Part shown: positions 1-64,000 of the stretch, piece by piece | Layout of the letters: each line of letters starts with the position of its first letter | Position numbering within the stretch: position 1 is the first letter of the stretch | Source: Berberis thunbergii | Lineage: Eukaryota; Streptophyta; Magnoliopsida; Ranunculales; Berberidaceae | Direction: 5' to 3' | DNA length: 64,000 bases | Assembly (NCBI GenBank): GCA_003290165.1 | Contig: QNQO01000558.1 | Location: 310,001-374,000 of the forward strand | Made by a program: the position numbers and the translations under genes | Notes under the pieces: generated by a model | What the model was told of the DNA's origin: nothing | The model's database searches: none | The model's input: only the letters and a program-made list of their open reading frames with translations

Positions 1-658
1 TTAATCAACTATAATAACCTCAAATTCATTTCGACGTTAATCATTTTAAATTTTCCACAAAAAGGACAAAGTGTTTAAAGTGTTCCTTTAAAAAGATGAT
101 CCAAGCAATATACAAAGTACTAGACAAAGTGAAAGAAGCCCTCAGAGTTGTTTTGTGAAGTGAAGAGCTTTTGACGCTTTGAATATGACTTAATTTTAAA
201 TCAAATAGTCTTCATTTGATGCTTGAGATGTGCGACAATTAATAAAACCACAATAAACAAAACAAAATTAAGTTTAAAAGCTTTGAAAAGTCAACTAGCG
301 CCTACAAATCAAATTGCATGAGTCAATGTCAAATAGTGAAATACAAATTGGAGTATGATTTGATTTGAATCGTAAATCATCAGATATGAACTACACTTGT
401 CGTAAATATTGAAGGATGAAACCTGCAAGAGAAAAAAGACTTTCTCGTTTTTTTGAGACACCTATTTTGTTAGAGGTACTAGAGTTATAGAAGCGTCTCT
501 TTTGTATTAGATTCGCCTGGAATCAATGGACTATGGGGTAAGCATGTACTTCTAGCTGTGGGAGGGGGGAATTCCATGAATTTTTTTATCTTCGTTAAGA
601 AAAGTGAAAATCGGAATTAAGTTAAATAAAGCCTAAACACAAGAATGAAAGAAGGTCC
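1..658. other. Intergenic, no gene seen
   Basis: AT-rich sequence with no convincing reading frame, RNA gene or repeat boundary on either strand. Confidence 0.5.
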
Positions 659-670
659 AACAAAAGAGGA

Positions 671-841
671 ATTTTTTTTTTGGAAAGCGGCTGGGTTTTT
701 AATGGGATCCCATAACCTATCAACAAGGTGCGACCTACAAGGCCAACACCGTAAGAAAGTAACCATGCTGCCGGCGAGTGAACCTAGGACGTGGGGGATA
801 ACCCACACAACCCTAGACCATCCACCATAACACCACACAGC
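671..841 (-). mobile_element. tRNA-derived SINE, copy 1
   Basis: Read on the minus strand, this 171-bp unit has a tRNA-like pol III promoter related to that of the copy at 44.5 kb (box A like TGGTCTAGTGG and box B like GGTTTGAGACC there; more mutated here). It ends in an A-run (the T-run at 672-681). It shares its whole length with that second copy. An imperfect 12-bp target duplication flanks it: AACAAAAGAGGA at 659-670 and AACCAAAGAGGA at 842-853. SINEs encode no protein and move with LINE machinery. A decayed copy rather than a functional tRNA gene. Confidence 0.85.
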
Positions 842-853
842 AACCAAAGAGGA

Positions 854-1383
854 GTTAGTCTCCAAAATCCTAGGTACCCTGTTGTCAGATGCCACATGTT
901 GCTCATTGTATGTTTCAGAGACTCCCTGAAGCATCCACCTGAATTTGCTTGATGCAATACTTTCCTACATAACAACTGAATATGTTATGATTAACTAATA
1001 AAATTAAGGATTGTTGTGAAAATAATTACTTCATGATCAAGATTAGTTAGTGGAAAGGACATCTTCTATGCAACAGATTGAATGGAGAAATCAAGTTCCT
1101 TCATTTTTTTTGTGCAAATATTGCTTCTTTTCAGGTTTTTTTTGTGTCCACAATAACATTGAATGGACAAATCAAGTTTAACACTGCATGAAGAACTAAA
1201 TTAATATGTGAATTTGGCTTCTATTATCCCAACAGATTTGTTATTTTTTCAGATTGGATTTAGAAGTAGAAACAACCAGAAACCAAGGTTTAACAGAAGC
1301 AGCAGAAGAAGAAAAAAAAAACTCTGTTTTACAAAGAAATTTACAATAATTATCATGCCAATGTGCTCGAATGAAGCCCTAAC
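854..1383. other. Intergenic, no gene seen
   Basis: AT-rich, with homopolymer runs. No supported feature. Confidence 0.5.
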
Positions 1384-1879
1384 CTAATTACTACGGGTTG
1401 CAAGCCCGACACAAATTAAAAAAAAGCCATCATCATCTGTCCCAAAAACTACTTCCGTTAGAAAGAAGCTGCTTTCTTGGCTCCCATCCAACTGAAATCC
1501 AGTTTGCACGCCATTTGGACTCGAATGAAATTTTAATCTTTCTTCTGCAATCTCATTGAATCTGGTTATGATCTTTTGAACCTTTTTTGCTATGCGGCGG
1601 CGAAACATCATATAATTTGGGCTTATACAAGATAAGGCATTGGGATCATCTAGAGTGTGTTTTAATAGCCACTCTTCCAAGACGTTCCCTGCATCATAAG
1701 CCAAGTCTCCTTGAGCTTTATCAACCAATCTGCAACTGAATTGTTGACAAATTGATTGGTTTCAGCATCTTGGAGAACTGCCCGGATGGTTGAGAGTAAG
1801 CTAGAAAGCTTGTTAATATCATCCTCAACGCCAGGGAGTCGAGCTTGTCAAGGAGTAACCCAATAACTGCATCTTCCAT
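1384..1879 (-). pseudogene. CNL-type resistance protein fragment (Rx-N coiled coil)
   Basis: The minus-strand reading starts MEDAVIGLLLDKL. After a frame change it continues through DDINKLSSLLSTIRAVLQDA and FVNNSVADWLIKLKE. After a second frame change it reads DLAYDAGNVLEEWLLKH and then FRRRIAKKVQKIITRFNEIA. This is the order and wording of the Rx N-terminal four-helix coiled coil of plant CC-NBS-LRR immune receptors (RGA/RPP13-like). It ends with a linker-like TEVVFGTDDD, the place where NB-ARC should begin, and then stops. No P-loop, NB-ARC or LRR follows. Two frameshifts and the missing body make it a dead 5' fragment. The family acts in the cytoplasm as a pathogen sensor; this piece cannot. 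I am confident of the family and unsure of the subfamily. Confidence 0.8.
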
Positions 1880-3124
1880 CTGATGATTGTTTTTTTTCTT
1901 CTCGGGCATCAAGCAAGTAATTTCAAATTTCAAATTTTTTAGCATCACAATTATTTCAAATTTTTAGCATCACAACCACTAACTGTCTCTATTCACCACT
2001 TGCAGAATCAGGCATAAAAATGAAACAACTTTCTAACAAATGAGTACTAAATTTTTTTTAATAAAACCACAGACTAACAACTCAAATTTTATATATTCAA
2101 TAGAAATGGGGCAGCAAGTCCTTCATTTGAACTAATAGGCACAAGTCTGGCATATATAAATAGACATGTTGCTATTGCTTGTCTGGCAATCGCATCAGAT
2201 CCTCACTGACTAATAGAATCAAGTGGTGTCCAATATTATGGACTAATGCCACATGGTTGCTTTTACTTGTTTTAATCTGATGGACTCACTTCACCTACTG
2301 AATTTTTAGTAACTTCCGTTTAGTACTTTGTTGAACGAAGAAATAGGTTAATAATGTTGGAAAATCACAGATTAAGAACTCTCAGTTTTTTCTATTAGCA
2401 AACAAGTCTAAGAAAATCCCCATCTGAGTTTCCAACCATGTGTGGCAAAATCCTATCGCAAGAACTTACTTGTTTGACCTTGGATTTTGCCTGTATAGCA
2501 TTGAGTAAAGTCAAAATGAACATATGCGAATTTCCTTTTTGCTATCTTAATTGTTGAAAGAAAATAAGGTGCTGCAAATGCTCAATCTATGGAGAGATCC
2601 AAAAATATTAGTAGAGAGGTGTTTGACCTTACCTTCAATTATTCAATATGTAATCTTTCAGGAGAGGTGAGCTTACGTACTCTGGCAGAATCCAGCTGTG
2701 TCAATGGCCTCGAACAAATTCACAGACAAAAGGTTTTGAGTTGTTGCTACCTCAAGAGACAAGAAAAAGTTCCTCTTAGCAGCTCTGTAACAAACAAACA
2801 CCCATAAGTCTCTCAAAGAAATTTACAATATTGATCTAATGGATACATATAAATAGTGCTTAGATTTCACTGTGATTGTCACAAAATATTTCTGTAACTA
2901 AAAATTGAGATAAAACTAGTGTTTATGATTGGTAAGGGCAAAGACCAACCAAATCACACTGCCATAGGATAATGGTGTGAGTTCAAATGAAAGAGAATTA
3001 ATCAAAATATCGGACCATGTTACAAGCAATTCAATTGATGCACAAAGACAAACCCTCATAACCACGCAACTAAGCCAGGCTAAATCATTGAACAATAACA
3101 CAAGTATACCACCAACAATAGTCA
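1880..3124. other. Intergenic, no gene seen
   Basis: Short open frames such as 2,589-2,807 show no family resemblance and no splice structure. AT-rich, no repeat boundary recognised. Confidence 0.45.
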
Positions 3125-3705
3125 CCATCAAGGAAGCAATACTCTTTGAAAACTTGCCATGTCCGACATGTATCCGACACGCGCCGGACACTTGGTAATC
3201 GTGTCGGCAAGTGTCAGACACATGGTCAACGTGGTCAACGCATTGGACACGCCTCCTATACACTCGGAACTTGGTCAGGACACAGTCAAGACTCGAAAAC
3301 CAACTTTGTTTTATTTTTTCTTTTTAGATGTTTGCAAATAACCACAGAATATAATGATTGTTGACCCATCTGAAGTGAATGACTATTTCAATTGCGATTT
3401 AAGATAAATAGGGCGAAAAAACTAGAAAAGTATAGAGGTAGTCTATGCTTCTTATTTTTCTCTCATTTGCTTCTCTCATCTACTTCTTTTCTACTATATT
3501 TTTTCTCTACTAAATTTTTTTTTTTTTGCAACAATTTCATCTTCTTCAAGACACTCTAGGAAGACACTTTATTAGATTATTATTTATATTTATATGACTT
3601 ATTAAAAAATTGGTATGACGTGCCCTAGTTTTTGCAAAATTGTCGAGTCGGCGTGTCGTGTCAGTGTTCGACACGGACACGCGTGTCCGTGTCCGTGCAT
3701 CATTG
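3125..3705. repeat. GACAC/GTGTC-rich inverted-repeat element
   Basis: The left part (3,155-3,290) is dense in GACAC and GTGTC steps. The right part (3,645-3,700) reads GTGTCGTGTCAGTGTTCGAC and then repeated GTGTCC. The two parts face each other across an AT-rich core with a pyrimidine run, which is typical of a non-autonomous DNA element. Edges are approximate, and I could not find a clean target duplication. Confidence 0.4.
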
Positions 3706-4999
3706 GTCACCAGTAACATTGTTAATAATGTCAAATGACCATAATGCAGTGTGCCGAATCTTCAATACGGCTTGTTCAAATTAAAAATGGTTTATTTAAT
3801 TCTCAGAAGATGTAAACAGTTGGAAACGATACTGAGCTTCTTTGGCATATTTGAGAAACCTACAAATCCATGCAATAAAATAGTTCAAATATTGAAAAGG
3901 TTTTTCAATATGGAGATGCATGTTGGCCTAGTTTGGTTTTTATGCTATGTTAATATTGTGTTCCTGCCTCTTGTAGCTACTCCTTGTAGGTCATCTGCCC
4001 ATTAAAATTTGGATTCCAGAATTACCCATGACGGAAAGAAAGAGGAAAAGAACCTGCAAAACTGCATTCGGCTGCTGCTGGTGCCGGAAGTTGATGGTGC
4101 TTCTCAAAGCCTACTCACGACCTTAGAGATCTACCGAAGGCCTTCAACGCAAAATGAAGCACTTTAGTTAACCCCAAATCTGGAGGTAATGTTCTGCCAG
4201 TAGTTGCTTTCCCTGCATCAATAGCCACCCTTCAAGGCCTGCTTCAAACCAAAATCTCCCTTAACAAGACCCAACACCATTTCAAATCCAAACCCTCTTG
4301 CAATGCCCATTTCTTGATCAATACCTTCTTTCATTGTTGCTTCCCTGTAACCATGGCCATCTTGCAATTTTGTGACCCCCATCCTCCCCTCAGAAACAAA
4401 CTGGGGGTTGGGCATGGTAAAGTGAAACTTTTCCAGATACGAATCTATCAGATTCTTAGGACCAGTATACGAGCAGCAAGATGGGGACTAAGATTATCAA
4501 GATCTTGGAACGAATTTTACTGGCACTGTAGAATTTTAGCTCTGACCAGCAAGAAGAAATTAATGCAATGGAAAATGGAGAATGAAGAACAAGGAACAGA
4601 GTAAAAAGAGCTCCTTGGCAGAGATATGAGGAAGGTCTTATGTGGAAAAAGTCAAAAAGTTTAACAGGTCATTAGCGGCAATCTTACAATAGTGTACATG
4701 GACAAGGCCTGATATTTCTTTCTCACTGAAACCCTTCACCAGTTTAGGCCAAGCCAAATGCTAACTGACTTGCAGTTAGAAGGAAGGCTGCTCTGATTTG
4801 AAAGCTATTTTGCTGCATATTCAGCCTCTCTCTTCTTTGTAGTTGGAGTTGCTGATCATGCTACTTGATACAAAATAAATCAACCAAAGATCGCTTTCGC
4901 ATGTTTTGCATTATATCTCTGAGAGCTAACAACCACCCTATCATATATTGGATAATTAAACTGCATTCTCTCATAATAAATTAATAATTCCATATCCAT
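3706..4999. other. Intergenic, unrecognised coding-like remnants
   Basis: The minus-strand frame at 4,218-4,415 and its continuation look mildly protein-like, but I cannot assign a family. They lie just downstream of the PPR pseudogene and may be an unrelated fragment. Confidence 0.3.
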
Positions 5000-6964
5000 T
5001 TGTCAACAAGTCGATAATAGAACAAACTCTATGAACTCACGGTGTGAACCATCTCTTGCTAAAAAACATGCAGCATGTTGTTTACCCTCAATCCAACTAC
5101 ACCCTGGTTGCTTCTTTGCACCTCTCTCCTTCCATTAGACCCAGCATCTTCATCAGCATTCTGTCTTTTCCCACTAGTTATGTACATCTCGGACAAATCA
5201 AATAGACACCAGTATTGATGAGGTTTCCGTTTCCAGAACCTTCTCTGCCGCTATCTTACCCACCTTCAACATTTTTTGTGAATCTACATGCACCAAGTAA
5301 AGCTCCCCATACACTAGCACTTACTTCAATTCCCTCAGCCTCTCATCTCCTTGATAAAGCTACTGCCTCTTCAATGAACCATATCTGCCTAACAAATCTA
5401 CCATGCAAGTGCAGAGCTCACTTGTAGGTTGAATACAAACACTTGTATTCATAAAGTCAAAAAAGTATTTGCCCTTGTTCAATCAGTCAAGCATGACTGC
5501 ATGCCGATAAAACACCAACAAAGGTTATCTGATCAAGTTTACACCCATTAATTCATTCTTTGGAACACCTCTAAGGATTTAATACAATTTCCATGGTGTG
5601 CTAATCCACATATTACAGAATCCCAGGAACACATCATGACCTGCACACTAGACCAAAGCATAATGCATGCTACCTACACCTCGCATACATAGTAATGATG
5701 CCATTAGATACCGCAGTGAAAGAATCAAAACTTGTCTGATGATCTTGCATGTGCTTGTTTTCCCAAAATCTAAGGACGTTAAGATAGAAGAAACTTGTCA
5801 GTAACTAGTAAATGTAGCTTCATCAGGGCATGGACCACCCTCTTTCATTTTTATGAACAGTTTTAGACCTTCTCGCCATGATCATTCTCACCTAAACCAA
5901 AGATTGTTGCATTCCATGCCAGTTTCATCTACGACCAGACATCAATTCAAAAAGCTTAGTTGACATGCCAAACCTTGCCCGACTCAAAGTACCCAATGAT
6001 CAAATTTGTCCATGAAACAATGTCATTAAATGGATTTTCTCAAAAAATCATGAGCTTGTCCCAACAAGATTGCTTCTTAATCGATCTTGCAAGATTGAAT
6101 TCCACGACTGTGAATCTTTTTTCAGGCATTTCTGCAAAAAGCTCACAGCATCCTCCAACATGGTGTCTTTCCACCAATCCAGTTATTAATCCCATTCCAT
6201 GATTTTAAATCACGTTCTCCCCCATTTTCCAAAATAAACTTGGGTAATATCAATCCTATTATTCTCAATATATCCATTCAACATTGTATTCCACGCTCTA
6301 AATATCCCTAACAGGCATCTCTTCAAACAACCCACGAGGCCTCAACAATCCGACCAACACTTGAAAGCCCATGTACCATTATGGTCCACGAAGCCACATC
6401 TCTCTTTGGCATTTCTCCAAAAATTCCGTCCGCCAAATCAACTGAACCAAAATTCACAAGCCCCGACATCACCAAGTTCCAGGATATCACATTTCTTTCC
6501 GGCATTTGATCAAACAATAACATAGCTTGACTCATCAAACAATTATTAATGTACCCCGAAAATCATTGAGTTCCAAGAAACAACATCTCTAAACGGCATT
6601 TCTTTAAAAACCCGCGCAGCATTACTAATGTCTCCATACTTCATGAGCCCAGAAATCATCGTATTATAAGAGAACAATCACGGTGAGGCATTCTCTCAAA
6701 AAACAGAACAGCTTGATCGATTCCAACATTCTGGAAGTACCCACGAACCATGGCATTCCAGGTTACATTGTTTCTGTGTAGCATTTCATCGAACAGCTTC
6801 TGGGCAGACTCCACCTACCCGCTTCGCATCAGTTGGGTTAACTTGGTGTTGTAAATTTTCTGGTCCGGGAGAGTTCTGGCTATGTGGGTTTGTCGAGAGA
6901 ACAATGGGATTTCTGGAAGAGCTTTCTAGTGAAGTAGAAAGTGAGAGTTTTTGTGAGTTTGCAT
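5000..6964 (-). pseudogene. PPR protein (PLS class with E domain), degenerate
   Basis: Reading the minus strand from an ATG at 6,964, motifs appear in PPR order. The first is KIYNTKLTQLMRSG, then SAQKLFDEMLHRNNVTWNAM, then QAVLFFERMPHRD. They are followed by MLLFDQMPERNVISWNLVMSG and LADGIFGEMPKRDVASWTIM (6,323-6,538 is the longest open stretch). Near 5,420-5,210 the E-domain wording is clear: EIEVSASVWGALLGACR is almost readable, followed by NTGVYLI and a CCMFF-type ending near 5,050. PPR proteins of this class bind organellar RNA and guide editing or processing in chloroplasts or mitochondria. At least five stops and frameshifts break the frame, including a stop 13 codons after the ATG, and the middle (5,450-5,950) is badly eroded. 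No DYW deaminase block is seen. Pseudogene with high confidence. Confidence 0.82.
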
Positions 6965-9583
6965 TGCAGGGAGGAGTAGAAGAGGAAGAACATAATACTC
7001 CATTTACTTGTAACCGTCAATCACTAGAGAGAGTTTCATTTGAGAAGGCTGTTGTTATGTGAACCCATCACCTCCACTTTCAAACACCACCGCTCCCCTG
7101 GTTCTAAGTAACACCACAATTAAATAACCCAAATCCCAGATTGATTTTTGCTTGATATCGAGCGAGAAATAGGTGGATTCTCATTCTCCAACCTCTGTGA
7201 ACCGACAACAATTCTTGCCGCCTCTCTCAATTCCTATCTCGTTTCATTCGAACCCCTCAACCCTTTTCTCTCATTTCTCATTCCCCAAGCATCTCGTTTC
7301 TTTATTTTTGAACTCTTTGAATATTAGGGCTTTTGGTGTTTAAAGATTTGCAGGTGATTTAGAGATAAAGAGAGATATTGTAAAGAGGAAACACAAAAAC
7401 AAACAAACCAAAACGAAGATAACAAAGCAAAAAAATAAAAACAAAAAACCATGAATTAAAAAAATTGAACTGCTTCAATCTGGAAGCATGGGCAAATTTT
7501 TTTATTTTATGTCCAAAAAATTGAGGGATTTAAGCTATTTAATGGTGGTGTTCGAAAGAAGGAATTGGTGAGTTCACATAGCAACAATGAAATATAGAAA
7601 CATGGATAAAATATCATATTTTGGCAAATTTTATTTATTGTATAGACAAATCTCATTCACCACCAAGCCATGAAAATTTATTTGTTTTGAAAAATATTTC
7701 CAAAACAAATCATGTTCATTTACGATGGATGTACAGTGAACCAAGTAGGGCCTTAATTTTCCAAGTACTTTGAACATTTGGTTGAGTTTATCAAGCTGAT
7801 CATGATATACCCATAGTGGATCCTAATATAACTAGGTAAATGCTAGTGAAAACAAGTAATCTTGTTATAGAGAAACAATTAATGAGGAGGGAAGCTCATT
7901 ACTGTAATGTCTATGAGGGGTATAGATTAAGTAGTACTATTGTTTTATTTTATTAATTGTTTTATGGAATAAATATGTTGAACACAATAAAGTAGATTTA
8001 GGTTTTTGCTTTTGCAATTCGAATTAGGAATTTCAATTAAATTAGGGTTAAGGTTAGATTCCTTTATGGACAAGTCATTTGTTCATATGTTATGTAATTT
8101 TTCAGGATCGTTAAGTTCAGTTTCTTAAAAGCCTGGTCAATCAAGCTTTGTTATGTTATTTAAATTTTAATTTGGATACACAAATATCATCTAATTTATA
8201 TTAGAGCATTGTTCTGCGGAGTATTCCCTTGGTTAATTTTCATTTATCAATTTGCACATTTGTATTTGTGTTGAAAAAAAATGATTTTGACTTCAAGGCA
8301 TTCCTTCCTCTCCATCCTCTAGTTCTCCTTTCATTTAAATTAGATTTTTCTCTACGCTCCTTTCCCTCGTCACCTTGTCTCACTCTTACTCTTGCTCTCG
8401 ACTTCATTTTTCTCTCACCTCCCATCCTTTCCCACCCTCCTTGCCACAAACGTCTCTGATGTCTCCTCCCTATTCACCATTGATTATTTATGCCCTATTC
8501 CGTCTTGCAAAGTTACTACAATCAAGAGAGAAGCTCAATCTAAGAAGGAAGAGAGCCCTTGTTAATGATTCACTTTCCAGGATCAAATCACTTTGGGAAC
8601 TCACTTCATTGGACGAGTATATTGTCAAATCACGCTCATAGTTATCGAATTCGCAAACTATACACGTTTAATATACACATGTTTTTGTTTGAATGCATTA
8701 TCGTCTAATTTCGTGTAATACACATTTAAGTAAAAATCGTTTAATTCACCATGTTTTTATATAGTTTTTTTCTCAATTAACCAAACAAAACCCTTCTTTG
8801 CCAGCCAGACCGAATCTCATCATGGAGAGACGACTAAGCCAAACCATATGCATCTACATCCATTAATATGGCATGATTCGACAAGCCAAGATGTGTCTCT
8901 TTAAGGACATATGACTTAGTTGGTCAAATTTCAAAAAGAGCATTCGATTTGGCTGACCGAGTTAGATTATTGTCAATGTGTTTGACGTTGATGCATAAAG
9001 AAGATGAGGAAAAAAAAGGTGGGGGAGGAAGGGAGGTGGAAATAGAGATAACAACTTGGGATGATGTATGGTCAATGACGATGAAGAAAGGAAAAATAAG
9101 AAAAATGAAGGATGAGACGAAGAGAATAAATGTGAAATGAAGAGGACGAAGGAGAAGGTGAAGAAAAAAAATGAGGAAGTTACTTAAATGGAAAGAAATG
9201 AAGAGGAGTGGTGGGGTTGGTGATGATTGTGGTAATTGATTGGTGGTGGTGGTGATGGAAAAGGCAAAAAGAGGATGATGAGTTATGAAGATGATGGCTT
9301 GGTGGGGTGATTCAACATAAAAGCATCTCCAGTACACCAATCAAGTTTGGGGTGTAGATAACTTTTTTTCATTACAATACTATACTTATCCCACCCTCAA
9401 GGTAGGGGAACCTGTAATAAGGTGGATTTGATCCAAATAAAGGGTACTACTAACAATCACCTTTTCTAATTCTGAAACGCTTCCATTTCTTTGGCAACAT
9501 TTTAACAATGTTTGAATACTAAGAAGGGTACAACATATATCGAAACTGTGAAGAAGGTTTAATCTGTGCATAAGTTGCAATTA
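6965..9583. other. Intergenic, no gene seen
   Basis: No recognisable gene. Open frames at 8,229-8,641 and 8,924-9,340 come from compositional bias: a pyrimidine-rich block near 8,300-8,460 and a purine-rich (GA/GGA) block at about 9,000-9,200. Confidence 0.5.
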
Positions 9584-10020
9584 TTACATTTTTCTTTTTG
9601 TGGTTACGTAGGGAGTGGCAGAAGCCATGACTCCGCTGTTGAAAATTGGCATCTCAACAAAACTTTCTTGTAGATTATATTCTTCCTCGTCTTCTGTTTC
9701 CCAGAGAAAACTAGCGTAGGCTGCATGAACATGATTGTTTCAACAGGATATTAGGAATTAAGATTTGGATGCTTCAAACATGTCAATTTAATTTTCAGGA
9801 AAGAGAAAAACAAGGTAACAAAAATTACTGATAAAACACACACCTATCTTCTGGTGCAATTTGTACAGCTCGTTTGAAGTAACTAGAAGTTCTTTCAATG
9901 TCACGATGGAGTTGCCACACTAGCTTAGCGTATTGTGACAAGACGTCCCCATCACTAGGATCTGCTAGTATCGCACAGGAGTAGTATTCCTCGGCTCCTC
10001 GAAGGTCTCCCTTGGACTTA
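9584..10020 (-). pseudogene. TPR-repeat protein, 3'-terminal exons
   Basis: One exon (10,020 down to about 9,844) reads SKGDLRGAEEYYSCAILADP and SDGDVLSQYAKLVWQLH. A further helix, SYFKRAVQIAPEDR, makes two TPR units. After a roughly 120-bp intron ending in TGCAG, a second exon (9,720-9,584) reads YASFLWETEDEEEYN, then a short tail and a TAA stop. The wording matches the C-terminal repeats of a plant-specific TPR protein family of poorly known function. The splice phase between the exons is awkward: the obvious donor at GATAG/GTGTG leaves the wrong phase, while a donor 2-3 bases later works. No upstream exons are visible, so this is probably a truncated gene copy. The protein class is firm; its activity is doubtful. 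Confidence 0.65.
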
Positions 10021-11248
10021 AGAAAACATGAAATGCAACAAATAAATAACAAAGGAAAAGGGAATGAAAGAACACTGAATCGAATTGAGCATATTTGGTA
10101 ACTGACACTGCAAACATAAATTTCAAAGATTGGATGTATGTGAGGGCAATACAATTTTGCCATAGCACAAGCTACTAGAACTACATTTCACTTTCACTTG
10201 CAAATATGCAATGCGTTTGCGTTACACTCTCTACTGCCATAATGAAAAATGTGTTCATCTTTGGCTAGTACTCACAATGCAATTTTTATAAAGTTAATCC
10301 GTGATAAAATGCAACTACAATGTTAATTCATGATAGAAATAAATAAATAAATGAATAAGGTAGGCACTTTTTGCAATTTAGGCAAACTTTCTTCCCATTT
10401 CATAGAGATGTTTTTATCCCCGACAAGTATATTAGCCAGCTAATGCAGTGGAAATACTGAATGTAGATGCAATAAAGTGATAAACCAACTCATCACTCTC
10501 AGCCTTAAAGCCAAGGTTAGACCTTGAACAAGGCCTTAACCTCCTAAAAGAGGCATTGGCTATGTTACATATTCAACACTGAGGATACCATTCATTTTAA
10601 ACTTACTCAAATCACATGAAAATTGTTTGATTGTCGTCTTAAGTGTACATACGAAAGAATCCAAATTTCTTGCCAAGGTCTGGCTTAGAAACTATGATCT
10701 ATGTTTTTTTTCTTTATTCTTGAGTACGTAATGTTGATAGCTCGAGTTTATAACATCATGTCCAATTCACCTATCAAATCTAGTTTGAAAAGGAAATTTC
10801 GCATCTTGCCTTACCAACAGGAGAAGGTGGAATAGGCATTTCGATATAAAAGCCTAACAATCAAGATAACAATTGAACAATTTGCATGTCACTGGACATT
10901 ATAAACCACAGGTGTTTACTAGGCTTTGATAACATCTATCCAAATAACATTCTAAGCAATTCTTATCAAAACAACATAGTATGATTTGAATCCAAGTTTC
11001 GTCATCCTTAAATAGATTAAAGCAAAGAAATCACATTCATCAATCATATTTACCAAATTTCACAAAGCTGTGATTATGAACATTAATTAACCATGATAAA
11101 GCATAATTTCAATTAATCACATTTGCCAAATTTATCACTAAGGGGTGATCTTGACTATGATAAAACCTAGTTTCATTTCATCAAATCAGACTCATCTATA
11201 TGCAATACTTTTAGAAGTAAACATAGTTTCATCTATAATAATAGAGGA
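10021..11248. other. Intergenic, no gene seen
   Basis: AT-rich. No exons consistent with the upstream part of the neighbouring TPR fragment were found. Confidence 0.45.
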
Positions 11249-11675
11249 ATTCTAGGAGTCGAGGAAACCAGCGAGGAAATGAGCGAGGGGGGAATTGCTC
11301 ATAATAATCAGAAGAAAAAAAAAGGGAAGGGACACTTTGGGGATTCTCATGGTGTAGTAGCTGGCAATTGTAGGATCCATGTGATTTCTTGGTGTAATAG
11401 TTTGATAAGATTTAGTTGGCAGAGTTAATAATAAATAAACAGGAGCCTTCTCGAGATTTAGTTTGATAAGATTTAGTTGGCAGAGTTACTAATAAACAAG
11501 GGAATTTCTAAATGGTGAGGGAAACAGCGAGGAAACCAGGGGTGGGTCACTTTCACGCATGTCGAGGGAGTGAACGGTTTCACCCCCTCCCTCGTTGTTT
11601 CCCTCGACATTTAGACAAACAGGGGTCGAGGGAAAGGGTGGCTTCCACCCATCCCTTGACCCCTAGAATTTTCGT
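11249..11675. repeat. GAGG-rich foldback repeats with 60-bp tandem duplication
   Basis: GAATTCTAGGAGTCGAGG at the left faces CCTTGACCCCTAGAATT at the right, making an imperfect outer inverted repeat. Inside it is a smaller foldback of about 109 bp (11,507-11,615) starting TCTAAATGGTGAGGGAAAC and ending CCCTCGACATTTAGA. A 60-bp unit beginning GTTTGATAAGATTTAGTTGG is tandemly duplicated at 11,401 and 11,461. It resembles non-autonomous DNA elements. Boundaries are approximate. Confidence 0.5.
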
Positions 11676-11879
11676 TGAAAGTTAGATTGGAGGACATCAT
11701 CTTTACAAGTACTCCAACCATTCTTCAATTTAAAATTATTTGGTTGGGCATGTGATGATGGTTAATTTGTGTGATCATAAACATCTAGAGGACCAGGACA
11801 GCGATAGGGGTACTGTATCCGTGTGATTGTGTTCGATTGGCTATTATCAACATTTCTAAGATGATGGAAGGCATTGATG

Positions 11880-12378
11880 ATTAAAGGAGACTAAACCGTT
11901 ACTTAGAGTGCCACTACACCGCAACTAAGCAACCCGGAGACGGAGTACAGCAGCCTGAGCAAAAAGGTCCAGACCAAGAGGCCTCGAGTCTAGAAACAGA
12001 AGACTCACCTCCGACTTTGGATGCCAAACCTTCTTCCAGTCCATCGGGGAGACCGAAGTGGACAACCAGAAGAAAAAGTCATCGCCATATATTTAGATAA
12101 ATTGGCTAACATAAAGGATGTGTTTGCATTGACAATGAAGGACTTGGTGGGAATTGATCCCTCGATAATCACACATCGACTGGCAATTAATCCGGAATCG
12201 ACATCCATCACTAAAAAAAGAAGGCCAATAATGCCCCAGTGCAACTAGGCCATTAATGAAGAAGTACAACGGCTACTGAATCCCAATATGATAAGGGAAT
12301 CTCACTACCCGGATTAGCTGGCAAACACTGTCCTGGTGAAAAAGAAGAACGAGAAGTGGAGGGTCAACATCGATTATA
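11880..12378 (+). pseudogene. Tat-lineage gypsy pol, segment 1 (RT N-terminus)
   Basis: The plus strand reads IYLDKLANIKDVFALTMKDL, then GIDPSIITHRLAINPES and KKRRPIMPQ. After a stop it continues INEEVQRLLNPNMIRESHYP and LANTVLVKKKNEKWRVNIDY. This is the protease-RT junction and first RT blocks of Tat/Ogre/Retand-type Ty3/gypsy elements, which copy element RNA into DNA. At least two in-frame stops are present. At IDY the frame meets the terminus of an inserted element; RT resumes 15 kb away at 27,734. About 18-20 codons of RT expected between the two parts (the DLNKACPKDSFPLP block) are missing. Confidence 0.85.
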
Positions 12379-12597
12379 TAGGGGTGAGCATAAATCGATT
12401 TAATTTTGGTTAACCGACCGAACCGATTTTCAGTTATGGTTTGGTAACAGAACTGAATAAAAAGTGAATCATTAAAATCGAACCAAAACCGGTTATAAAC
12501 GATTCGGAGTCGGCCCGCGGTTCTAAATCGATCGATTAAAAACCGAATCCATCAATTGAATTATATATAGATAAATAAATATAATTGGAAAATTGTA

Positions 12598-12679
12598 ACT
12601 GTCGAGGGAATGGGCGAGGAAACCATCAAGGGATGGAGGGTCCTCCCCCCTCCCTCGTTGGTTTCCTTGCCATTTAGAC
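12598..12679. repeat. Short foldback MITE
   Basis: GTCGAGGGAATGGGCGAGG at the left faces CCTCGTTGGTTTCCTTGCC at the right around a GGAGGG/CCTCCC loop. Related to the foldback at 11,507-11,615. Confidence 0.55.
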
Positions 12680-13230
12680 TGACTCAATATAATTATATCT
12701 AGTTGTCATTACCTGATTAATGCACCATGTCGCATTGAATCATAACCCATAAACACAATACGACCTAACCCGTACCCTTTCTTTGTTTCTCATTCACTCA
12801 AACCCTAAACAAACCTAAAACCTGCTCCATCGCCTATGCAATCACTCATCAAATCACACTCAAACCTCAATAGTTCTAAGGTTGAAAGCCTTCCCTATTT
12901 GTGGTTCGATTTTGTTCTCCTCTGTTTATTATGTCTCAGTTATTGTGTGAGAGAGAGACTTTTCTATCTTCGTCCCATCCTGTTAGATCGCTTAGTTTGT
13001 TAGGTCAACATACTTGATTCTTGTTGGGTTTCATTTTGATCTGGCTCAATTTGTAAGTAGAAACAAAAAGGTTAGTAGGGTCAGATTCTGTTCCCTTCCC
13101 TTCCCACAATCAATTTGTTTTCCCTTTTTATTTTGATTTGTATGGAGTAAGAAGACGACGTTTGATTGAATGGAATGTGAAACAAATGATGAATGAAAGT
13201 GAAACAAACTCTGTGTGAGAAAATAATTTC

Positions 13231-13414
13231 GAGAAATTCTAGCTGGCCTGGGAAACCGTTCTGGTTTGCTGCATGAGAAGGGTGAAAATACATTTTTGCC
13301 CCTCATCCTTAAACACAACTCCAATAAGTGTTTAAGGAGGAGGGGCAAAAATGTATTTTTTACCCCTCCCAGGCAGCAAACCAGGCCGGTTTCCCAAGCC
13401 AGCTAGAATTTCTG
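13231..13414. mobile_element. 184-bp Mutator-type MITE
   Basis: Nearly the whole element is an inverted repeat with arms of about 85 bp. The termini are GAGAAATTCTAGCTGGCCTG on the left and, reversed, CAGAAATTCTAGCTGGCTTG on the right. A perfect 9-bp target duplication AATAATTTC flanks it (13,222-13,230 and 13,415-13,423). Nine-base duplications are the hallmark of Mutator-like transposases, so this is a non-autonomous MULE derivative. One arm of the same family recurs at 37,748 inside the CACTA element. Confidence 0.9.
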
Positions 13415-13596
13415 AATAATTTCATTTTTGATGGTTCAATACAAAAAGTAAAGATATTACATAGCCACTACAAGTTGAGTCTAAGTGCCTGTAGGCTGTA
13501 GCAATGGGTTGCAATTCCTTCAGCTTTCATTGTACTATGCCTTAAAGTTTGTTTTGTATTTTTTTGGAATTTCTTGTTCTTTCATTGTACTATACT

Positions 13597-15323
13597 TGAT
13601 GCACTATTTTACTAGCACACAACTTAATACCCTGCTTTGTAGTCGTAGTAAAGAATAAGTAGGATCGTTCTAGATCGAGGATTAGATGGCTCGCTAACTA
13701 ACACTAAGATTAACTAAAAGATAACTAACAAGCTAAATAAAAAATACTGGGGGATTGGTTTTTCTAAATTTGAAGTAAGAAATAACTAAAGCGATTACTA
13801 ATAAAAACGTGACAGAAGTAGATGGTGAAGAATTAGCTAAGGGTTTATCTCCACACACCAAACATATGCTCATGAATCAATCTTCAGTAATTTCTATACT
13901 AACTTGTGAAAGACGATGCTCAAGATTAACCGTGACTGCACTGCATTAATCTTATTATTTTCTCAAGTTTGTTGAATTAAACTAAGCGTCGCTTTCAAAC
14001 TATTCTTTTTATGTTATCTAATCAGGAATCACAAGTTAGATAACAATCCAAAATCATTAAATTCTATGAAAAATATGAACATTGACTAGGCAATTACAAG
14101 TATGATCAGCATCTTGTTCTTAACCTATGTTTTTACTTAACCTTACCAACATTCCATAGTATTTACTACTTGTGAGTACATGATTATAACAATTAGGTGA
14201 AACTCTCTTATACTCTAACCTCATATCCTAGCATACTTATTAAGTTGGTCACCTTAACAAACATACAAGGAAAAGTTATCTATAAAGCAGTTAAGCAAAA
14301 TACAATCACTAATCAGCAAGGAAAAATTGAATTTAATTAATTCATAAAACATATGTTCGAGGTTTCAAATCCACCCCTATCTAAAATGGAGTTTATCTAG
14401 ACATATTAATTATGTTCAAACAATATTCCATAATCAAATATCAAACTAAAATAAGAGAAAGGGTAGAGGGAACAATGTCGCCTGATCTATGGTGGTACAG
14501 AGTGAATTGATGGGGTGCAGATAGTGCGAGAAGGGAGATAAAGCTCTCATTTTTTTCGATCTCTGCTCCTTGTTGTTGTGAGAAGGGACTAAAAGAGATG
14601 AAGCAGGGCGAGAGGCAAGGAGGAAGAGGTGGCTGCGAGATGGACTGTGAGATGACGGAGATAAGGGACAACGATGATTTTGCGGTTGGGAGATCAGGCG
14701 TGAGAAATAGGATCTGTTAATTGGCGTCATGGAAGGGGTTGGCGAGGTTGTTGTTTGTGGGCGATGGATGAATGGAAGAAAGTGATGGCGATGGGCTGAT
14801 AGAGATGGACCAGACGGGGAAGCTAATTGTTTGTGTTGTGAAATAAGATGATTGGGTGTTGTCTGTGTGATGGTGGTTGTCGATTAGGTTGTTCGTGATT
14901 GGCTGGAACGCTGGGGATTAAAGATGGCTGGCGGTGATTGTGAGGATGGTTGATGGTGGTGGTCTGTGGAGTTGGCTAAATTGCGAGGAGAGGGGGTTAC
15001 GACTGTGATTGCGATGAGGGATTAGTGTGATGTAAAAAAAGGAAGATGACTGGTCTGTGGTTGGTGGTTGTGACAACTTGCTGTGCTTGCAAGCTACGTC
15101 TCTCGAGAGTAGGTATCGTTCCCTTTTATACACATTCTCTTAGGTTCCCTATTTCATGTAATTTCCTTTCATCGCAAATATTTCTAAATTGTCAATTTGC
15201 ATCTTTTAGCTTCTTTATTGAATTTTGGTATTGGCAGCCTACAAAAACACGAAATATTAATTAGAAGAAATAGCCAAATATATATAAACAATTCAATAAA
15301 GTTGCATAAATATGCTCCCATCA
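13597..15323 (-). repeat. LARD 3' LTR (left copy)
   Basis: This uninterrupted copy is the reference for the split right LTR. Its inner edge abuts the polypurine tract of the interior, so in minus-strand transcription it is the 3' LTR. It includes a TATA box at 15,124-15,130 and small open frames without family resemblance. Confidence 0.92.
15124..15130 (-). promoter_or_regulatory. TATA box in LARD left LTR
   Basis: TATAAAA followed by GGGAACGATACC on the minus strand. It is conserved at the same LTR position in the other copy, which supports a real LTR promoter. Confidence 0.6.
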
Positions 15324-17465
15324 GATTTCCCCGCACTTATCTTTTTCTCGTCCTCGAGCAAATCAAATAAACAAAAATAAAAGACACAATGACTCAGTCT
15401 ATACTTTCCAACATGTCTAAGAGATTTTTCAACGAATCATGATATGATAAAATTCTTTACAAACACAATATTAAATCCACATCATTCAAAACCTAATACG
15501 AGTTCATAGCAATGATATAAAAAATCACAATTAAATCAATCCATGCAACGGGGGAAACTCAGACACATTTAAAAAAGAATTAACCCAAATCTCACTGGAT
15601 GCACTCTTTTTTTTCACTGATTGTTTGGTAAACTCACTATTTTACTCTAGTTATATGTGAGAGGATTGATGTAAAAGGAAAAAAAATATCTCACATATGA
15701 TATAACAAGAAAGAAAGACATTTTTTGACATGTTTATTTATTAATTTTTTCACCTATATGATCTCAAGGAAGGACTGATACTACTTCAATGCAAGAACTA
15801 GTGTCACCATATGCTGATACCTCATTTGAATCTTCACATCGTGACATTGCACAACACACTCAATCAAAATGTCTTAATTCAGGTTGTAATGGGGCCAAGG
15901 GATCAAGGGAAGAAAAATAATGGATAAGAAAATTACAAAATGCTTAAATAAATGGTGAAAGTTTTCAATAACATTATAGACATTAGCAAGAAATCACATG
16001 GTTCAAGACATACAACGTAAATGCAGCACTGATACATCAGTTCATGTACGGAAGCGAAGAGGTGGCCTACTAATAATGAAGAGTTACAACCATTATTTTG
16101 TATCTACTGAAAATAAAAGAACTGGACTATCTGTATGGTAATGAAATATTGAATGAGTAAAGACAGGGGCTAGTATCCCTTCTGTAACTTTGTATCAATT
16201 TTTATTTTTATTTTTTTGACAAGTCTTTCTTTTTGAACTATCTACCATACAGGCCTTCCCCCACACTTGTTTTTCAACATACCTTGAATCACAATAAAAT
16301 TTCTAAAAATCAAATTAAATTTCACTCTTTTGATTAGGTTAGGTATGGAAAAATGAAGGTAATGAAAAAAAAACTTAATAATGGACTCAACGGGGGTTAA
16401 CCTAAAGGAAATATATCATGGATCGAGCTTATTTGGCAATGGTGGAAACTAGATGCATTTATCATGCCAAACATGTCATACAATTCAATGTAATGTTTTG
16501 AACAAAATTAATATAAGTTTTAGCGTTTCGTTATAAATTATGAATGCAATCCAAATTATAGCAACCAAAACAAACAAAAATGAGATCATGCAACGAATTA
16601 TTATTGACGAAAGAAATGAAAGATGACTTAACTAAAAACCCTCAAAATCAAAGAAACAGTAGGCTCAAAAGTCACATATGGATTGTAATGAGTTAAATTC
16701 AATTAAGCATGCTATAAGTAACAATTACTTAGTTGATTACATGTGAATTTGCATATGATAACCATGAATAAGCATTAACCAATGAATAATATCGGACCTT
16801 AAATCATGTTTATAAATCACCTTAAAGTCACGCAATTCAAAACCAAATCTCATCAATGTGTTGGAAAAATATCCTAAGATTCATATAACAATAAAAATAT
16901 TTTTTTACTGACACTAATACCAACAAAGAAAACAAAACAAACTCTTTTTTTAATTTTTTTAATAAACTAACACTTTTTTACATTTTTTTTCAAAAGAAAA
17001 GCATGTTTCCCCCACACTTAACCTAATATTGTCCTCAATGTTGACAAATTATAGCACATGCAATGAAAGATTTAAAAGAGGACAAATAAACTACTAACAA
17101 ACAAACAAAAAAATAACGAAAATAAAATAAGGGAATAGAGAAAATAAATCTGATTGGGTTGCCTCCCAAGAAGCGTTTGTTTTAACATCGTAGAGCTTGA
17201 TGGTATCTCCAATTAATCCTTAGAATAAGCGAAAACATGGAGTGATACGTCCTCCACGCCATGCTCCACGAATGACTCATAATAAGTTCTCTTAGGCTCC
17301 GAATCATACTCTAATAAGTTCTCACCGAATCTTCTATTGCACAAGAACTAGTACTTGAGATAAAGACAACGACGAAATAATTAATAAAAATAAATTTTTA
17401 ATGAAATAAAAAACCTAATGAAGTAATTAGCAATTTTACTAATCACTGGCAATGACACCAAAAAT
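15324..17465 (-). other. LARD internal region, non-coding
   Basis: No open frame of note in 2.1 kb. Next to the 3' LTR the minus strand reads GTGCGGGGAAATC, a polypurine tract. The near-identical AAGTGTGGGGGAA occurs twice more inside (16,256-16,268 and 17,007-17,019). TTGGGAGGCAACCCA on the minus strand at about 17,155-17,170 is a motif I associate with the 3' non-coding part of Athila-like elements. These suggest an Athila-type element that lost gag and pol but kept the sequences needed in cis. Confidence 0.75.
17443..17460 (-). promoter_or_regulatory. LARD primer binding site (tRNA-Asp-like)
   Basis: The minus strand reads TGGTGTCATTGCCAGTGA, five bases from the 5' LTR. The plant tRNA-Asp primer complement is TGGCGCCGTTGCCGGGGA. 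Four of the five differences are C-to-T or G-to-A changes, as expected of methylated DNA decaying. Athila and Tat elements commonly use this primer. Confidence 0.75.
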
Positions 17466-17785
17466 TGATGCACTATTTTACAAGCACACAACTTAGTACC
17501 CTGCTTTGTAGTCGTAATAAAAATAAGTAAGGATCGTTCTACACCGAGGATTAAACGGTTCGCTAACTAACACTAAGAATAACTAAAAGATAACTAACAA
17601 GCTAAATAAGAAAATACTGTGGGATTGGTTTTTCTATATTTGAACTAAGAAAATAACTAAGATGATTACTAATAAAAATGTGAGAGAAGTAGATGATGAA
17701 GAATTAGTTAAGAGTTTATCTCCACACCCCAAACATATGTTCATGAATCAATCTTCAATAATTCTTATATTAACTCGTTAAAGAC

Positions 17786-18268
17786 TGTCACTCCCCGACC
17801 CACCACGGGAATCGCAGCGTGCTGATGCGTGAACTAACCCGTAACGCAGGCGGATCGTAACCGGCCACAACATCATAATATAACACATTCTTGATACGAG
17901 AATGAAACGGAAATAAAAACTACGATAAAATTTAAACAAAATAAGTATATTTGATTCGCCCGCCAGAGTCATAAGGACAAACTAATATACAAGCATCTAG
18001 TATAGCAGTATAGTACACCTGATAACACAGAGAACCGAAGAGGGAACGAAGAGAGGAAGAAATGAGGAGGATGAGGTGAGATTGGGGGACGAAAATGGCA
18101 ACCACAACATAAACGCGGGAGAAGAAGGGACGTCAAGTTCGTCGCGTCGCTCCCTGGAAAGAAAGAAGAAAAAAAAGGGGGTTGTGTTTAAAGGGTTGGT
18201 GGCTATGTGCCCCACCACATTAACTGAGTACACCCCGCCCAATTTTTTTTTAAAACGCAGATATTACA
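17786..18268 (-). repeat. Gypsy 3' LTR, internally deleted
   Basis: Matches both ends of the 5' LTR but lacks its middle 1,938 bp. The deletion joint is at the octamer ACAGAGAA (18,027-18,034). That octamer occurs at both deletion edges in the other LTR (23,751-23,758 and 25,689-25,696). It also lacks the hAT MITE. Confidence 0.93.
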
Positions 18269-18328
18269 TCATACACACCTTAAAAGAGATCTCGTCCTCA
18301 AGATCGGACGAAGCCACGACAAGAAAAC

Positions 18329-19312
18329 CTAGGCTAAAAGCTCAGGGTATTTCTGTCTCATTTGGTCCTTCAGCTCCCAAGTCACGTTACCCGCTAGGTG
18401 GCTCCACTGAACCTTCACTAACTTCACTGTCCTCCGACGAAGTTGTTTCACATCATCATCAACAATGGCTACTGGCCTTACTGGATACGCCAACTCATCC
18501 GAAATCTCCACCTCAGCAGGCTCTATAATCTGTGAAGGGTCTGCCAAACACTTCCGCAACATGGATACGTGAAACACGTCATGGAGACCTGATATACACT
18601 TTGGCAAAGCCAATCTGTAGGCCACTAGTCCAATCCTCTCAGTAATCTCATATGGCCCTACATACCTCGGTGCAAGCTTCCCTCGACTTCGGAACCTAAC
18701 AACTCCGCGCATCGGGGAAACTTTCAAAAAAACCTTGTCACCAACATCAAACTCTAACTCCTTACGCCTCCTATCAGCGTAACTCTTCTGTCTACTCTGG
18801 GCTGTCAACAAACGCGTTCTAATCAGCTCAATCTTCTCAGTAGTTTCTCTGATCACATCCGACCCCATCACAACTGACTCTCCAATCTCTGCCCAACAAA
18901 CAGAGGACCTACATGGTCGTCCGTAGAGTGCCTCAAACGGTGTCATGCCAATACTTACGTGGTAGCTATTGTTGTACCCAAACTCGCATAACGGTAGGTG
19001 ATCTTTCCAACTGCCCCCAAAGTCTAAAATGCATGCTCTAAACATGTCTTCTACTACCTGATTCACTCGCTCAGATTGGCCATCTGTATGTGGATGATAA
19101 GTTGTACTCATGTCCAATCTAGTACCCATAGCTTGCTGAAAGCTCCGCCAGAAGTGGGCTGTGAAAAGCGGATCTCTGTCGGATACAATCGAAACAGGCG
19201 ACCCATGAAGGCGGACTATCTCTCGAATGAACAACACCGCTAGACTGTCTGTCGTCCGATTCCTACTAATAGGAATGTAATGTGCACACTTCGTCAACCG
19301 ATCAACAATGAC
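18329..19312 (-). pseudogene. Gypsy integrase core C-half and chromodomain
   Basis: This 322-residue open stretch continues the integrase. It has the second catalytic aspartate in VSDRDPLFTAHFW (about residue 40) and the catalytic glutamate in HTDGQSERVNQVVED (about residue 76). The GPYEI-type C-terminal barrel follows, then a chromodomain-like tail with VKVQWSH and VTWELKDQMRQKYPELL (residues 262-320). Integrase inserts element cDNA; chromodomains steer such elements to heterochromatin. It is separated from the preceding stretch by one in-frame TAG, where relatives have tryptophan (NESI*VIVDRL). The rest of this stretch is unbroken. Confidence 0.95.
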
Positions 19313-20296
19313 CTATATCGACTCATTACCTTTCCTCGACCGTGGAAGTCCATCAATGAAATCCATAGTGATATACTCCCACTTCCACGTCGGGATATCC
19401 AATGGATGCAATAACCCAGACGGTCTCTGATGCTCAGCTTTCACCTGCTGACAAGTCGCACACCGTGCCACAAACTCTCCAATGTCTTTCTTCATGCCAC
19501 GCCACCAGAAAGAACGTCTCAAATCTTGATACATCTTTGTTCCACCGGGGTGAATGGTGAAATAAGATCTATGAGCTTCCTGTAAGATATCTCTTCGCAA
19601 CTCCTCATCAGATGGAACACAAAGCCACCCACAAAATCGCAACCCTCCATCTGAACCCACCGACCAATCGGTAAGGCACTCATCCAATGTGTCAACTACC
19701 AAATCTACTATCTGCCTCGTAATCATTGGGTCAGAGGTCTGTCTCCCCACCACTCTACTGATCAACGACGGATAAATTGCTAAACCCGCTATCATGCTGC
19801 CCTCTGTACTGAAAGTAGACTGAACTGCAAATGAAACTAATGTTTCAAGTGTTTTGTACTCCTGAATCATCATGGTTGCTATCACTGCATGTCGCCTACT
19901 CAAGGCATCTACAACCACATTAGCCCTACCAAACTGATACTGTATCTCGAAATCGTAGCTGCTAAGAAAATCAACCCATCGTTGTTGCCTCATATTCAAC
20001 TCCCTCTGAGTGAATATGTACTTCAAACTCTTGTGATCTGTGAACAACTCGAACCTCTCATCATACAGATAATGTCTCCAGATCTTCAAAGCAAAGACTA
20101 CGGCTGCCAACTCTGAATCATGTGTCAGATATCTCCGCTCGTGGGGTTTCAACTGTCGAGACGCATAGGCTACAACCTTCTTGCCTTGCATCAACACTCC
20201 GCCCAATCCTGTACCGCAAGCATCAGTAAATACCACCAGCCGGCTACCAGGTGTCGGAATAGTCAACATTGGTGCTGAAGTCAACCGAAGCTTCAA
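19313..20296 (-). pseudogene. Gypsy RNase H and integrase zinc-binding region
   Basis: RNase H shows [13 protein letters not shown] (first aspartate), [14 protein letters not shown] (glutamate) and FTDHKSLKY (second aspartate). It removes the RNA strand during reverse transcription. A linker ending DALSRR leads to the integrase HHCC zinc module with HPGGTKMY and CATCQQVK, then the first catalytic aspartate in [10 protein letters not shown] (about residue 312). The preceding RT stretch ends in a TAA where the frame should read on into [11 protein letters not shown], so this was one polyprotein. Length and order are normal for the family. Confidence 0.95.
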
Positions 20297-20323
20297 ACTT
20301 TCAAAAGTTTTTTCACACTTTTT

Positions 20324-21115
20324 TTACCATACAAAAGGAACATTCTTCCTAGTTAACTGAGTGAGTGGTGCCGCAATCAGAGAAAATTTCTCGATAAACA
20401 ATCTGTAATAACCAGCCAAACCCAGAAAACTACGAATTTCCATCACACTACTCGGTCGTCTCCAAGACTTCACTGCTTCGACTTTCTCGGGATCCATTGC
20501 AATACCTCCACTAGAAATGACATGCCCGAGAAATCGAACTTCAGGCTCCCAGAAATGACACTTACTGAACTTTGCATACAACTGATTTTCTCTAAGTGTC
20601 TGCAAAACAATGCGAAAGTGCTCTCTGTGCTCCTCTAAACTCCTTGAGTACACTAAGATATCATCAATGAAGATTACCACAAACTTGTCCAAGTATGGAC
20701 TGAACAATCTATTCATCAAATCCATAAAGAAAGCAGGTGCATTTGTCAATCCAAATGGCATGACTGGAAACTCATACAAGCCATAACGGGTCCGAAAAGC
20801 GGTAATTGGAACGGAATGTTCCTCAACTCTCATCTGATGATACTCAGACTGCAAATCTAATTGTGAAAACACTACGGCTCCCCTCAACTGATCCAATAGA
20901 TCATCAATCCGAGGCAATGGATACTTATTCTTGATGGTCACTTTATTCAGATCTCGATAATCTATGCACATCCTCAATGATCCATCATTCTTGGACACAA
21001 ATATTGCTGGAGCTCCCCAAGGTGAATTGCTCGGCTGAATAAACCCCTTACGAAGCAACTCATCAAGTTGTATACGCTGATTTAGATATAGGTGCAGTAC
21101 CAGGAACCAGGTCAA
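20324..21115 (-). pseudogene. Gypsy reverse transcriptase
   Basis: All RT blocks are present: [17 protein letters not shown], then [20 protein letters not shown], then MPFGLTNAP, then the catalytic FIDDILVYS (residues 149-157), and finally FLGLAGYYR. The usual LDLRSGYHQ reads [10 protein letters not shown] to Q and G to E, each one G-to-A change, so the enzyme is probably inactive even apart from the stops. A frame change and small deletion separate it from protease (the frames overlap at 21,063-21,115). Confidence 0.95.
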
Positions 21116-21674
21116 TCTGAAACTCTACCTCACGACGTGGAGGGATACCAGGAATCTCCTGAAAGACATCAGGGAACTCACATACAACATCTACAGAGCT
21201 GGTGTCGGGACAAGAAATCTCAAGAGAGCTAAGAAAACTCGGCATCAAAGAAACCGAATCGGGCTCACAAGCCAACACACAAGGCGAAACATCAGGTGGC
21301 GCTAACATCACCGACCTATGCAAGTAATCAATGATCACCAGATGACTGGACAACCAATCCATCCCTAGAATCAAATGACAGCCCTCAAAACCCAAGACAA
21401 TAAAGTCAAACACAAAGTTGTACCCCAACAAGGAAAACTCGAAACGGGGACAATATTTTCACAACCAAACCGAACTGCCCAAGGGAGACACAACGCACAG
21501 GGGCTCCGGCAAAGGCACTACCTCAAGGTTGTCTCTAACAACCAACTGTCTAGAAATAAAAGACCTAGATGCTCCTGTATCGAAAAGAGCCTTCAACAGG
21601 GAAGACGACGAATGCACAAAACCTGGCACACAACACATGTATCCTGAGTCACATAACAACACACTAACATGCAA
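21063..21674 (-). pseudogene. Gypsy aspartic protease
   Basis: The catalytic LFDTGASRSFIS motif lies in the upstream part (21,459-21,674). The second half carries HLILGMDWLSSH, the flap-to-C-terminal block of gypsy proteases that process the Gag-Pol polyprotein, and runs on toward RT through DVFQEIPGIPP. The two parts are in the same frame and divided by one TGA (from CGA). The gag frame upstream ends in TAG near 21,818. Confidence 0.92.
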
Positions 21675-21817
21675 TTTTCCCTACGCATAATGCACATAAC
21701 ACAAATCTTACTACATCTGGCACACACAACTACAACAAAAAATAATAACATACCCTCAACATTTCCCTCACCGGGAATAGCTGCTAGGCGAACAGGCGGT
21801 GCTGGGAGAGGGACTGT

Positions 21818-22912
21818 CTAACCAATTCCAGGTGCATATGCTAACTGTCCCTGAGGCGCCATCTGCTTTGCTGGTCCATCCCTATTCTGAGGACAAAGTC
21901 TAGAAAAGTGCCCCAATTGTCCACAATTATAACAAACTACATGCTCCCATCGATTTGTCTGACCTCTTGGACAATCATGGGCTACATGTCCCTCCTGACC
22001 ACAAGTGAAGCAACCGCTCCTAGTTCCTGTCTGACCACCCCACCTAGGCTGTCTCTGTTGCTGTTGCTGCTGTCGATGATCTCCTTGAGAACGTTTGTCA
22101 CCTCTGCGGTCTCTGCCAGTCCTAACTGGTCCCCCTCTACCAGGGTCTCTCTGCTGAACAGCGACACGCTCTGGCTGTTGTGTCTGCTCAATTGTTTGGC
22201 TTCCTTGACCAAACCTTTGATTGCTTTCTGAATCTCTAGCTCGTCGAACCAAAGTCTCTTGTCTACACTCGGCGTCCACTCGCTCCTGACTCAAAGTGAC
22301 GTCCACTAATCTCTCAAAAGGACGATCAATCATCACCATCAACTGTTTCCTTAGGAACGGGTTCAGACCACTCAAAAACTTCCTATTCTTCTTCTCTGGA
22401 GTATCTATAAAACAAGTGGCATAGCGGCTCAACTGTGTAAACTCGGCCAAGTACTCAGAAACAGATCTAAAACTCTGCTGTAAATGTAGAAACATGTCCA
22501 CTATCTCAGCTCTGGCAGAATCAGGAACAAAATGTTGTTCAAACACCTGGCAAAATGTAACCCACTGCATCTCTGACACATCACAGCTCTGCCTCACTGA
22601 ATCCCACTAGTACATAGCCTATCCGTCAAACTGGTGTTCTGCTAACTCAGTACGCTGTATAGGTGTCAGCACCATCCTCTCAAATATTAGCTCTACCTTA
22701 CGGATCCACCGATCCGCAGCTAGAGAATCTCCGGTGCCATCAAATCTTTCACCACCCAAGCTGACGAAATCCCTGTTGCGCCGAGTAAACGGGTCCTCTG
22801 ACTCACTGCTCTGCCTCATATTCTGTGCCAGTTGGGTCATCATTTCCATAAAAGCCTGAGAGACATCCTCTCCAGCAGTGCCTGATCCCTCACCCTGGGG
22901 ATCTCTTACCAC
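21818..22912 (-). pseudogene. Gypsy Gag with two zinc knuckles
   Basis: The N-terminal piece (22,619-22,912) and main piece (21,818-22,597) are one frame, split by two TAG codons at positions where tryptophan is expected. Residues 1-110 of the main piece form the capsid-like retrotransposon gag domain (FLHLQQSFRSVSEYLAEF). A glutamine- and arginine-rich linker with a Q7 run follows. Two CX2CX4HX4C knuckles come next, CFTCGQEGHVAHDC (196-209) and CYNCGQLGHFSRLC (222-235), which bind element RNA. Upstream stops show it can no longer be made whole. Confidence 0.94.
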
Positions 22913-23052
22913 GCGCCATCACCAAACAACCTTTACGTAAAAGAAAACACACATACCATACATCAAACAACACAACAAAAGTCCTAACTCCTCTACCCAA
23001 TTCACTCAAGGAAGTGGTATACGATGATCTTCCATGTGAATCGGTAAACAAT

Positions 23053-23065
23053 GGCTCTGATACAA
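23053..23065 (-). promoter_or_regulatory. Gypsy primer binding site (initiator tRNA-Met)
   Basis: The minus strand reads TTGTATCAGAGCC next to the 5' LTR. The standard plant site is TGGTATCAGAGCC, so there is one mismatch. The spacer to the LTR is five bases. Confidence 0.9.
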
Positions 23066-23070
23066 AGCTC

Positions 23071-25936
23071 TGTACGCCCCGACCCGCCACGAGAATCGCA
23101 GCGTGCCGATACGTGAACTAACCCGTAATACAGGCAGATCGTAACCGGCCACAACATCATAATATAACCTATGCAGTTAATGCGGAAAGCGGTCGCAAAG
23201 CGGTCAGGACCGCATTACGATTTTTCATAATTATGCGGGATTAAGCGGAATTATGCGGACAATTTTTTCAAAGTATATATTTTTAAAATTTAATCATAGT
23301 CATAGATTACAAAATAAATAATTAATCAAAAGGGTGTAAATATGTAATCATAGTCATATATTATTGTACTAATTAATCAAATGAATTTAATTTTGCAGGT
23401 TGGAACACCTATAGTTACCTGGACCGTTTTTTGACCGTTTTTTACCGCTTTTTACCAATTTTTCACCGATTTTTCCCGCTTTTTCCCGATTTTGACCGAT
23501 TTTACTGGTTCCGTTTAAAGCCGGCCGAATCAACCCTGTGCGGTTCGGTCCAGCCCGCATACCGTTTTTTGGCCGTTTTTCGGCCGCATTAATAGCACAG
23601 AATATAACACATTCTTGATACGAGAATGAAACGGAAATAAAAACTACGATAAAATTTGAACAAAATAAGTATATTTTATTCGCCCGCCAGAGTCATAAAG
23701 ACAAACTAATATACAAGCATCTAGTATAGCAGTATAGTACACCTGATAACACAGAGAAGGCAAAACATACCCGTACAGGGTGGACACGACCAAACAATAC
23801 AAAACGCGCCTACAACAGAAAACGGGGCCTACGCGCCACGATCAGCAGGAATGCCAACACTGCCTGCACTCCAATAGAAGCACACCCCTTGCAGGGTCAG
23901 CAAAGCACAAAGCTGGCTGGTGCGAGCGAACTAAATACAAATAATAGGATAATAAACAAGGAAAATTCATGCCACACAACAATGAATAAGCAACAAGTTC
24001 TAAAGTCTAAATCATATTGTGTCTCTAAGGATAATGTTTCTAAGTTCAGACAACAATACAAACATTTCAGATTCAACAATAACTACAAGTTTAGGATATA
24101 TGCTGATCATTACACGTGATTCAAACATGGTAAATATCAAGTGATGAAAATAAAGACAATCTCATAGTTCTTCCTAGTCTCCTAGGTATAGCAATCAAGT
24201 CGAAACCAAAAATTCTGTAAAATTTTGTATAAGTGTCTCATATCGTAGGTATCCGCATACCCTACGAATGTGTCTCACCCAGACACATCCCACAACGTGT
24301 ACCAGTACCACTTCGGGCTCGTTTGTATCCTAATGGGGTGCCATCTGCCAGGATACAAACTCAAACATCCCGAACGCCTGGCCTAACACGGCCAACCTAA
24401 CACAATCAAACTCAAGCGCGCTGGGAGGGAAAGCGAGTAATCTCCAAAGCACGTCCTCCGGGACTGGTCCTACTGCACTTTATAGTGGCAAGTGCGTGCG
24501 GGAGCTCACCGCACCTCAGCAAGCTTGCCACATGCAATAGCGTCCACAATGTCTGGTGCAAGTCATCTCGAGCACCATCCAACTCACGATGCGAGCAAGC
24601 TCCTAAGCATCGGCACAACAAGCATTATAGCGGGGTAAAGACACTTATACTAACATCCACATGCACAAATGACGAGTCTGTACAAAATCAAAGGTAACAG
24701 ACGTGCAATCATAATCAATTCGACAATTTTTATAAAACCACGACTATGCCGACATGACCCAATTCACCACGATAAATTTATTCAAGTTGAGTATCATACA
24801 TGCTCAAGACTCGAAAATCCACGGTAAAATATGACATATTATGCAAACTCGAAAACAAAGCATACAAGCCCCATGTCATTACACCAAAGCCTAATCATAC
24901 CAAAATTCCTTCACTATTCGATTTCATTCAAGTACATCATGCTTTCAGGAAACCCAATACATAATTAATTCACAAATAACCAACACAAACATCGAAATAT
25001 CTAAAAACCCCGAATTTCGGATTTGGAATCAATTTTACACAATCGACGGTATAATGTAAAAATTAAATTCAGGATTTCAAATAATTATTTCTTAAAATAA
25101 ATATTATAATTCCACTCACCTGGGCGGAATGGGTTTTCAGAACCCAATTCCTACCGGTCGAAGCTCCTAACTCGCAAAACCACGAATGCGGGACCACAAA
25201 AATTTTTAAAACTGCAAAGCAAACTCGAGAATGAGTAAATTAGCCGAAAACTAAAAAAATAAATAAATTACAAGTAGCGCGTGACTGAAAGAAAAACTTA
25301 TAGGCAATAAAAATTCGGCAAACACCCCGCCGAAACCCAAAGTTTGGCGAAAATGCGCCGAAATCCTCCCTACTCCGGTCTGATCGTTTCTAAACTGTAC
25401 AACAGACCGGAAATGGGTCTAAGGACACTCGGAATCATGAATGTGAGGCTCACCCACGCACCCAAAGCCCGTATTCATGCCAAAGAATCCTCAAAACGAA
25501 CATGCACCCTGATTCTTTGAAAAATTCGGCCAACCCCAAAATCAACCTTGCATGTTGGTTCTAAGGGCTCCCAATGACGCCACCAAGGCCCCTCCACGGC
25601 TGATCGGAGCTACAGAAATCGATCAAACAAGCCAACACCAAACCCAAATGTGAAAACTGATTTTTGTTTTTTTTCTTGCAAAAAACCAACAGAGAACCGA
25701 AGAGGGAACGAAGAGAGGAAGAAATGAGGAGGAGGAGGTGAGATTGGGGGACGAAAATGGCAACCACAACAGAAACGCGGGAGAAGAAGGGACGTCAAGT
25801 TCGTCGCGTCGCTCCCTGGAAAGAAAGAAAAAAGGGGGGGAGGGTTGTGTTTAAAGGGTTGGTGGCTATGTGCCTCACCACATTAACTAAGTACACCCCA
25901 CCCATTTTTTTAAAATTTTTAAATTCAAATATTACA
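23071..25936 (-). repeat. Gypsy 5' LTR, full length plus hAT MITE
   Basis: Without the 440 bp due to the MITE and its duplicated target, this LTR is about 2,426 bp. The 3' LTR is 483 bp because of its internal deletion. The retained middle (23,759-25,688) has no recognisable gene. Confidence 0.93.
23169..23600. mobile_element. 432-bp hAT MITE
   Basis: A perfect 8-bp target duplication AATATAAC flanks it (23,161-23,168 and 23,601-23,608). Terminal repeats are CTATGCAGTTAATGCGG and, reversed, CTGTGCTATTAATGCGG. The 3' LTR of the same gypsy element shows the empty site, which proves the insertion. The right half holds repeated ACCGATTTTT/CCGCTTTTT steps (about 23,430-23,510), possible subterminal transposase sites. 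Confidence 0.93.
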
Positions 25937-27095
25937 AAGACAATGCTCAAGATTAACCGTGACCGCACTGCATTAACTAAGCATCGCTTTCAAACTATTC
26001 TTTTCATGCCATCTAATCAGGAATCACAAGTTAGATAACAATCCACAATCATTGAGTTCTATGGAAAATATGAACATTACTAGGTAATTATAATTATGAT
26101 CAACATTTTGTTCTTAACCTAGGTTTTTACTTAACCATACCAACGTTCCTTTGTATTTACTACTTGTGAGTACAAGATTATAACGATTAGGTGAAACTCT
26201 CTTATACTCTAGCACCAGATCCTATCATGCCTACTAAGTTAACCACCTTAATAAACATACAAAGAAAAATTCTATATAAAGCAGTTAAGTAAAACACAAT
26301 CAATAATCAGCAAGGAAAGATTGAATTTAATTAATTCATAAAACACATGTTTGGGGCTTTGAATCCACCCCTAGCTAAAGCTAGGCATATTAATTATGCT
26401 CAAACAATATTCCATAATTAAATATCAAACTAAAATAAGAGAAAGGGTAGAGGGAACGTTGTCGCCTGATCTGTGGTGGTACAGAGTGGATTGATGGGGT
26501 GCAAATAGCGTGTGAAGGGAGATAAAACGCTTCTTCTTCTTTGATATCCGCTCCTTGTTGTTGTTGTGAGAAGGGACTGAATAAGATGGATCAGTGTGAG
26601 AGGCAAGGAGGAAAAGGTGGCTGGAAGATGAATTGTGAAATGGCGGAGATCAGGGACGGCGATGATTTTGTGGCTGGGAGATCAGGCGTGAGAGATGGGA
26701 TCTATTAGTTGGTGTCGTGAAGGGGTTGGCGACGTTGTTGTTTGTGTGCGATGGATGAAGGGAAGAAAGTGATAGCAATGGCCTGATGGAAATGGAAGTT
26801 GGAACAGGCGGGGCGGCAAACTGTTTGTGTTGTAAAGGGAGATGATTTGGTATTAGCTATGTGATGGTGGTTGTCGATTGGGTTATTTGTGATTGGTAGG
26901 AACAATGGGGATTGAAGATGGCTGGCATTAATTGCGAGGATGGTTGATGGTGGTGGCCTGCGTCGTTGGCTGAATTGCGAGGAACGGGGGTTACGACTGT
27001 GATTGCGACGAGGGATGATGATGGGTCTGTCGCTAGTGGTTGTGATGGCTTGTTGCAGTTGCAAGCAGCGTCTCTCGAGAGTAGGTATCGTTCCC

Positions 27096-27102
27096 TTTTA
27101 TA
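27096..27102 (-). promoter_or_regulatory. TATA box in LARD right (5') LTR
   Basis: TATAAAA followed by GGGAACGATACC on the minus strand, matching the position in the left LTR. As the 5' LTR copy it would drive element transcription. The gypsy insertion lies downstream in the same LTR. Confidence 0.65.
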
Positions 27103-27733
27103 CATGTTCTCTGTAGGTTTCCTATTTCGTGTAATTTCCTTTCACCGCAAGTATTTCTAAACTGCCAATTTGCATCTTTTAGCATCATTCTTGAATTTTG
27201 GTATTGGCAACCTACAAAAACACGAATATAGTAATTACTACCATAATTAACAAGAAATAGCAAATATATATAGAAAAAATTCAATAAATTCGCATAAATG
27301 TGCTCCTATCAATACTATCATTTTAAGCTTTATAGGTGGGCCTGTCAAAAATGACAAAAACAATTCATTATGAGTTTTCAATTTGGGCAGCTAAAAATGG
27401 GCCTAAAAATGGGCCTGTCAAAAAAATTACTTGAGCCTGAAATGTCGTCCCAACCGAACCGATCCGAAAGTCAAATAGGATCATTTTCTTCTCGAGATCT
27501 TTTACTTTTTTTTTAATCATGTGGGAGTTAGAATTAATTCTTGTCTACCTACTTCTAGCCATGTGGGGAGGGAAGAAATGTTTGTACTGAGCTACAAAGT
27601 TTATTTTGTACTCGGCCCAACCAATTTCCTCGGCTTAAAATTCGATTTCAGTTTGTGATTTGACCACACCGAACGAAATCGGTTCGAAAACTATTCCGGA
27701 CTAAAATCGAAATGCATCGACTTTTCCCCCCTA

Positions 27734-28018
27734 AGATTGTCGATGCAATATCCGGACACAGCCTACTCAGCCTCATGGATGCATACTCTGGCTACAATCA
27801 TATTAGCATGCACCCTCCAGATTAGGAGAAAACCTCCTTCATAACGGACATGGGCACATAATGTTATCAAGTAATGCCATTAAGACTAAAAAATGCAGGG
27901 CAATGTACCAACATATGGTGAACTTAATGTTCAAAGGACAAATCGGGAAGACAATGTATTTTACATTGACGACATGCTGGTGAAAGCCTCCATAGTTTCG
28001 ATCATCTGGCAGACTTCT
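27734..28018 (+). pseudogene. Tat-lineage gypsy pol, segment 2 (RT palm)
   Basis: The plus strand reads KIVDAISGHSLLSLMDAYSG, then MHPPD, a stop, EKTSFITDMGT, VMPLRLKNA, and near the end VFYIDDMLVKAS, whose YIDD box is the RT active site. It continues segment 1 after the 15-kb insertion nest and stops at a second insertion. Several stops and frame changes. Confidence 0.85.
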
Positions 28019-29127
28019 AAGTAAAGATGGCAATGGTGCAGATTGGGGCAAATATTGACAAATTCATGTCCGCCTTGCGATATTTTGGTGATCCCCGAAT
28101 CCCAAATCCATTAAAAAAATTTCAAATCCGCTCCGTCACGGATGACGGGATATCCACGGATCCCCGATTATCCGTTATCAGTTCTGGTGTTTTCTAGTTG
28201 TTAATGGATATCCAATCCAATCTGCCCCGATTATCCGTTTAACATTTTTCTAGCCTGAAAAGGGAAGAAGATCAGATATTCAGATTTGATGAAGATATAA
28301 AAATAAAAAATGAAGAAGAAGAAGAAAAAGAAGGAAGGAAAGAAGGAAGGAAGAAAAGAAATTAAGATCAGACTTGGCGGAGGGTGGCAAAGGGTGACGG
28401 AGGCTGGCAAAGGCCACTAGTTGGCTCAACTGGATGTGCTCTTTTGTTCAATGAAAAAAAATAAGATCAAATCCAATGAAGAAGATATAAAAAGAAGAAG
28501 AAATGAAGAAGAAAAAAAAAGTAAGAGAAGAAATGAAGAAAATGAGGATTACATGGCTTCGACCTGCTCGTTTTTTGTTTACTGAAATAAAAAAAATTGA
28601 AGATCAGTTTTGATCTGATGAGAAAAAATGAAAAAGAAATTAAGAAGAAGAAGAAGAGAAGAAGAGGAGGATTACCTGGCTCCGAATTGCAAGGGGAGGC
28701 TGGTAGCGACAATAATCGGCCTGGACGCTAGACCCTGCTCTTTTGTTCACTGAATTATTTTTTTAAGAAGATGAAGAAGAAGAATGATGATAAGAAGTGA
28801 AGATGAGAGAAGAAGACTAACCTAGTGGCACTAGCGAGGGAGAGGCGAGGGAAACTAGGAGTGGGAGAGACTAGAGATAATTAGGTTTAGGGCTTTTTCG
28901 TAACCATTTTGTATTAAGGGATAAGGGCATTTTAGTAATAATACCTATATAAACGGGTATCCGTTGGGCGGATATGGCTAAATTTGTATCCGCCTCAAAA
29001 CAGTACTGGTTTCATTTTTAAAATTCGTATCCACCCCGATATCCATTTAGCTAAATCAAAATCCGCCCCAAGTGGTGCAGGGAGAATAGATATCCATTTA
29101 TTCCTTCCCATTGACATCCTTACCTCC
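28019..29127. mobile_element. Insertion in Tat RT with GGATATCC-rich ends
   Basis: The left end TAAAGATGGCAATGG faces the right end, which reads TAAGGATGTCAATGG on the minus strand. Both are followed by GGGGC/GGCGG and GGATATCCG-like steps, a common non-autonomous DNA element layout. The Tat frame HLADF...QGAFFQLRKYQ closes across it, so it is an insertion. The core has three degenerate 130-170-bp repeats, each with a TGCTCTTTTGTTCACTGAA-like motif (28,437; 28,566; 28,736) and GAA-rich stretches. The target duplication is not clear. Confidence 0.6.
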
Positions 29128-31440
29128 AAGGAGCGTTCTTCCAACTTCGCAAGTACCAAATGAAACTCAATCCACAAAAATGTACCTTCGGGTTACAATC
29201 AGAAAAGATCGTAGGTTACAGTCAACAGAAGAGAAGTAGAAGCTTATTCAAAACATATTCAATTTATTTTCGACATGAGACCCCCACAAACATTAAAGAG
29301 GTTCAGAGCCTGACTAAAGGGTGGCAAGACTAAACAGGTTCATCTCCAAATCCTCATACATATGCCTCCACGTTTTCAAGATCCTGAAGGGGAACAAAGA
29401 ATTCCAATGGGAAGAGCAGTGTCAACAGGCCTTGCAAGATTTGAAGGCTTACATGGGAAGCAACAAGTTGTTCTCGAAACTCGTCCCGTGCGAGACGCTC
29501 GATCTATATCTCTCAGTCTCGAAGCATGCTATTATCTCAACTCTGGTCTGAGAAGAAAAATGGAAACATAAGCCCGCCTACTACATCAACAAGACATTTG
29601 ATAAGGCGGAGTCCAACTACCCTAACCTGTAAAACTAGCCTTAGCATTAGTAACTTCATCTAGAAAACTGAGGCCCTACTTCCAAACTCACATGATAATA
29701 GTCCCGACTGAGTACCCATTGCAAGTTGGTACTGCATAAGCCAAAGCTGTCAGGATGAATGGTTAAATGGTCATTAGATTTGGGACAATTTGACATCCAC
29801 TACGCTCCAAAAATGACCATAAGAGCACAAACACTGGCAGACTTCATCGCCGAGTTCACAGGAACATGAGACCCAAAGTTGAAAGATCGGCAAGGAAATG
29901 AGAATCCCGACTCCCCCCCCCCAACACAAGGATGGATCTTGTGATGTGATTGGTCATCCAACGTAAAGCGTAAAGGCTACGGATTTGGGGTCCTTATCCA
30001 CACCCCAGAAGGGGTCATCCTCAAGAAGATCATCAAATTTGGCTTTCTCGCCTCAAACAATGAGGCAAAATATGAAGCTCTCTTAGTCGGGCTAAAGCTA
30101 GCCAAAGGAATTAGAATAGAATAAATCACGGTGTTCAGCGACTCCCAATTGGTGGTCAATCAGGTGAACGGTGAGTTCGACGTTAAAGACCCTCAATGAT
30201 GGCCTATTGCTGAAAAACGAGAGATGCTAAAAAGGGGTTCAAACAAATACTACTTTGTCGTTGTTCCAGCACAGACAACCAAGAAGCTGATGATCTGGCT
30301 AGAGAATCCTCATCTGCAAAAAATGGCTCCTATACACTCATAGAGTTCAGGAGAAGTCGGCCTAGGAGAGATAAAGGATTCACAAAGCCTTATCTACAAG
30401 CGAGGAAACCAGCTGATGGACCCCTTAATCAGCTACATAAAAACTGGAGTCGTCCTGATAGAGAAGTTGGAGGCTCGAAAGCTTAAAAACAGTGTGGTAC
30501 GGTACACACTCCTCAACGACAAACTGTACAAAAGATCAGAAACTAGCCCTGTGCTCAAGTGCATGGCTCCACCGAGGCAGATTATGTCATCATGAGAAAT
30601 TCATGGAGGAATTTGTGAGAACCATCCTGGATGAAGGAATATAGCTCACAAAGCCCTCACACTAGGGTACTATTGGCCAAAGATGTAGCAAGAGGCCGAA
30701 AATCTAGTTCATAAATGCGATAAATGCTATAGGTAAGCCCCATACACACACATGCCTTCACAGAACCTGATTCCAATAACCAGTCCATGGCCCTTCCCAC
30801 AATAGGGGATGGTCATTATGAGCCCATTCCCCATCTTTGAGAAGCAGAAATTCCTCTTCATGGCTACTTCACCAAATGGGTGGAAGTCAAACCCCTCTCC
30901 AAGACAGAAGAAAATCAGATCAACAACTAATTTTAGAAATTTATTGTTTGTAGGTTTGGAATACCGGGGACCCTGGTTAGCGATAACGAGGAACAATTCG
31001 AAGAAAAAAGTTACAGAGATTTGCGTTGATCTGAATATCAGTCACTGCTACTCAACATTCGAGCACCCCCATTACAATGAACAGATAGAAGTCACCAATC
31101 AAACTATCCTGGATGCAATAAAGAGAAAACTCGAAGCCGCCAAAGAGCTCTGGGTCTCTAAACTTCCAGGCATCCTTTGGGTATACCATACCACAAAAGG
31201 ACTCCAATTGGAGAGACACCATTAGCCATGGCCTATGGTTCTGAGGCAATGGTTTCAGTATAACTAGGCATGTCTATGTTCAGAATCGATAAGTTCAGAC
31301 TTGATGACAATGATGAAGCACTAAGAATCGGACTAGAACTGCTAGAAGTGCAAAGAGATGAGGCTTCCACCAAATAACGACCTATAAGCAAAAGATGGCT
31401 CAAGACTATAATAAAAGGTCAAGCCTTAAGCATCAAAGTG
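29128..31440 (+). pseudogene. Tat-lineage gypsy pol, segment 3 (RNase H, second RNase H, integrase)
   Basis: QLRKYQMKLNPQKCTFGLQS ends RT. ILKGNKEFQWEEQCQQALQD starts the first RNase H, which ends LADFIAEF. A second, archaeal-type RNase H follows with FGFLASNNEAKYEALLVGLK and VFSDSQLVVNQVNGEF (about 30,050-30,180). This dual RNase H is diagnostic of the Tat lineage. Integrase has ALTLGYYWPKM and HKCDKCYR (zinc), then HPHYNEQIEVTNQTILDAIK and an LPGILWVYHTT block (31,060-31,200). Many stops and frameshifts; the core near 30,800-30,960 is eroded. Confidence 0.88.
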
Positions 31441-31493
31441 CCTTCAGCCACCACAATGGTGGTCCCTGGCTTAACCTTTTTTTTTGCAAACTC

Positions 31494-31865
31494 GAGATCA
31501 ACAAGATCAGTGATGACAAATCTGAACAAATCAGTATGGCACCGTCCATGTGGAAAGACGACAAGTTTTCCGTTAAACGAATATAACACAAAAGTTCTTC
31601 CTATCTAAGTAGAGCATCGAAAATGGTCACCGGCATAAGACCTCGACCACTTAACGATGCGCTTAGCCAGACGATGCTCAGGTTGGTGAAGCCCAACCAT
31701 AGGGCCAAACTAGCCTGATCGAGGAAGCTAGGCAGCCCCACGGCCTAGACACGAAGGTGGTTGGGGCTACCCCAACATGAGTTTGATTTGCTCCACCTAG
31801 ACTACTAAACAGGAGTAGTTGAAAGAATGAACCGAGAGAGACATCAATGACTTTAGATTGCTTGA
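31494..31865 (+). repeat. Tat-family LTR end, primer site and leader, copy 1
   Basis: Shares about 370 bp with 40,004-40,371. The LTR ends near ATCA (31,533), followed by a primer site and an untranslated leader that leads into a gag-like frame at 31,870. The LTR upstream is mostly lost: only a few dozen bases separate it from the integrase tail of the previous element. Confidence 0.7.
31537..31554 (+). promoter_or_regulatory. Tat-family primer binding site, copy 1
   Basis: TGGCACCGTCCATGTGGA resembles the Tat/Ogre-type site beginning TGGCGCCGTC. The sister site at 40,048 reads TGGCGTTGTCCATGGGGA. Confidence 0.6.
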
Positions 31866-31869
31866 AATC

Positions 31870-32185
31870 AGGGGAGGATCTCAGACTCGAGTGGACGCAT
31901 AAGAACACATCCAAGAAAGGTGAAATCCCCCCCCCCCCCCCCCCACCACCACCACCATAGAGGAACAAAGAGCTTGCTGAGAAGGAGGCGTAGGTGGATG
32001 AAAATACCACGGGGGTCACCTCCCAGAAATGAACAGGACTGTGATCCGATCTGGCATCTTATATGATCTCAATGTCCCTCCATTTTCGAAGGAGATCATG
32101 AACGCCCCACTACCAAAGAAGTAGGTTCCTCCAAAATTTGAATTCTATGATGGAACGTCAGATCATTGGCGTCACTACCACCACA
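31870..32185 (+). pseudogene. Tat-family Gag N-terminal fragment
   Basis: The frame YDLNVPPFSKEIMNAPLPKK, stop, VPPKFEFYDGTSDHW resembles the start of Tat-type Gag (plP-KFk-P-YDGt-DP). It follows the leader at the expected place. The frame carries an 18-base C homopolymer (31,927-31,944). It is cut by the CACTA element at 32,186. Confidence 0.6.
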
Positions 32186-32395
32186 CACTACACCAAAAGG
32201 CTTGATTAGCTACACAAAGATGGCCACGGCTCAAAACCGTTAGTTTATTTGCCACGGCCCAAAATCGTGGCTAGAGCCTAAAACCGTCACTACACCAAAA
32301 GGCTTGATTAGCTACACGGAGATGGCCACGGCTAAAAACCATTAGTTTATTTGCCACGGCCCAAAACCGTGGCTATAGCCTAAAACCGTGGCAAA
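32186..32395. repeat. Tandemly duplicated CACTA left terminus
   Basis: The terminal 102 bp (32,186-32,287) is repeated at 32,288-32,390, so the element has two CACTA ends in a row on this side. Either could be the active edge. Confidence 0.85.
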
Positions 32396-33494
32396 TGAAA
32401 ACGCTGTAAAAATCTTGGGTGGGCTTTTTGGTGCTCGCTTCTTTCCTCCCTCACAAACAAATTAAGGTTAAAAGAGCAGCTATGAAGAAGATGACTAAGG
32501 AAGATCTAATGAAAGAGGTTAGTACTTACCTATCTTCATTCCATGTCAAATTGCAGATCAAATAGTTTTATTGGAAATTTTTGTTATTGTTGGTTTACCT
32601 GAAACATGGTATCAAAGTCAATCTAGAAAAGGATCATTTCAAATTCAGATAAGAGTTACTTGTATCAGATCTGTTAAGTTATAGTAAAATTATGTATTCA
32701 ATGTTTGCATGTTCTTATTTTGTTATATTGAAAAACTAAAAGAGCAATCCCGGAAGAAAATGCAGAATGTAAGCAGTATACTTATGTTGAAAATATTATG
32801 TTTATGTTTTAAGTAAGATACTACATTCATATACCTTCACCCCCTGGAATCTTTCGAAGGAAGCCTTCCTATAGCATGCTAGACCCATTTTATCAACTTG
32901 TGTAGGTGCATCATATTTCAGCTTTGGAGTCGCATTGTTTGAATTAGTTTAGGGAAGAAAATGAATTGAGCTAGACACATAGTCCTATTGATCAGTAACC
33001 AAATTTTTTGTTAAATTTCTATTTGTGCTGAAAGTCTTAACATGGTTAGTGATAAAGTAAGTTGTGAATATTAGGATGGAATAAGGCAAATTTACTTATT
33101 GAAGTGTTGGATATACCAATTCCAAGTGTACACTGGGGTACCTTATATTCAGGGTTGAGTTATCAGGTTTAGCTAATTAACACAGACAAGGACAGGCTAA
33201 ATATTTTTTTATAATTTATTTGCATGATTTTGTTCCATGTTTTTCACATGAAATTTTATATTGCACAAGAAGATAAAATACATGTACGTTGCAGCTCATA
33301 CTTTTAACTTGGTAACTGTCATTACCTATTCAGCAATCTAGTAACAACTAACTTGTGTTTGTCACACAAATTTTGTAATCATTTTGCGCTAAGCTTATGT
33401 GTACTTAGAGCTAAGTTTCTTGAATGTGCACATGAAATTTGTTTAAGGGGACCAAAGAAGCACTCTGTTAACTTGTTTCTTTTCTGGTTTATAG

Positions 33495-33575
33495 GGAAGA
33501 CCTCTGATGGATGTAATTCTTATAGATTACAACTTGACAGACATGACTGGGCTTCAACTTCTCAAAAAATTGAAG
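33495..33575 (+). pseudogene. Response regulator receiver-domain exon (ARR-like)
   Basis: An 81-bp exon bounded by ATAG at the left and GTAAAC at the right reads GRPLMDVILIDYNL and TDMTGLQLLKKLK in 27 codons. This matches the receiver core of plant response regulators, where the aspartate of the DY pair accepts phosphate from a histidine phosphotransfer protein in cytokinin signalling. The exon edges sit where plant ARR genes are normally split. The usual DYCMPGMTG reads DYNLTDMTG, so it is diverged. No flanking ARR exons were found, so this is a captured fragment. Confidence 0.65.
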
Positions 33576-34579
33576 GTAAACATGTGGTTAGCCTTATCCA
33601 CATATCTGACAAAAATTTACCCATTAGAGGATATATATTTTCTTCAAATATTTGAATCAAATTGCCTGTAAAGATGAGGACTGAAGAGAATGGTATTGAT
33701 TAATTAGAAAATCAAATTTGATCTAAAAGAAATCTTCTTGTTGTCATCTTAAGTAAATTTTATGCAATCCTTAGTTTGAATCACTCCTTAGTTCAACAAC
33801 ACCATGTTAAGGAGATCCAAATGAGTAAAGATAAAGACACATCCTTCCAGCATCATTGCCAACTCATAGATTGCTGTGGTGGAGTCAAAGTTCCATATAG
33901 CTGTTGAATTCTGTTTCATTGATGAAGATCAATATTCTTCAGTTGTATGTACAGATAGAGAATAGTGAAGCTGGTAACCACGGTGGTAGTTTTGTTGTTT
34001 TTCGGAAATTTCAGCGTATTATACGTACACAGATAATAACTTGACAGAGAAATGGAATAGACCATTACAATGGTAATTGCCTTGTTATCAACAGTGAGAA
34101 TATCAGAGTTCTTTTCACTTTGTCAGACTGTTAATAAGGTTTGTGCGAAATAGTTAATCCTAGGAGATCTCATATGTACTTTGCTAATCATTGTCCCAAA
34201 GACATTAAAGTACTTAGCAGATAAACATCCCAACGTTTTGTAGGAAGACACATTGTTTCCGTCAGAATTTAGAAGTATGTTCAAGGCTGGACCTCTTCTC
34301 TTTTTCCTCCTTTTCACTCCTTGTACCAGTACCTCTGACTTCACTATGAGAAGCTCTTCTTCTATGGAGGAGAGTTTTTCAATTGAGGTGGTGTGATGGT
34401 AGCAATGGGGGAGTTGAAGTGGTGTGAATAAGAAACATTGAGGTTGAATTTCCATGTAATAGGACCTTTAAAATAAAACACTAGAGGTTGAATTTCCATA
34501 CACAAATTTTCCTGATACAAATGAGTTTTTATCATCTGAGTTTTTATCAGATGGAAACTGACATCCGTATATGTTGCAG

Positions 34580-34630
34580 GTTGCTGATCAGTTTTATAAC
34601 ATCTTGCACAAGTACTGTAACAAAGTTCAG
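34580..34630 (+). other. Exon-like segment, unidentified
   Basis: Fifty-one bases between GTTGCAG and GTATGT encode VADQFYNILHKYCNKVQ in an open phase-0 frame. Splice signals and amino-acid texture suggest an exon. I do not recognise the source gene. Confidence 0.35.
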
Positions 34631-34878
34631 GTATGTACTATCACTATGTGGATACCTTGAAATGTTCAATTCAAACCATCTTTTCACTCTTCTTAGGGTG
34701 TGTTTGGTTGCACCCATTCGATGTGAATAGGAATCCTCTTCCCACTTGGAATAGCATTTTGGGTGTTTGTTTGAGATTTTATTGGTGGGAACAAAACAAC
34801 TAAAACACTCCTTTGTGTTATTTGCTCTCCCTTTCTTCAGATTTTGACATTTTTGGACTCAATGTTTTGATGGTGTAG

Positions 34879-35135
34879 GTGTTTGGGTTTGCTGATTAGT
34901 ACAGAGGAGCTTATAGTAATGGCTTGAAGCCCTATGTGTGCCCATTCTACTGTTCTTACTCTGGTTATCAAGTAAGCAAATTTTACTTATTTTAGAACTT
35001 AATTTTTTGGTTCAGTTTCAGGGTGGATTTCTAATGGGTTTCAATTTGTTGTTCTAATTGAAGGATGAGTTGTTGTGGGGTGCTGCTTGGCTTCACAGAG
35101 CAACCAAAAACCCAACTTATCTCAACTACATTCAA
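34879..35135 (+). pseudogene. GH9 endoglucanase fragment, two exons
   Basis: Exon 1 (34,879-34,971) reads VFGFAD, stop, YRGAYSNGLKPYVCPFYCSY and SGYQ, ending at a GTAAGC donor. After a 92-bp intron ending TTGAAG, exon 2 (from 35,064) reads [20 protein letters not shown] and NYIQ. This is the conserved central block of plant family 9 glycosyl hydrolases (endo-1,4-beta-glucanases acting on cell-wall glucans). Both splice sites and phase are intact, but the in-frame TAG and the lack of all other exons make it a dead fragment. It lies within the CACTA element in the same orientation as the other captured pieces. Confidence 0.85.
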
Positions 35136-36507
35136 CCTAAATCATGTTTACCCAATAGCTGCAATATTATGTGAATTGTGTTTTGGTTTAGTCCTTGTTG
35201 GGTTGGGTGGTTTGGTGGTCAAATGGTATTTCTTCAACAATGGTGAACATGAAGAAGAGATAGAAGTTCATTCCAGATTGAACATGAAAATGAGGTGTTC
35301 TTAGTTTTTTAAATTTCTTCTCTTTTGAGTTTGATTTTTAGAGTTTTAATTATGATAGAGTATCTATAGATAGATGGATGAGCTCTTATGACTCTACAAG
35401 ACAAGTGGGGAAGTGAAGAAGGCAGAGAGAGAGTTCTAGCTTCTTTTGATGTTGAATTTGGATCTTTTTCACTGCTTTATTTAGTATGTTCCCATTGGGT
35501 TTAGAATAATTGTGAATTGGTTAGTAGTTTATTTTGGATAATTCAATGTGTGTTGTTATTGCATGATTTGATTTAACTCCAATCTTCATTCTGCATTTTG
35601 CAAATTTAGGAAAAAATTGAAGTACTAGAGAGTTAATTTTTTGAGAATGGTAGGATGATTTGGTTAGGGTAACAGCCAGCCAATTTAGTTTAATTTGTAT
35701 CGAAATAAACTACTTGGGTGGGTCGATGGGGTGAAGGATTGAGAGATTTGTACAAGGATCTTATTAAACTCTTGATTTCAGAGCTAAAAACCTGATCTTA
35801 AGAGTCGATTGGACTTAAAGCTAAAGGTATTTAATGTCGGATTTGGTAAAATTGGAGACCAAATTGGTGATATGTATAGGAGTATATGGATGTATGTCTG
35901 TGAATCTGTGAATCTTGGTTTTTTGTAGTATGTCACTGAATTTAATCTGTGATGTTGTAGCAGATCTTGGTTTTTTGCAACAGGAGAATTTTTGTAGTAG
36001 AGTTGTATGAAAAAACATACAACAAGAATGTTTATCTCCAACAAGATTTGCTACCATGTATGAAAAAACATCATTCACTGATGTATATTGCTAAGTGTAG
36101 AGTTGCTTTTATAGGTTGAAAATTTTAATAAGAAACAGATAGGCTGCAAAATCTAGAGCAACCAAGTTCTTCATTTCTCTTTTACTCTTGTTTCAGTTTT
36201 TCACTGTTTGGTTCTTCTCATTTACCATGCTTTTCTTCTTATTTCACTCACTCTTGTTTAGTAGTACACTCAGTGGACTTAATTGTGAAATATTGCTTGC
36301 AATCACCCTTGATTGCTTTCAGCCTAGGTATTACTGGGTAAGCAAGTCACTGTTCCATGCTCTGTTACTTGTTGCCCAATCAAATAGGAAATTGCGTGTT
36401 GGGGTTATTATGAACTCATGCTTGTATAAGTTCGGCATTGCTTAATTCTTGAATAGCAAATTTCTTGTCTTATGGCTTCTCAGACTAGGTCCTTTTGTGA
36501 ATTGCAG

Positions 36508-36561
36508 GAGTGGGTAGCAAACTTCGAGAAACTAAAGGGTGACCCATCTGCATTCTTGAAG
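36508..36561 (+). other. Exon-like segment, unidentified
   Basis: Fifty-four bases between TTGCAG and GTGTGT encode EWVANFEKLKGDPSAFLK. A possible 15-bp piece reading PRYYW (36,323-36,337, followed by GTAAGC) may precede it. Source gene unknown to me; likely another captured exon. Confidence 0.4.
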
Positions 36562-36942
36562 GTGTGTCTGGTCGATCAAGTTCAGTCGTAAGCATTCCAT
36601 CAAGTTCATGATAGTTTACTACCTAAATAAGTGAAAATAGTAGTTTCCTCAGTTAGCGGTGTATCTATATTCTGAGTTAAACTATGTACATTGCAAATGA
36701 AAAATCATTTATTTTCGACTCATTTCATTCCTTTTGTATTTTTGTCACAGTATTAGCGAATTGAATCCCCTGATTGTTTCAATTAAGTACAAAGATAAAA
36801 TAAAATCAACTAAAAACAGAGGGGAAAATGGACTTTATATCAGTGAACCTGAATATGTCTTTTGGTCTGACATCGCTTTGTCAAAATGCATGCCCATCCT
36901 GTGATACTGATACCTGATCGTTGACTTCCTTATTTGTTATAG

Positions 36943-37707
36943 ATCATTCCAAAATCTTGTTTCAACCGTTGATCCGGATACGCTCGCTGCTTTAAGTGGT
37001 GGAAGTACTGAAGGGATGTCACCAGACATGATGAAAATAGCTGCAAACATGATTGGCAAGATGCCACCGGATGAACTTCAAAAAATGCTCCAGATGGCTT
37101 CCTCTTTTCAAGGGAAAAATCCATTATTTCCTGCTGGGTTAGGGTCAACTGGCCAAATTTGAGGCCTGGAACCTTGCCAGAAGGCATGTCGCCCGACATG
37201 CTGAAGACTGCATCTGATATGATGAGCAAGATGACTCCTGAAGAGCTTCAGAAAATGTTTGAAATTGCCTCTAATTTGAGGGAGACAGACAATTCAAAAA
37301 CCTCAGGAGGCGGTGGAATTTCTGCAGTAAACAGGAATACTGATCCAGGTGAAAGTGGTTCCTCACGTGGGTTGTTCTCAAACTCAATGTCAGATCCATC
37401 TCCTTCAAATCTCCCGACCTCAAGTGCAGATCTTCAACAGCATATGCGCAACCAAATGAATGATCCGGCAATGCGTCAGGTATGCTGGAAATAAGCATAA
37501 GCTTCTTGCTTGAACTTAAGTTGTCTATTGTTTTTCTGACCTTCTGGAAGAATCATTTGCTAGATGTTCTCGTCCATGATTAAGAACATGAGCCCGGATA
37601 TGATGGCAAACATGAGTGAGCAGTTTGGAATCAAGATGTCGAAGGAAGAAGCAGCAAAAGCTCAACAAGCCATGTCCTCTTTATCACCAGATACCTTGGA
37701 TAGCATG
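36943..37707 (+). pseudogene. OEP61/TPR7 C-terminal exons, truncated
   Basis: Exon 1 (36,943-37,479) reads SFQNLVSTVDPDTLAALSGG, then MSPDMMKIAANMIGKMPPDE. After a one-base frame change near 37,150 it reads MSPDMLKTASDMMSKMTPEE and ends DLQQHMRNQMNDPAMRQ before GTATGC. Exon 2 (37,564-37,707) reads [20 protein letters not shown], then [20 protein letters not shown]. This is the MSPDM-repeat region of OEP61 (TPR7), a tail-anchored chloroplast-envelope/ER TPR receptor that binds Hsp70-delivered preproteins. The N-terminal TPR domain and the last exon with the membrane anchor are both absent; the copy ends at the donor GGTACTTG. The frame change and missing ends show it is a captured piece, not the functional gene. 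Confidence 0.85.
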
Positions 37708-37747
37708 GTACTTGCTAACCTATAAGCTGTTCTATATTTCCATGCCC

Positions 37748-37840
37748 CAATTCTAGCTGGCCTGGGAAAGGGAGCAAGGTTGCTGCCTGGGGGGGCGAAT
37801 GTACACTTTTGGCCCCCCTCTTTAACCACTTTTTTGGAAA
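37748..37840. repeat. Single arm of the AATTCTAGCTGGCC MITE
   Basis: AATTCTAGCTGGCCTGGGAAA, then the GCTGCCTGG and GGCCCCCCTCTTTAACCAC steps, follow the order of one arm of the MITE at 13,231-13,414. No opposite arm is present. Confidence 0.6.
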
Positions 37841-38699
37841 AAGAAATGAGCTGTCTGTTTTTTCTTTCTTTCTCATAGTTGCTACTAGTTATTAACACAT
37901 CCTTGTCTTGTCTTTCCTTGATATTCTTCTGTTCCATGCTCAGTTATGGTAACTAAATTGTCATCCCTGGTCAATGGTATAATTCATTTAAATTGTCATC
38001 CAAAATGATATAATTCGTTTAAGACAGTTTTGATTGCAATGAAAATTCTTTCCTTAATTCAATAATTACACTAGATTTGCACAATGCAAATCAAATCCAA
38101 ATGAAAGCCTAGACAAAGTAAAATAAATTACAAACATAACTTGCTTTCTCGATTACGCGAGAAATCTTCGTGTATTTTTTTATTTATTTATTATTATTTT
38201 TTTTGGGGGGGAGGGGGTACACGCCACATGGCAAGTGTCTGGTCGATCTTAGTAATGACTGATTTTGCAGATGTGGGGTTGTGATTTTGCTGCAGCAGCA
38301 AAAAAAATGTAATTTTTTTTCGATTATATTAATTTGCAACGGTTTCAAACCCTTGCAACAAACCATTTTTTTTTAACTGGCCACGGCTTAAAATCGTGGC
38401 CATTATGCTTGCAACGGCTATGAGACCAAAGAAATTCAAAATAAGTGATATATGTTGCCACGGTTATGGAACGTGGAGCATCTAGCCATGTCGGGTAGCC
38501 GTGGCTAAACCGTGGCTAAATGCAGAAAATCATCAAGTGTCCTCGAACATAAAACCGTTGCTAATATGTGTTGCCACGGTTTATAGCCATCAATTGTGAT
38601 TTGGCGACGCCTCAAATGGCCAGGCCTCTAAGCCGTGGCAATAGGTTACCCCCATGGTCCCAAACCGTTGCTGATGGGTATTTTTGGTGTAGTGATGTA

Positions 38700-39156
38700 A
38701 TGGCTCTAGGTCTTTAAACTTTCAGGCATCCTTTTGGCATACCATACCACAAAAAGGACTCTGACTGGAGAGACACCATTCACCCTGGCGTATGGGTCTG
38801 AAGCAATGGTTGCAGTATAATTAGGCATGCCTATGTTAAGAACCGATGAGTTTAGACTCGAGGACAATGATGAAGCGCTAAGAGTCGTACTAGATCTGCT
38901 CAAAGAGCGAAGAGACGAGGCTTCCGCCAAAATAGCGACCTATAAGCAAAAGATGGCCCAATACTATAACAAAAAGTTCAAGCCTCGAGAATTAAAGGTT
39001 TATGATTGGGTACTCAAAAACCCTACCAAACACCAAAACCTACGGGAAGGCAAGCTAAGCTCGAACTGGGAAGGCCCCTACAGGGTGACAACAATCAATA
39101 GGCCCGAAACCTATTGGCTAGATAACCCGAGTGGAAAGCGTCTAAAAAGACCATAG
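38700..39156 (+). pseudogene. Tat-family integrase C-terminus, second copy
   Basis: The plus strand reads LSGILLAYHTTKRTLTGETP and FTLAYGSEAMVAV. After a stop it reads LEDNDEALRVVLDLLKERRD, then KPRELKVYDWVLKNP and KLSSNWEGPYRVTTIN, the core-to-tail part of a Tat integrase. It duplicates 31,150-31,440 but is better preserved and extends further, to a stop at about 39,154. It resumes right after the CACTA right end. The pol region between this and the gag before the CACTA is missing. Confidence 0.85.
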
Positions 39157-40044
39157 ACTGTAGAGCACTAAAAGAAGTAGTATCAATAAAGGTACTCTCT
39201 TTAAATAATCCCATTTTGCATAACTCCATGCACATGAACAAGCCTAGTCCAACGAAGAGACTATAATGGCACACATGCAAATCGGACCCAGTCCATGGAC
39301 AGTTCACCATTGGCAAGCGAGCCTAGTACACAGACGGCACGCCGCATCCAATAGTTCAAGTCCACACAGACCAAACAACAATGAAGACCCAACTCGAAAG
39401 CTGGTCAAACTGTGGTACGAAATCTAGTTCTGTCGAATCAGAACAAATTCCCTTGGCACTTCAATACAGAATTGAGCCATACCAATCCATCCAGCGTCTA
39501 CTAACGAAAGCAGTCAAGGCCCAACCTGCTTGGGTAAAGATCATTTTTCAGCAACTTTATTCAAGGGGGAAGTTCCTTCATAGAGGGAATTGTGTCGAAA
39601 GGACTAGAGCAACACGCGCCCCTTTCGGACCAAGACAATTAAGTCCTTAAATATAGTTAAATCGTTTGGGGACCCATCTATTCAGGCAAATTGTACCATT
39701 TTAGCATATGAATATTGCTCACATGGACCAATATAATTTGTGTTCACTTTGAGCAAGCATGAAAAGAAAAAAACAACACAAATTCAAATGAAAAACCAAA
39801 CTTTATTCATTAATCAAAGTGTTGTTACAAAGCTTGATCGACTGATTGAATCAAAGTTTTACACACTTCAGGAATCTGAGCTTGGTGGAAAGGAAGGTGC
39901 AAGTGAAGATCTACCAGAACACATACTAGGTCTTTGCTCCACCAATCTGCCATCCAGAGGAGACTTCATGGATGAAGACAAGGAAGTAGCAATGGGGAAA
40001 GATCGAGATTAGTAAGATCAGTGAGGACATATATTAACGCATCA
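39157..40044 (+). other. Probable Tat-family 3' UTR and LTR
   Basis: It lies between an integrase tail and an LTR-end/primer site, so by position it should hold the 3' untranslated region and an LTR. No second full LTR copy in the window lets me fix the left edge. No gene recognised. Confidence 0.4.
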
Positions 40045-40371
40045 GTTTGGCGTTGTCCATGGGGAAAGATGACAAGTTTTCCATGAAACGAACATACAAA
40101 AGGTCTTCCTATCTAAATAGAGCATAGAAAATTGTTACCAGCATAAGATCTTGACTGCTTAATGATGCGCCGAGCCAGATGACGCTCTGGTTGGTGAAGC
40201 TCAACCATAGGGCCAAACTAACCCGATCAAGGAAGCTGGGCAGCCCCACTACCCAGACACAAAGGCGATCGAGGCTACCCCAACATGAGTTTGATTTTGC
40301 TCCACTTAGACTTCTTAGCTAGAGTGGTAGAAAGAATGAACCAAGAGAGGCATCAATGACCTTAGATTGGG
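40045..40371 (+). repeat. Tat-family primer site and leader, copy 2
   Basis: The primer site TGGCGTTGTCCATGGGGA (40,048-40,065) comes just after an LTR-type end ATCA. The leader matches copy 1 up to about 40,370 (CATCAATGACCTTAGATTG). No gag follows, so the element is cut off. Confidence 0.65.
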
Positions 40372-42600
40372 AACAACGAGATGTCTTTGGTTTGGCTTGA
40401 TCTACGTGCCCAACAAATATGTTGCACCTATTTTCTATTACAACAAGATGAAGGAAATAAAACAGTAGCCAAATGGACTGGAACATTCCATCTTTACCTT
40501 TTAAAAAACGTTATCAAGCTTGCGCTATCATCCATTGCTTCCAAGTGTGAGTATTTTTTTCCCATCTCATCGTTATTGTTATTACATTATTATTTATCTC
40601 ATCAATGTCGTCCATCATCATTTTTATTTATTTGCATGCCAAAAACTCTTGAAATTCATGCTTGGATAAAGTTACTGGCTTACCGCAATTTTTTTTGTCC
40701 TGAGACAACGTGTCTGTTTTCTTTTGTTTGAAATAATCCCAACACTTATTCAACTGGTGAGTGAGATGGTGCCTTCCTAAGACTAGAAGCCGCAGGATGG
40801 CTTTATAGACATTCCAATCTGGGATGTCTTTCTTTTTAGACTGAAATTCACATCTCAACAATTTACTGTCTTTTTGACAATGGATCACGCCAATGGTACT
40901 GTTCCATTGAATACCACTTTGGGAGTGAAACTCTGAAAGCGGTTAGTGGTTTCCTAGTTGGCCTCGGAAGTTTCCAAAACGTGGCTGGGCATTGTTATCA
41001 TAAAAAACTTTCTTCAGCCAGGTTTTCTATGCGGAAGACAACTCTTTTATGCGGGCCATCGGGCTAAATAATAGTTATAACCCAAACTTGACCTCTTTAG
41101 TTAGGCGGGTCAAATAGGTTGACATGATTGCAACACGGGCGTGTCTTTAACCCGTCGTAACCTTTTTTTACTTCACTGGGTGTAGTGAGGTTCAAATCCT
41201 GTTTTAGCTGTTGTTTCTCCTCTGTCTCTTTAATTAGTTTTGTGTTTATACTTATTTTGCTTCTGGGTTGTCACCAACCTCCTCCTTAAAAAGCCTACAA
41301 CTCCAATCGAACTGTCCAATATTCTTTCCCGTCAATTTAACAAAGTGAACAACGAAAGGTCGTCACACACATAATGGAACCCTAAAACAAAGAGAACCTC
41401 ACATTGGGTGCATATTTATTTTGGTGATTTGGCATGGAAGTAGGACAGTCAAAGTTAGCCAATTCCTTTTTAATCGTGGGAACCAGGGCACAGATTTTTA
41501 CATCCTTACTAGTATCAGTGAATCTGGATGAAACTAACTATACTAAGACTTGGCGTGTCAACAGGGATTTGTAATTACATGCCCTTGATGTCACAAGGCT
41601 TAAACAGGAAAATGGTCATTAGATCTTCATAGTCTTTGCATTGTATATCCTTATTGCTGCTGATGAATGTGTATTGACTGTAGAGGTTTGAGCTATATGA
41701 GGTAAGAGAGGGGTTCCCCCCATATTTTCCTACTCTCAGAAGGTTACTTTTTCTCGCTAGTGGAAGAGACCCAAAGATATCGTTGGAGAGTTGGGTGGAG
41801 TCGTTTACTACCTGCCTGAGAAGTGTTAATTAGGTGGGAAATGCATAGGACCTGAGGGGAAGCCTTAACTTAAATATTTTCAGAGCATTGTTTCATAAGG
41901 GGCTGTGGGCCTGATCTCCCTCATCAGTCTTTGGCTTTTTCCTTAACCTGTGCATGCAATAGTTAGAATTTCGTAAAAAAAAATGACACAGTCAGTGCTC
42001 TGGTTTATACTTTGTGTTCAGTATCGAATCTGATTATCCTTATAACTTAGCTGTCATACATAAAACGTACAGAAACTCAAATCATATATCACCAAACTGT
42101 AAGAGCTTTAGGGGTTGGAGCGTCGCTATAGCAAAGCTTCTGACAACCTAGCCTTTAATTACTGTGTTATCTCTTTTTTGCCCTATATCTATTAGGAAGC
42201 TATATTCCTAGTCTTATTTAAGACCCGTGCAAATGTAACTTGAAACAAATAAATATTAGAGAATTTAGTTGTAATAGATCGTCAATTTAAAAATGTAAGT
42301 CTTCAAAAATTCCTTCATTCTGGATATTGTCAGTAAACATTCATCATCCTCATACTTGATTTTTTGAATAGAGATAAATTATCTTCCATTCATCATTAAA
42401 TATTTAAAGATATATACCATCATGTAAATGAGCTTCAACAAGAAAATTATTTAACATGTGAATGGTAGACTAAATCAATACCTGTTGTGCATCATGAAGT
42501 GGTATAATTTTGGCCTTCTGTCCCCCTGTGCTTTTCGACTGTTATTTTCAAGAACACTTGGAGTGGATTGAAATGAAGTGGATTCAAATATCTACATGAT
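40372..42600. other. Intergenic, no recognised gene
   Basis: A 116-codon open frame at 40,381-40,731 (+) starts right after the leader copy but has no family resemblance. The rest is AT-rich with no clear repeat. Confidence 0.4.
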
Positions 42601-45470
42601 TCTTAGGGTGCAGTCCAAGGATGGCAAGGGCCAATGTCAAACATTTGCCAAGGAGACTCAAGTTTCAGGTATGTATAATTATTTTTGTGATCAAACATTT
42701 TTTTTAGTCAAACATTTCTCTTTCATGCTTCTATTACTGAAGCTCCTGGCATGAACTGATTATGTTAGTGGCATGTGAAGGCTCCAAATACAGTAATCGA
42801 GATTTTCGACGTAAGGCTAGGAAGAAGGATTATGTGGATTCTGAGTTTATCTTGGAAAAAATAGAAGAGAAAAAAGTTTCTCTGGAAAAATTTCTGCAAC
42901 ACTATTTGGCATCAGATTCTTAGCTGTCATGAGCGAATGAATGAAAAACGAGAAGAGCTTAAAAGGAGTATGTTACATAGAGTTCTCCCTGGGTTTTTAG
43001 GTGCTACTAATCGGCGTCAGGTAATTTAAATCTTCTTGTTCCTTGTCATATTAAGTTCTATTTACACTTATCCTTCCATTGCATCTGGATGTATTTTCTT
43101 TTATATGAGATTTAACAATTGTTCTTCAATTAAAAATATTGTTTTATTTGACATTGTTAAAGTATCTAACATCCGATGATTACATTCCTTTAGACTGGTT
43201 GATATGTACTACTTGTTTTGAATTGGGGAGTTTTCCGTGGAATTACTGATAATTTTACTGTTATACTTCATTATTTCCATAAACACACCTCACGTGACCA
43301 ACTTCCTCCCAAAGCGTGGTATACGTTTTTATTCTATCACCCCTCTAAGAGTAGGTTCTGTGGAGTTCAAGGAACTTATATATCCAACTCAAACCCTTGT
43401 AATGAAAGCAAATGCATCTCGTCTTCAACCTCTAGCAACAGTAGGGCTTTGTTTCTTTTCCCCTCCCTCCATCATTCTATCTATGGCTCTGTAAACTAAA
43501 CCAATGATATCTTTCAAAAGTAGGGATTGATATGTAGCAGATGTTTTAATGAATTTGTAACTGTCTAGCACACTCTCTTTACGATGTATTACACCCTCTA
43601 TCTGTTATTTGCTTTGTGGAGGTGATTTTTTTCTTTCAGATTGGAACATGAATTAAAATTTTCTTTTTCCCCAAATCTCAAACATGAAATGTTTTGTATT
43701 GAGAACTGAAGTTATTTGCTTCAGATTTTGGCAGAATTATAAATCAAAACTTGATTTGTTTCTTTATTTTTGTTTGTTTTAAAAATTTTGTGGCATCAGA
43801 GCATTCCTTACAAAATTCAACTTCTAGTGCATGCGTGCAACCAAGAAAAATTTGGAATTGGGGTCCAGGAAGACTGGGTCATCTTCATCTGATGATTGAG
43901 TGAGTTGTGAACCCAAAATTTGTGTAAAAATTTGTATGTAGAACCAAAAGGATAGTTTTGGCAAAAAGTGTTGGTTTGGACAATGTTATCCATATCGAAC
44001 AATACACGGGATCTTAATATCGTATTTAAGCGATTTATTGCACTATACACCGATACAATCCCTATATCACTCGTGTCAGGTTTAAATTCATTATTTATTT
44101 ATTTAAATATTACTCTTATAAGGTTAAACTAAACTAACTTGAGAGAGGTTTCGAGAGGAAAAAAGAAACTCTCAAAACAAAGGGTCATTAGAAATGGAAC
44201 TAGTTCCGACGAAGATGATGATGGGATGGGGATGTGGATGCCTTGCAGTTTTAAGAGTTGATAGTCGATAAAACATGGATAGTGTTCGACTTTTTTTGTG
44301 AAGTGATGAAACAACTTTTGGTAGTAGTAAGTTGACGCGTTGAACCAAATTTTACGCGCATAGGTTTTCTTTTGGGTACAATGGACATGAATGATTGGAT
44401 GGATGAGGGGTCTTACTTGGATGTTACAAACGTCATATTACAATGAATTTGTTTTTTTTTATAACATTATCTATATATATACGGTTGATTTATCTATATA
44501 TATGGACTGTTGCATATTTTTATTGTTATTTTTTGGAAAGCGAGTTGGGTTTTTATAGGATCCCATAGCATAGCCTATCAACGAGGTGCGACCTACAGGT
44601 CAACACCATAAGAAAGTAACCATGCCGCCGGTGGGTCTCAAACCTAGGACGTGGGGGATAAACCCACACAGCCCTAACCACTAGACCATAACACCATTGG
44701 CGACTGTTGCATATTTCTTAAATGAAAGAAATGAAAGTTTCATACACCATGTAGTATGCGTTGGGCCTAGACTTCAAAGTTTCCACAGAGGTGTGACAAC
44801 CAAACAATGGAATATCTGGATGTCTATCTATGGAAGATACTTTCAGGGAAACTAGCTCAAGGAAAATGAGTCTTAGTCAGCATATTTCTCTTCTTTGCAA
44901 TCAGACACAACCTTCGATTTCCCTACAGAGAACAAAGTCAACCCAATTTCTTTCCTGTGCGACAATCACTTGATAATTTTTTGTTATACTTTAACAAACT
45001 TCAATTAGTCATTTAACCAATAAAAACATGGGAGCCAGTGCTAATGCCTGATAAACTTGAATTGGTGCTAGTGTAATTTCTAGTTTGCTACTGTTCTTAC
45101 TCTAAAAATTTAAATGTTTTAGGGATGTATTGTGCATTCACGAAGTTTCCATCACTTAGTTGTTTTAAAGTGTTTCCATATCTTGTAGGATGCATTACTA
45201 GATGAGTTCTTGGTGAAACATAAGCAAGATTGTGCAACTATATTCTTGGAGAAGGTAATGTTCCTATGTTCTTATTTGGAGACACATACATGCATAAAAC
45301 AAAGCAAGCAATTAGTGTTTCTGGCTGTATCTTTGACAACATTTGGCAATTTGTTGTAACTGATTCATTTCCTGTTTCATTTGTAGGTACACGTGGCAGC
45401 TCTTTCGCATTGAGGAAACTTATAATTCCAAGGGTAAGGTTCAACAAGAACATTGATGATTTTTTTTATT
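42601..45470 (+). other. Exon-like pieces of an unidentified gene, interrupted by a SINE
   Basis: Several plus-strand pieces look like exons. MARANVKHLPRRLKFQ ends at a GTATGT donor (about 42,670). A lysine- and glutamate-rich block (42,780-43,019) ends at GTAATT. DALLDEFLVKHKQDCATIFL lies at about 45,190-45,255, and TWQLFRIEETYNSK between TTTGTAG and GGTAAGG (about 45,387-45,435). Stops split the second block. I cannot name the gene; the pieces may come from one decayed chromatin- or DNA-associated gene, but that is a guess. Confidence 0.3.
44520..44701 (-). mobile_element. tRNA-derived SINE, copy 2
   Basis: Box A TGGTCTAGTGG and box B GGTTTGAGACC are intact on the minus strand, with an A-rich 3' tail (44,527-44,534). 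A perfect 15-bp target duplication GACTGTTGCATATTT flanks it (44,505-44,519 and 44,702-44,716). It is better preserved than the 671-841 copy and so probably younger. Confidence 0.93.
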
Positions 45471-47185
45471 TTTTTTGCTGATGTTAGTAATTATCATTCC
45501 TTGACTGCATTTACATGCTGAGAGCAAAAATGCAAAATTTATGATTTATTTGATTAAACTTATATATAAAGTAAAACTTCATTGCAGACCATCAGTAGCT
45601 TATAATGGAGGGAACCACTCCTTGCAAGGCAGCTATTTTTTCGGTAATCGTCAAGATTTGCAATTAACTTGCTCTTACCCAGAATTTTGATACCACCAAG
45701 GCCTTGTTTCATTTAGTATATGCAGGCCTTCATCTCACGATGGAAGTTTGGAAGATAAGAAGCCTTGATCCTTATTACGAGGAAGGATAATTCTTTTTAT
45801 CCCCGAAACCAATGATCGTTATATCCATGGTCATGAATCTTAGTGTCTATAACTATTGGCTTTTGACGTGATTGCATTTCTTCATTCTATTTTAGTGTAT
45901 AATCTTAATATATGGTTTCATTTATTTCTCCTTTTAAGAGTTGAAAGGTCCTTAATCTATCTGACAGAAGCAAGAAACTTACAACCATTATTTCGAATGG
46001 CTTTATGAATTAAGAGTTGACATTGTTGTCGTTAGCTTCTGTTTTTCTTATTTTTCTTTCTTTATTCAATAGTAAAACTCAACTATATGACATCGGCGAT
46101 TTCAGGAATGCAGGATCAACACTTGGAAGATGAAGTTACTGTGTAGAAGCAAATTATAACTTGATCATATATTGGGAAACACATTTGGGTGTTGTAACTC
46201 GGTGTCGAGAAATCTTCCTCCAATCTAAGTAGAAGATCATACAAGCTATTGCTTTATGTGTTGGTAGCCGCTTTAGCCCATGCTAAGCAGGGACATTACT
46301 TCTATATAGTCCCCCGTTTTTATTGGAATTATTGCCTTTCAAATATGATCATATTAGAAATTTCAGTGGTTAATACCTTATACAAGTTTGTTAATCTCCA
46401 CCAAGTTTGAGGAAACAGCAGATTCTAAAGGCAAATATATGTGTTCCTAACATACTTTCTTTACTGCTCAGATTTGATGATTGTTGGTTAACTGTGCAAC
46501 AAATATCTTTTTGCCAACTGCTAATGAACTTTTACGGCTTAAAATTTGATGTTTTAGACTGGGCAATGAAAATCTAGTTGTGGCAATGTTTGATCCTTTA
46601 TTATATTAACAAAACATCAAAGACAAATAATTTTAACAATTGAATATCACGACAACTATTACAACAACAACAACGACATATGTAATTTATTTCCAGTGAA
46701 CAGAATTCCCTACTCTAGTAGTTGCTGACATCTTTCACTCGTCTTTCCTGGGTAATTCTACTCCCTGGCAAGTCTTTCCTGAAAGGATATATAACATCAT
46801 GAATTCAAGATAATGATGTGGAGCCTCAGACCACTGGGTTATCCAAACAAAACTTCATCTAGGAAAAAGTAGAAGACCCGGAAAAAAAAAAAGGGAAAAA
46901 AAGAAAGAAAAAATATGAGTTTAAAACTAATAAAATGCAATAAAAAAAAAGTAAAAAAAAGAAAAGAAAAGAAAAGTGGTGACACTAATTATATTCATGA
47001 ATCTGGTGTTTTAGACTATGATGAAAGATAACAAATATAACGCTTTAAATTTAAAATCGGCCAAATATTTATTTGCTCATAGTTTGTCATTCGATTAAAG
47101 AAACTAAACAACATGATTTACACTAAATACTGATACATAATTTCAGCTTCATTATTATGAAATAAAACAAAGTTGGTCAAACCAT
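45471..47185. other. No recognised gene
   Basis: AT-rich. Includes purine-rich low-complexity sequence at 46,870-46,980. No supported feature. Confidence 0.4.
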
Positions 47186-47329
47186 TCAATACAAGGCCCC
47201 AACTTCAATACGTATGTTTATCAAACGGTGAAATTCTTCATCGTCATCTTCCACCAAATTAGTTGTAGTACACTTATGTTCCTCATCAATGTCAACATTC
47301 TGTTCCTCATCAATATCAACATACTGCAT
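47186..47329 (-). other. Short acidic open frame
   Basis: A 47-codon minus-strand frame, MQYVDIDEEQNVDIDEEHK..., holds a VDIDEE duplicate and an EDDDEEF cluster before its stop. It could be a short protein or a terminal exon of a lost gene or transposase. I do not recognise it, and it may be chance. Confidence 0.25.
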
Positions 47330-47539
47330 AATAATAAACTACAATAACAACATCAGCATATTGCATTAACAAAGTGAAAAATACGTTCGAAGTCTTTGTA
47401 GTGTGTTTAATGGACAAAAAACTAATATTAACTAGATTGAAATTAACATTATGAAATATAAAAGGACGAGCTTAAAAAAGACATCATAAGCAGTTTTAGC
47501 TAGTAGGTGCGCAGTCCAATTCATCATAAGCAGTTTTAG

Positions 47540-49530
47540 TGTCTGACAAACCAACATAGACTGTTAGGAAAGGCCAAAAGATGAGGTTTATATGGTAAGG
47601 AGACATGGTGGTGGAACGCTGATGTGCAACAAACCATTGCAAAAAAGAAAAGATGTTTTAAGGTGTGGCAAAAAGATAGGTGCCCTAGAGTCTTATGAGC
47701 TTTATAAGCAGGCTAAGAAGTTGAATAGTAAAGCAATAGGAGAAGCTAAGAAGAGAGCGTATGATGCTCTTTATAATAGGCTAGGTACAAAGGAAGGGGA
47801 GAATGATATTTTCAAGATAGCTAAAGCTAGAGAACAAAAAAACTAGGGACTTGAGTCATGTTAAGTGTGTTAAGCATGAGGATGGAAGAGTTTTAATGCA
47901 AGATAAAGCTATTTTAGATAGATGGAATGATTACTTTTGGAACCTACTCAATGGAACACATGTAGGGGAGTTAAACTTGGAGGGGTATGCTTCACAGGAA
48001 AGGAAAGATCTCGTGTTCCATCGCAGAATTAGTGCCACAGAAGTGAGAGAATCTTTAAAAAGAATGAAGACAGGGAAGGCCGTTGGACCGGATGATATAC
48101 CAATTGAAACATGAAAATGTCTGGGAGAAGTTGGGATTCAATGGCTAACTAAGCTCTTTAATAGGATTTTGGAAACTAGAAAAATGTCAGATTCATGGAG
48201 GCATTGCATTGTGGTACCAATTTATAAAAACAAAGGGGATATCCAGAATTGCTCGAACTATAGAGGGATAAAGCTTATGAGTCATACGATGAAACTTTGG
48301 GAGAAGGTTATAGAACGAAGACTTGGGAGTTTAACCACGGTTTCGGAGAATCAATTTGGATTTATGCCGGGTAGGTCTACTACGGAGGCCATCTTCCTGC
48401 TTAGGCAAACTATAGAAAAATATCGAGAGGCACGTAAGAGTTTGCATATGGTTTTTATTGATCTGGAGAAAACATATGATAGGGTCCTCAAGGAGTTAAT
48501 TTGGTGGGTGCTTGAAAGGAAGTAGTGTCTCAATGTTATGTCGATATCATTAAGGATATGTATGAAGGGGCTGTAACAAGTGTTCGCTCAGTAGGTGGGA
48601 TGTCTAGTGAATTTTCAGTGTCAGTAGGACTACATTAAGGGTCGGCGTTAAGTCCATATCTCTTTGCTTTGGTCATGGATGAGTTGATGAGACATCTGCA
48701 AGAAGATGTACCTAGGTGCATGTGTATTTGCAGATGATATTGTCTTAATGGATGAGACTAATACAAGTTTAAGTCAGAAATTAGTTAAGTGGCGGGAGGC
48801 TTTAGAGAGTAAAGGTTTTAGAATTATCCGTTCGAAGACGGAGTATCTAGTGTGCAACTTTGGTTGTGAACCAAGAGGGAGAAGTAATGCAATTGAGATC
48901 AAAGGTGTCGAGGTCCCGGAGTGTGAGGCTTTTCGATATCTAGGATCTATAATTCAAAAGAATGAGGCTATTGGAGAAGATATAGACATAGGATTAAAGC
49001 TGGTTGGTTGAAATGGAGAATGACGTCAGGAGTATTATGCGATAGAAGGATGCCTGCAAGGCTAAAAGGGAAATACTTTAAGACAATTGTTCGACCAGCC
49101 ATGTTATACGGTTCAGAATGTTGGGCTACTACGGGACAACATACGCCTATGACAATAGCAGAAATGCGTATGTTAAGGTGGATGTGTGATAAAACATGTA
49201 AGGATAAAATTAGAAATGAAAGAATTAGAAGATACTTAGTTGTAGCGCCCATATAGGACAAAATTAGATAAAAACGTTTAACTTGGTTTGGTCATGTGCG
49301 GAGGAGACCAAGCATGACGCCAATTAGAAAATGTCTAGATTGGCAAGTTAATGGAGGGTGTTGACGGAGGGGACGACCGTTGAAAACTTGGACGAAGGTG
49401 GTGAATGAAAATATCATTGTGCTTGGATTAAGCGATGATATGTGAGAAAATCGCATTGCTTGGAGAACCAAAATCCATGTAGTCGACCCCGAAAATCTCG
49501 GGAATGGGCTTTGATGATGATGATGATGAG
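47540..49530 (+). mobile_element. RTE-type LINE, 5'-truncated copy 1
   Basis: Encodes broken RT: RKMSDSWRHCIVVPIYKNKG, NQFGFMPGRSTTEAIFLLRQ, the active-site FADD at about 48,725, then a C-terminal PARLKGKYFKTIVRPAMLYG block. The 3' end is a run of TGA triplets (about 49,511-49,529), the typical RTE tail. The 5' end, including endonuclease, is missing. Compared with copy 2, 234 bp is deleted between two GTTAG repeats. The downstream flank (49,531-49,549) matches the upstream flank of copy 2. Confidence 0.92.
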
Positions 49531-50327
49531 TTGATATAATGACTAATTTGTGCCTAATTTTATACTTTTATAACTAATAAGGACTCTTTTATTAACCTAG
49601 GTTAACCCATAAAGTTATATGACATATTTACCTTCATAAACAAATAGAAAACTTAATTTTATAGTTTTAAGACCAACAAGGACTACAAAAAAAATTTTAA
49701 AAAAAAACTACATTAATTGTTATTAAACGATAATTTTAGTTACTCTTTCTTATTTACCAACAAGGACTATATAAAAATAAAACTACATTAATTGTTATTG
49801 AACGACAATTTTAACAAGGACTACGAAAAAAAAACATTAGCATGTTCACTGACCTAAAAATAATTGACATCATATGATAAATCTTAATTTTATTCAAGCT
49901 GTGAACAGGCTAATGTTTTTTTTATAGTCCTTATTAAAATTGTCGTTTAATAACAATTAACTTAGGGTTTTTTTTTTTTTTTTTTCCTTTCTGTAGTCAT
50001 TGTTGGTCAATAAAACTAACAAAAAGTAACTAAAATTGGTCAATAACAATTAACGAAGTTTTTTTATAGTCTTTGTTGGTCAATAACAAAGAGTAACTAA
50101 AATTGTCGTTCAATAACAATTTATATTATAAATCTAATTTTTCATATGATAAATCATAATCCTTTTCAGGTCAGTGAACATGCTAATGATTTTTTTTTAA
50201 TCAATAAAACTAACAAATAGTAACTAAAATTGGTCAATAACAATTAACGTAGGTGTGTGTGTGTGTGTTTTTTTTGTAGTTATTGTTGATCATAAATTAT
50301 AAAATTAGATTTTCTATTTGTTTAGGG
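49531..50327. repeat. Long-TIR/foldback element F, partial copy
   Basis: The arm 49,550-49,870 and the inverted arm 49,905-50,327 pair over most of their length, with shared steps such as TTAATTGTTATTGAACGACAA and GGACTAC/GTAGTCC. It is the continuation of the TIR element whose outer ends are seen at 52,186 and 55,446. The right arm is cut at TTTAGGG/TCCAAATT. Confidence 0.75.
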
Positions 50328-50705
50328 TCCAAATTAAATCGTAATTGTATCACGAGAAAAATCTAACAATTGTATATATATAAAAAAAAAAAAAAAAAAC
50401 TTCCATCTTCCTCATTCCTCCTCATCCTTACTCCTTCAGAGCCTTGTCACCACCCTCTTCTTCCTCCCTTCTTCCTCATCTGTTTTGCAGCACCACCACC
50501 ACCATCCCACTTCTTCCTCCCTTCTTCCCTGTTTCGCAGCCTCACCACTACCCTCTTCCTCATTCCTCCCTTGCCTTCTTCCTCATCTGTTTTACTTGGA
50601 GAACATGAATCCGATATCTAAAGATGCATGGAGACTCACGAAGAACAAAAATATTGTTCTACATTTATGACTTCCATCTATGCTATTAATGTACCTATTA
50701 TCAAA
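50323..50705 (+). repeat. Long-TIR element G, partial copy
   Basis: Matches 56,132-56,490 closely, through a pyrimidine-rich CCTCATTCCTCC block to AAGATGCATGGAGACTCACG and a bit beyond. Joined directly to the broken arm of F by a deletion. Confidence 0.8.
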
Positions 50706-50805
50706 CTTCAGTCATTTGAGTTTTAATAAATTTTGTTCATGATTGTTAATTTTTCACGTTTTTAAATTTTGCATATGTATTTTGGCATTAAATTGGATGT
50801 AATTG

Positions 50806-50880
50806 ATAAGGTATTAGAACACTGCCTTTAGGTCTTGGAAGGCTTGTTCACATTGCTCTCCCCATCAAAATAACATAAAT
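50806..50880 (-). pseudogene. Tat-family RNase H scrap
   Basis: The minus strand reads FXWGEQCEQAFQDLKAVF, the first block of a Tat-type RNase H (compare EEQCQQALQDLKA at 29,410). Too short for more. Confidence 0.45.
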
Positions 50881-52185
50881 CTATATAACAAGGGAAATGG
50901 ACCATTTCCCATGAAAAATAGCCAAACCAAATATACCCTAGTGGAAAATAAATTTTGAATATGGATTCAAAAAAAAGTTGTATTGGGCTCAAATATTGGA
51001 TGGGTCACTGAAGATAATTGGGTTGGGTTTTTAGTTTTGGGCTTTGAGATTTTTTAGGTGTGGTCATGTTCAATATTTTCCATGGATTTTTTTACAATTG
51101 CTCCTCGATTCTTGCAAATTATGATGGAATAGTCTCGAATTTCACACTTTTCTCGATTTACTGAAAAAATTATGTCTATGATCAATTTCGAGATTAGTGG
51201 AGGCATTAAATTTATTTTAAACACATATAGACTAATATAGTGCTAAATGGGGGAGTGAAAATCAATGTTTTAGGTGTTTTTCGATACAAAAGCAAATCAA
51301 ATCAACCATCAAAAGAGTGACATACACAAATTGAGATCTAAACGCAATCAAACCTAAAAGATAGATGAATCGAAGTTGAACACCAACAACTTGAAGTTGA
51401 AACCAAATAACATTTGAACATAAAATCAAACACCAATCGAAGAAAAATGAGTAGACATCTCACCTACTAAAACCCCCTCAAACACGCGCTTGGACCTTTT
51501 AACTAACACAAACTCTAATGAGTCCTAAACGAACAATTGAAACCAATTGAACACGTGATGGACAGGCACGTGCGAAAGATAATAATAAAAAATGGAGTCT
51601 ATTTGCTCTAAATCAGAAAAAAGAATCAAATCAATTGGGAATTTGGGGGAACTTGGTAATCCTAACCCATATAAGTATCGCGCAAAGGTGAGGTCTAACG
51701 AAACTTGGTTTTATCGATAGATGAGTAGTAGTAACAGGAAAAATATGGACTTTGTTGGAGAAAAAGAGGAGGTTGATGATGAACAGGATGGGTCTATCTC
51801 GTCTCATCCCGTCCGGTGCCCATCCCTAAATGCAGATCAAACGGGGCAAAACTTTACCACGTTGCTTCTTATGTGAAAATATAAATTTTCACAAAATTTC
51901 AGCTCTCAAATGAATTAATAAACAAAAAAAGTTTATTTACTAAAAAAGTTTATTTACTAAAGTCTTTGTAAATAAAACTTAGGAAAATTTATAGAAAAAA
52001 TTCGGCCGTTTAGCTGAATACATGTCTAATGACCTTATCTTTGTGTTTTTAAGTTCTAACTGATTTCTTATATAGATTCTTAAAAAAGTACTAAAAATGG
52101 GGTTGAAATAGTAAAGTTTGAAAGGTGACCCACCAAATCACCAATGGAAAAGAAGAGATAAGAGAAAGATCAGTAAAATGTTTTT
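50881..52185. other. No gene; hAT-like terminus near 51,826
   Basis: AT-rich. At 51,790-51,826 the minus strand reads AGGGATGGGCACCGGACGGG, the same kind of terminus as the repeat at 63,422. Confidence 0.4.
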
Positions 52186-52344
52186 GGAAAATGATTTTTA
52201 GGCCTACTTTTTCACAAAATAGACAATTTAGATATCATAGTTAATATAATGGCTAACTTCGCCCGTTGCAACAGTCGATCCCAAGCCCGGATAAAGGAGG
52301 ATGGTTGGTGTTAGGCATGTGATAGCCAACCGTAAAAAAGATCA

Positions 52345-53170
52345 GTGCAGAAGGATAGGGTGTCCCCCACTATAAGCGACGCGTTGCACCTACGCTCGGG
52401 TGTAGTGACAAATGAGCAAGGCGCGCTGCAGCGGCGCCCGGCTGTAGTGTTAAATAGGCAAGGGTTCTCACACCATTCTGAACGGGGGCGAGTAAAGAAG
52501 CTAGTCCAGGTTAGAGTTAGAGATAGAATGATTAGATTAGCCTCTTGGAACACAGGAACCTTGACGGGAAAGACAATAGAATTAGTGGATGCCCTGCGTA
52601 GGAGGAAAGTAAACATAGTTTGTCTTCAAGAGAAAAAATGGAAGGGGAACAAGGCTAAAGATTTAGGAGGAGAGCTCAAACTCTTCTATTCTGGTAAAGA
52701 TGGAACTAGGAACGGGGTGAGAATAGTTGTAGATAAAGTTTTTAAGGATGCAGTACTCGACATTAGGAGGTTTGGGGACAGAATCATAAGTATTAAATTA
52801 GCTTTAGAACTAGAGATAGTGCATGTAATTAGTGCGTATGCACCCCAAGTGGGTTTGGACGAGAAGACTAAGAAGGATTTTTGGGACTCTTTAGAGGAGT
52901 TAGTTTTTGGAATTCCCTCTTCTGATAGGGTTTTCCTAGGCGGAGATTTGAATGGCCATGTCGGTAAGGATAGAGTTGGGTATGAGAGGGTACATGGAGG
53001 TCAAGGCTTTGGGGATAGAAACACTGCGGCGATTTCTATTCTAGAGTTTGCTTTAGCTCAGGATTTTGGAATCGTAAATATTTTTATAAGAAGAGGGAAG
53101 ATCACTTGGTGACCTTTGCGAGTGGGCGTAATAGAAGTCAAATTGATTATTTTCTTGTGAAGAGACACGA
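52345..53170 (+). pseudogene. RTE LINE apurinic-type endonuclease
   Basis: An open stretch of 255 codons with APE-type motifs in order: IRLASWNTGTLTGK (Asn), VCLQEKKWKG (Glu), SAYAPQVGLDEKT (Tyr), FLGGDLNGHVGK (Asp and Asn). A stop follows KITW, and in another frame come FASGRNRSQIDYFLV (Ser-Asp block) and KRHD. It nicks target DNA to start reverse transcription. Only the stop/frame change at about 53,112 separates it from the RT part, so it is recently dead or nearly intact. Confidence 0.93.
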
Positions 53171-53204
53171 TTTAGGTAGGTGTAAAAATTGTAAGGTTAT
53201 ACCA

Positions 53205-55075
53205 GGGAAGTGTCTGACAAACCAACATAGATTGTTAGTTCTCGATTTTTGTCTTAAGGGTAGGGATCGTATTGCTATAGAATAGGTTAGACTGAGAATT
53301 AAGTGGTGGACCTTACAGGGAGATGTGTCCTAAAAATTTAGAAAGAATATTTTGGGTGGCCAGTCAGTTTCAGAGGGTTGGGAGGATCTAGAACCAAAGG
53401 ATAAGACTAGTAGCGCGGATCTGTTTGAACATTTGGCAAATTGAATAAGAAGATGTGCGAAGGAAGAGTTAGGAAAGGCCAAAAGAGGAGGTTTATATGG
53501 TAAGGAGACATGGTGGTGGAACGCTGATGTGCAACAAACCATTGCGAAAAATAAAAGATGCTTTAAGGTGTGGCAAAAAGATATGTGTATAGAGTCTTAT
53601 GAGCTTTATAGGCAAGCTAAGAAGTTGAGTAGTAAAGCAGTAGGGAAGCTAAGAAAAGAGCGTATGATGCTCTTAATAATAGGGCTAGGTACGAAGGAAG
53701 GGGAGAAGAATATTTTCAAGATAGCTAAAGCTAGATAACGAAAAACTAGGGACTTGAGTCATGTTAAATGTGTTAAGCATGAGGATGGAAAAATTTTAAT
53801 GCAGGACAAAGCTATTTTAGATGGAAGGATTACTTTTGGAACCTACTCAATGGAACACATGTAGGGAAGTTAAACTTGGAGAGGTATGCTTCACAGGAAG
53901 GGAGAGATCGCGTGTTCCATCGCAAAGTTAGTGCCACAGAAGTGAGAGAAGCTTTAAAAAGAATGAAGACATGGAAGGCCGTTGGACTGGATGATATACC
54001 AATTGAAGCATGAAAATGTCTGGGAGAAGTTGGGATTCAATGGCTAACTAAGCTCTTTAATAGGATTTTGAAAACTAGAAAAATGCCAGATTCATGGAGG
54101 CATAACATTGTGGTACCAATTTATAAGAACAAAGGGGATATCCAGAATTGCTCGAACTATAGAGGGATAAAGCTTATGAGTCATACGATGAAACTTTGGG
54201 AGAGGGTTATAGAACAAAGACTTAGGAGTTTAACCACGGTTTCGGAGAATCAATTTGGATTTATGCCGGGTAGGTCTACTACGGAGGCCATCTTCTTGCT
54301 TAGGCAAACTATAAAAAAATATCGAGAGGCACGTAAGAGTTTGCATATGATTTTTATTGATATGGAGAAAGCATATGATAGGGTCCCCAAGGAGTTAATT
54401 TGATGGGTGCTTGAAAGGAAGAAAGTGTATCAATGTTATGTCGATATCATTAAGGATATGTATGAAGGGGTTGTAACAAGTGTTCGCTCAGTAGGTGGGA
54501 TGTCTAGTGAATTTCCAGTGTCAGTAGGACTACATCAAGGGTAAGCGTTAAGTCCATATCTCTTTGCTTTGGTCATGGATGAGTTGACGAGACATCTGCA
54601 AAAAGATGTACCTAGGTGCATGTTATTTGCAGATGATATTGTCTTGATGGATGAGACTAGTGCAGGTTTCGGTCAGAAATTAGTTTAAGTGGCGGGAGGC
54701 TTTAGAAAGTAAAGGTTTTAGAATTAGCCGTTCGAAGACGGAGTATCTAGTGTGCAACTTTGGTTGTGAACCAAGAGGGAGAAGTAATGCAATTGAGATC
54801 GAAGGTGTAGAGGTCCTAGAGTGTGAGGCTTTTCGATATCTAGGATTTATAATTCAAAAGAATGGGGCTATTGGAGAAGATATAGACCATATGATTAAAG
54901 CTGGTTGGTTGAAATAGAGAATGGCGTCAGGAGTATTATGCGATAGAAGGATGCCTGCAAGGCTAAAAGGGAAATGTTTTAAGACAATTGTTCGACCAGC
55001 CATGCTATACGGTTCAGAATGTTGGGCTACTACGGGACAACATACGAATAGGATGGCAGTAGCAGAAATGCGTAT
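53205..55075 (+). pseudogene. RTE LINE reverse transcriptase
   Basis: WWWNADVQQTIAKNKRCFKV, then the RT core with RKMPDSWRHNIVVPIYKNKG, NYRGIKLMSHTMKLWERVIE, NQFGFMPGRSTTEAIFLLRQ, EKAYDRVPKELI and the catalytic [11 protein letters not shown] (about 54,625-54,657). At least five stops or frameshifts. The thumb and C-terminal part are present until the cut at 55,075. Confidence 0.92.
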
Positions 55076-55801
55076 GTCGTTCAATAACAATTTTATATTA
55101 TAAATATAATTTTTCATATGATAAATCCTAATCCTTTTCATGTCAGTGAACATGCTAATGATTTTTTTTTTCAATAAAACTAACAAATAGTAACTAAAAT
55201 TGGTCAATAACAATTAGCATAGGTGTTTTTTTTTTGGTAGTTCTTGTTGGTCATAAAATTATAAAATTAGATTTTCTATTTGTTTAGGAGGGTAAATATG
55301 TCATATAACCTTATGGATTAACTTGGGTTAATAAAAGAGTCATTGTTAGTCATAAAAGTAGGCACAAATTATTCATTAAATCAACTATAGTATCTAAATT
55401 GTCTATTTTGTTAAAAAAAAAAATAGATCCTAAAAGTCATTTTCCCAAGTGTTTTTATTCATTTAATTATTTATAATAAATATTTGAAATCCTTATGATA
55501 GAAACTTTGCGTGAAATGTTTGTTCCCACGTAATATCAATACCTCTCCAAGATTTTATAGTTCTTGTAATGCTAGAAAATAGAAAGGAAATGGGGAAATT
55601 TTGACCTTGAACGCCTACTTTTCTTCAAAATGACCATTAGGTACGATAGATGGGGAATTGGCTAATAAATACTATTTTTCATTGTTATGACCATTAAGAC
55701 TCAATTGTTTAACCATGGTTAGCAAAATATGTATTAAAAAAAAGAACCCATCTTAACCTTTGTAATTGTACAAATCTCGAGTACATGTCAAATTCATTTA
55801 A

Positions 55802-57336
55802 GGTTAATTGCTAAGTTCCCCTATAATAAATAGGTAATTAAGATGTGCACCCATCATTAATCACTATTGCACTTATTCCCCATGACTAGCAGTCAACATA
55901 CATTGACTGTGTATTTTCAAATTAAATGACCAAAATGCCGTTGATAAGTCAAAGACTGAGATTGAATGTTTCGTGTCTCGAACGTCTCATCTTGAAAAAA
56001 ATTGTATGACTCATTTGAAATCATAATCGTATCTCAAGAAAATCCAACAGTTGTAAAAAAATTGTATCTCAAACATCCCGTCTCCAACAAAATAGTAGGG
56101 TACAGTTGAAATCATAATCACATCTCGAAGAAAATCGTAGGGTCCAAATTAAATCGTAATTGTATCTCGAGAAAAATCTAACAATTGTATAAAAAAAAAA
56201 AAAGACTTCATCTTCCTCATTCCTCCTTCACAGCCTTGTCACCACCCTCCTCTTCCTCCCTTCTTCCTCATCTGTTTTGCAGCACCACCACTATCATCCC
56301 CCTTCTTCCTCCCTTATTCTCTGTTTCGCAGCCCACCACTACCCTCTTCCTCATTCTTCCACTGCCTTCTTCCTCATCTGTTTTGCTTGGAGAACATGAA
56401 TCTGATCTCTAAATATGCATGGAGACTCACGAAGAACAAAAATATTGTTCTACATTTATGACTTCCATCTATGCTATTAATGTACCCATTATCCAAGCAA
56501 ATTACAAGAAGCTTGGGATCTCGTATGTTTGGAGATATATTGGTTAAACAATATAGTATGTCTTTCCAGGGAGCAAATGGGTTATTACTAATAGTGCCAC
56601 TTGTGACCTTTGGGATGATAAATGGATGGATAACTTCTACCCTGCAAAAAACTATGTCTCAGACCTTAATACATTGTTCATTGATGATATTCAAGATATC
56701 ATCATTTTTTTTTCTAAAATGGCAATAAGTATTGGAATGCAGATATAATTGATGAAGTTTTCCCTCCCCAAGTGGATGAGGCTTTTAAAAAAAAAAAAAT
56801 TCACCAATGGATTGATAATAATCAGTTCTAGATTAATCATAAAACAAATGAGGAAGAAGGGGGAAAGGAAGTAAGAAGAGAAGAGTGGTGGCAGGGCTGC
56901 GAAATAGAGAAGATGGGGGAGGAGGATGATGGTGGTGGGGCTAATAAAAGGAGGGAGGAACAGTGCGTAGGAGGGTGGTGGCGGGGCTACGAAACAGAGA
57001 AGAAGAGGGAAGAACAAAATGGGGAGTTTTTATTATTTTTATTAACAAATGTTAGATTTTCTCGAAATACGATTACGATTTAATTTGGGTCTTACAATTT
57101 TCTTCGAGATGTGTTTATGACTTCAATTGGACTCTTTGATTTTCTTCGAGATGAAATGTTCGAGATACGAAACATTCAATCTCAGTATTTGATTTATCAA
57201 GGGTATTTTAGTCATTTAATTTGAAAATAAACAATCAATGCACGTTGACTGCTAGTTTTGGGGTAAGTGCAATAGTAATTAATGATGGGTGCACATCTCA
57301 ATTAGCTATTTATTGTAGGGGACTTAGCAATTAACC
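55802..57336. mobile_element. Long-TIR element G carrying an L1-LINE fragment
   Basis: The left terminus GGTTAATTGCTAAGTTCCCC and the inverted right terminus GGTTAATTGCTAAGTCCCCT (read on the minus strand) begin arms of about 600 bp that pair through a CTTCCTCC-rich block. The 300-bp core has an L1-like coding fragment. No transposase. Mutator-type long TIRs are the best fit, though a 9-bp target duplication is not evident. Confidence 0.75.
56396..56790 (+). pseudogene. L1-type LINE ORF2 C-terminal fragment (captured)
   Basis: Plus-strand frames read SKYAWRLTKNKNIVLHL, then after a frame change YKKLGISYVWRYIG, and then SKWVITNSATCDLWDDKWMD. The order WRL, SYVWR, W-I-N, LWDDKW matches the segment of plant L1 ORF2 between RT and the C-terminal zinc region. 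The protein class is inferred from spacing and tryptophan pattern. The start of the same fragment is also present in copy A at about 50,600-50,700. Confidence 0.5.
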
Positions 57337-58859
57337 CTTCCTTTTAAGTTAAATTGCAAATTTCTATAGATATCATGATGACATCATCGTCTTCCCCACA
57401 CATAAATTTATTTTATCTCTTTCCCAACTCATCACCACAACTCTTTCTTTCCATCTCTTTTTCGTCCTCTACTTCCTGAACTCTTTATAGTTTTGTGTCA
57501 CTTATTGATTCTTGATTGACGATTTTTTTTATTTTTCTTAATGAGTAAACTAAATTGATATATCACTACATTTTAGGCTAAATTAATGTATCACTCTACA
57601 TCCACCATTTGATTTTGTGATCAATGGTAGGAATAAAAGTCTCATGAACATGAGAATCGCATGCCTTAGGAGACCAAGGAGTGGGATTCCTATATCCATG
57701 GAACTTTCATTCTCACCATTGATCACAAAATCAAATGGTGGATGTGGAGTTTAGCCTAAAATGTAGGGGTCCCCTCATGAATTCCCATGGCATATGATTC
57801 CATGTAACCAAACATACTTTCATTCCTACCATTAATCACAAAATCAAATGGTGAATGTGAAATGATACCTCAAATTAGCCTAAAATATAAAAGTTCCCTC
57901 ATAAATTCTCATGGCATAGAATTCCATGCAACCAAACACACCCTCATATACTTTTGTTTGATTTATAGAGGACAAAACATCGTTTTTTTTCAAGTTATAT
58001 CATGTTTAAGACGTACTCATAAAATATAATTTTTTCAAGAAATATTTTTTTAAGTTGAAAAATGCTTTGGAACCTAAATTAGTGGTCCAACAGTCGCATG
58101 GTTTCAACAAAATCCTTTTATGGGTAAATTTGTTGATACTCAGACCAAATAGTTGATTTAGTGCAGTCTATTCGAAAAGAAGGTTAAAAAAAATCCATAT
58201 TTAGTTTCCACAATATGATGTCCAAGTTATCTCATGTTTAAGACATACTAAAAAATATCAAGCCTTTAAAAAATAAAACATTTATAGAAGACAAAACATC
58301 GCTCTTTTTTTTTTTGATCACCACATTCATGATGGCATAAATAAATACCTGATAAAAGTCCTTTAAAATTTATGGAACTCCTTAAAGAAAAAGTATGATC
58401 ATCAGAGGACGGTTATACTCCAAATTGCTCAGAGTCAATTGTTAAACTTGAGAAACCAAGACTTTTACGACTGTGTCATGCAATTATGCAATGTTTAACC
58501 ATAGCTCAAATATCTAAAAGAAAAGGAAAGAAAGAAAAATGAAAATAATAATAATAATAAGTGTTTGTAATTTGTAGTAGTTTTAGCTCATCCAGTTTAG
58601 TGTTTTATTTTATTTTTATTTTAAATAATTGTTGCAGTCATGATTTTTCAGGAAAGTATATAAATTAAACTACTAAGAGGGACCAAACCATTTTCAAAAC
58701 TAGCTCACGATTGGTTTTCATCCACTAAGGGCTTTGTACAAATTCAGTGCCTACAAAAAACATGAAATTCCTTGAGTGTCCGCTAGAGTTTTAAGACTCA
58801 CCAACGCATCAACTTCATCAAAACCCATCAACAAAGTGAAGAAGTTTCAAACTCGAAGA
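57337..58859. other. No gene; contains Tourist-like inverted repeats
   Basis: AT-rich, no gene. A repeat-rich patch at 57,590-57,960 is annotated separately. Confidence 0.4.
57590..57960. repeat. Tourist-like (PIF/Harbinger) MITE region
   Basis: The right end, read on the minus strand, is GAGGGTGTGTTTGGTTGCAT, a typical Tourist terminus. Inside, CACCATTTGATTTTGTGATC (57,603) is repeated inverted at about 57,713 and 57,829. Probably two overlapping or nested copies. A similar GGGTGTGTTTGGTTG terminus is at 34,696. Confidence 0.55.
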
Positions 58860-59389
58860 ACAAAAAGTACTTGAGATGATCTTTCTCTTTAAAGTAGAAA
58901 AAAAAAAAAATACTTGAGAACACCTAACAGGCAGCACTGTTTCAGAGTTCACAATTTGAATTGAAGTAGCAGGTAATGAGTTGCTTCCTTTTTGTTTTGT
59001 CAGCTTCATGGTGATCTTTCTCTTCAAAAGCTTTCCCTTCTTTGACATTTTCCTTATCAGCTACCTAAGTAGATGATAATCCGTTTTATCTTGACAATAT
59101 CCCTTCAGGGCTTCTGCGTTTACACTCTATATGTCGTTGAAGTGTTTACAGTGTGGATGATACTGCCAACAAGCCATAAAACAACAGGCAAAAAAGCAAC
59201 ATTTCTATGCTACAACAAGCGTATGGTTCAGTTGAAGAATATTTTCAAGTGGATTTTGTTTAAGGTTGGTTGCTTGAAATAGTTTCCTCAAAAAAGAAAC
59301 TACAAAGGTCACAAGGTTAAGCAGCCTTTTAAGTTCATAGGCAAGTAAGTACTTCAAATTTTCTGACCAGAAAGATTACCAATATCAGC

Positions 59390-60695
59390 TCAAGGGTGCT
59401 CCTTGTAAAGATTATCCAATATCTGCTTAAGAGGAGCTCCTTGATACTGGAAATAGTTTCCTTTAACCTGGAACAAGAAGATTTATAAAAAATTATAATT
59501 TTCCAACAATTGATTTAAGAAGTAAAATTGTAATTGAAAAGTTAAAGGAACTTACTAGACCTAAAACTGCATAAGTGAAAAATGTGGGACAAAATTTTTC
59601 TACTTTTCTTCTATCAGCTCATCGGTCAAGATGTTCGCGTTGTTGAAAATCGCCCACTCATTATAGTGTACAAATAGGCATCTTGTATATCAAAGGAGGC
59701 CATACAAATCATCTTTAAATTTCATGTTTGTTTTCCCATTGAAGTCCACAATATACTGGCTATCTTCAAAAAATTTGAATAAATCATCGGCCAAACCATC
59801 ATCTGATGCCAATTTTCCCTGCCAAGTTGGATCCTGAGACGAAGAATATCTCTGCATATAATATGCTGCAGCCCAGTGGTAATTCCCCAACGATAAAGTT
59901 GCTTCAATTACAAACTTCCTTGAACTTCCTCGTTTCCATAAACAAGGAAAGAGTTTCAACTGACATACATCCCTAAAAAAGTCAAGACAAGTATGTTAAA
60001 TACTAATAAGTAAGATTAATTAAAGGCTATCAAACACGAACCTACCACACTTCAGAACTAGAATCTAATTCAGTCAAGAATATTTTCACAGAGGGGGACA
60101 GTGTCTTGCCAAACTTTGTGGTAATGTAGTTTAGCACTTTAGCCAAACGTTGAAGGTTATTCTCCGGCTTTTCTGAAACAATCCAACTATTATTACTTAT
60201 AGAAATGCATAAAAATAAATAATGCAAGAGTCTGTGGTTGAGTATTTACCGGTCTCCTTTGTGTGCCAAATGTCCATTAGTTTGGGCACTTGAATATTGT
60301 CATCTTGAAAGATGATGCTTTTGGCCGAATATTCTTTCCATAGACTAAAACCCTTTGCTCGCAACCAGAAAAACGCGTTTACCAGTTCACGCACGATATT
60401 TTGCATTTGTGGAGTGAAATGGTAAAGGTAAGCATTTGAATCCTGTTCAAAGACTTCATCAACTTTAAGATCATCAAGTGTACACTTGAAGAAGTCAAAG
60501 ACAACTAGATTGTCTCCGGTGTCAGCGTCAAGGACTTTTGCAACATATGGATGAGTGCGGCCAAATTTGCGTAGATTCTTTGTGTTATCCAAATAGACTT
60601 CTAATACAGATACATCTCTGTTTAATGACTTATAGTTTTCACAAATGTGTTTCCCAAATTTTACTACTGTAACAGTTTTGAACCGGGTACTTCCA
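59390..60695 (-). pseudogene. IRE1-like kinase/KEN RNase-family protein, broken
   Basis: Four minus-strand exons with good splice sites. Exon a (60,695-60,250) reads GSTRFKTVTVVKFGKHICEN, then RKFGRTHPYVAKVLDADTG, then FTPQMQNIVRELVNAFFWLR, a kinase-like domain without visible catalytic HRD or DFG motifs. Exon b (60,172-60,046) reads RLAKVLNYITTKFGKTLSPS. Exon c (59,972-59,561) reads ATLSLGNYHWAAAYYMQRYS and FKDDLYGLL. Exon d (59,467-59,390) reads VKGNYFQYQGAPLKQILDNL and a TGA stop. The DDLYGLL...LFVHYNEW segment resembles the KEN RNase domain of IRE1/RNase L. It is broken by TGA near 59,690 and a one-base shift near 59,610. The 5' part is missing. This is a plant family of IRE1-derived proteins of unclear role; dead here. 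Confidence 0.65.
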
Positions 60696-60719
60696 CTATA
60701 ACAAATGGCGGTCTTGGGA

Positions 60720-61013
60720 AAAGATGAACAGGAGTTTGGTATACCAATCTATATTTGAGTTTTCTAATGGTCATTTCCAATGGTTTAGTGAGATGGTTAC
60801 AAAAAGATTTTATTGGTGGAGAATGGGATTGAGACCAAGGGGATTAAAAAGAGAAAGTTTACTGCACACTTTGGTCAAGGGATTGACGATTTCGCACACC
60901 TGGCCTGCATTCTTTCTTTCCAAGATGAAGAGGAGCTCTCTAAAGTCGACAACGGCCAAGATTCAAAGAGAGTATCTAGCAATGAGCAAAGGAAAACACA
61001 GCACAAAAATTAA
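60720..61013 (+). other. Unrecognised plus-strand coding-like stretch
   Basis: VENGIETKGIKKRKFTAHFG, then DFAHLACILSFQDEEELSKV is open for 66 codons and looks protein-like, opposite in strand to the IRE1-like pseudogene 25 bp away. Stops lie just upstream. Family unknown to me. Confidence 0.3.
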
Positions 61014-62032
61014 TTAGTATGCAATATCATTAAAAGGGAAGCAAAAAATGCTCTGAATTAAACTATGAACTGATAAATACGAGCTAATGCATACCAATGA
61101 AGAAGTTGAATTATAAGTCCTTATAAGACTATGAAGACAACCTGTATACAAAAGGTTCTACTTTTTCTTTTTCTTTTTTCATTTTTTTTATTACATGCAA
61201 AAAAAAAAAAGGTATATCCAACACTAATGTCCTTCCACAATATTTATATACCATATATAAAACACATCCATCTGACAACTTCAAGTCATGCAATTGACAA
61301 TACATATCAAGCATAACAACTAAATAATTATGAAATTGATCATTGTTATGGCTTAAAGGTTTATCAATCATCATCATTTTCAACTAAATTACTCATTCAA
61401 AAGGACGCTGCCTAAACAAAAATATGGCTTCCACAGTAACATGCCATAGAACATATATCAGGACACGTTCATATTTCAGAATATTAACTATCTATTAGTG
61501 GGTAAGAGAGTGATAATTTATTACCTGCTTATAACTTACTTCTCAAAATACTTTGATTGGGAGAGTGTTTAGATTAACTAAAAAATAACCATTTTCTTTG
61601 TGAAAGAGACTCAAACTTATTAAGGATAGAATAAAATTGATACATTCATAGAAAATCTAGGAAGTAGATAGGGCTTAATTGGAAGTTCAAAATACTAAAC
61701 CCTAAAAAAATCTAGCATAGCAATTAAATCATCATTACAAAGCCCCAAAACCCTACGTACTACAAAACAAGACCCATGTCTTCAATATCACTCCCATTTT
61801 CTTATGTTGTACTTTGAAGGAAACTTTTATTAATACAAGTGATTCTTTGACCTTTCCTACAGTTATAGCCCAATAAAGATTTCAGTAACTGTTGAGTCAG
61901 ATTCCCACACTATCTTCTTATGCACAGTACAGACCTTAGATTTCATAACTATGATATTCACTTGAATTAGAAGAATTGAAACCCAGCTGTCTAAAAATAC
62001 TAAATACTAAAGCATATCACACAAACAATTTA
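61014..62032. other. No gene seen
   Basis: AT-rich, no supported feature. Confidence 0.45.
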
Positions 62033-63362
62033 GGGTTTTTTAAACATGCCCCCTAGTCGCTAATCAATATTGGAGATACCCACGTAAACTAATTGAAATT
62101 AGACTTACCCCACTTATACAGACGAAAACTCCACCAGAACTGTTTTACCTGAGCAATAATGCCCCTTGATGTAAATGGACAAAAATGTGTGCAAACACAT
62201 GACCCTAACACCATCGTAATTTAAAATAGACATCCCCCCTTCATTATGCAATTGGTAACTTACCCTCCTAATTACATCAACATATTGTTATACCCCTTAC
62301 TGGTAATGATAAATGAGACATGCCTCGTTAACAAAACCAGACAGTCACGGCGAATAAGATAAATGTCCTCACCATGAAAAAAATAAAGAAAGGTTAGTAA
62401 TAAGTAATAACTTATGAAACTGAAACATGGTAACAATCTCATGAAACTAGTAACTTCATTGTGCTGGAATACCTTAAAAAAAGCTTCAATCTTACAAGTT
62501 CAGATTTGGATGTTCCTCAAATACTTTTGGATATCAATTGTAGTTTCCTCTTTGAAATGGACGCTCTCAAATTCAGTTTATGCACGTAAGGTAGAAGTCC
62601 CAACGGCTAGTTATTAGGAACACAATTCAATTTAAGGGCTGAAATCTACACTTAAATCTCCCCCTTTTCCAATTGAAGCCCCAAAGGTTGGTTGTGGGTT
62701 AGACCAAAACCCTTGGATCAAAATAGCCAGATTAGGACATGCAAACATAGTGAGGTGTTGGAATCACGAGTTTTGCAGATACTTTTTTGGTCCATTTCAA
62801 TCAAGGGATATTATGGTAAATAGAGTTATTTATGCGGTGATTTAGTGTAAATCGAGGGTAGACCGATCCGAACTAGGTATTTAGTAGTCGAATTTAGCTC
62901 TCACCGAATAATCGGTGAGTCACCAAAAAACGGTGATAAATCGGGATTGTTCGATTGGATGGTGGTTGTCGACCTGTGGGTGGTGATGGTTGTTGCTCTA
63001 TAATGTGTGATGTTTTGGACATGATTACATAATTTGCTCTATGATATGACTTTTGTTGCTCTACAATACTTGTCTTATTAATCTTTATTGTCAAAATATG
63101 TTATTTATTATAATTTACATTAGTGAGGGTCTCAAATGTATACTTTGAAAAAATAGACCGATTAGTCCCTGATTGATCTACCTAATCTTAAATCGGTTCT
63201 GGACCACGAAGGATCCGTTATCCGCATTTACTATATAGATAGTAAAGTAAAACAACTTTGACGGGGTTTTCGTCCATTTAGGGGGTGAGCCAATTCAAAT
63301 TAGTTTAGGGGTATCTAAAATATCGATTAGCGAATAGGGGGATGTCTAAAAGTAAAAACCCC
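62033..63362. mobile_element. Long-TIR element H
   Basis: GGGTTTTTTAAACATGCCCC at the left faces, read in reverse from the right, GGGGTTTTTACTTTTAGACA. The arms share CGCTAATCRATATTKKAGATACCC and GACGAAAAC blocks for at least 120 bp. No transposase or gene in the 1.1-kb core. Probably a non-autonomous Mutator-type element. Confidence 0.65.
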
Positions 63363-63421
63363 TATTCTTATCGTACCTATTTGGAATTAAATAGAGAATG
63401 AACTCCCATTTAGTGGTAATT

Positions 63422-63565
63422 AGGGGTGGGCACGGGACGGGATGGGACGAGATATATCCATCCCTATCCCATCCCGTTCATATGGGATCGGGACGGGATG
63501 AGATAAACCCCATCCCGACCTCGTCACATCCCAAACGGGTTCGGGACGGGACGGGATCAGTGTGT
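63422..63565. repeat. GGGACGGGATGGGA-rich hAT-like fragment
   Basis: AGGGGTGGGCACGGGACGGG begins a stretch of repeated CGGGACGGGA and inverted TCCCATCCCG steps, the usual end of certain plant non-autonomous hAT-like elements. The other end is not seen. Confidence 0.5.
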
Positions 63566-64000
63566 TTCAAATTGACCATGCAATTTCAATAACTAAAATA
63601 GATCTTCAGCAAATTGCATGTTCACACATAACCATGCTGAAAATGAAATAATAAACCAAAATGCAATCAACTAAACATAATGTAACCTATGCCATAATAA
63701 GCACATGAAGCTGTCATTGGAATTTCTCACAGAGTTTAATTTTCATGCATATCTATCATTGCAAATGAGATGATACTAGGAACCCATTAAATTGTATTAT
63801 AGGTTGAGTATCCAAAGTTTTCAATGAAATCGAATGTACCCTAGTTAAATACAATTAAAAAAATTGGTATTCAAATATGAGTTGATAGCCTAACGACATT
63901 GAGAATTTTAAATGCTAAAATGTTATATGTATCAGGGAATTTGTATGGCCATCCAAATATTGCAATCCTAAAATAAATAAATAAATAATAAATATTAAAT

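Follow-up and report, generated by a model that had tools for sequence, protein, structure and literature searches.

A non-autonomous CACTA element in Berberis thunbergii with fragments of several host genes in one orientation

Introduction

Among the closest described systems is Tgm-Express1 of soybean, a CACTA element of 5.7 kb (6.5 kb here) which holds pieces of five unrelated donors with introns and AG/GT borders kept, according to the passage of PMC1947982. It lies within the intron of a gene, its pieces are spliced, and some of its open frames fall on the minus strand, which means that not every piece need be in sense, whereas the element described here lies within an old gypsy element and differs further in that several loci with other donors have been seen. 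In Arabidopsis, rice and maize, Pack-CACTA and other Pack-TYPE elements are likewise non-autonomous, hold host DNA inside and have relatives that vary internally, but the examples given in the excerpt of PMC8903248 (PIF and Mariner) contain no more than two pieces, 58-280 bp in length, while several pieces, some of them multi-exon, are present here. A further CACTA element with transduplicated host sequence is Cactavine of grapevine, in which, in the passage of PMC2528002, the captured PPR piece runs opposite to the transposase frame; by contrast, no antisense piece was recognised in the present element. The kind of element is known, and the breadth of its donors together with their one-way direction is the noteworthy part.

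The window, that is the whole stretch of DNA analysed, comprises 64,000 nt of Berberis thunbergii (assembly GCA_003290165.1, contig QNQO01000558.1, positions 310,001-374,000 of the forward strand). The element in it is best explained, with a probability of about 0.88, as a non-autonomous copy from a large CACTA family, one which has gathered host DNA in steps.

Termini and class of the element

Positions 32186-38694 are a non-autonomous CACTA element of the Pack-CACTA type (Table 1). Perfect copies of CACTACACCAAAA (13 of 13 bases, 0 mismatches) stand at 32186 and 32288 on the plus strand and at 38682-38694 on the minus strand, and the seven similar sites elsewhere in the window have two mismatches each. 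All 12 GCCACGG units of the 64 kb (7 plus, 5 minus) lie within the two termini, against a mean of 1.3 and a maximum of 5 in shuffled sequence. This bears out the first-pass annotation, which had described CACTA termini with subterminal units at both ends and no transposase: the profile search of the element matched no transposase family on either strand. Movement would depend on a transposase supplied in trans.

The doubling of the left end by a 102-bp duplication recurs in L012, L016, L017 and L032, which rules out two tandem elements as its cause, and at least nine pairs of left-end places 102 bp apart are found among the matches listed in the assembly. The duplication is silent on whether the far ends stem from two elements. 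About 870-1130 bp kept in L012, L017, L020 and L021 are absent from the window copy at the 32452/32453 border.

Table 1. Features of the element, in positions of the window
Feature	Positions	Strand	Remarks
Left terminus, copy 1	32186-32287	+	CACTACACCAAAA plus GCCACGG subterminal units
Left terminus, copy 2	32288-32389	+	102-bp tandem duplication, 94% to copy 1
Remainder of left subterminal block	32390-32452	+	
Response-regulator block	32453-33733	+	border 33733 recurs in L029, there joined to photolyase sequence
Response-regulator exon	33495-33575	+	27 codons, open; Pfam Response_reg match with E 8e-4, its 20 bits falling short of the curated cut-off of 30.2
Y-family polymerase block	33724-34696	+	common to separate multi-copy repeat L030/L035, left border identical
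Y-family polymerase (REV1-like) exon	34580-34630	+	17 codons
GH9 endoglucanase fragment	34789-35135	+	Pfam GH9 47.2 bits, two exon pieces joined; PDB GH9 matches
Block of unassigned origin	35443-35816		present at further places (L034)
6-4 photolyase (UVR3-type) fragment	36311-36560	+	exon 36508-36561; 98.0% to gene-like locus L036
Filler DNA, photolyase/OEP61 junction	36561-36580	+	36564-36577 identical to 38235-38248 (right terminus)
OEP61/TPR7 genomic fragment	36581-38198	+	exons 36943-37479 and 37564-37707 plus introns
Dispersed repeat, about 100 bp	37745-37843		not in OEP61 parent locus
Right terminus	38215-38694	+	subterminal GCCACGG units; terminates in TTTTGGTGTAGTG

Captured gene fragments and their donors

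At least five unrelated host genes are represented in the element: a response regulator, a Y-family polymerase, a GH9 endoglucanase, a 6-4 photolyase and OEP61/TPR7. The response-regulator, GH9 and OEP61 pieces had been named in the first-pass annotation and are indeed present, all left to right, while two exon-like pieces which it had left without a name are real and belong to the polymerase and the photolyase. As introns are retained where this was checked, the capture was from genomic DNA.

Gene-like donor loci were found for two of the five pieces, OEP61 and photolyase, at about 98% and on other contigs. In the genome, the OEP61 locus lies away from the other pieces and the photolyase locus does likewise. 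That the stretch is an ordinary gene cluster or arose through faulty assembly, for which the splice-like borders and nothing further would speak, is of negligible probability in view of these separate contigs and of the other haplotype, which holds the element with identical flanks (L009, about 99%).

The OEP61 piece is 96-98% identical to C871 and C9243 and differs from L031 by mismatches in 28 of 1512 columns. One base has been lost from its exon near 37155, which puts it out of frame relative to the parent, whose open stretch runs to 194 codons. The dispersed repeat within the piece was inserted after capture, since the parent locus is without it. Matches of OEP61 pieces to Skp1 (20.8 and 22.1 bits, against a cut-off of 22.3) and RPAP1_N (8.4 bits) were set aside as chance. 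For the photolyase, L017 supplies the corresponding and following exons, which match PDB entry 3fy4, a 6-4 photolyase (E 6.4e-41), and no CACTA end or GCCACGG unit is present in the 3.8 kb examined at the donor locus L036.

The polymerase exon together with the next exon of L017 matches Y-family polymerases in the PDB (E 1.7e-4; human-type REV1 entry 3gqc, E 0.0012), and the family IMS scores 13.7 and 13.1 bits, under its cut-off, in L017 and L020. A genome search with IMS gave at least 208 matches (150 of 330 candidates scored), and as these are mostly near-identical repeats the polymerase parent cannot be singled out. In the search with the response-regulator block, all 40 scored candidates were taken by element copies. 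Copies of the polymerase and GH9 pieces are also found in other multi-copy repeats, so that these two may have been acquired second-hand.

Relatives of the element

The 29-mer of the left end has 4285 matches with up to two mismatches in the two-haplotype assembly, as opposed to none for the reversed control. Further copies of the element, for which the first-pass annotation had suggested looking, were found: the response-regulator block was present at 12 distinct loci examined, with both ends visible in some only. Eleven of these could be aligned and are 2.07-4.63% apart, the twelfth being L029. The relatives vary in what they carry. In L021 the order of the window copy, from response regulator through polymerase and GH9 to photolyase, is kept, L029 combines response regulator and photolyase, and L032 combines GH9 and photolyase, while other donor sets are present in L017, L020, L010, L013 and L018. 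In its right end, L021 is more diverged from all others, and the module identities fail to discriminate a mosaic origin. The additional donors among the relatives are a release factor, a peroxidase, DUF4005, a proteasome-type ATPase, UFL1 (UFL1_C reaches 24.8 against a cut-off of 24 over the whole stretch, while no single stretch passes) and a thiolase. The stretches examined of L010, L013, L018 and L029 contain no left end of the window's CACTA family. Outside the donor count are weak sense-strand matches to MgtE (15.1 bits, L010) and CytochromB561_N (13.3 and 15.0 bits, L017 and L021), a piece of L017 which we take, from reading by eye, to be helicase-like, and DUF4283/zf-CCHC in L012, taken as a LINE insertion.

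L021 and the separate OEP61 and photolyase loci support the part of the earlier interpretation in which a CACTA element had transduplicated several donors. The acquisition would have taken place at the DNA level, either by template switching during the repair of transposon gaps or by the fusion of neighbouring elements.

Flanks and the latest rearrangement

Target-site duplications were compared at six distinct loci with both ends visible. Matching 3-bp duplications flank L012, L017 and L021, L028 agrees at two of three bases, and the flanks differ in L032 (tca/ggt) and in the window copy (aca/atg), as they do in its allele L009. The window copy itself is therefore no clean insertion. Read by eye, its left flank resembles gypsy gag and its right flank integrase, a pair of similar blocks lies further out, one to either side (31492-31860 and 40003-40369, 83%), and a few kb of one gypsy element appear to be absent around it. 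With such flanks and such a gap, the two ends of this one copy may come from different elements, the case in which the first-pass annotation would have given up the capture idea.

A second trace of rearrangement is found inside the element. None of 2000 shuffled fillers reached the 14-bp identity of the junction filler with the right terminus, and three reached 13 bp. Because this 14-bp stretch from the right end lies at the junction of photolyase and OEP61, the window copy has probably been locally reshuffled. In this last rearrangement, OEP61 would have been brought in, the filler left behind and the target duplication lost.

Two routes to this arrangement may be considered. In the first, which falls just under an even chance, two neighbouring CACTA elements in one old gypsy were fused by a deletion, the left one contributing everything from the left end to the photolyase and the right one OEP61 and the right end, with everything between them, gypsy gag-pol included, being lost. 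This would account for the mismatched flanks, for the few kb of gypsy sequence which, from the gag, integrase and outer blocks, seem to be missing, and for filler DNA exactly at the photolyase/OEP61 border; fusion of neighbouring elements is also a published model for Pack-TYPE elements, as given in the passage of PMC8903248. On the other hand, the gypsy gap could predate the insertion, and the OEP61 search, in which 40 of 1661 candidates were scored, revealed no second element bearing both OEP61 and the right end. Besides this site and its allele it showed the parent, a paralogue at 90%, two matches at 83% over 169 bp, and the 100-bp repeat in several copies. The second route, plausible at somewhat less than even odds, is the addition of OEP61 by template switching during gap repair in a single element. 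In favour of such repair synthesis, the 14-bp filler repeats sequence from the right terminus of the element itself, and OEP61 is bordered on one side by 20 bp of filler and on the other by a run rich in T and G. The mismatched flanks would then come from later mutation or from a deletion beside the element, and a separate event is required for them and for the gap in the gypsy.

Coding potential and expression

The first-pass annotation had further proposed that the exon fragments have working-looking splice sites and that a chimeric spliced transcript, or small RNAs against the donor genes, could be made. Its observations on ends, pieces and orientation hold, as do the AG/GT borders of six predicted exons, but the exons are not fully working-looking. 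The GH9 exon contains an in-frame TAG at 34897-34899, which is shared by L009, L021 and L032 and absent from L033 and which, on the sequences compared, is inherited; the OEP61 exon is shifted in frame; and the GT border after the photolyase exon is supplied by the filler DNA and not by the photolyase gene. The response-regulator exon, with 14 of 81 sites variable as against 212 of 1520 in the whole aligned block (11 loci), is by this measure as free to vary as its surroundings and has no sign of constraint.

That the element is expressed as a spliced chimeric RNA, or gives rise to small RNAs that target the donor genes, is improbable. It would be consistent with the sense orientation of all pieces and their AG/GT borders, with the six predicted exons of the window copy all being multiples of three in length (the first OEP61 exon by the loss of a base alone) and with Tgm-Express1, for which such splicing is described in the passage of PMC1947982. 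Against this, the longest spliced open stretch is 183 codons and lies entirely in OEP61, and the stop, the frameshift and the unconstrained response-regulator exon disfavour a functional chimeric protein. Within the preferred reading of stepwise capture, the cargo is probably decaying, with coding function as it stands absent.

One-way orientation and its implications

Across the family, 11 of 11 recognised donors read from left to right, as do 8 of 8 where the left end was seen and all six in the stricter count of donors which are above the Pfam cut-off or have a parent locus in hand. Scans of the reverse strand gave Herpes_PAP in L021 (12.8 bits, E 0.094) as their sole reverse-strand match, which was put down to chance. 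A directional bias in what this CACTA family captures or retains, admitting the left-to-right sense only, can be put forward tentatively and is rather unlikely; it is weakened by three donors coming from loci in which no left end was seen. Captures by Helitrons are biased towards the sense orientation. The passage of PMC3288121 makes no mention of that bias, and with a limited set of wordings no paper on an orientation bias of captured fragments in CACTA elements or other transposons was found in the open-access literature.

The element is a well-resolved case of stepwise capture from several donors, with two donor loci, varying relatives and a junction filler which preserves the trace of a repair step. 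With all recognised fragments on one strand, it can be tested whether cut-and-paste elements capture at random, with transcription and silencing then acting as the filter. If the directional reading is true, surviving captures would be filtered by transcription or splicing through the element, or by the avoidance of antisense RNA towards the donors, and the family would be a one-way collector of exons.

Structure and cargo of the element

The first-pass annotation had described CACTA ends with GCCACGG units at both termini and no transposase, and both points hold: CACTACACCAAAA occurs without mismatch at 32186, at 32288 and, inverted, at 38682-38694, all 12 GCCACGG units of the 64-kb window lie within the element termini, and Pfam scans matched no transposase family on either strand of the element. 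Five donors are represented between the ends, and the response regulator, GH9 and OEP61/TPR7 pieces recognised earlier are all present in left-to-right sense. The rightmost piece is presumably OEP61, a name that we take from the earlier label.

The element and its captured pieces, left to right, in window positions
Feature	Position	Strand	Remarks
CACTA element	32186-38694		6509 bp
Response regulator exon	33495-33575	+	Pfam 20 bits, below cut-off
Y-family polymerase, REV1-like	34580-34630	+	identified with the neighbouring exon of the relative L017
GH9		+	two exon pieces joined, 47.2 bits
6-4 photolyase exon	36508-36561	+	L017 exons against PDB entry 3fy4, E 6.4e-41
OEP61/TPR7	36581-38198	+	parent comparison

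Six exons are predicted at 33495-37707 (81, 51, 93, 54, 537 and 144 bp), and in the window copy all six have AG/GT borders and lengths that are multiples of three. The earlier impression of working splice sites is borne out at the level of the borders, although the donor site of the 54-bp photolyase exon is supplied by filler; the 537-bp first OEP61 exon is a multiple of three only through the loss of one base. In-silico splicing of the six exons yields no open stretch longer than 183 codons, and that one lies wholly in OEP61. Variable sites are as frequent in the response-regulator exon (14 of 81) as around it (212 of 1520). As the stop in GH9 is common to the window copy, its allele L009 and the relatives L021 and L032, it is probably older than their spread. 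A dispersed repeat of about 100 bp, found in dozens of places, entered the OEP61 piece after capture (37745-37843).

The 2.24-Gb assembly, in which the window occupies C558:310001-374000, holds two haplotypes, with ten locus pairs, including the window and L009, 97.6-99.8% identical over most of the compared stretch. L009 has flanks identical to those of the window copy and about 573 bp additional near 36880.

Modular combinations in the family

A search for other copies of the element had been suggested, and the family is large. The left-end 29-mer has 4285 matches in the assembly at up to two mismatches, some elements carrying two, as against none for the reversed control. A DNA search with window 33000-34500 gave at least 48 matches (best 40 of 159 candidates scored); the 20 regions fetched make up, with the window, 11 distinct loci carrying the response-regulator block, 2.07-4.63% apart (JC), and L029 is a twelfth.

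The cargo differs between relatives. In L021 the response regulator, polymerase and GH9 are accompanied by a longer block of photolyase. L017 has a longer block of polymerase together with a release-factor domain and photolyase, and L012 has photolyase as well as a LINE-like piece. L020 combines polymerase with release factor, peroxidase and DUF4005, and L032, with a right end of 20 bp, carries only GH9 and photolyase. L010, L013 and L018 carry a proteasome-type ATPase, L018 additionally UFL1 and thiolase, and L029 has the response regulator joined to photolyase. In the fetched stretches of L010, L013, L018 and L029 we saw no left end of the window element's family, nor, in that of L013, a right end.

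The border between response regulator and polymerase at 33724-33733 recurs as an end in L029, on the response-regulator side, and in L030/L035, a separate multi-copy repeat, on the polymerase side. This suggests that two pre-existing cargo blocks were joined there.

L030 also holds aldehyde dehydrogenase and RecA pieces (one strand scanned). Genome-wide, Y-family polymerase (IMS) fragments give at least 208 matches (150 of 330 candidates scored), many of which fall into near-identical classes, an amplification that reaches far outside the window element's family.

Donor loci

The proposed descent from host genes could be followed to a parent for OEP61, at contig C871 (L031; second haplotype C9243), and for photolyase, whereas no donor locus was found for the response regulator or the polymerase piece. 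By eye, the C871 locus shows exons resembling tetratricopeptide repeats upstream and one resembling a membrane anchor downstream. Its middle exon lies within one 194-codon open stretch; the window copy is one base short near 37155. Across 1512 aligned columns the two show 28 mismatches (JC 0.0188). On a rough comparison, this 1.9% divergence suggests that the OEP61 piece is somewhat younger than the family spread of 2.1-4.6%. C6386/C161 hold a 90% paralogue, and C6453/C169 two matches of 83% over 169 bp (best 40 of 1661 candidates scored).

The photolyase parent is at C987 (L036), with more photolyase exons downstream and no CACTACACC, GGTGTAGTG or GCCACGG within the 3.8 kb read. Of the three family matches at this locus, two are flagged with one internal TAG, which may be an intron read through; 250 bp of this parent is retained in the window at 98.0%. 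Bases 1-346 of the GH9 query match at least 28 further places at 97-99% (best 40 of 72 candidates scored). At L033, which is among these places, the GH9 exons are longer and lack the TAG, a NAM domain adjoins them and DUF4283 lies nearby; the GH9 piece may therefore have reached the element via another repeat.

Flanks and origin of the window copy

Both ends could be seen at six distinct loci; the 3-bp flanks match in three of them (L012 agg, L017 tgg, L021 tgg), agree at two of three bases in L028, and are unmatched in L032 (tca/ggt) and the window copy (aca/atg). The photolyase-OEP61 junction of the window copy contains a 20-bp filler, of which 14 bp match 38235-38248 in the right terminus exactly; among 2000 shuffled fillers none reached 14 bp and three reached 13. 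On its other side, OEP61 is bordered by a T/G-rich run, at the position of a TTA microsatellite in the parent. By eye, the left flank looks like gypsy gag and the right flank like integrase. The window copy is probably either two elements within one gypsy that were fused by deletion or a single element patched by template switching.

The surrounding gypsy is, judged by its sequence matches, an old copy, since those of the left flank, allele aside, are mostly 69-85%. A similar block lies outside both flanks (31492-31860 and 40003-40369, 83%), and two old gypsy units (30002-32185 and 38695-40369) seem to share a tandem block, the second of them containing the CACTA element. Elsewhere in the window, a 1.6-kb direct repeat (47563-49173 / 53468-55077, 94%) possibly represents the LTRs of another element.

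Orientation of the captured pieces and known systems

The single orientation first noted for the element extends to all five of its donors and, counting relatives, to 11 of 11 recognised donors (Pfam scans and OEP61 parent comparison): response regulator, polymerase, GH9, photolyase, OEP61, release factor, peroxidase, DUF4005, proteasome-type ATPase, UFL1 and thiolase. Both strands were scanned for the window and internal parts of L010, L012, L013, L017, L018, L020 and L021, the reverse strand only for part of L024, and one strand only for the other repeats L030 and L033. A single reverse-strand match, to Herpes_PAP (E 0.094), was taken as chance. The two-sided odds under equal strands, which treat captures as independent although they may not be, are 0.001 for the 11 donors (five of them below the Pfam cut-off), 0.008 for the 8 from loci with the left end seen, 0.031 for the 6 that exceed the cut-off or have a parent locus, and 0.125 for the 4 satisfying both (GH9, photolyase, OEP61 and DUF4005). 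A sense rule does not hold across CACTA elements, as a CACTA-captured PPR piece in grapevine is antisense (PMC2528002) and Tgm-Express1 has some minus-strand open frames (PMC1947982).

The closest known system is this same Tgm-Express1 of soybean, a 5.7-kb CACTA element that likewise has five donors and contributes its exons to the host transcript by splicing (PMC1947982), whereas the exons of the window copy are predicted. The published model of acquisition is that neighbouring elements fuse (PMC8903248; review PMC13317346). In view of this likeness and this model, multi-donor CACTA elements are already known as a kind, to which the window copy adds another member.
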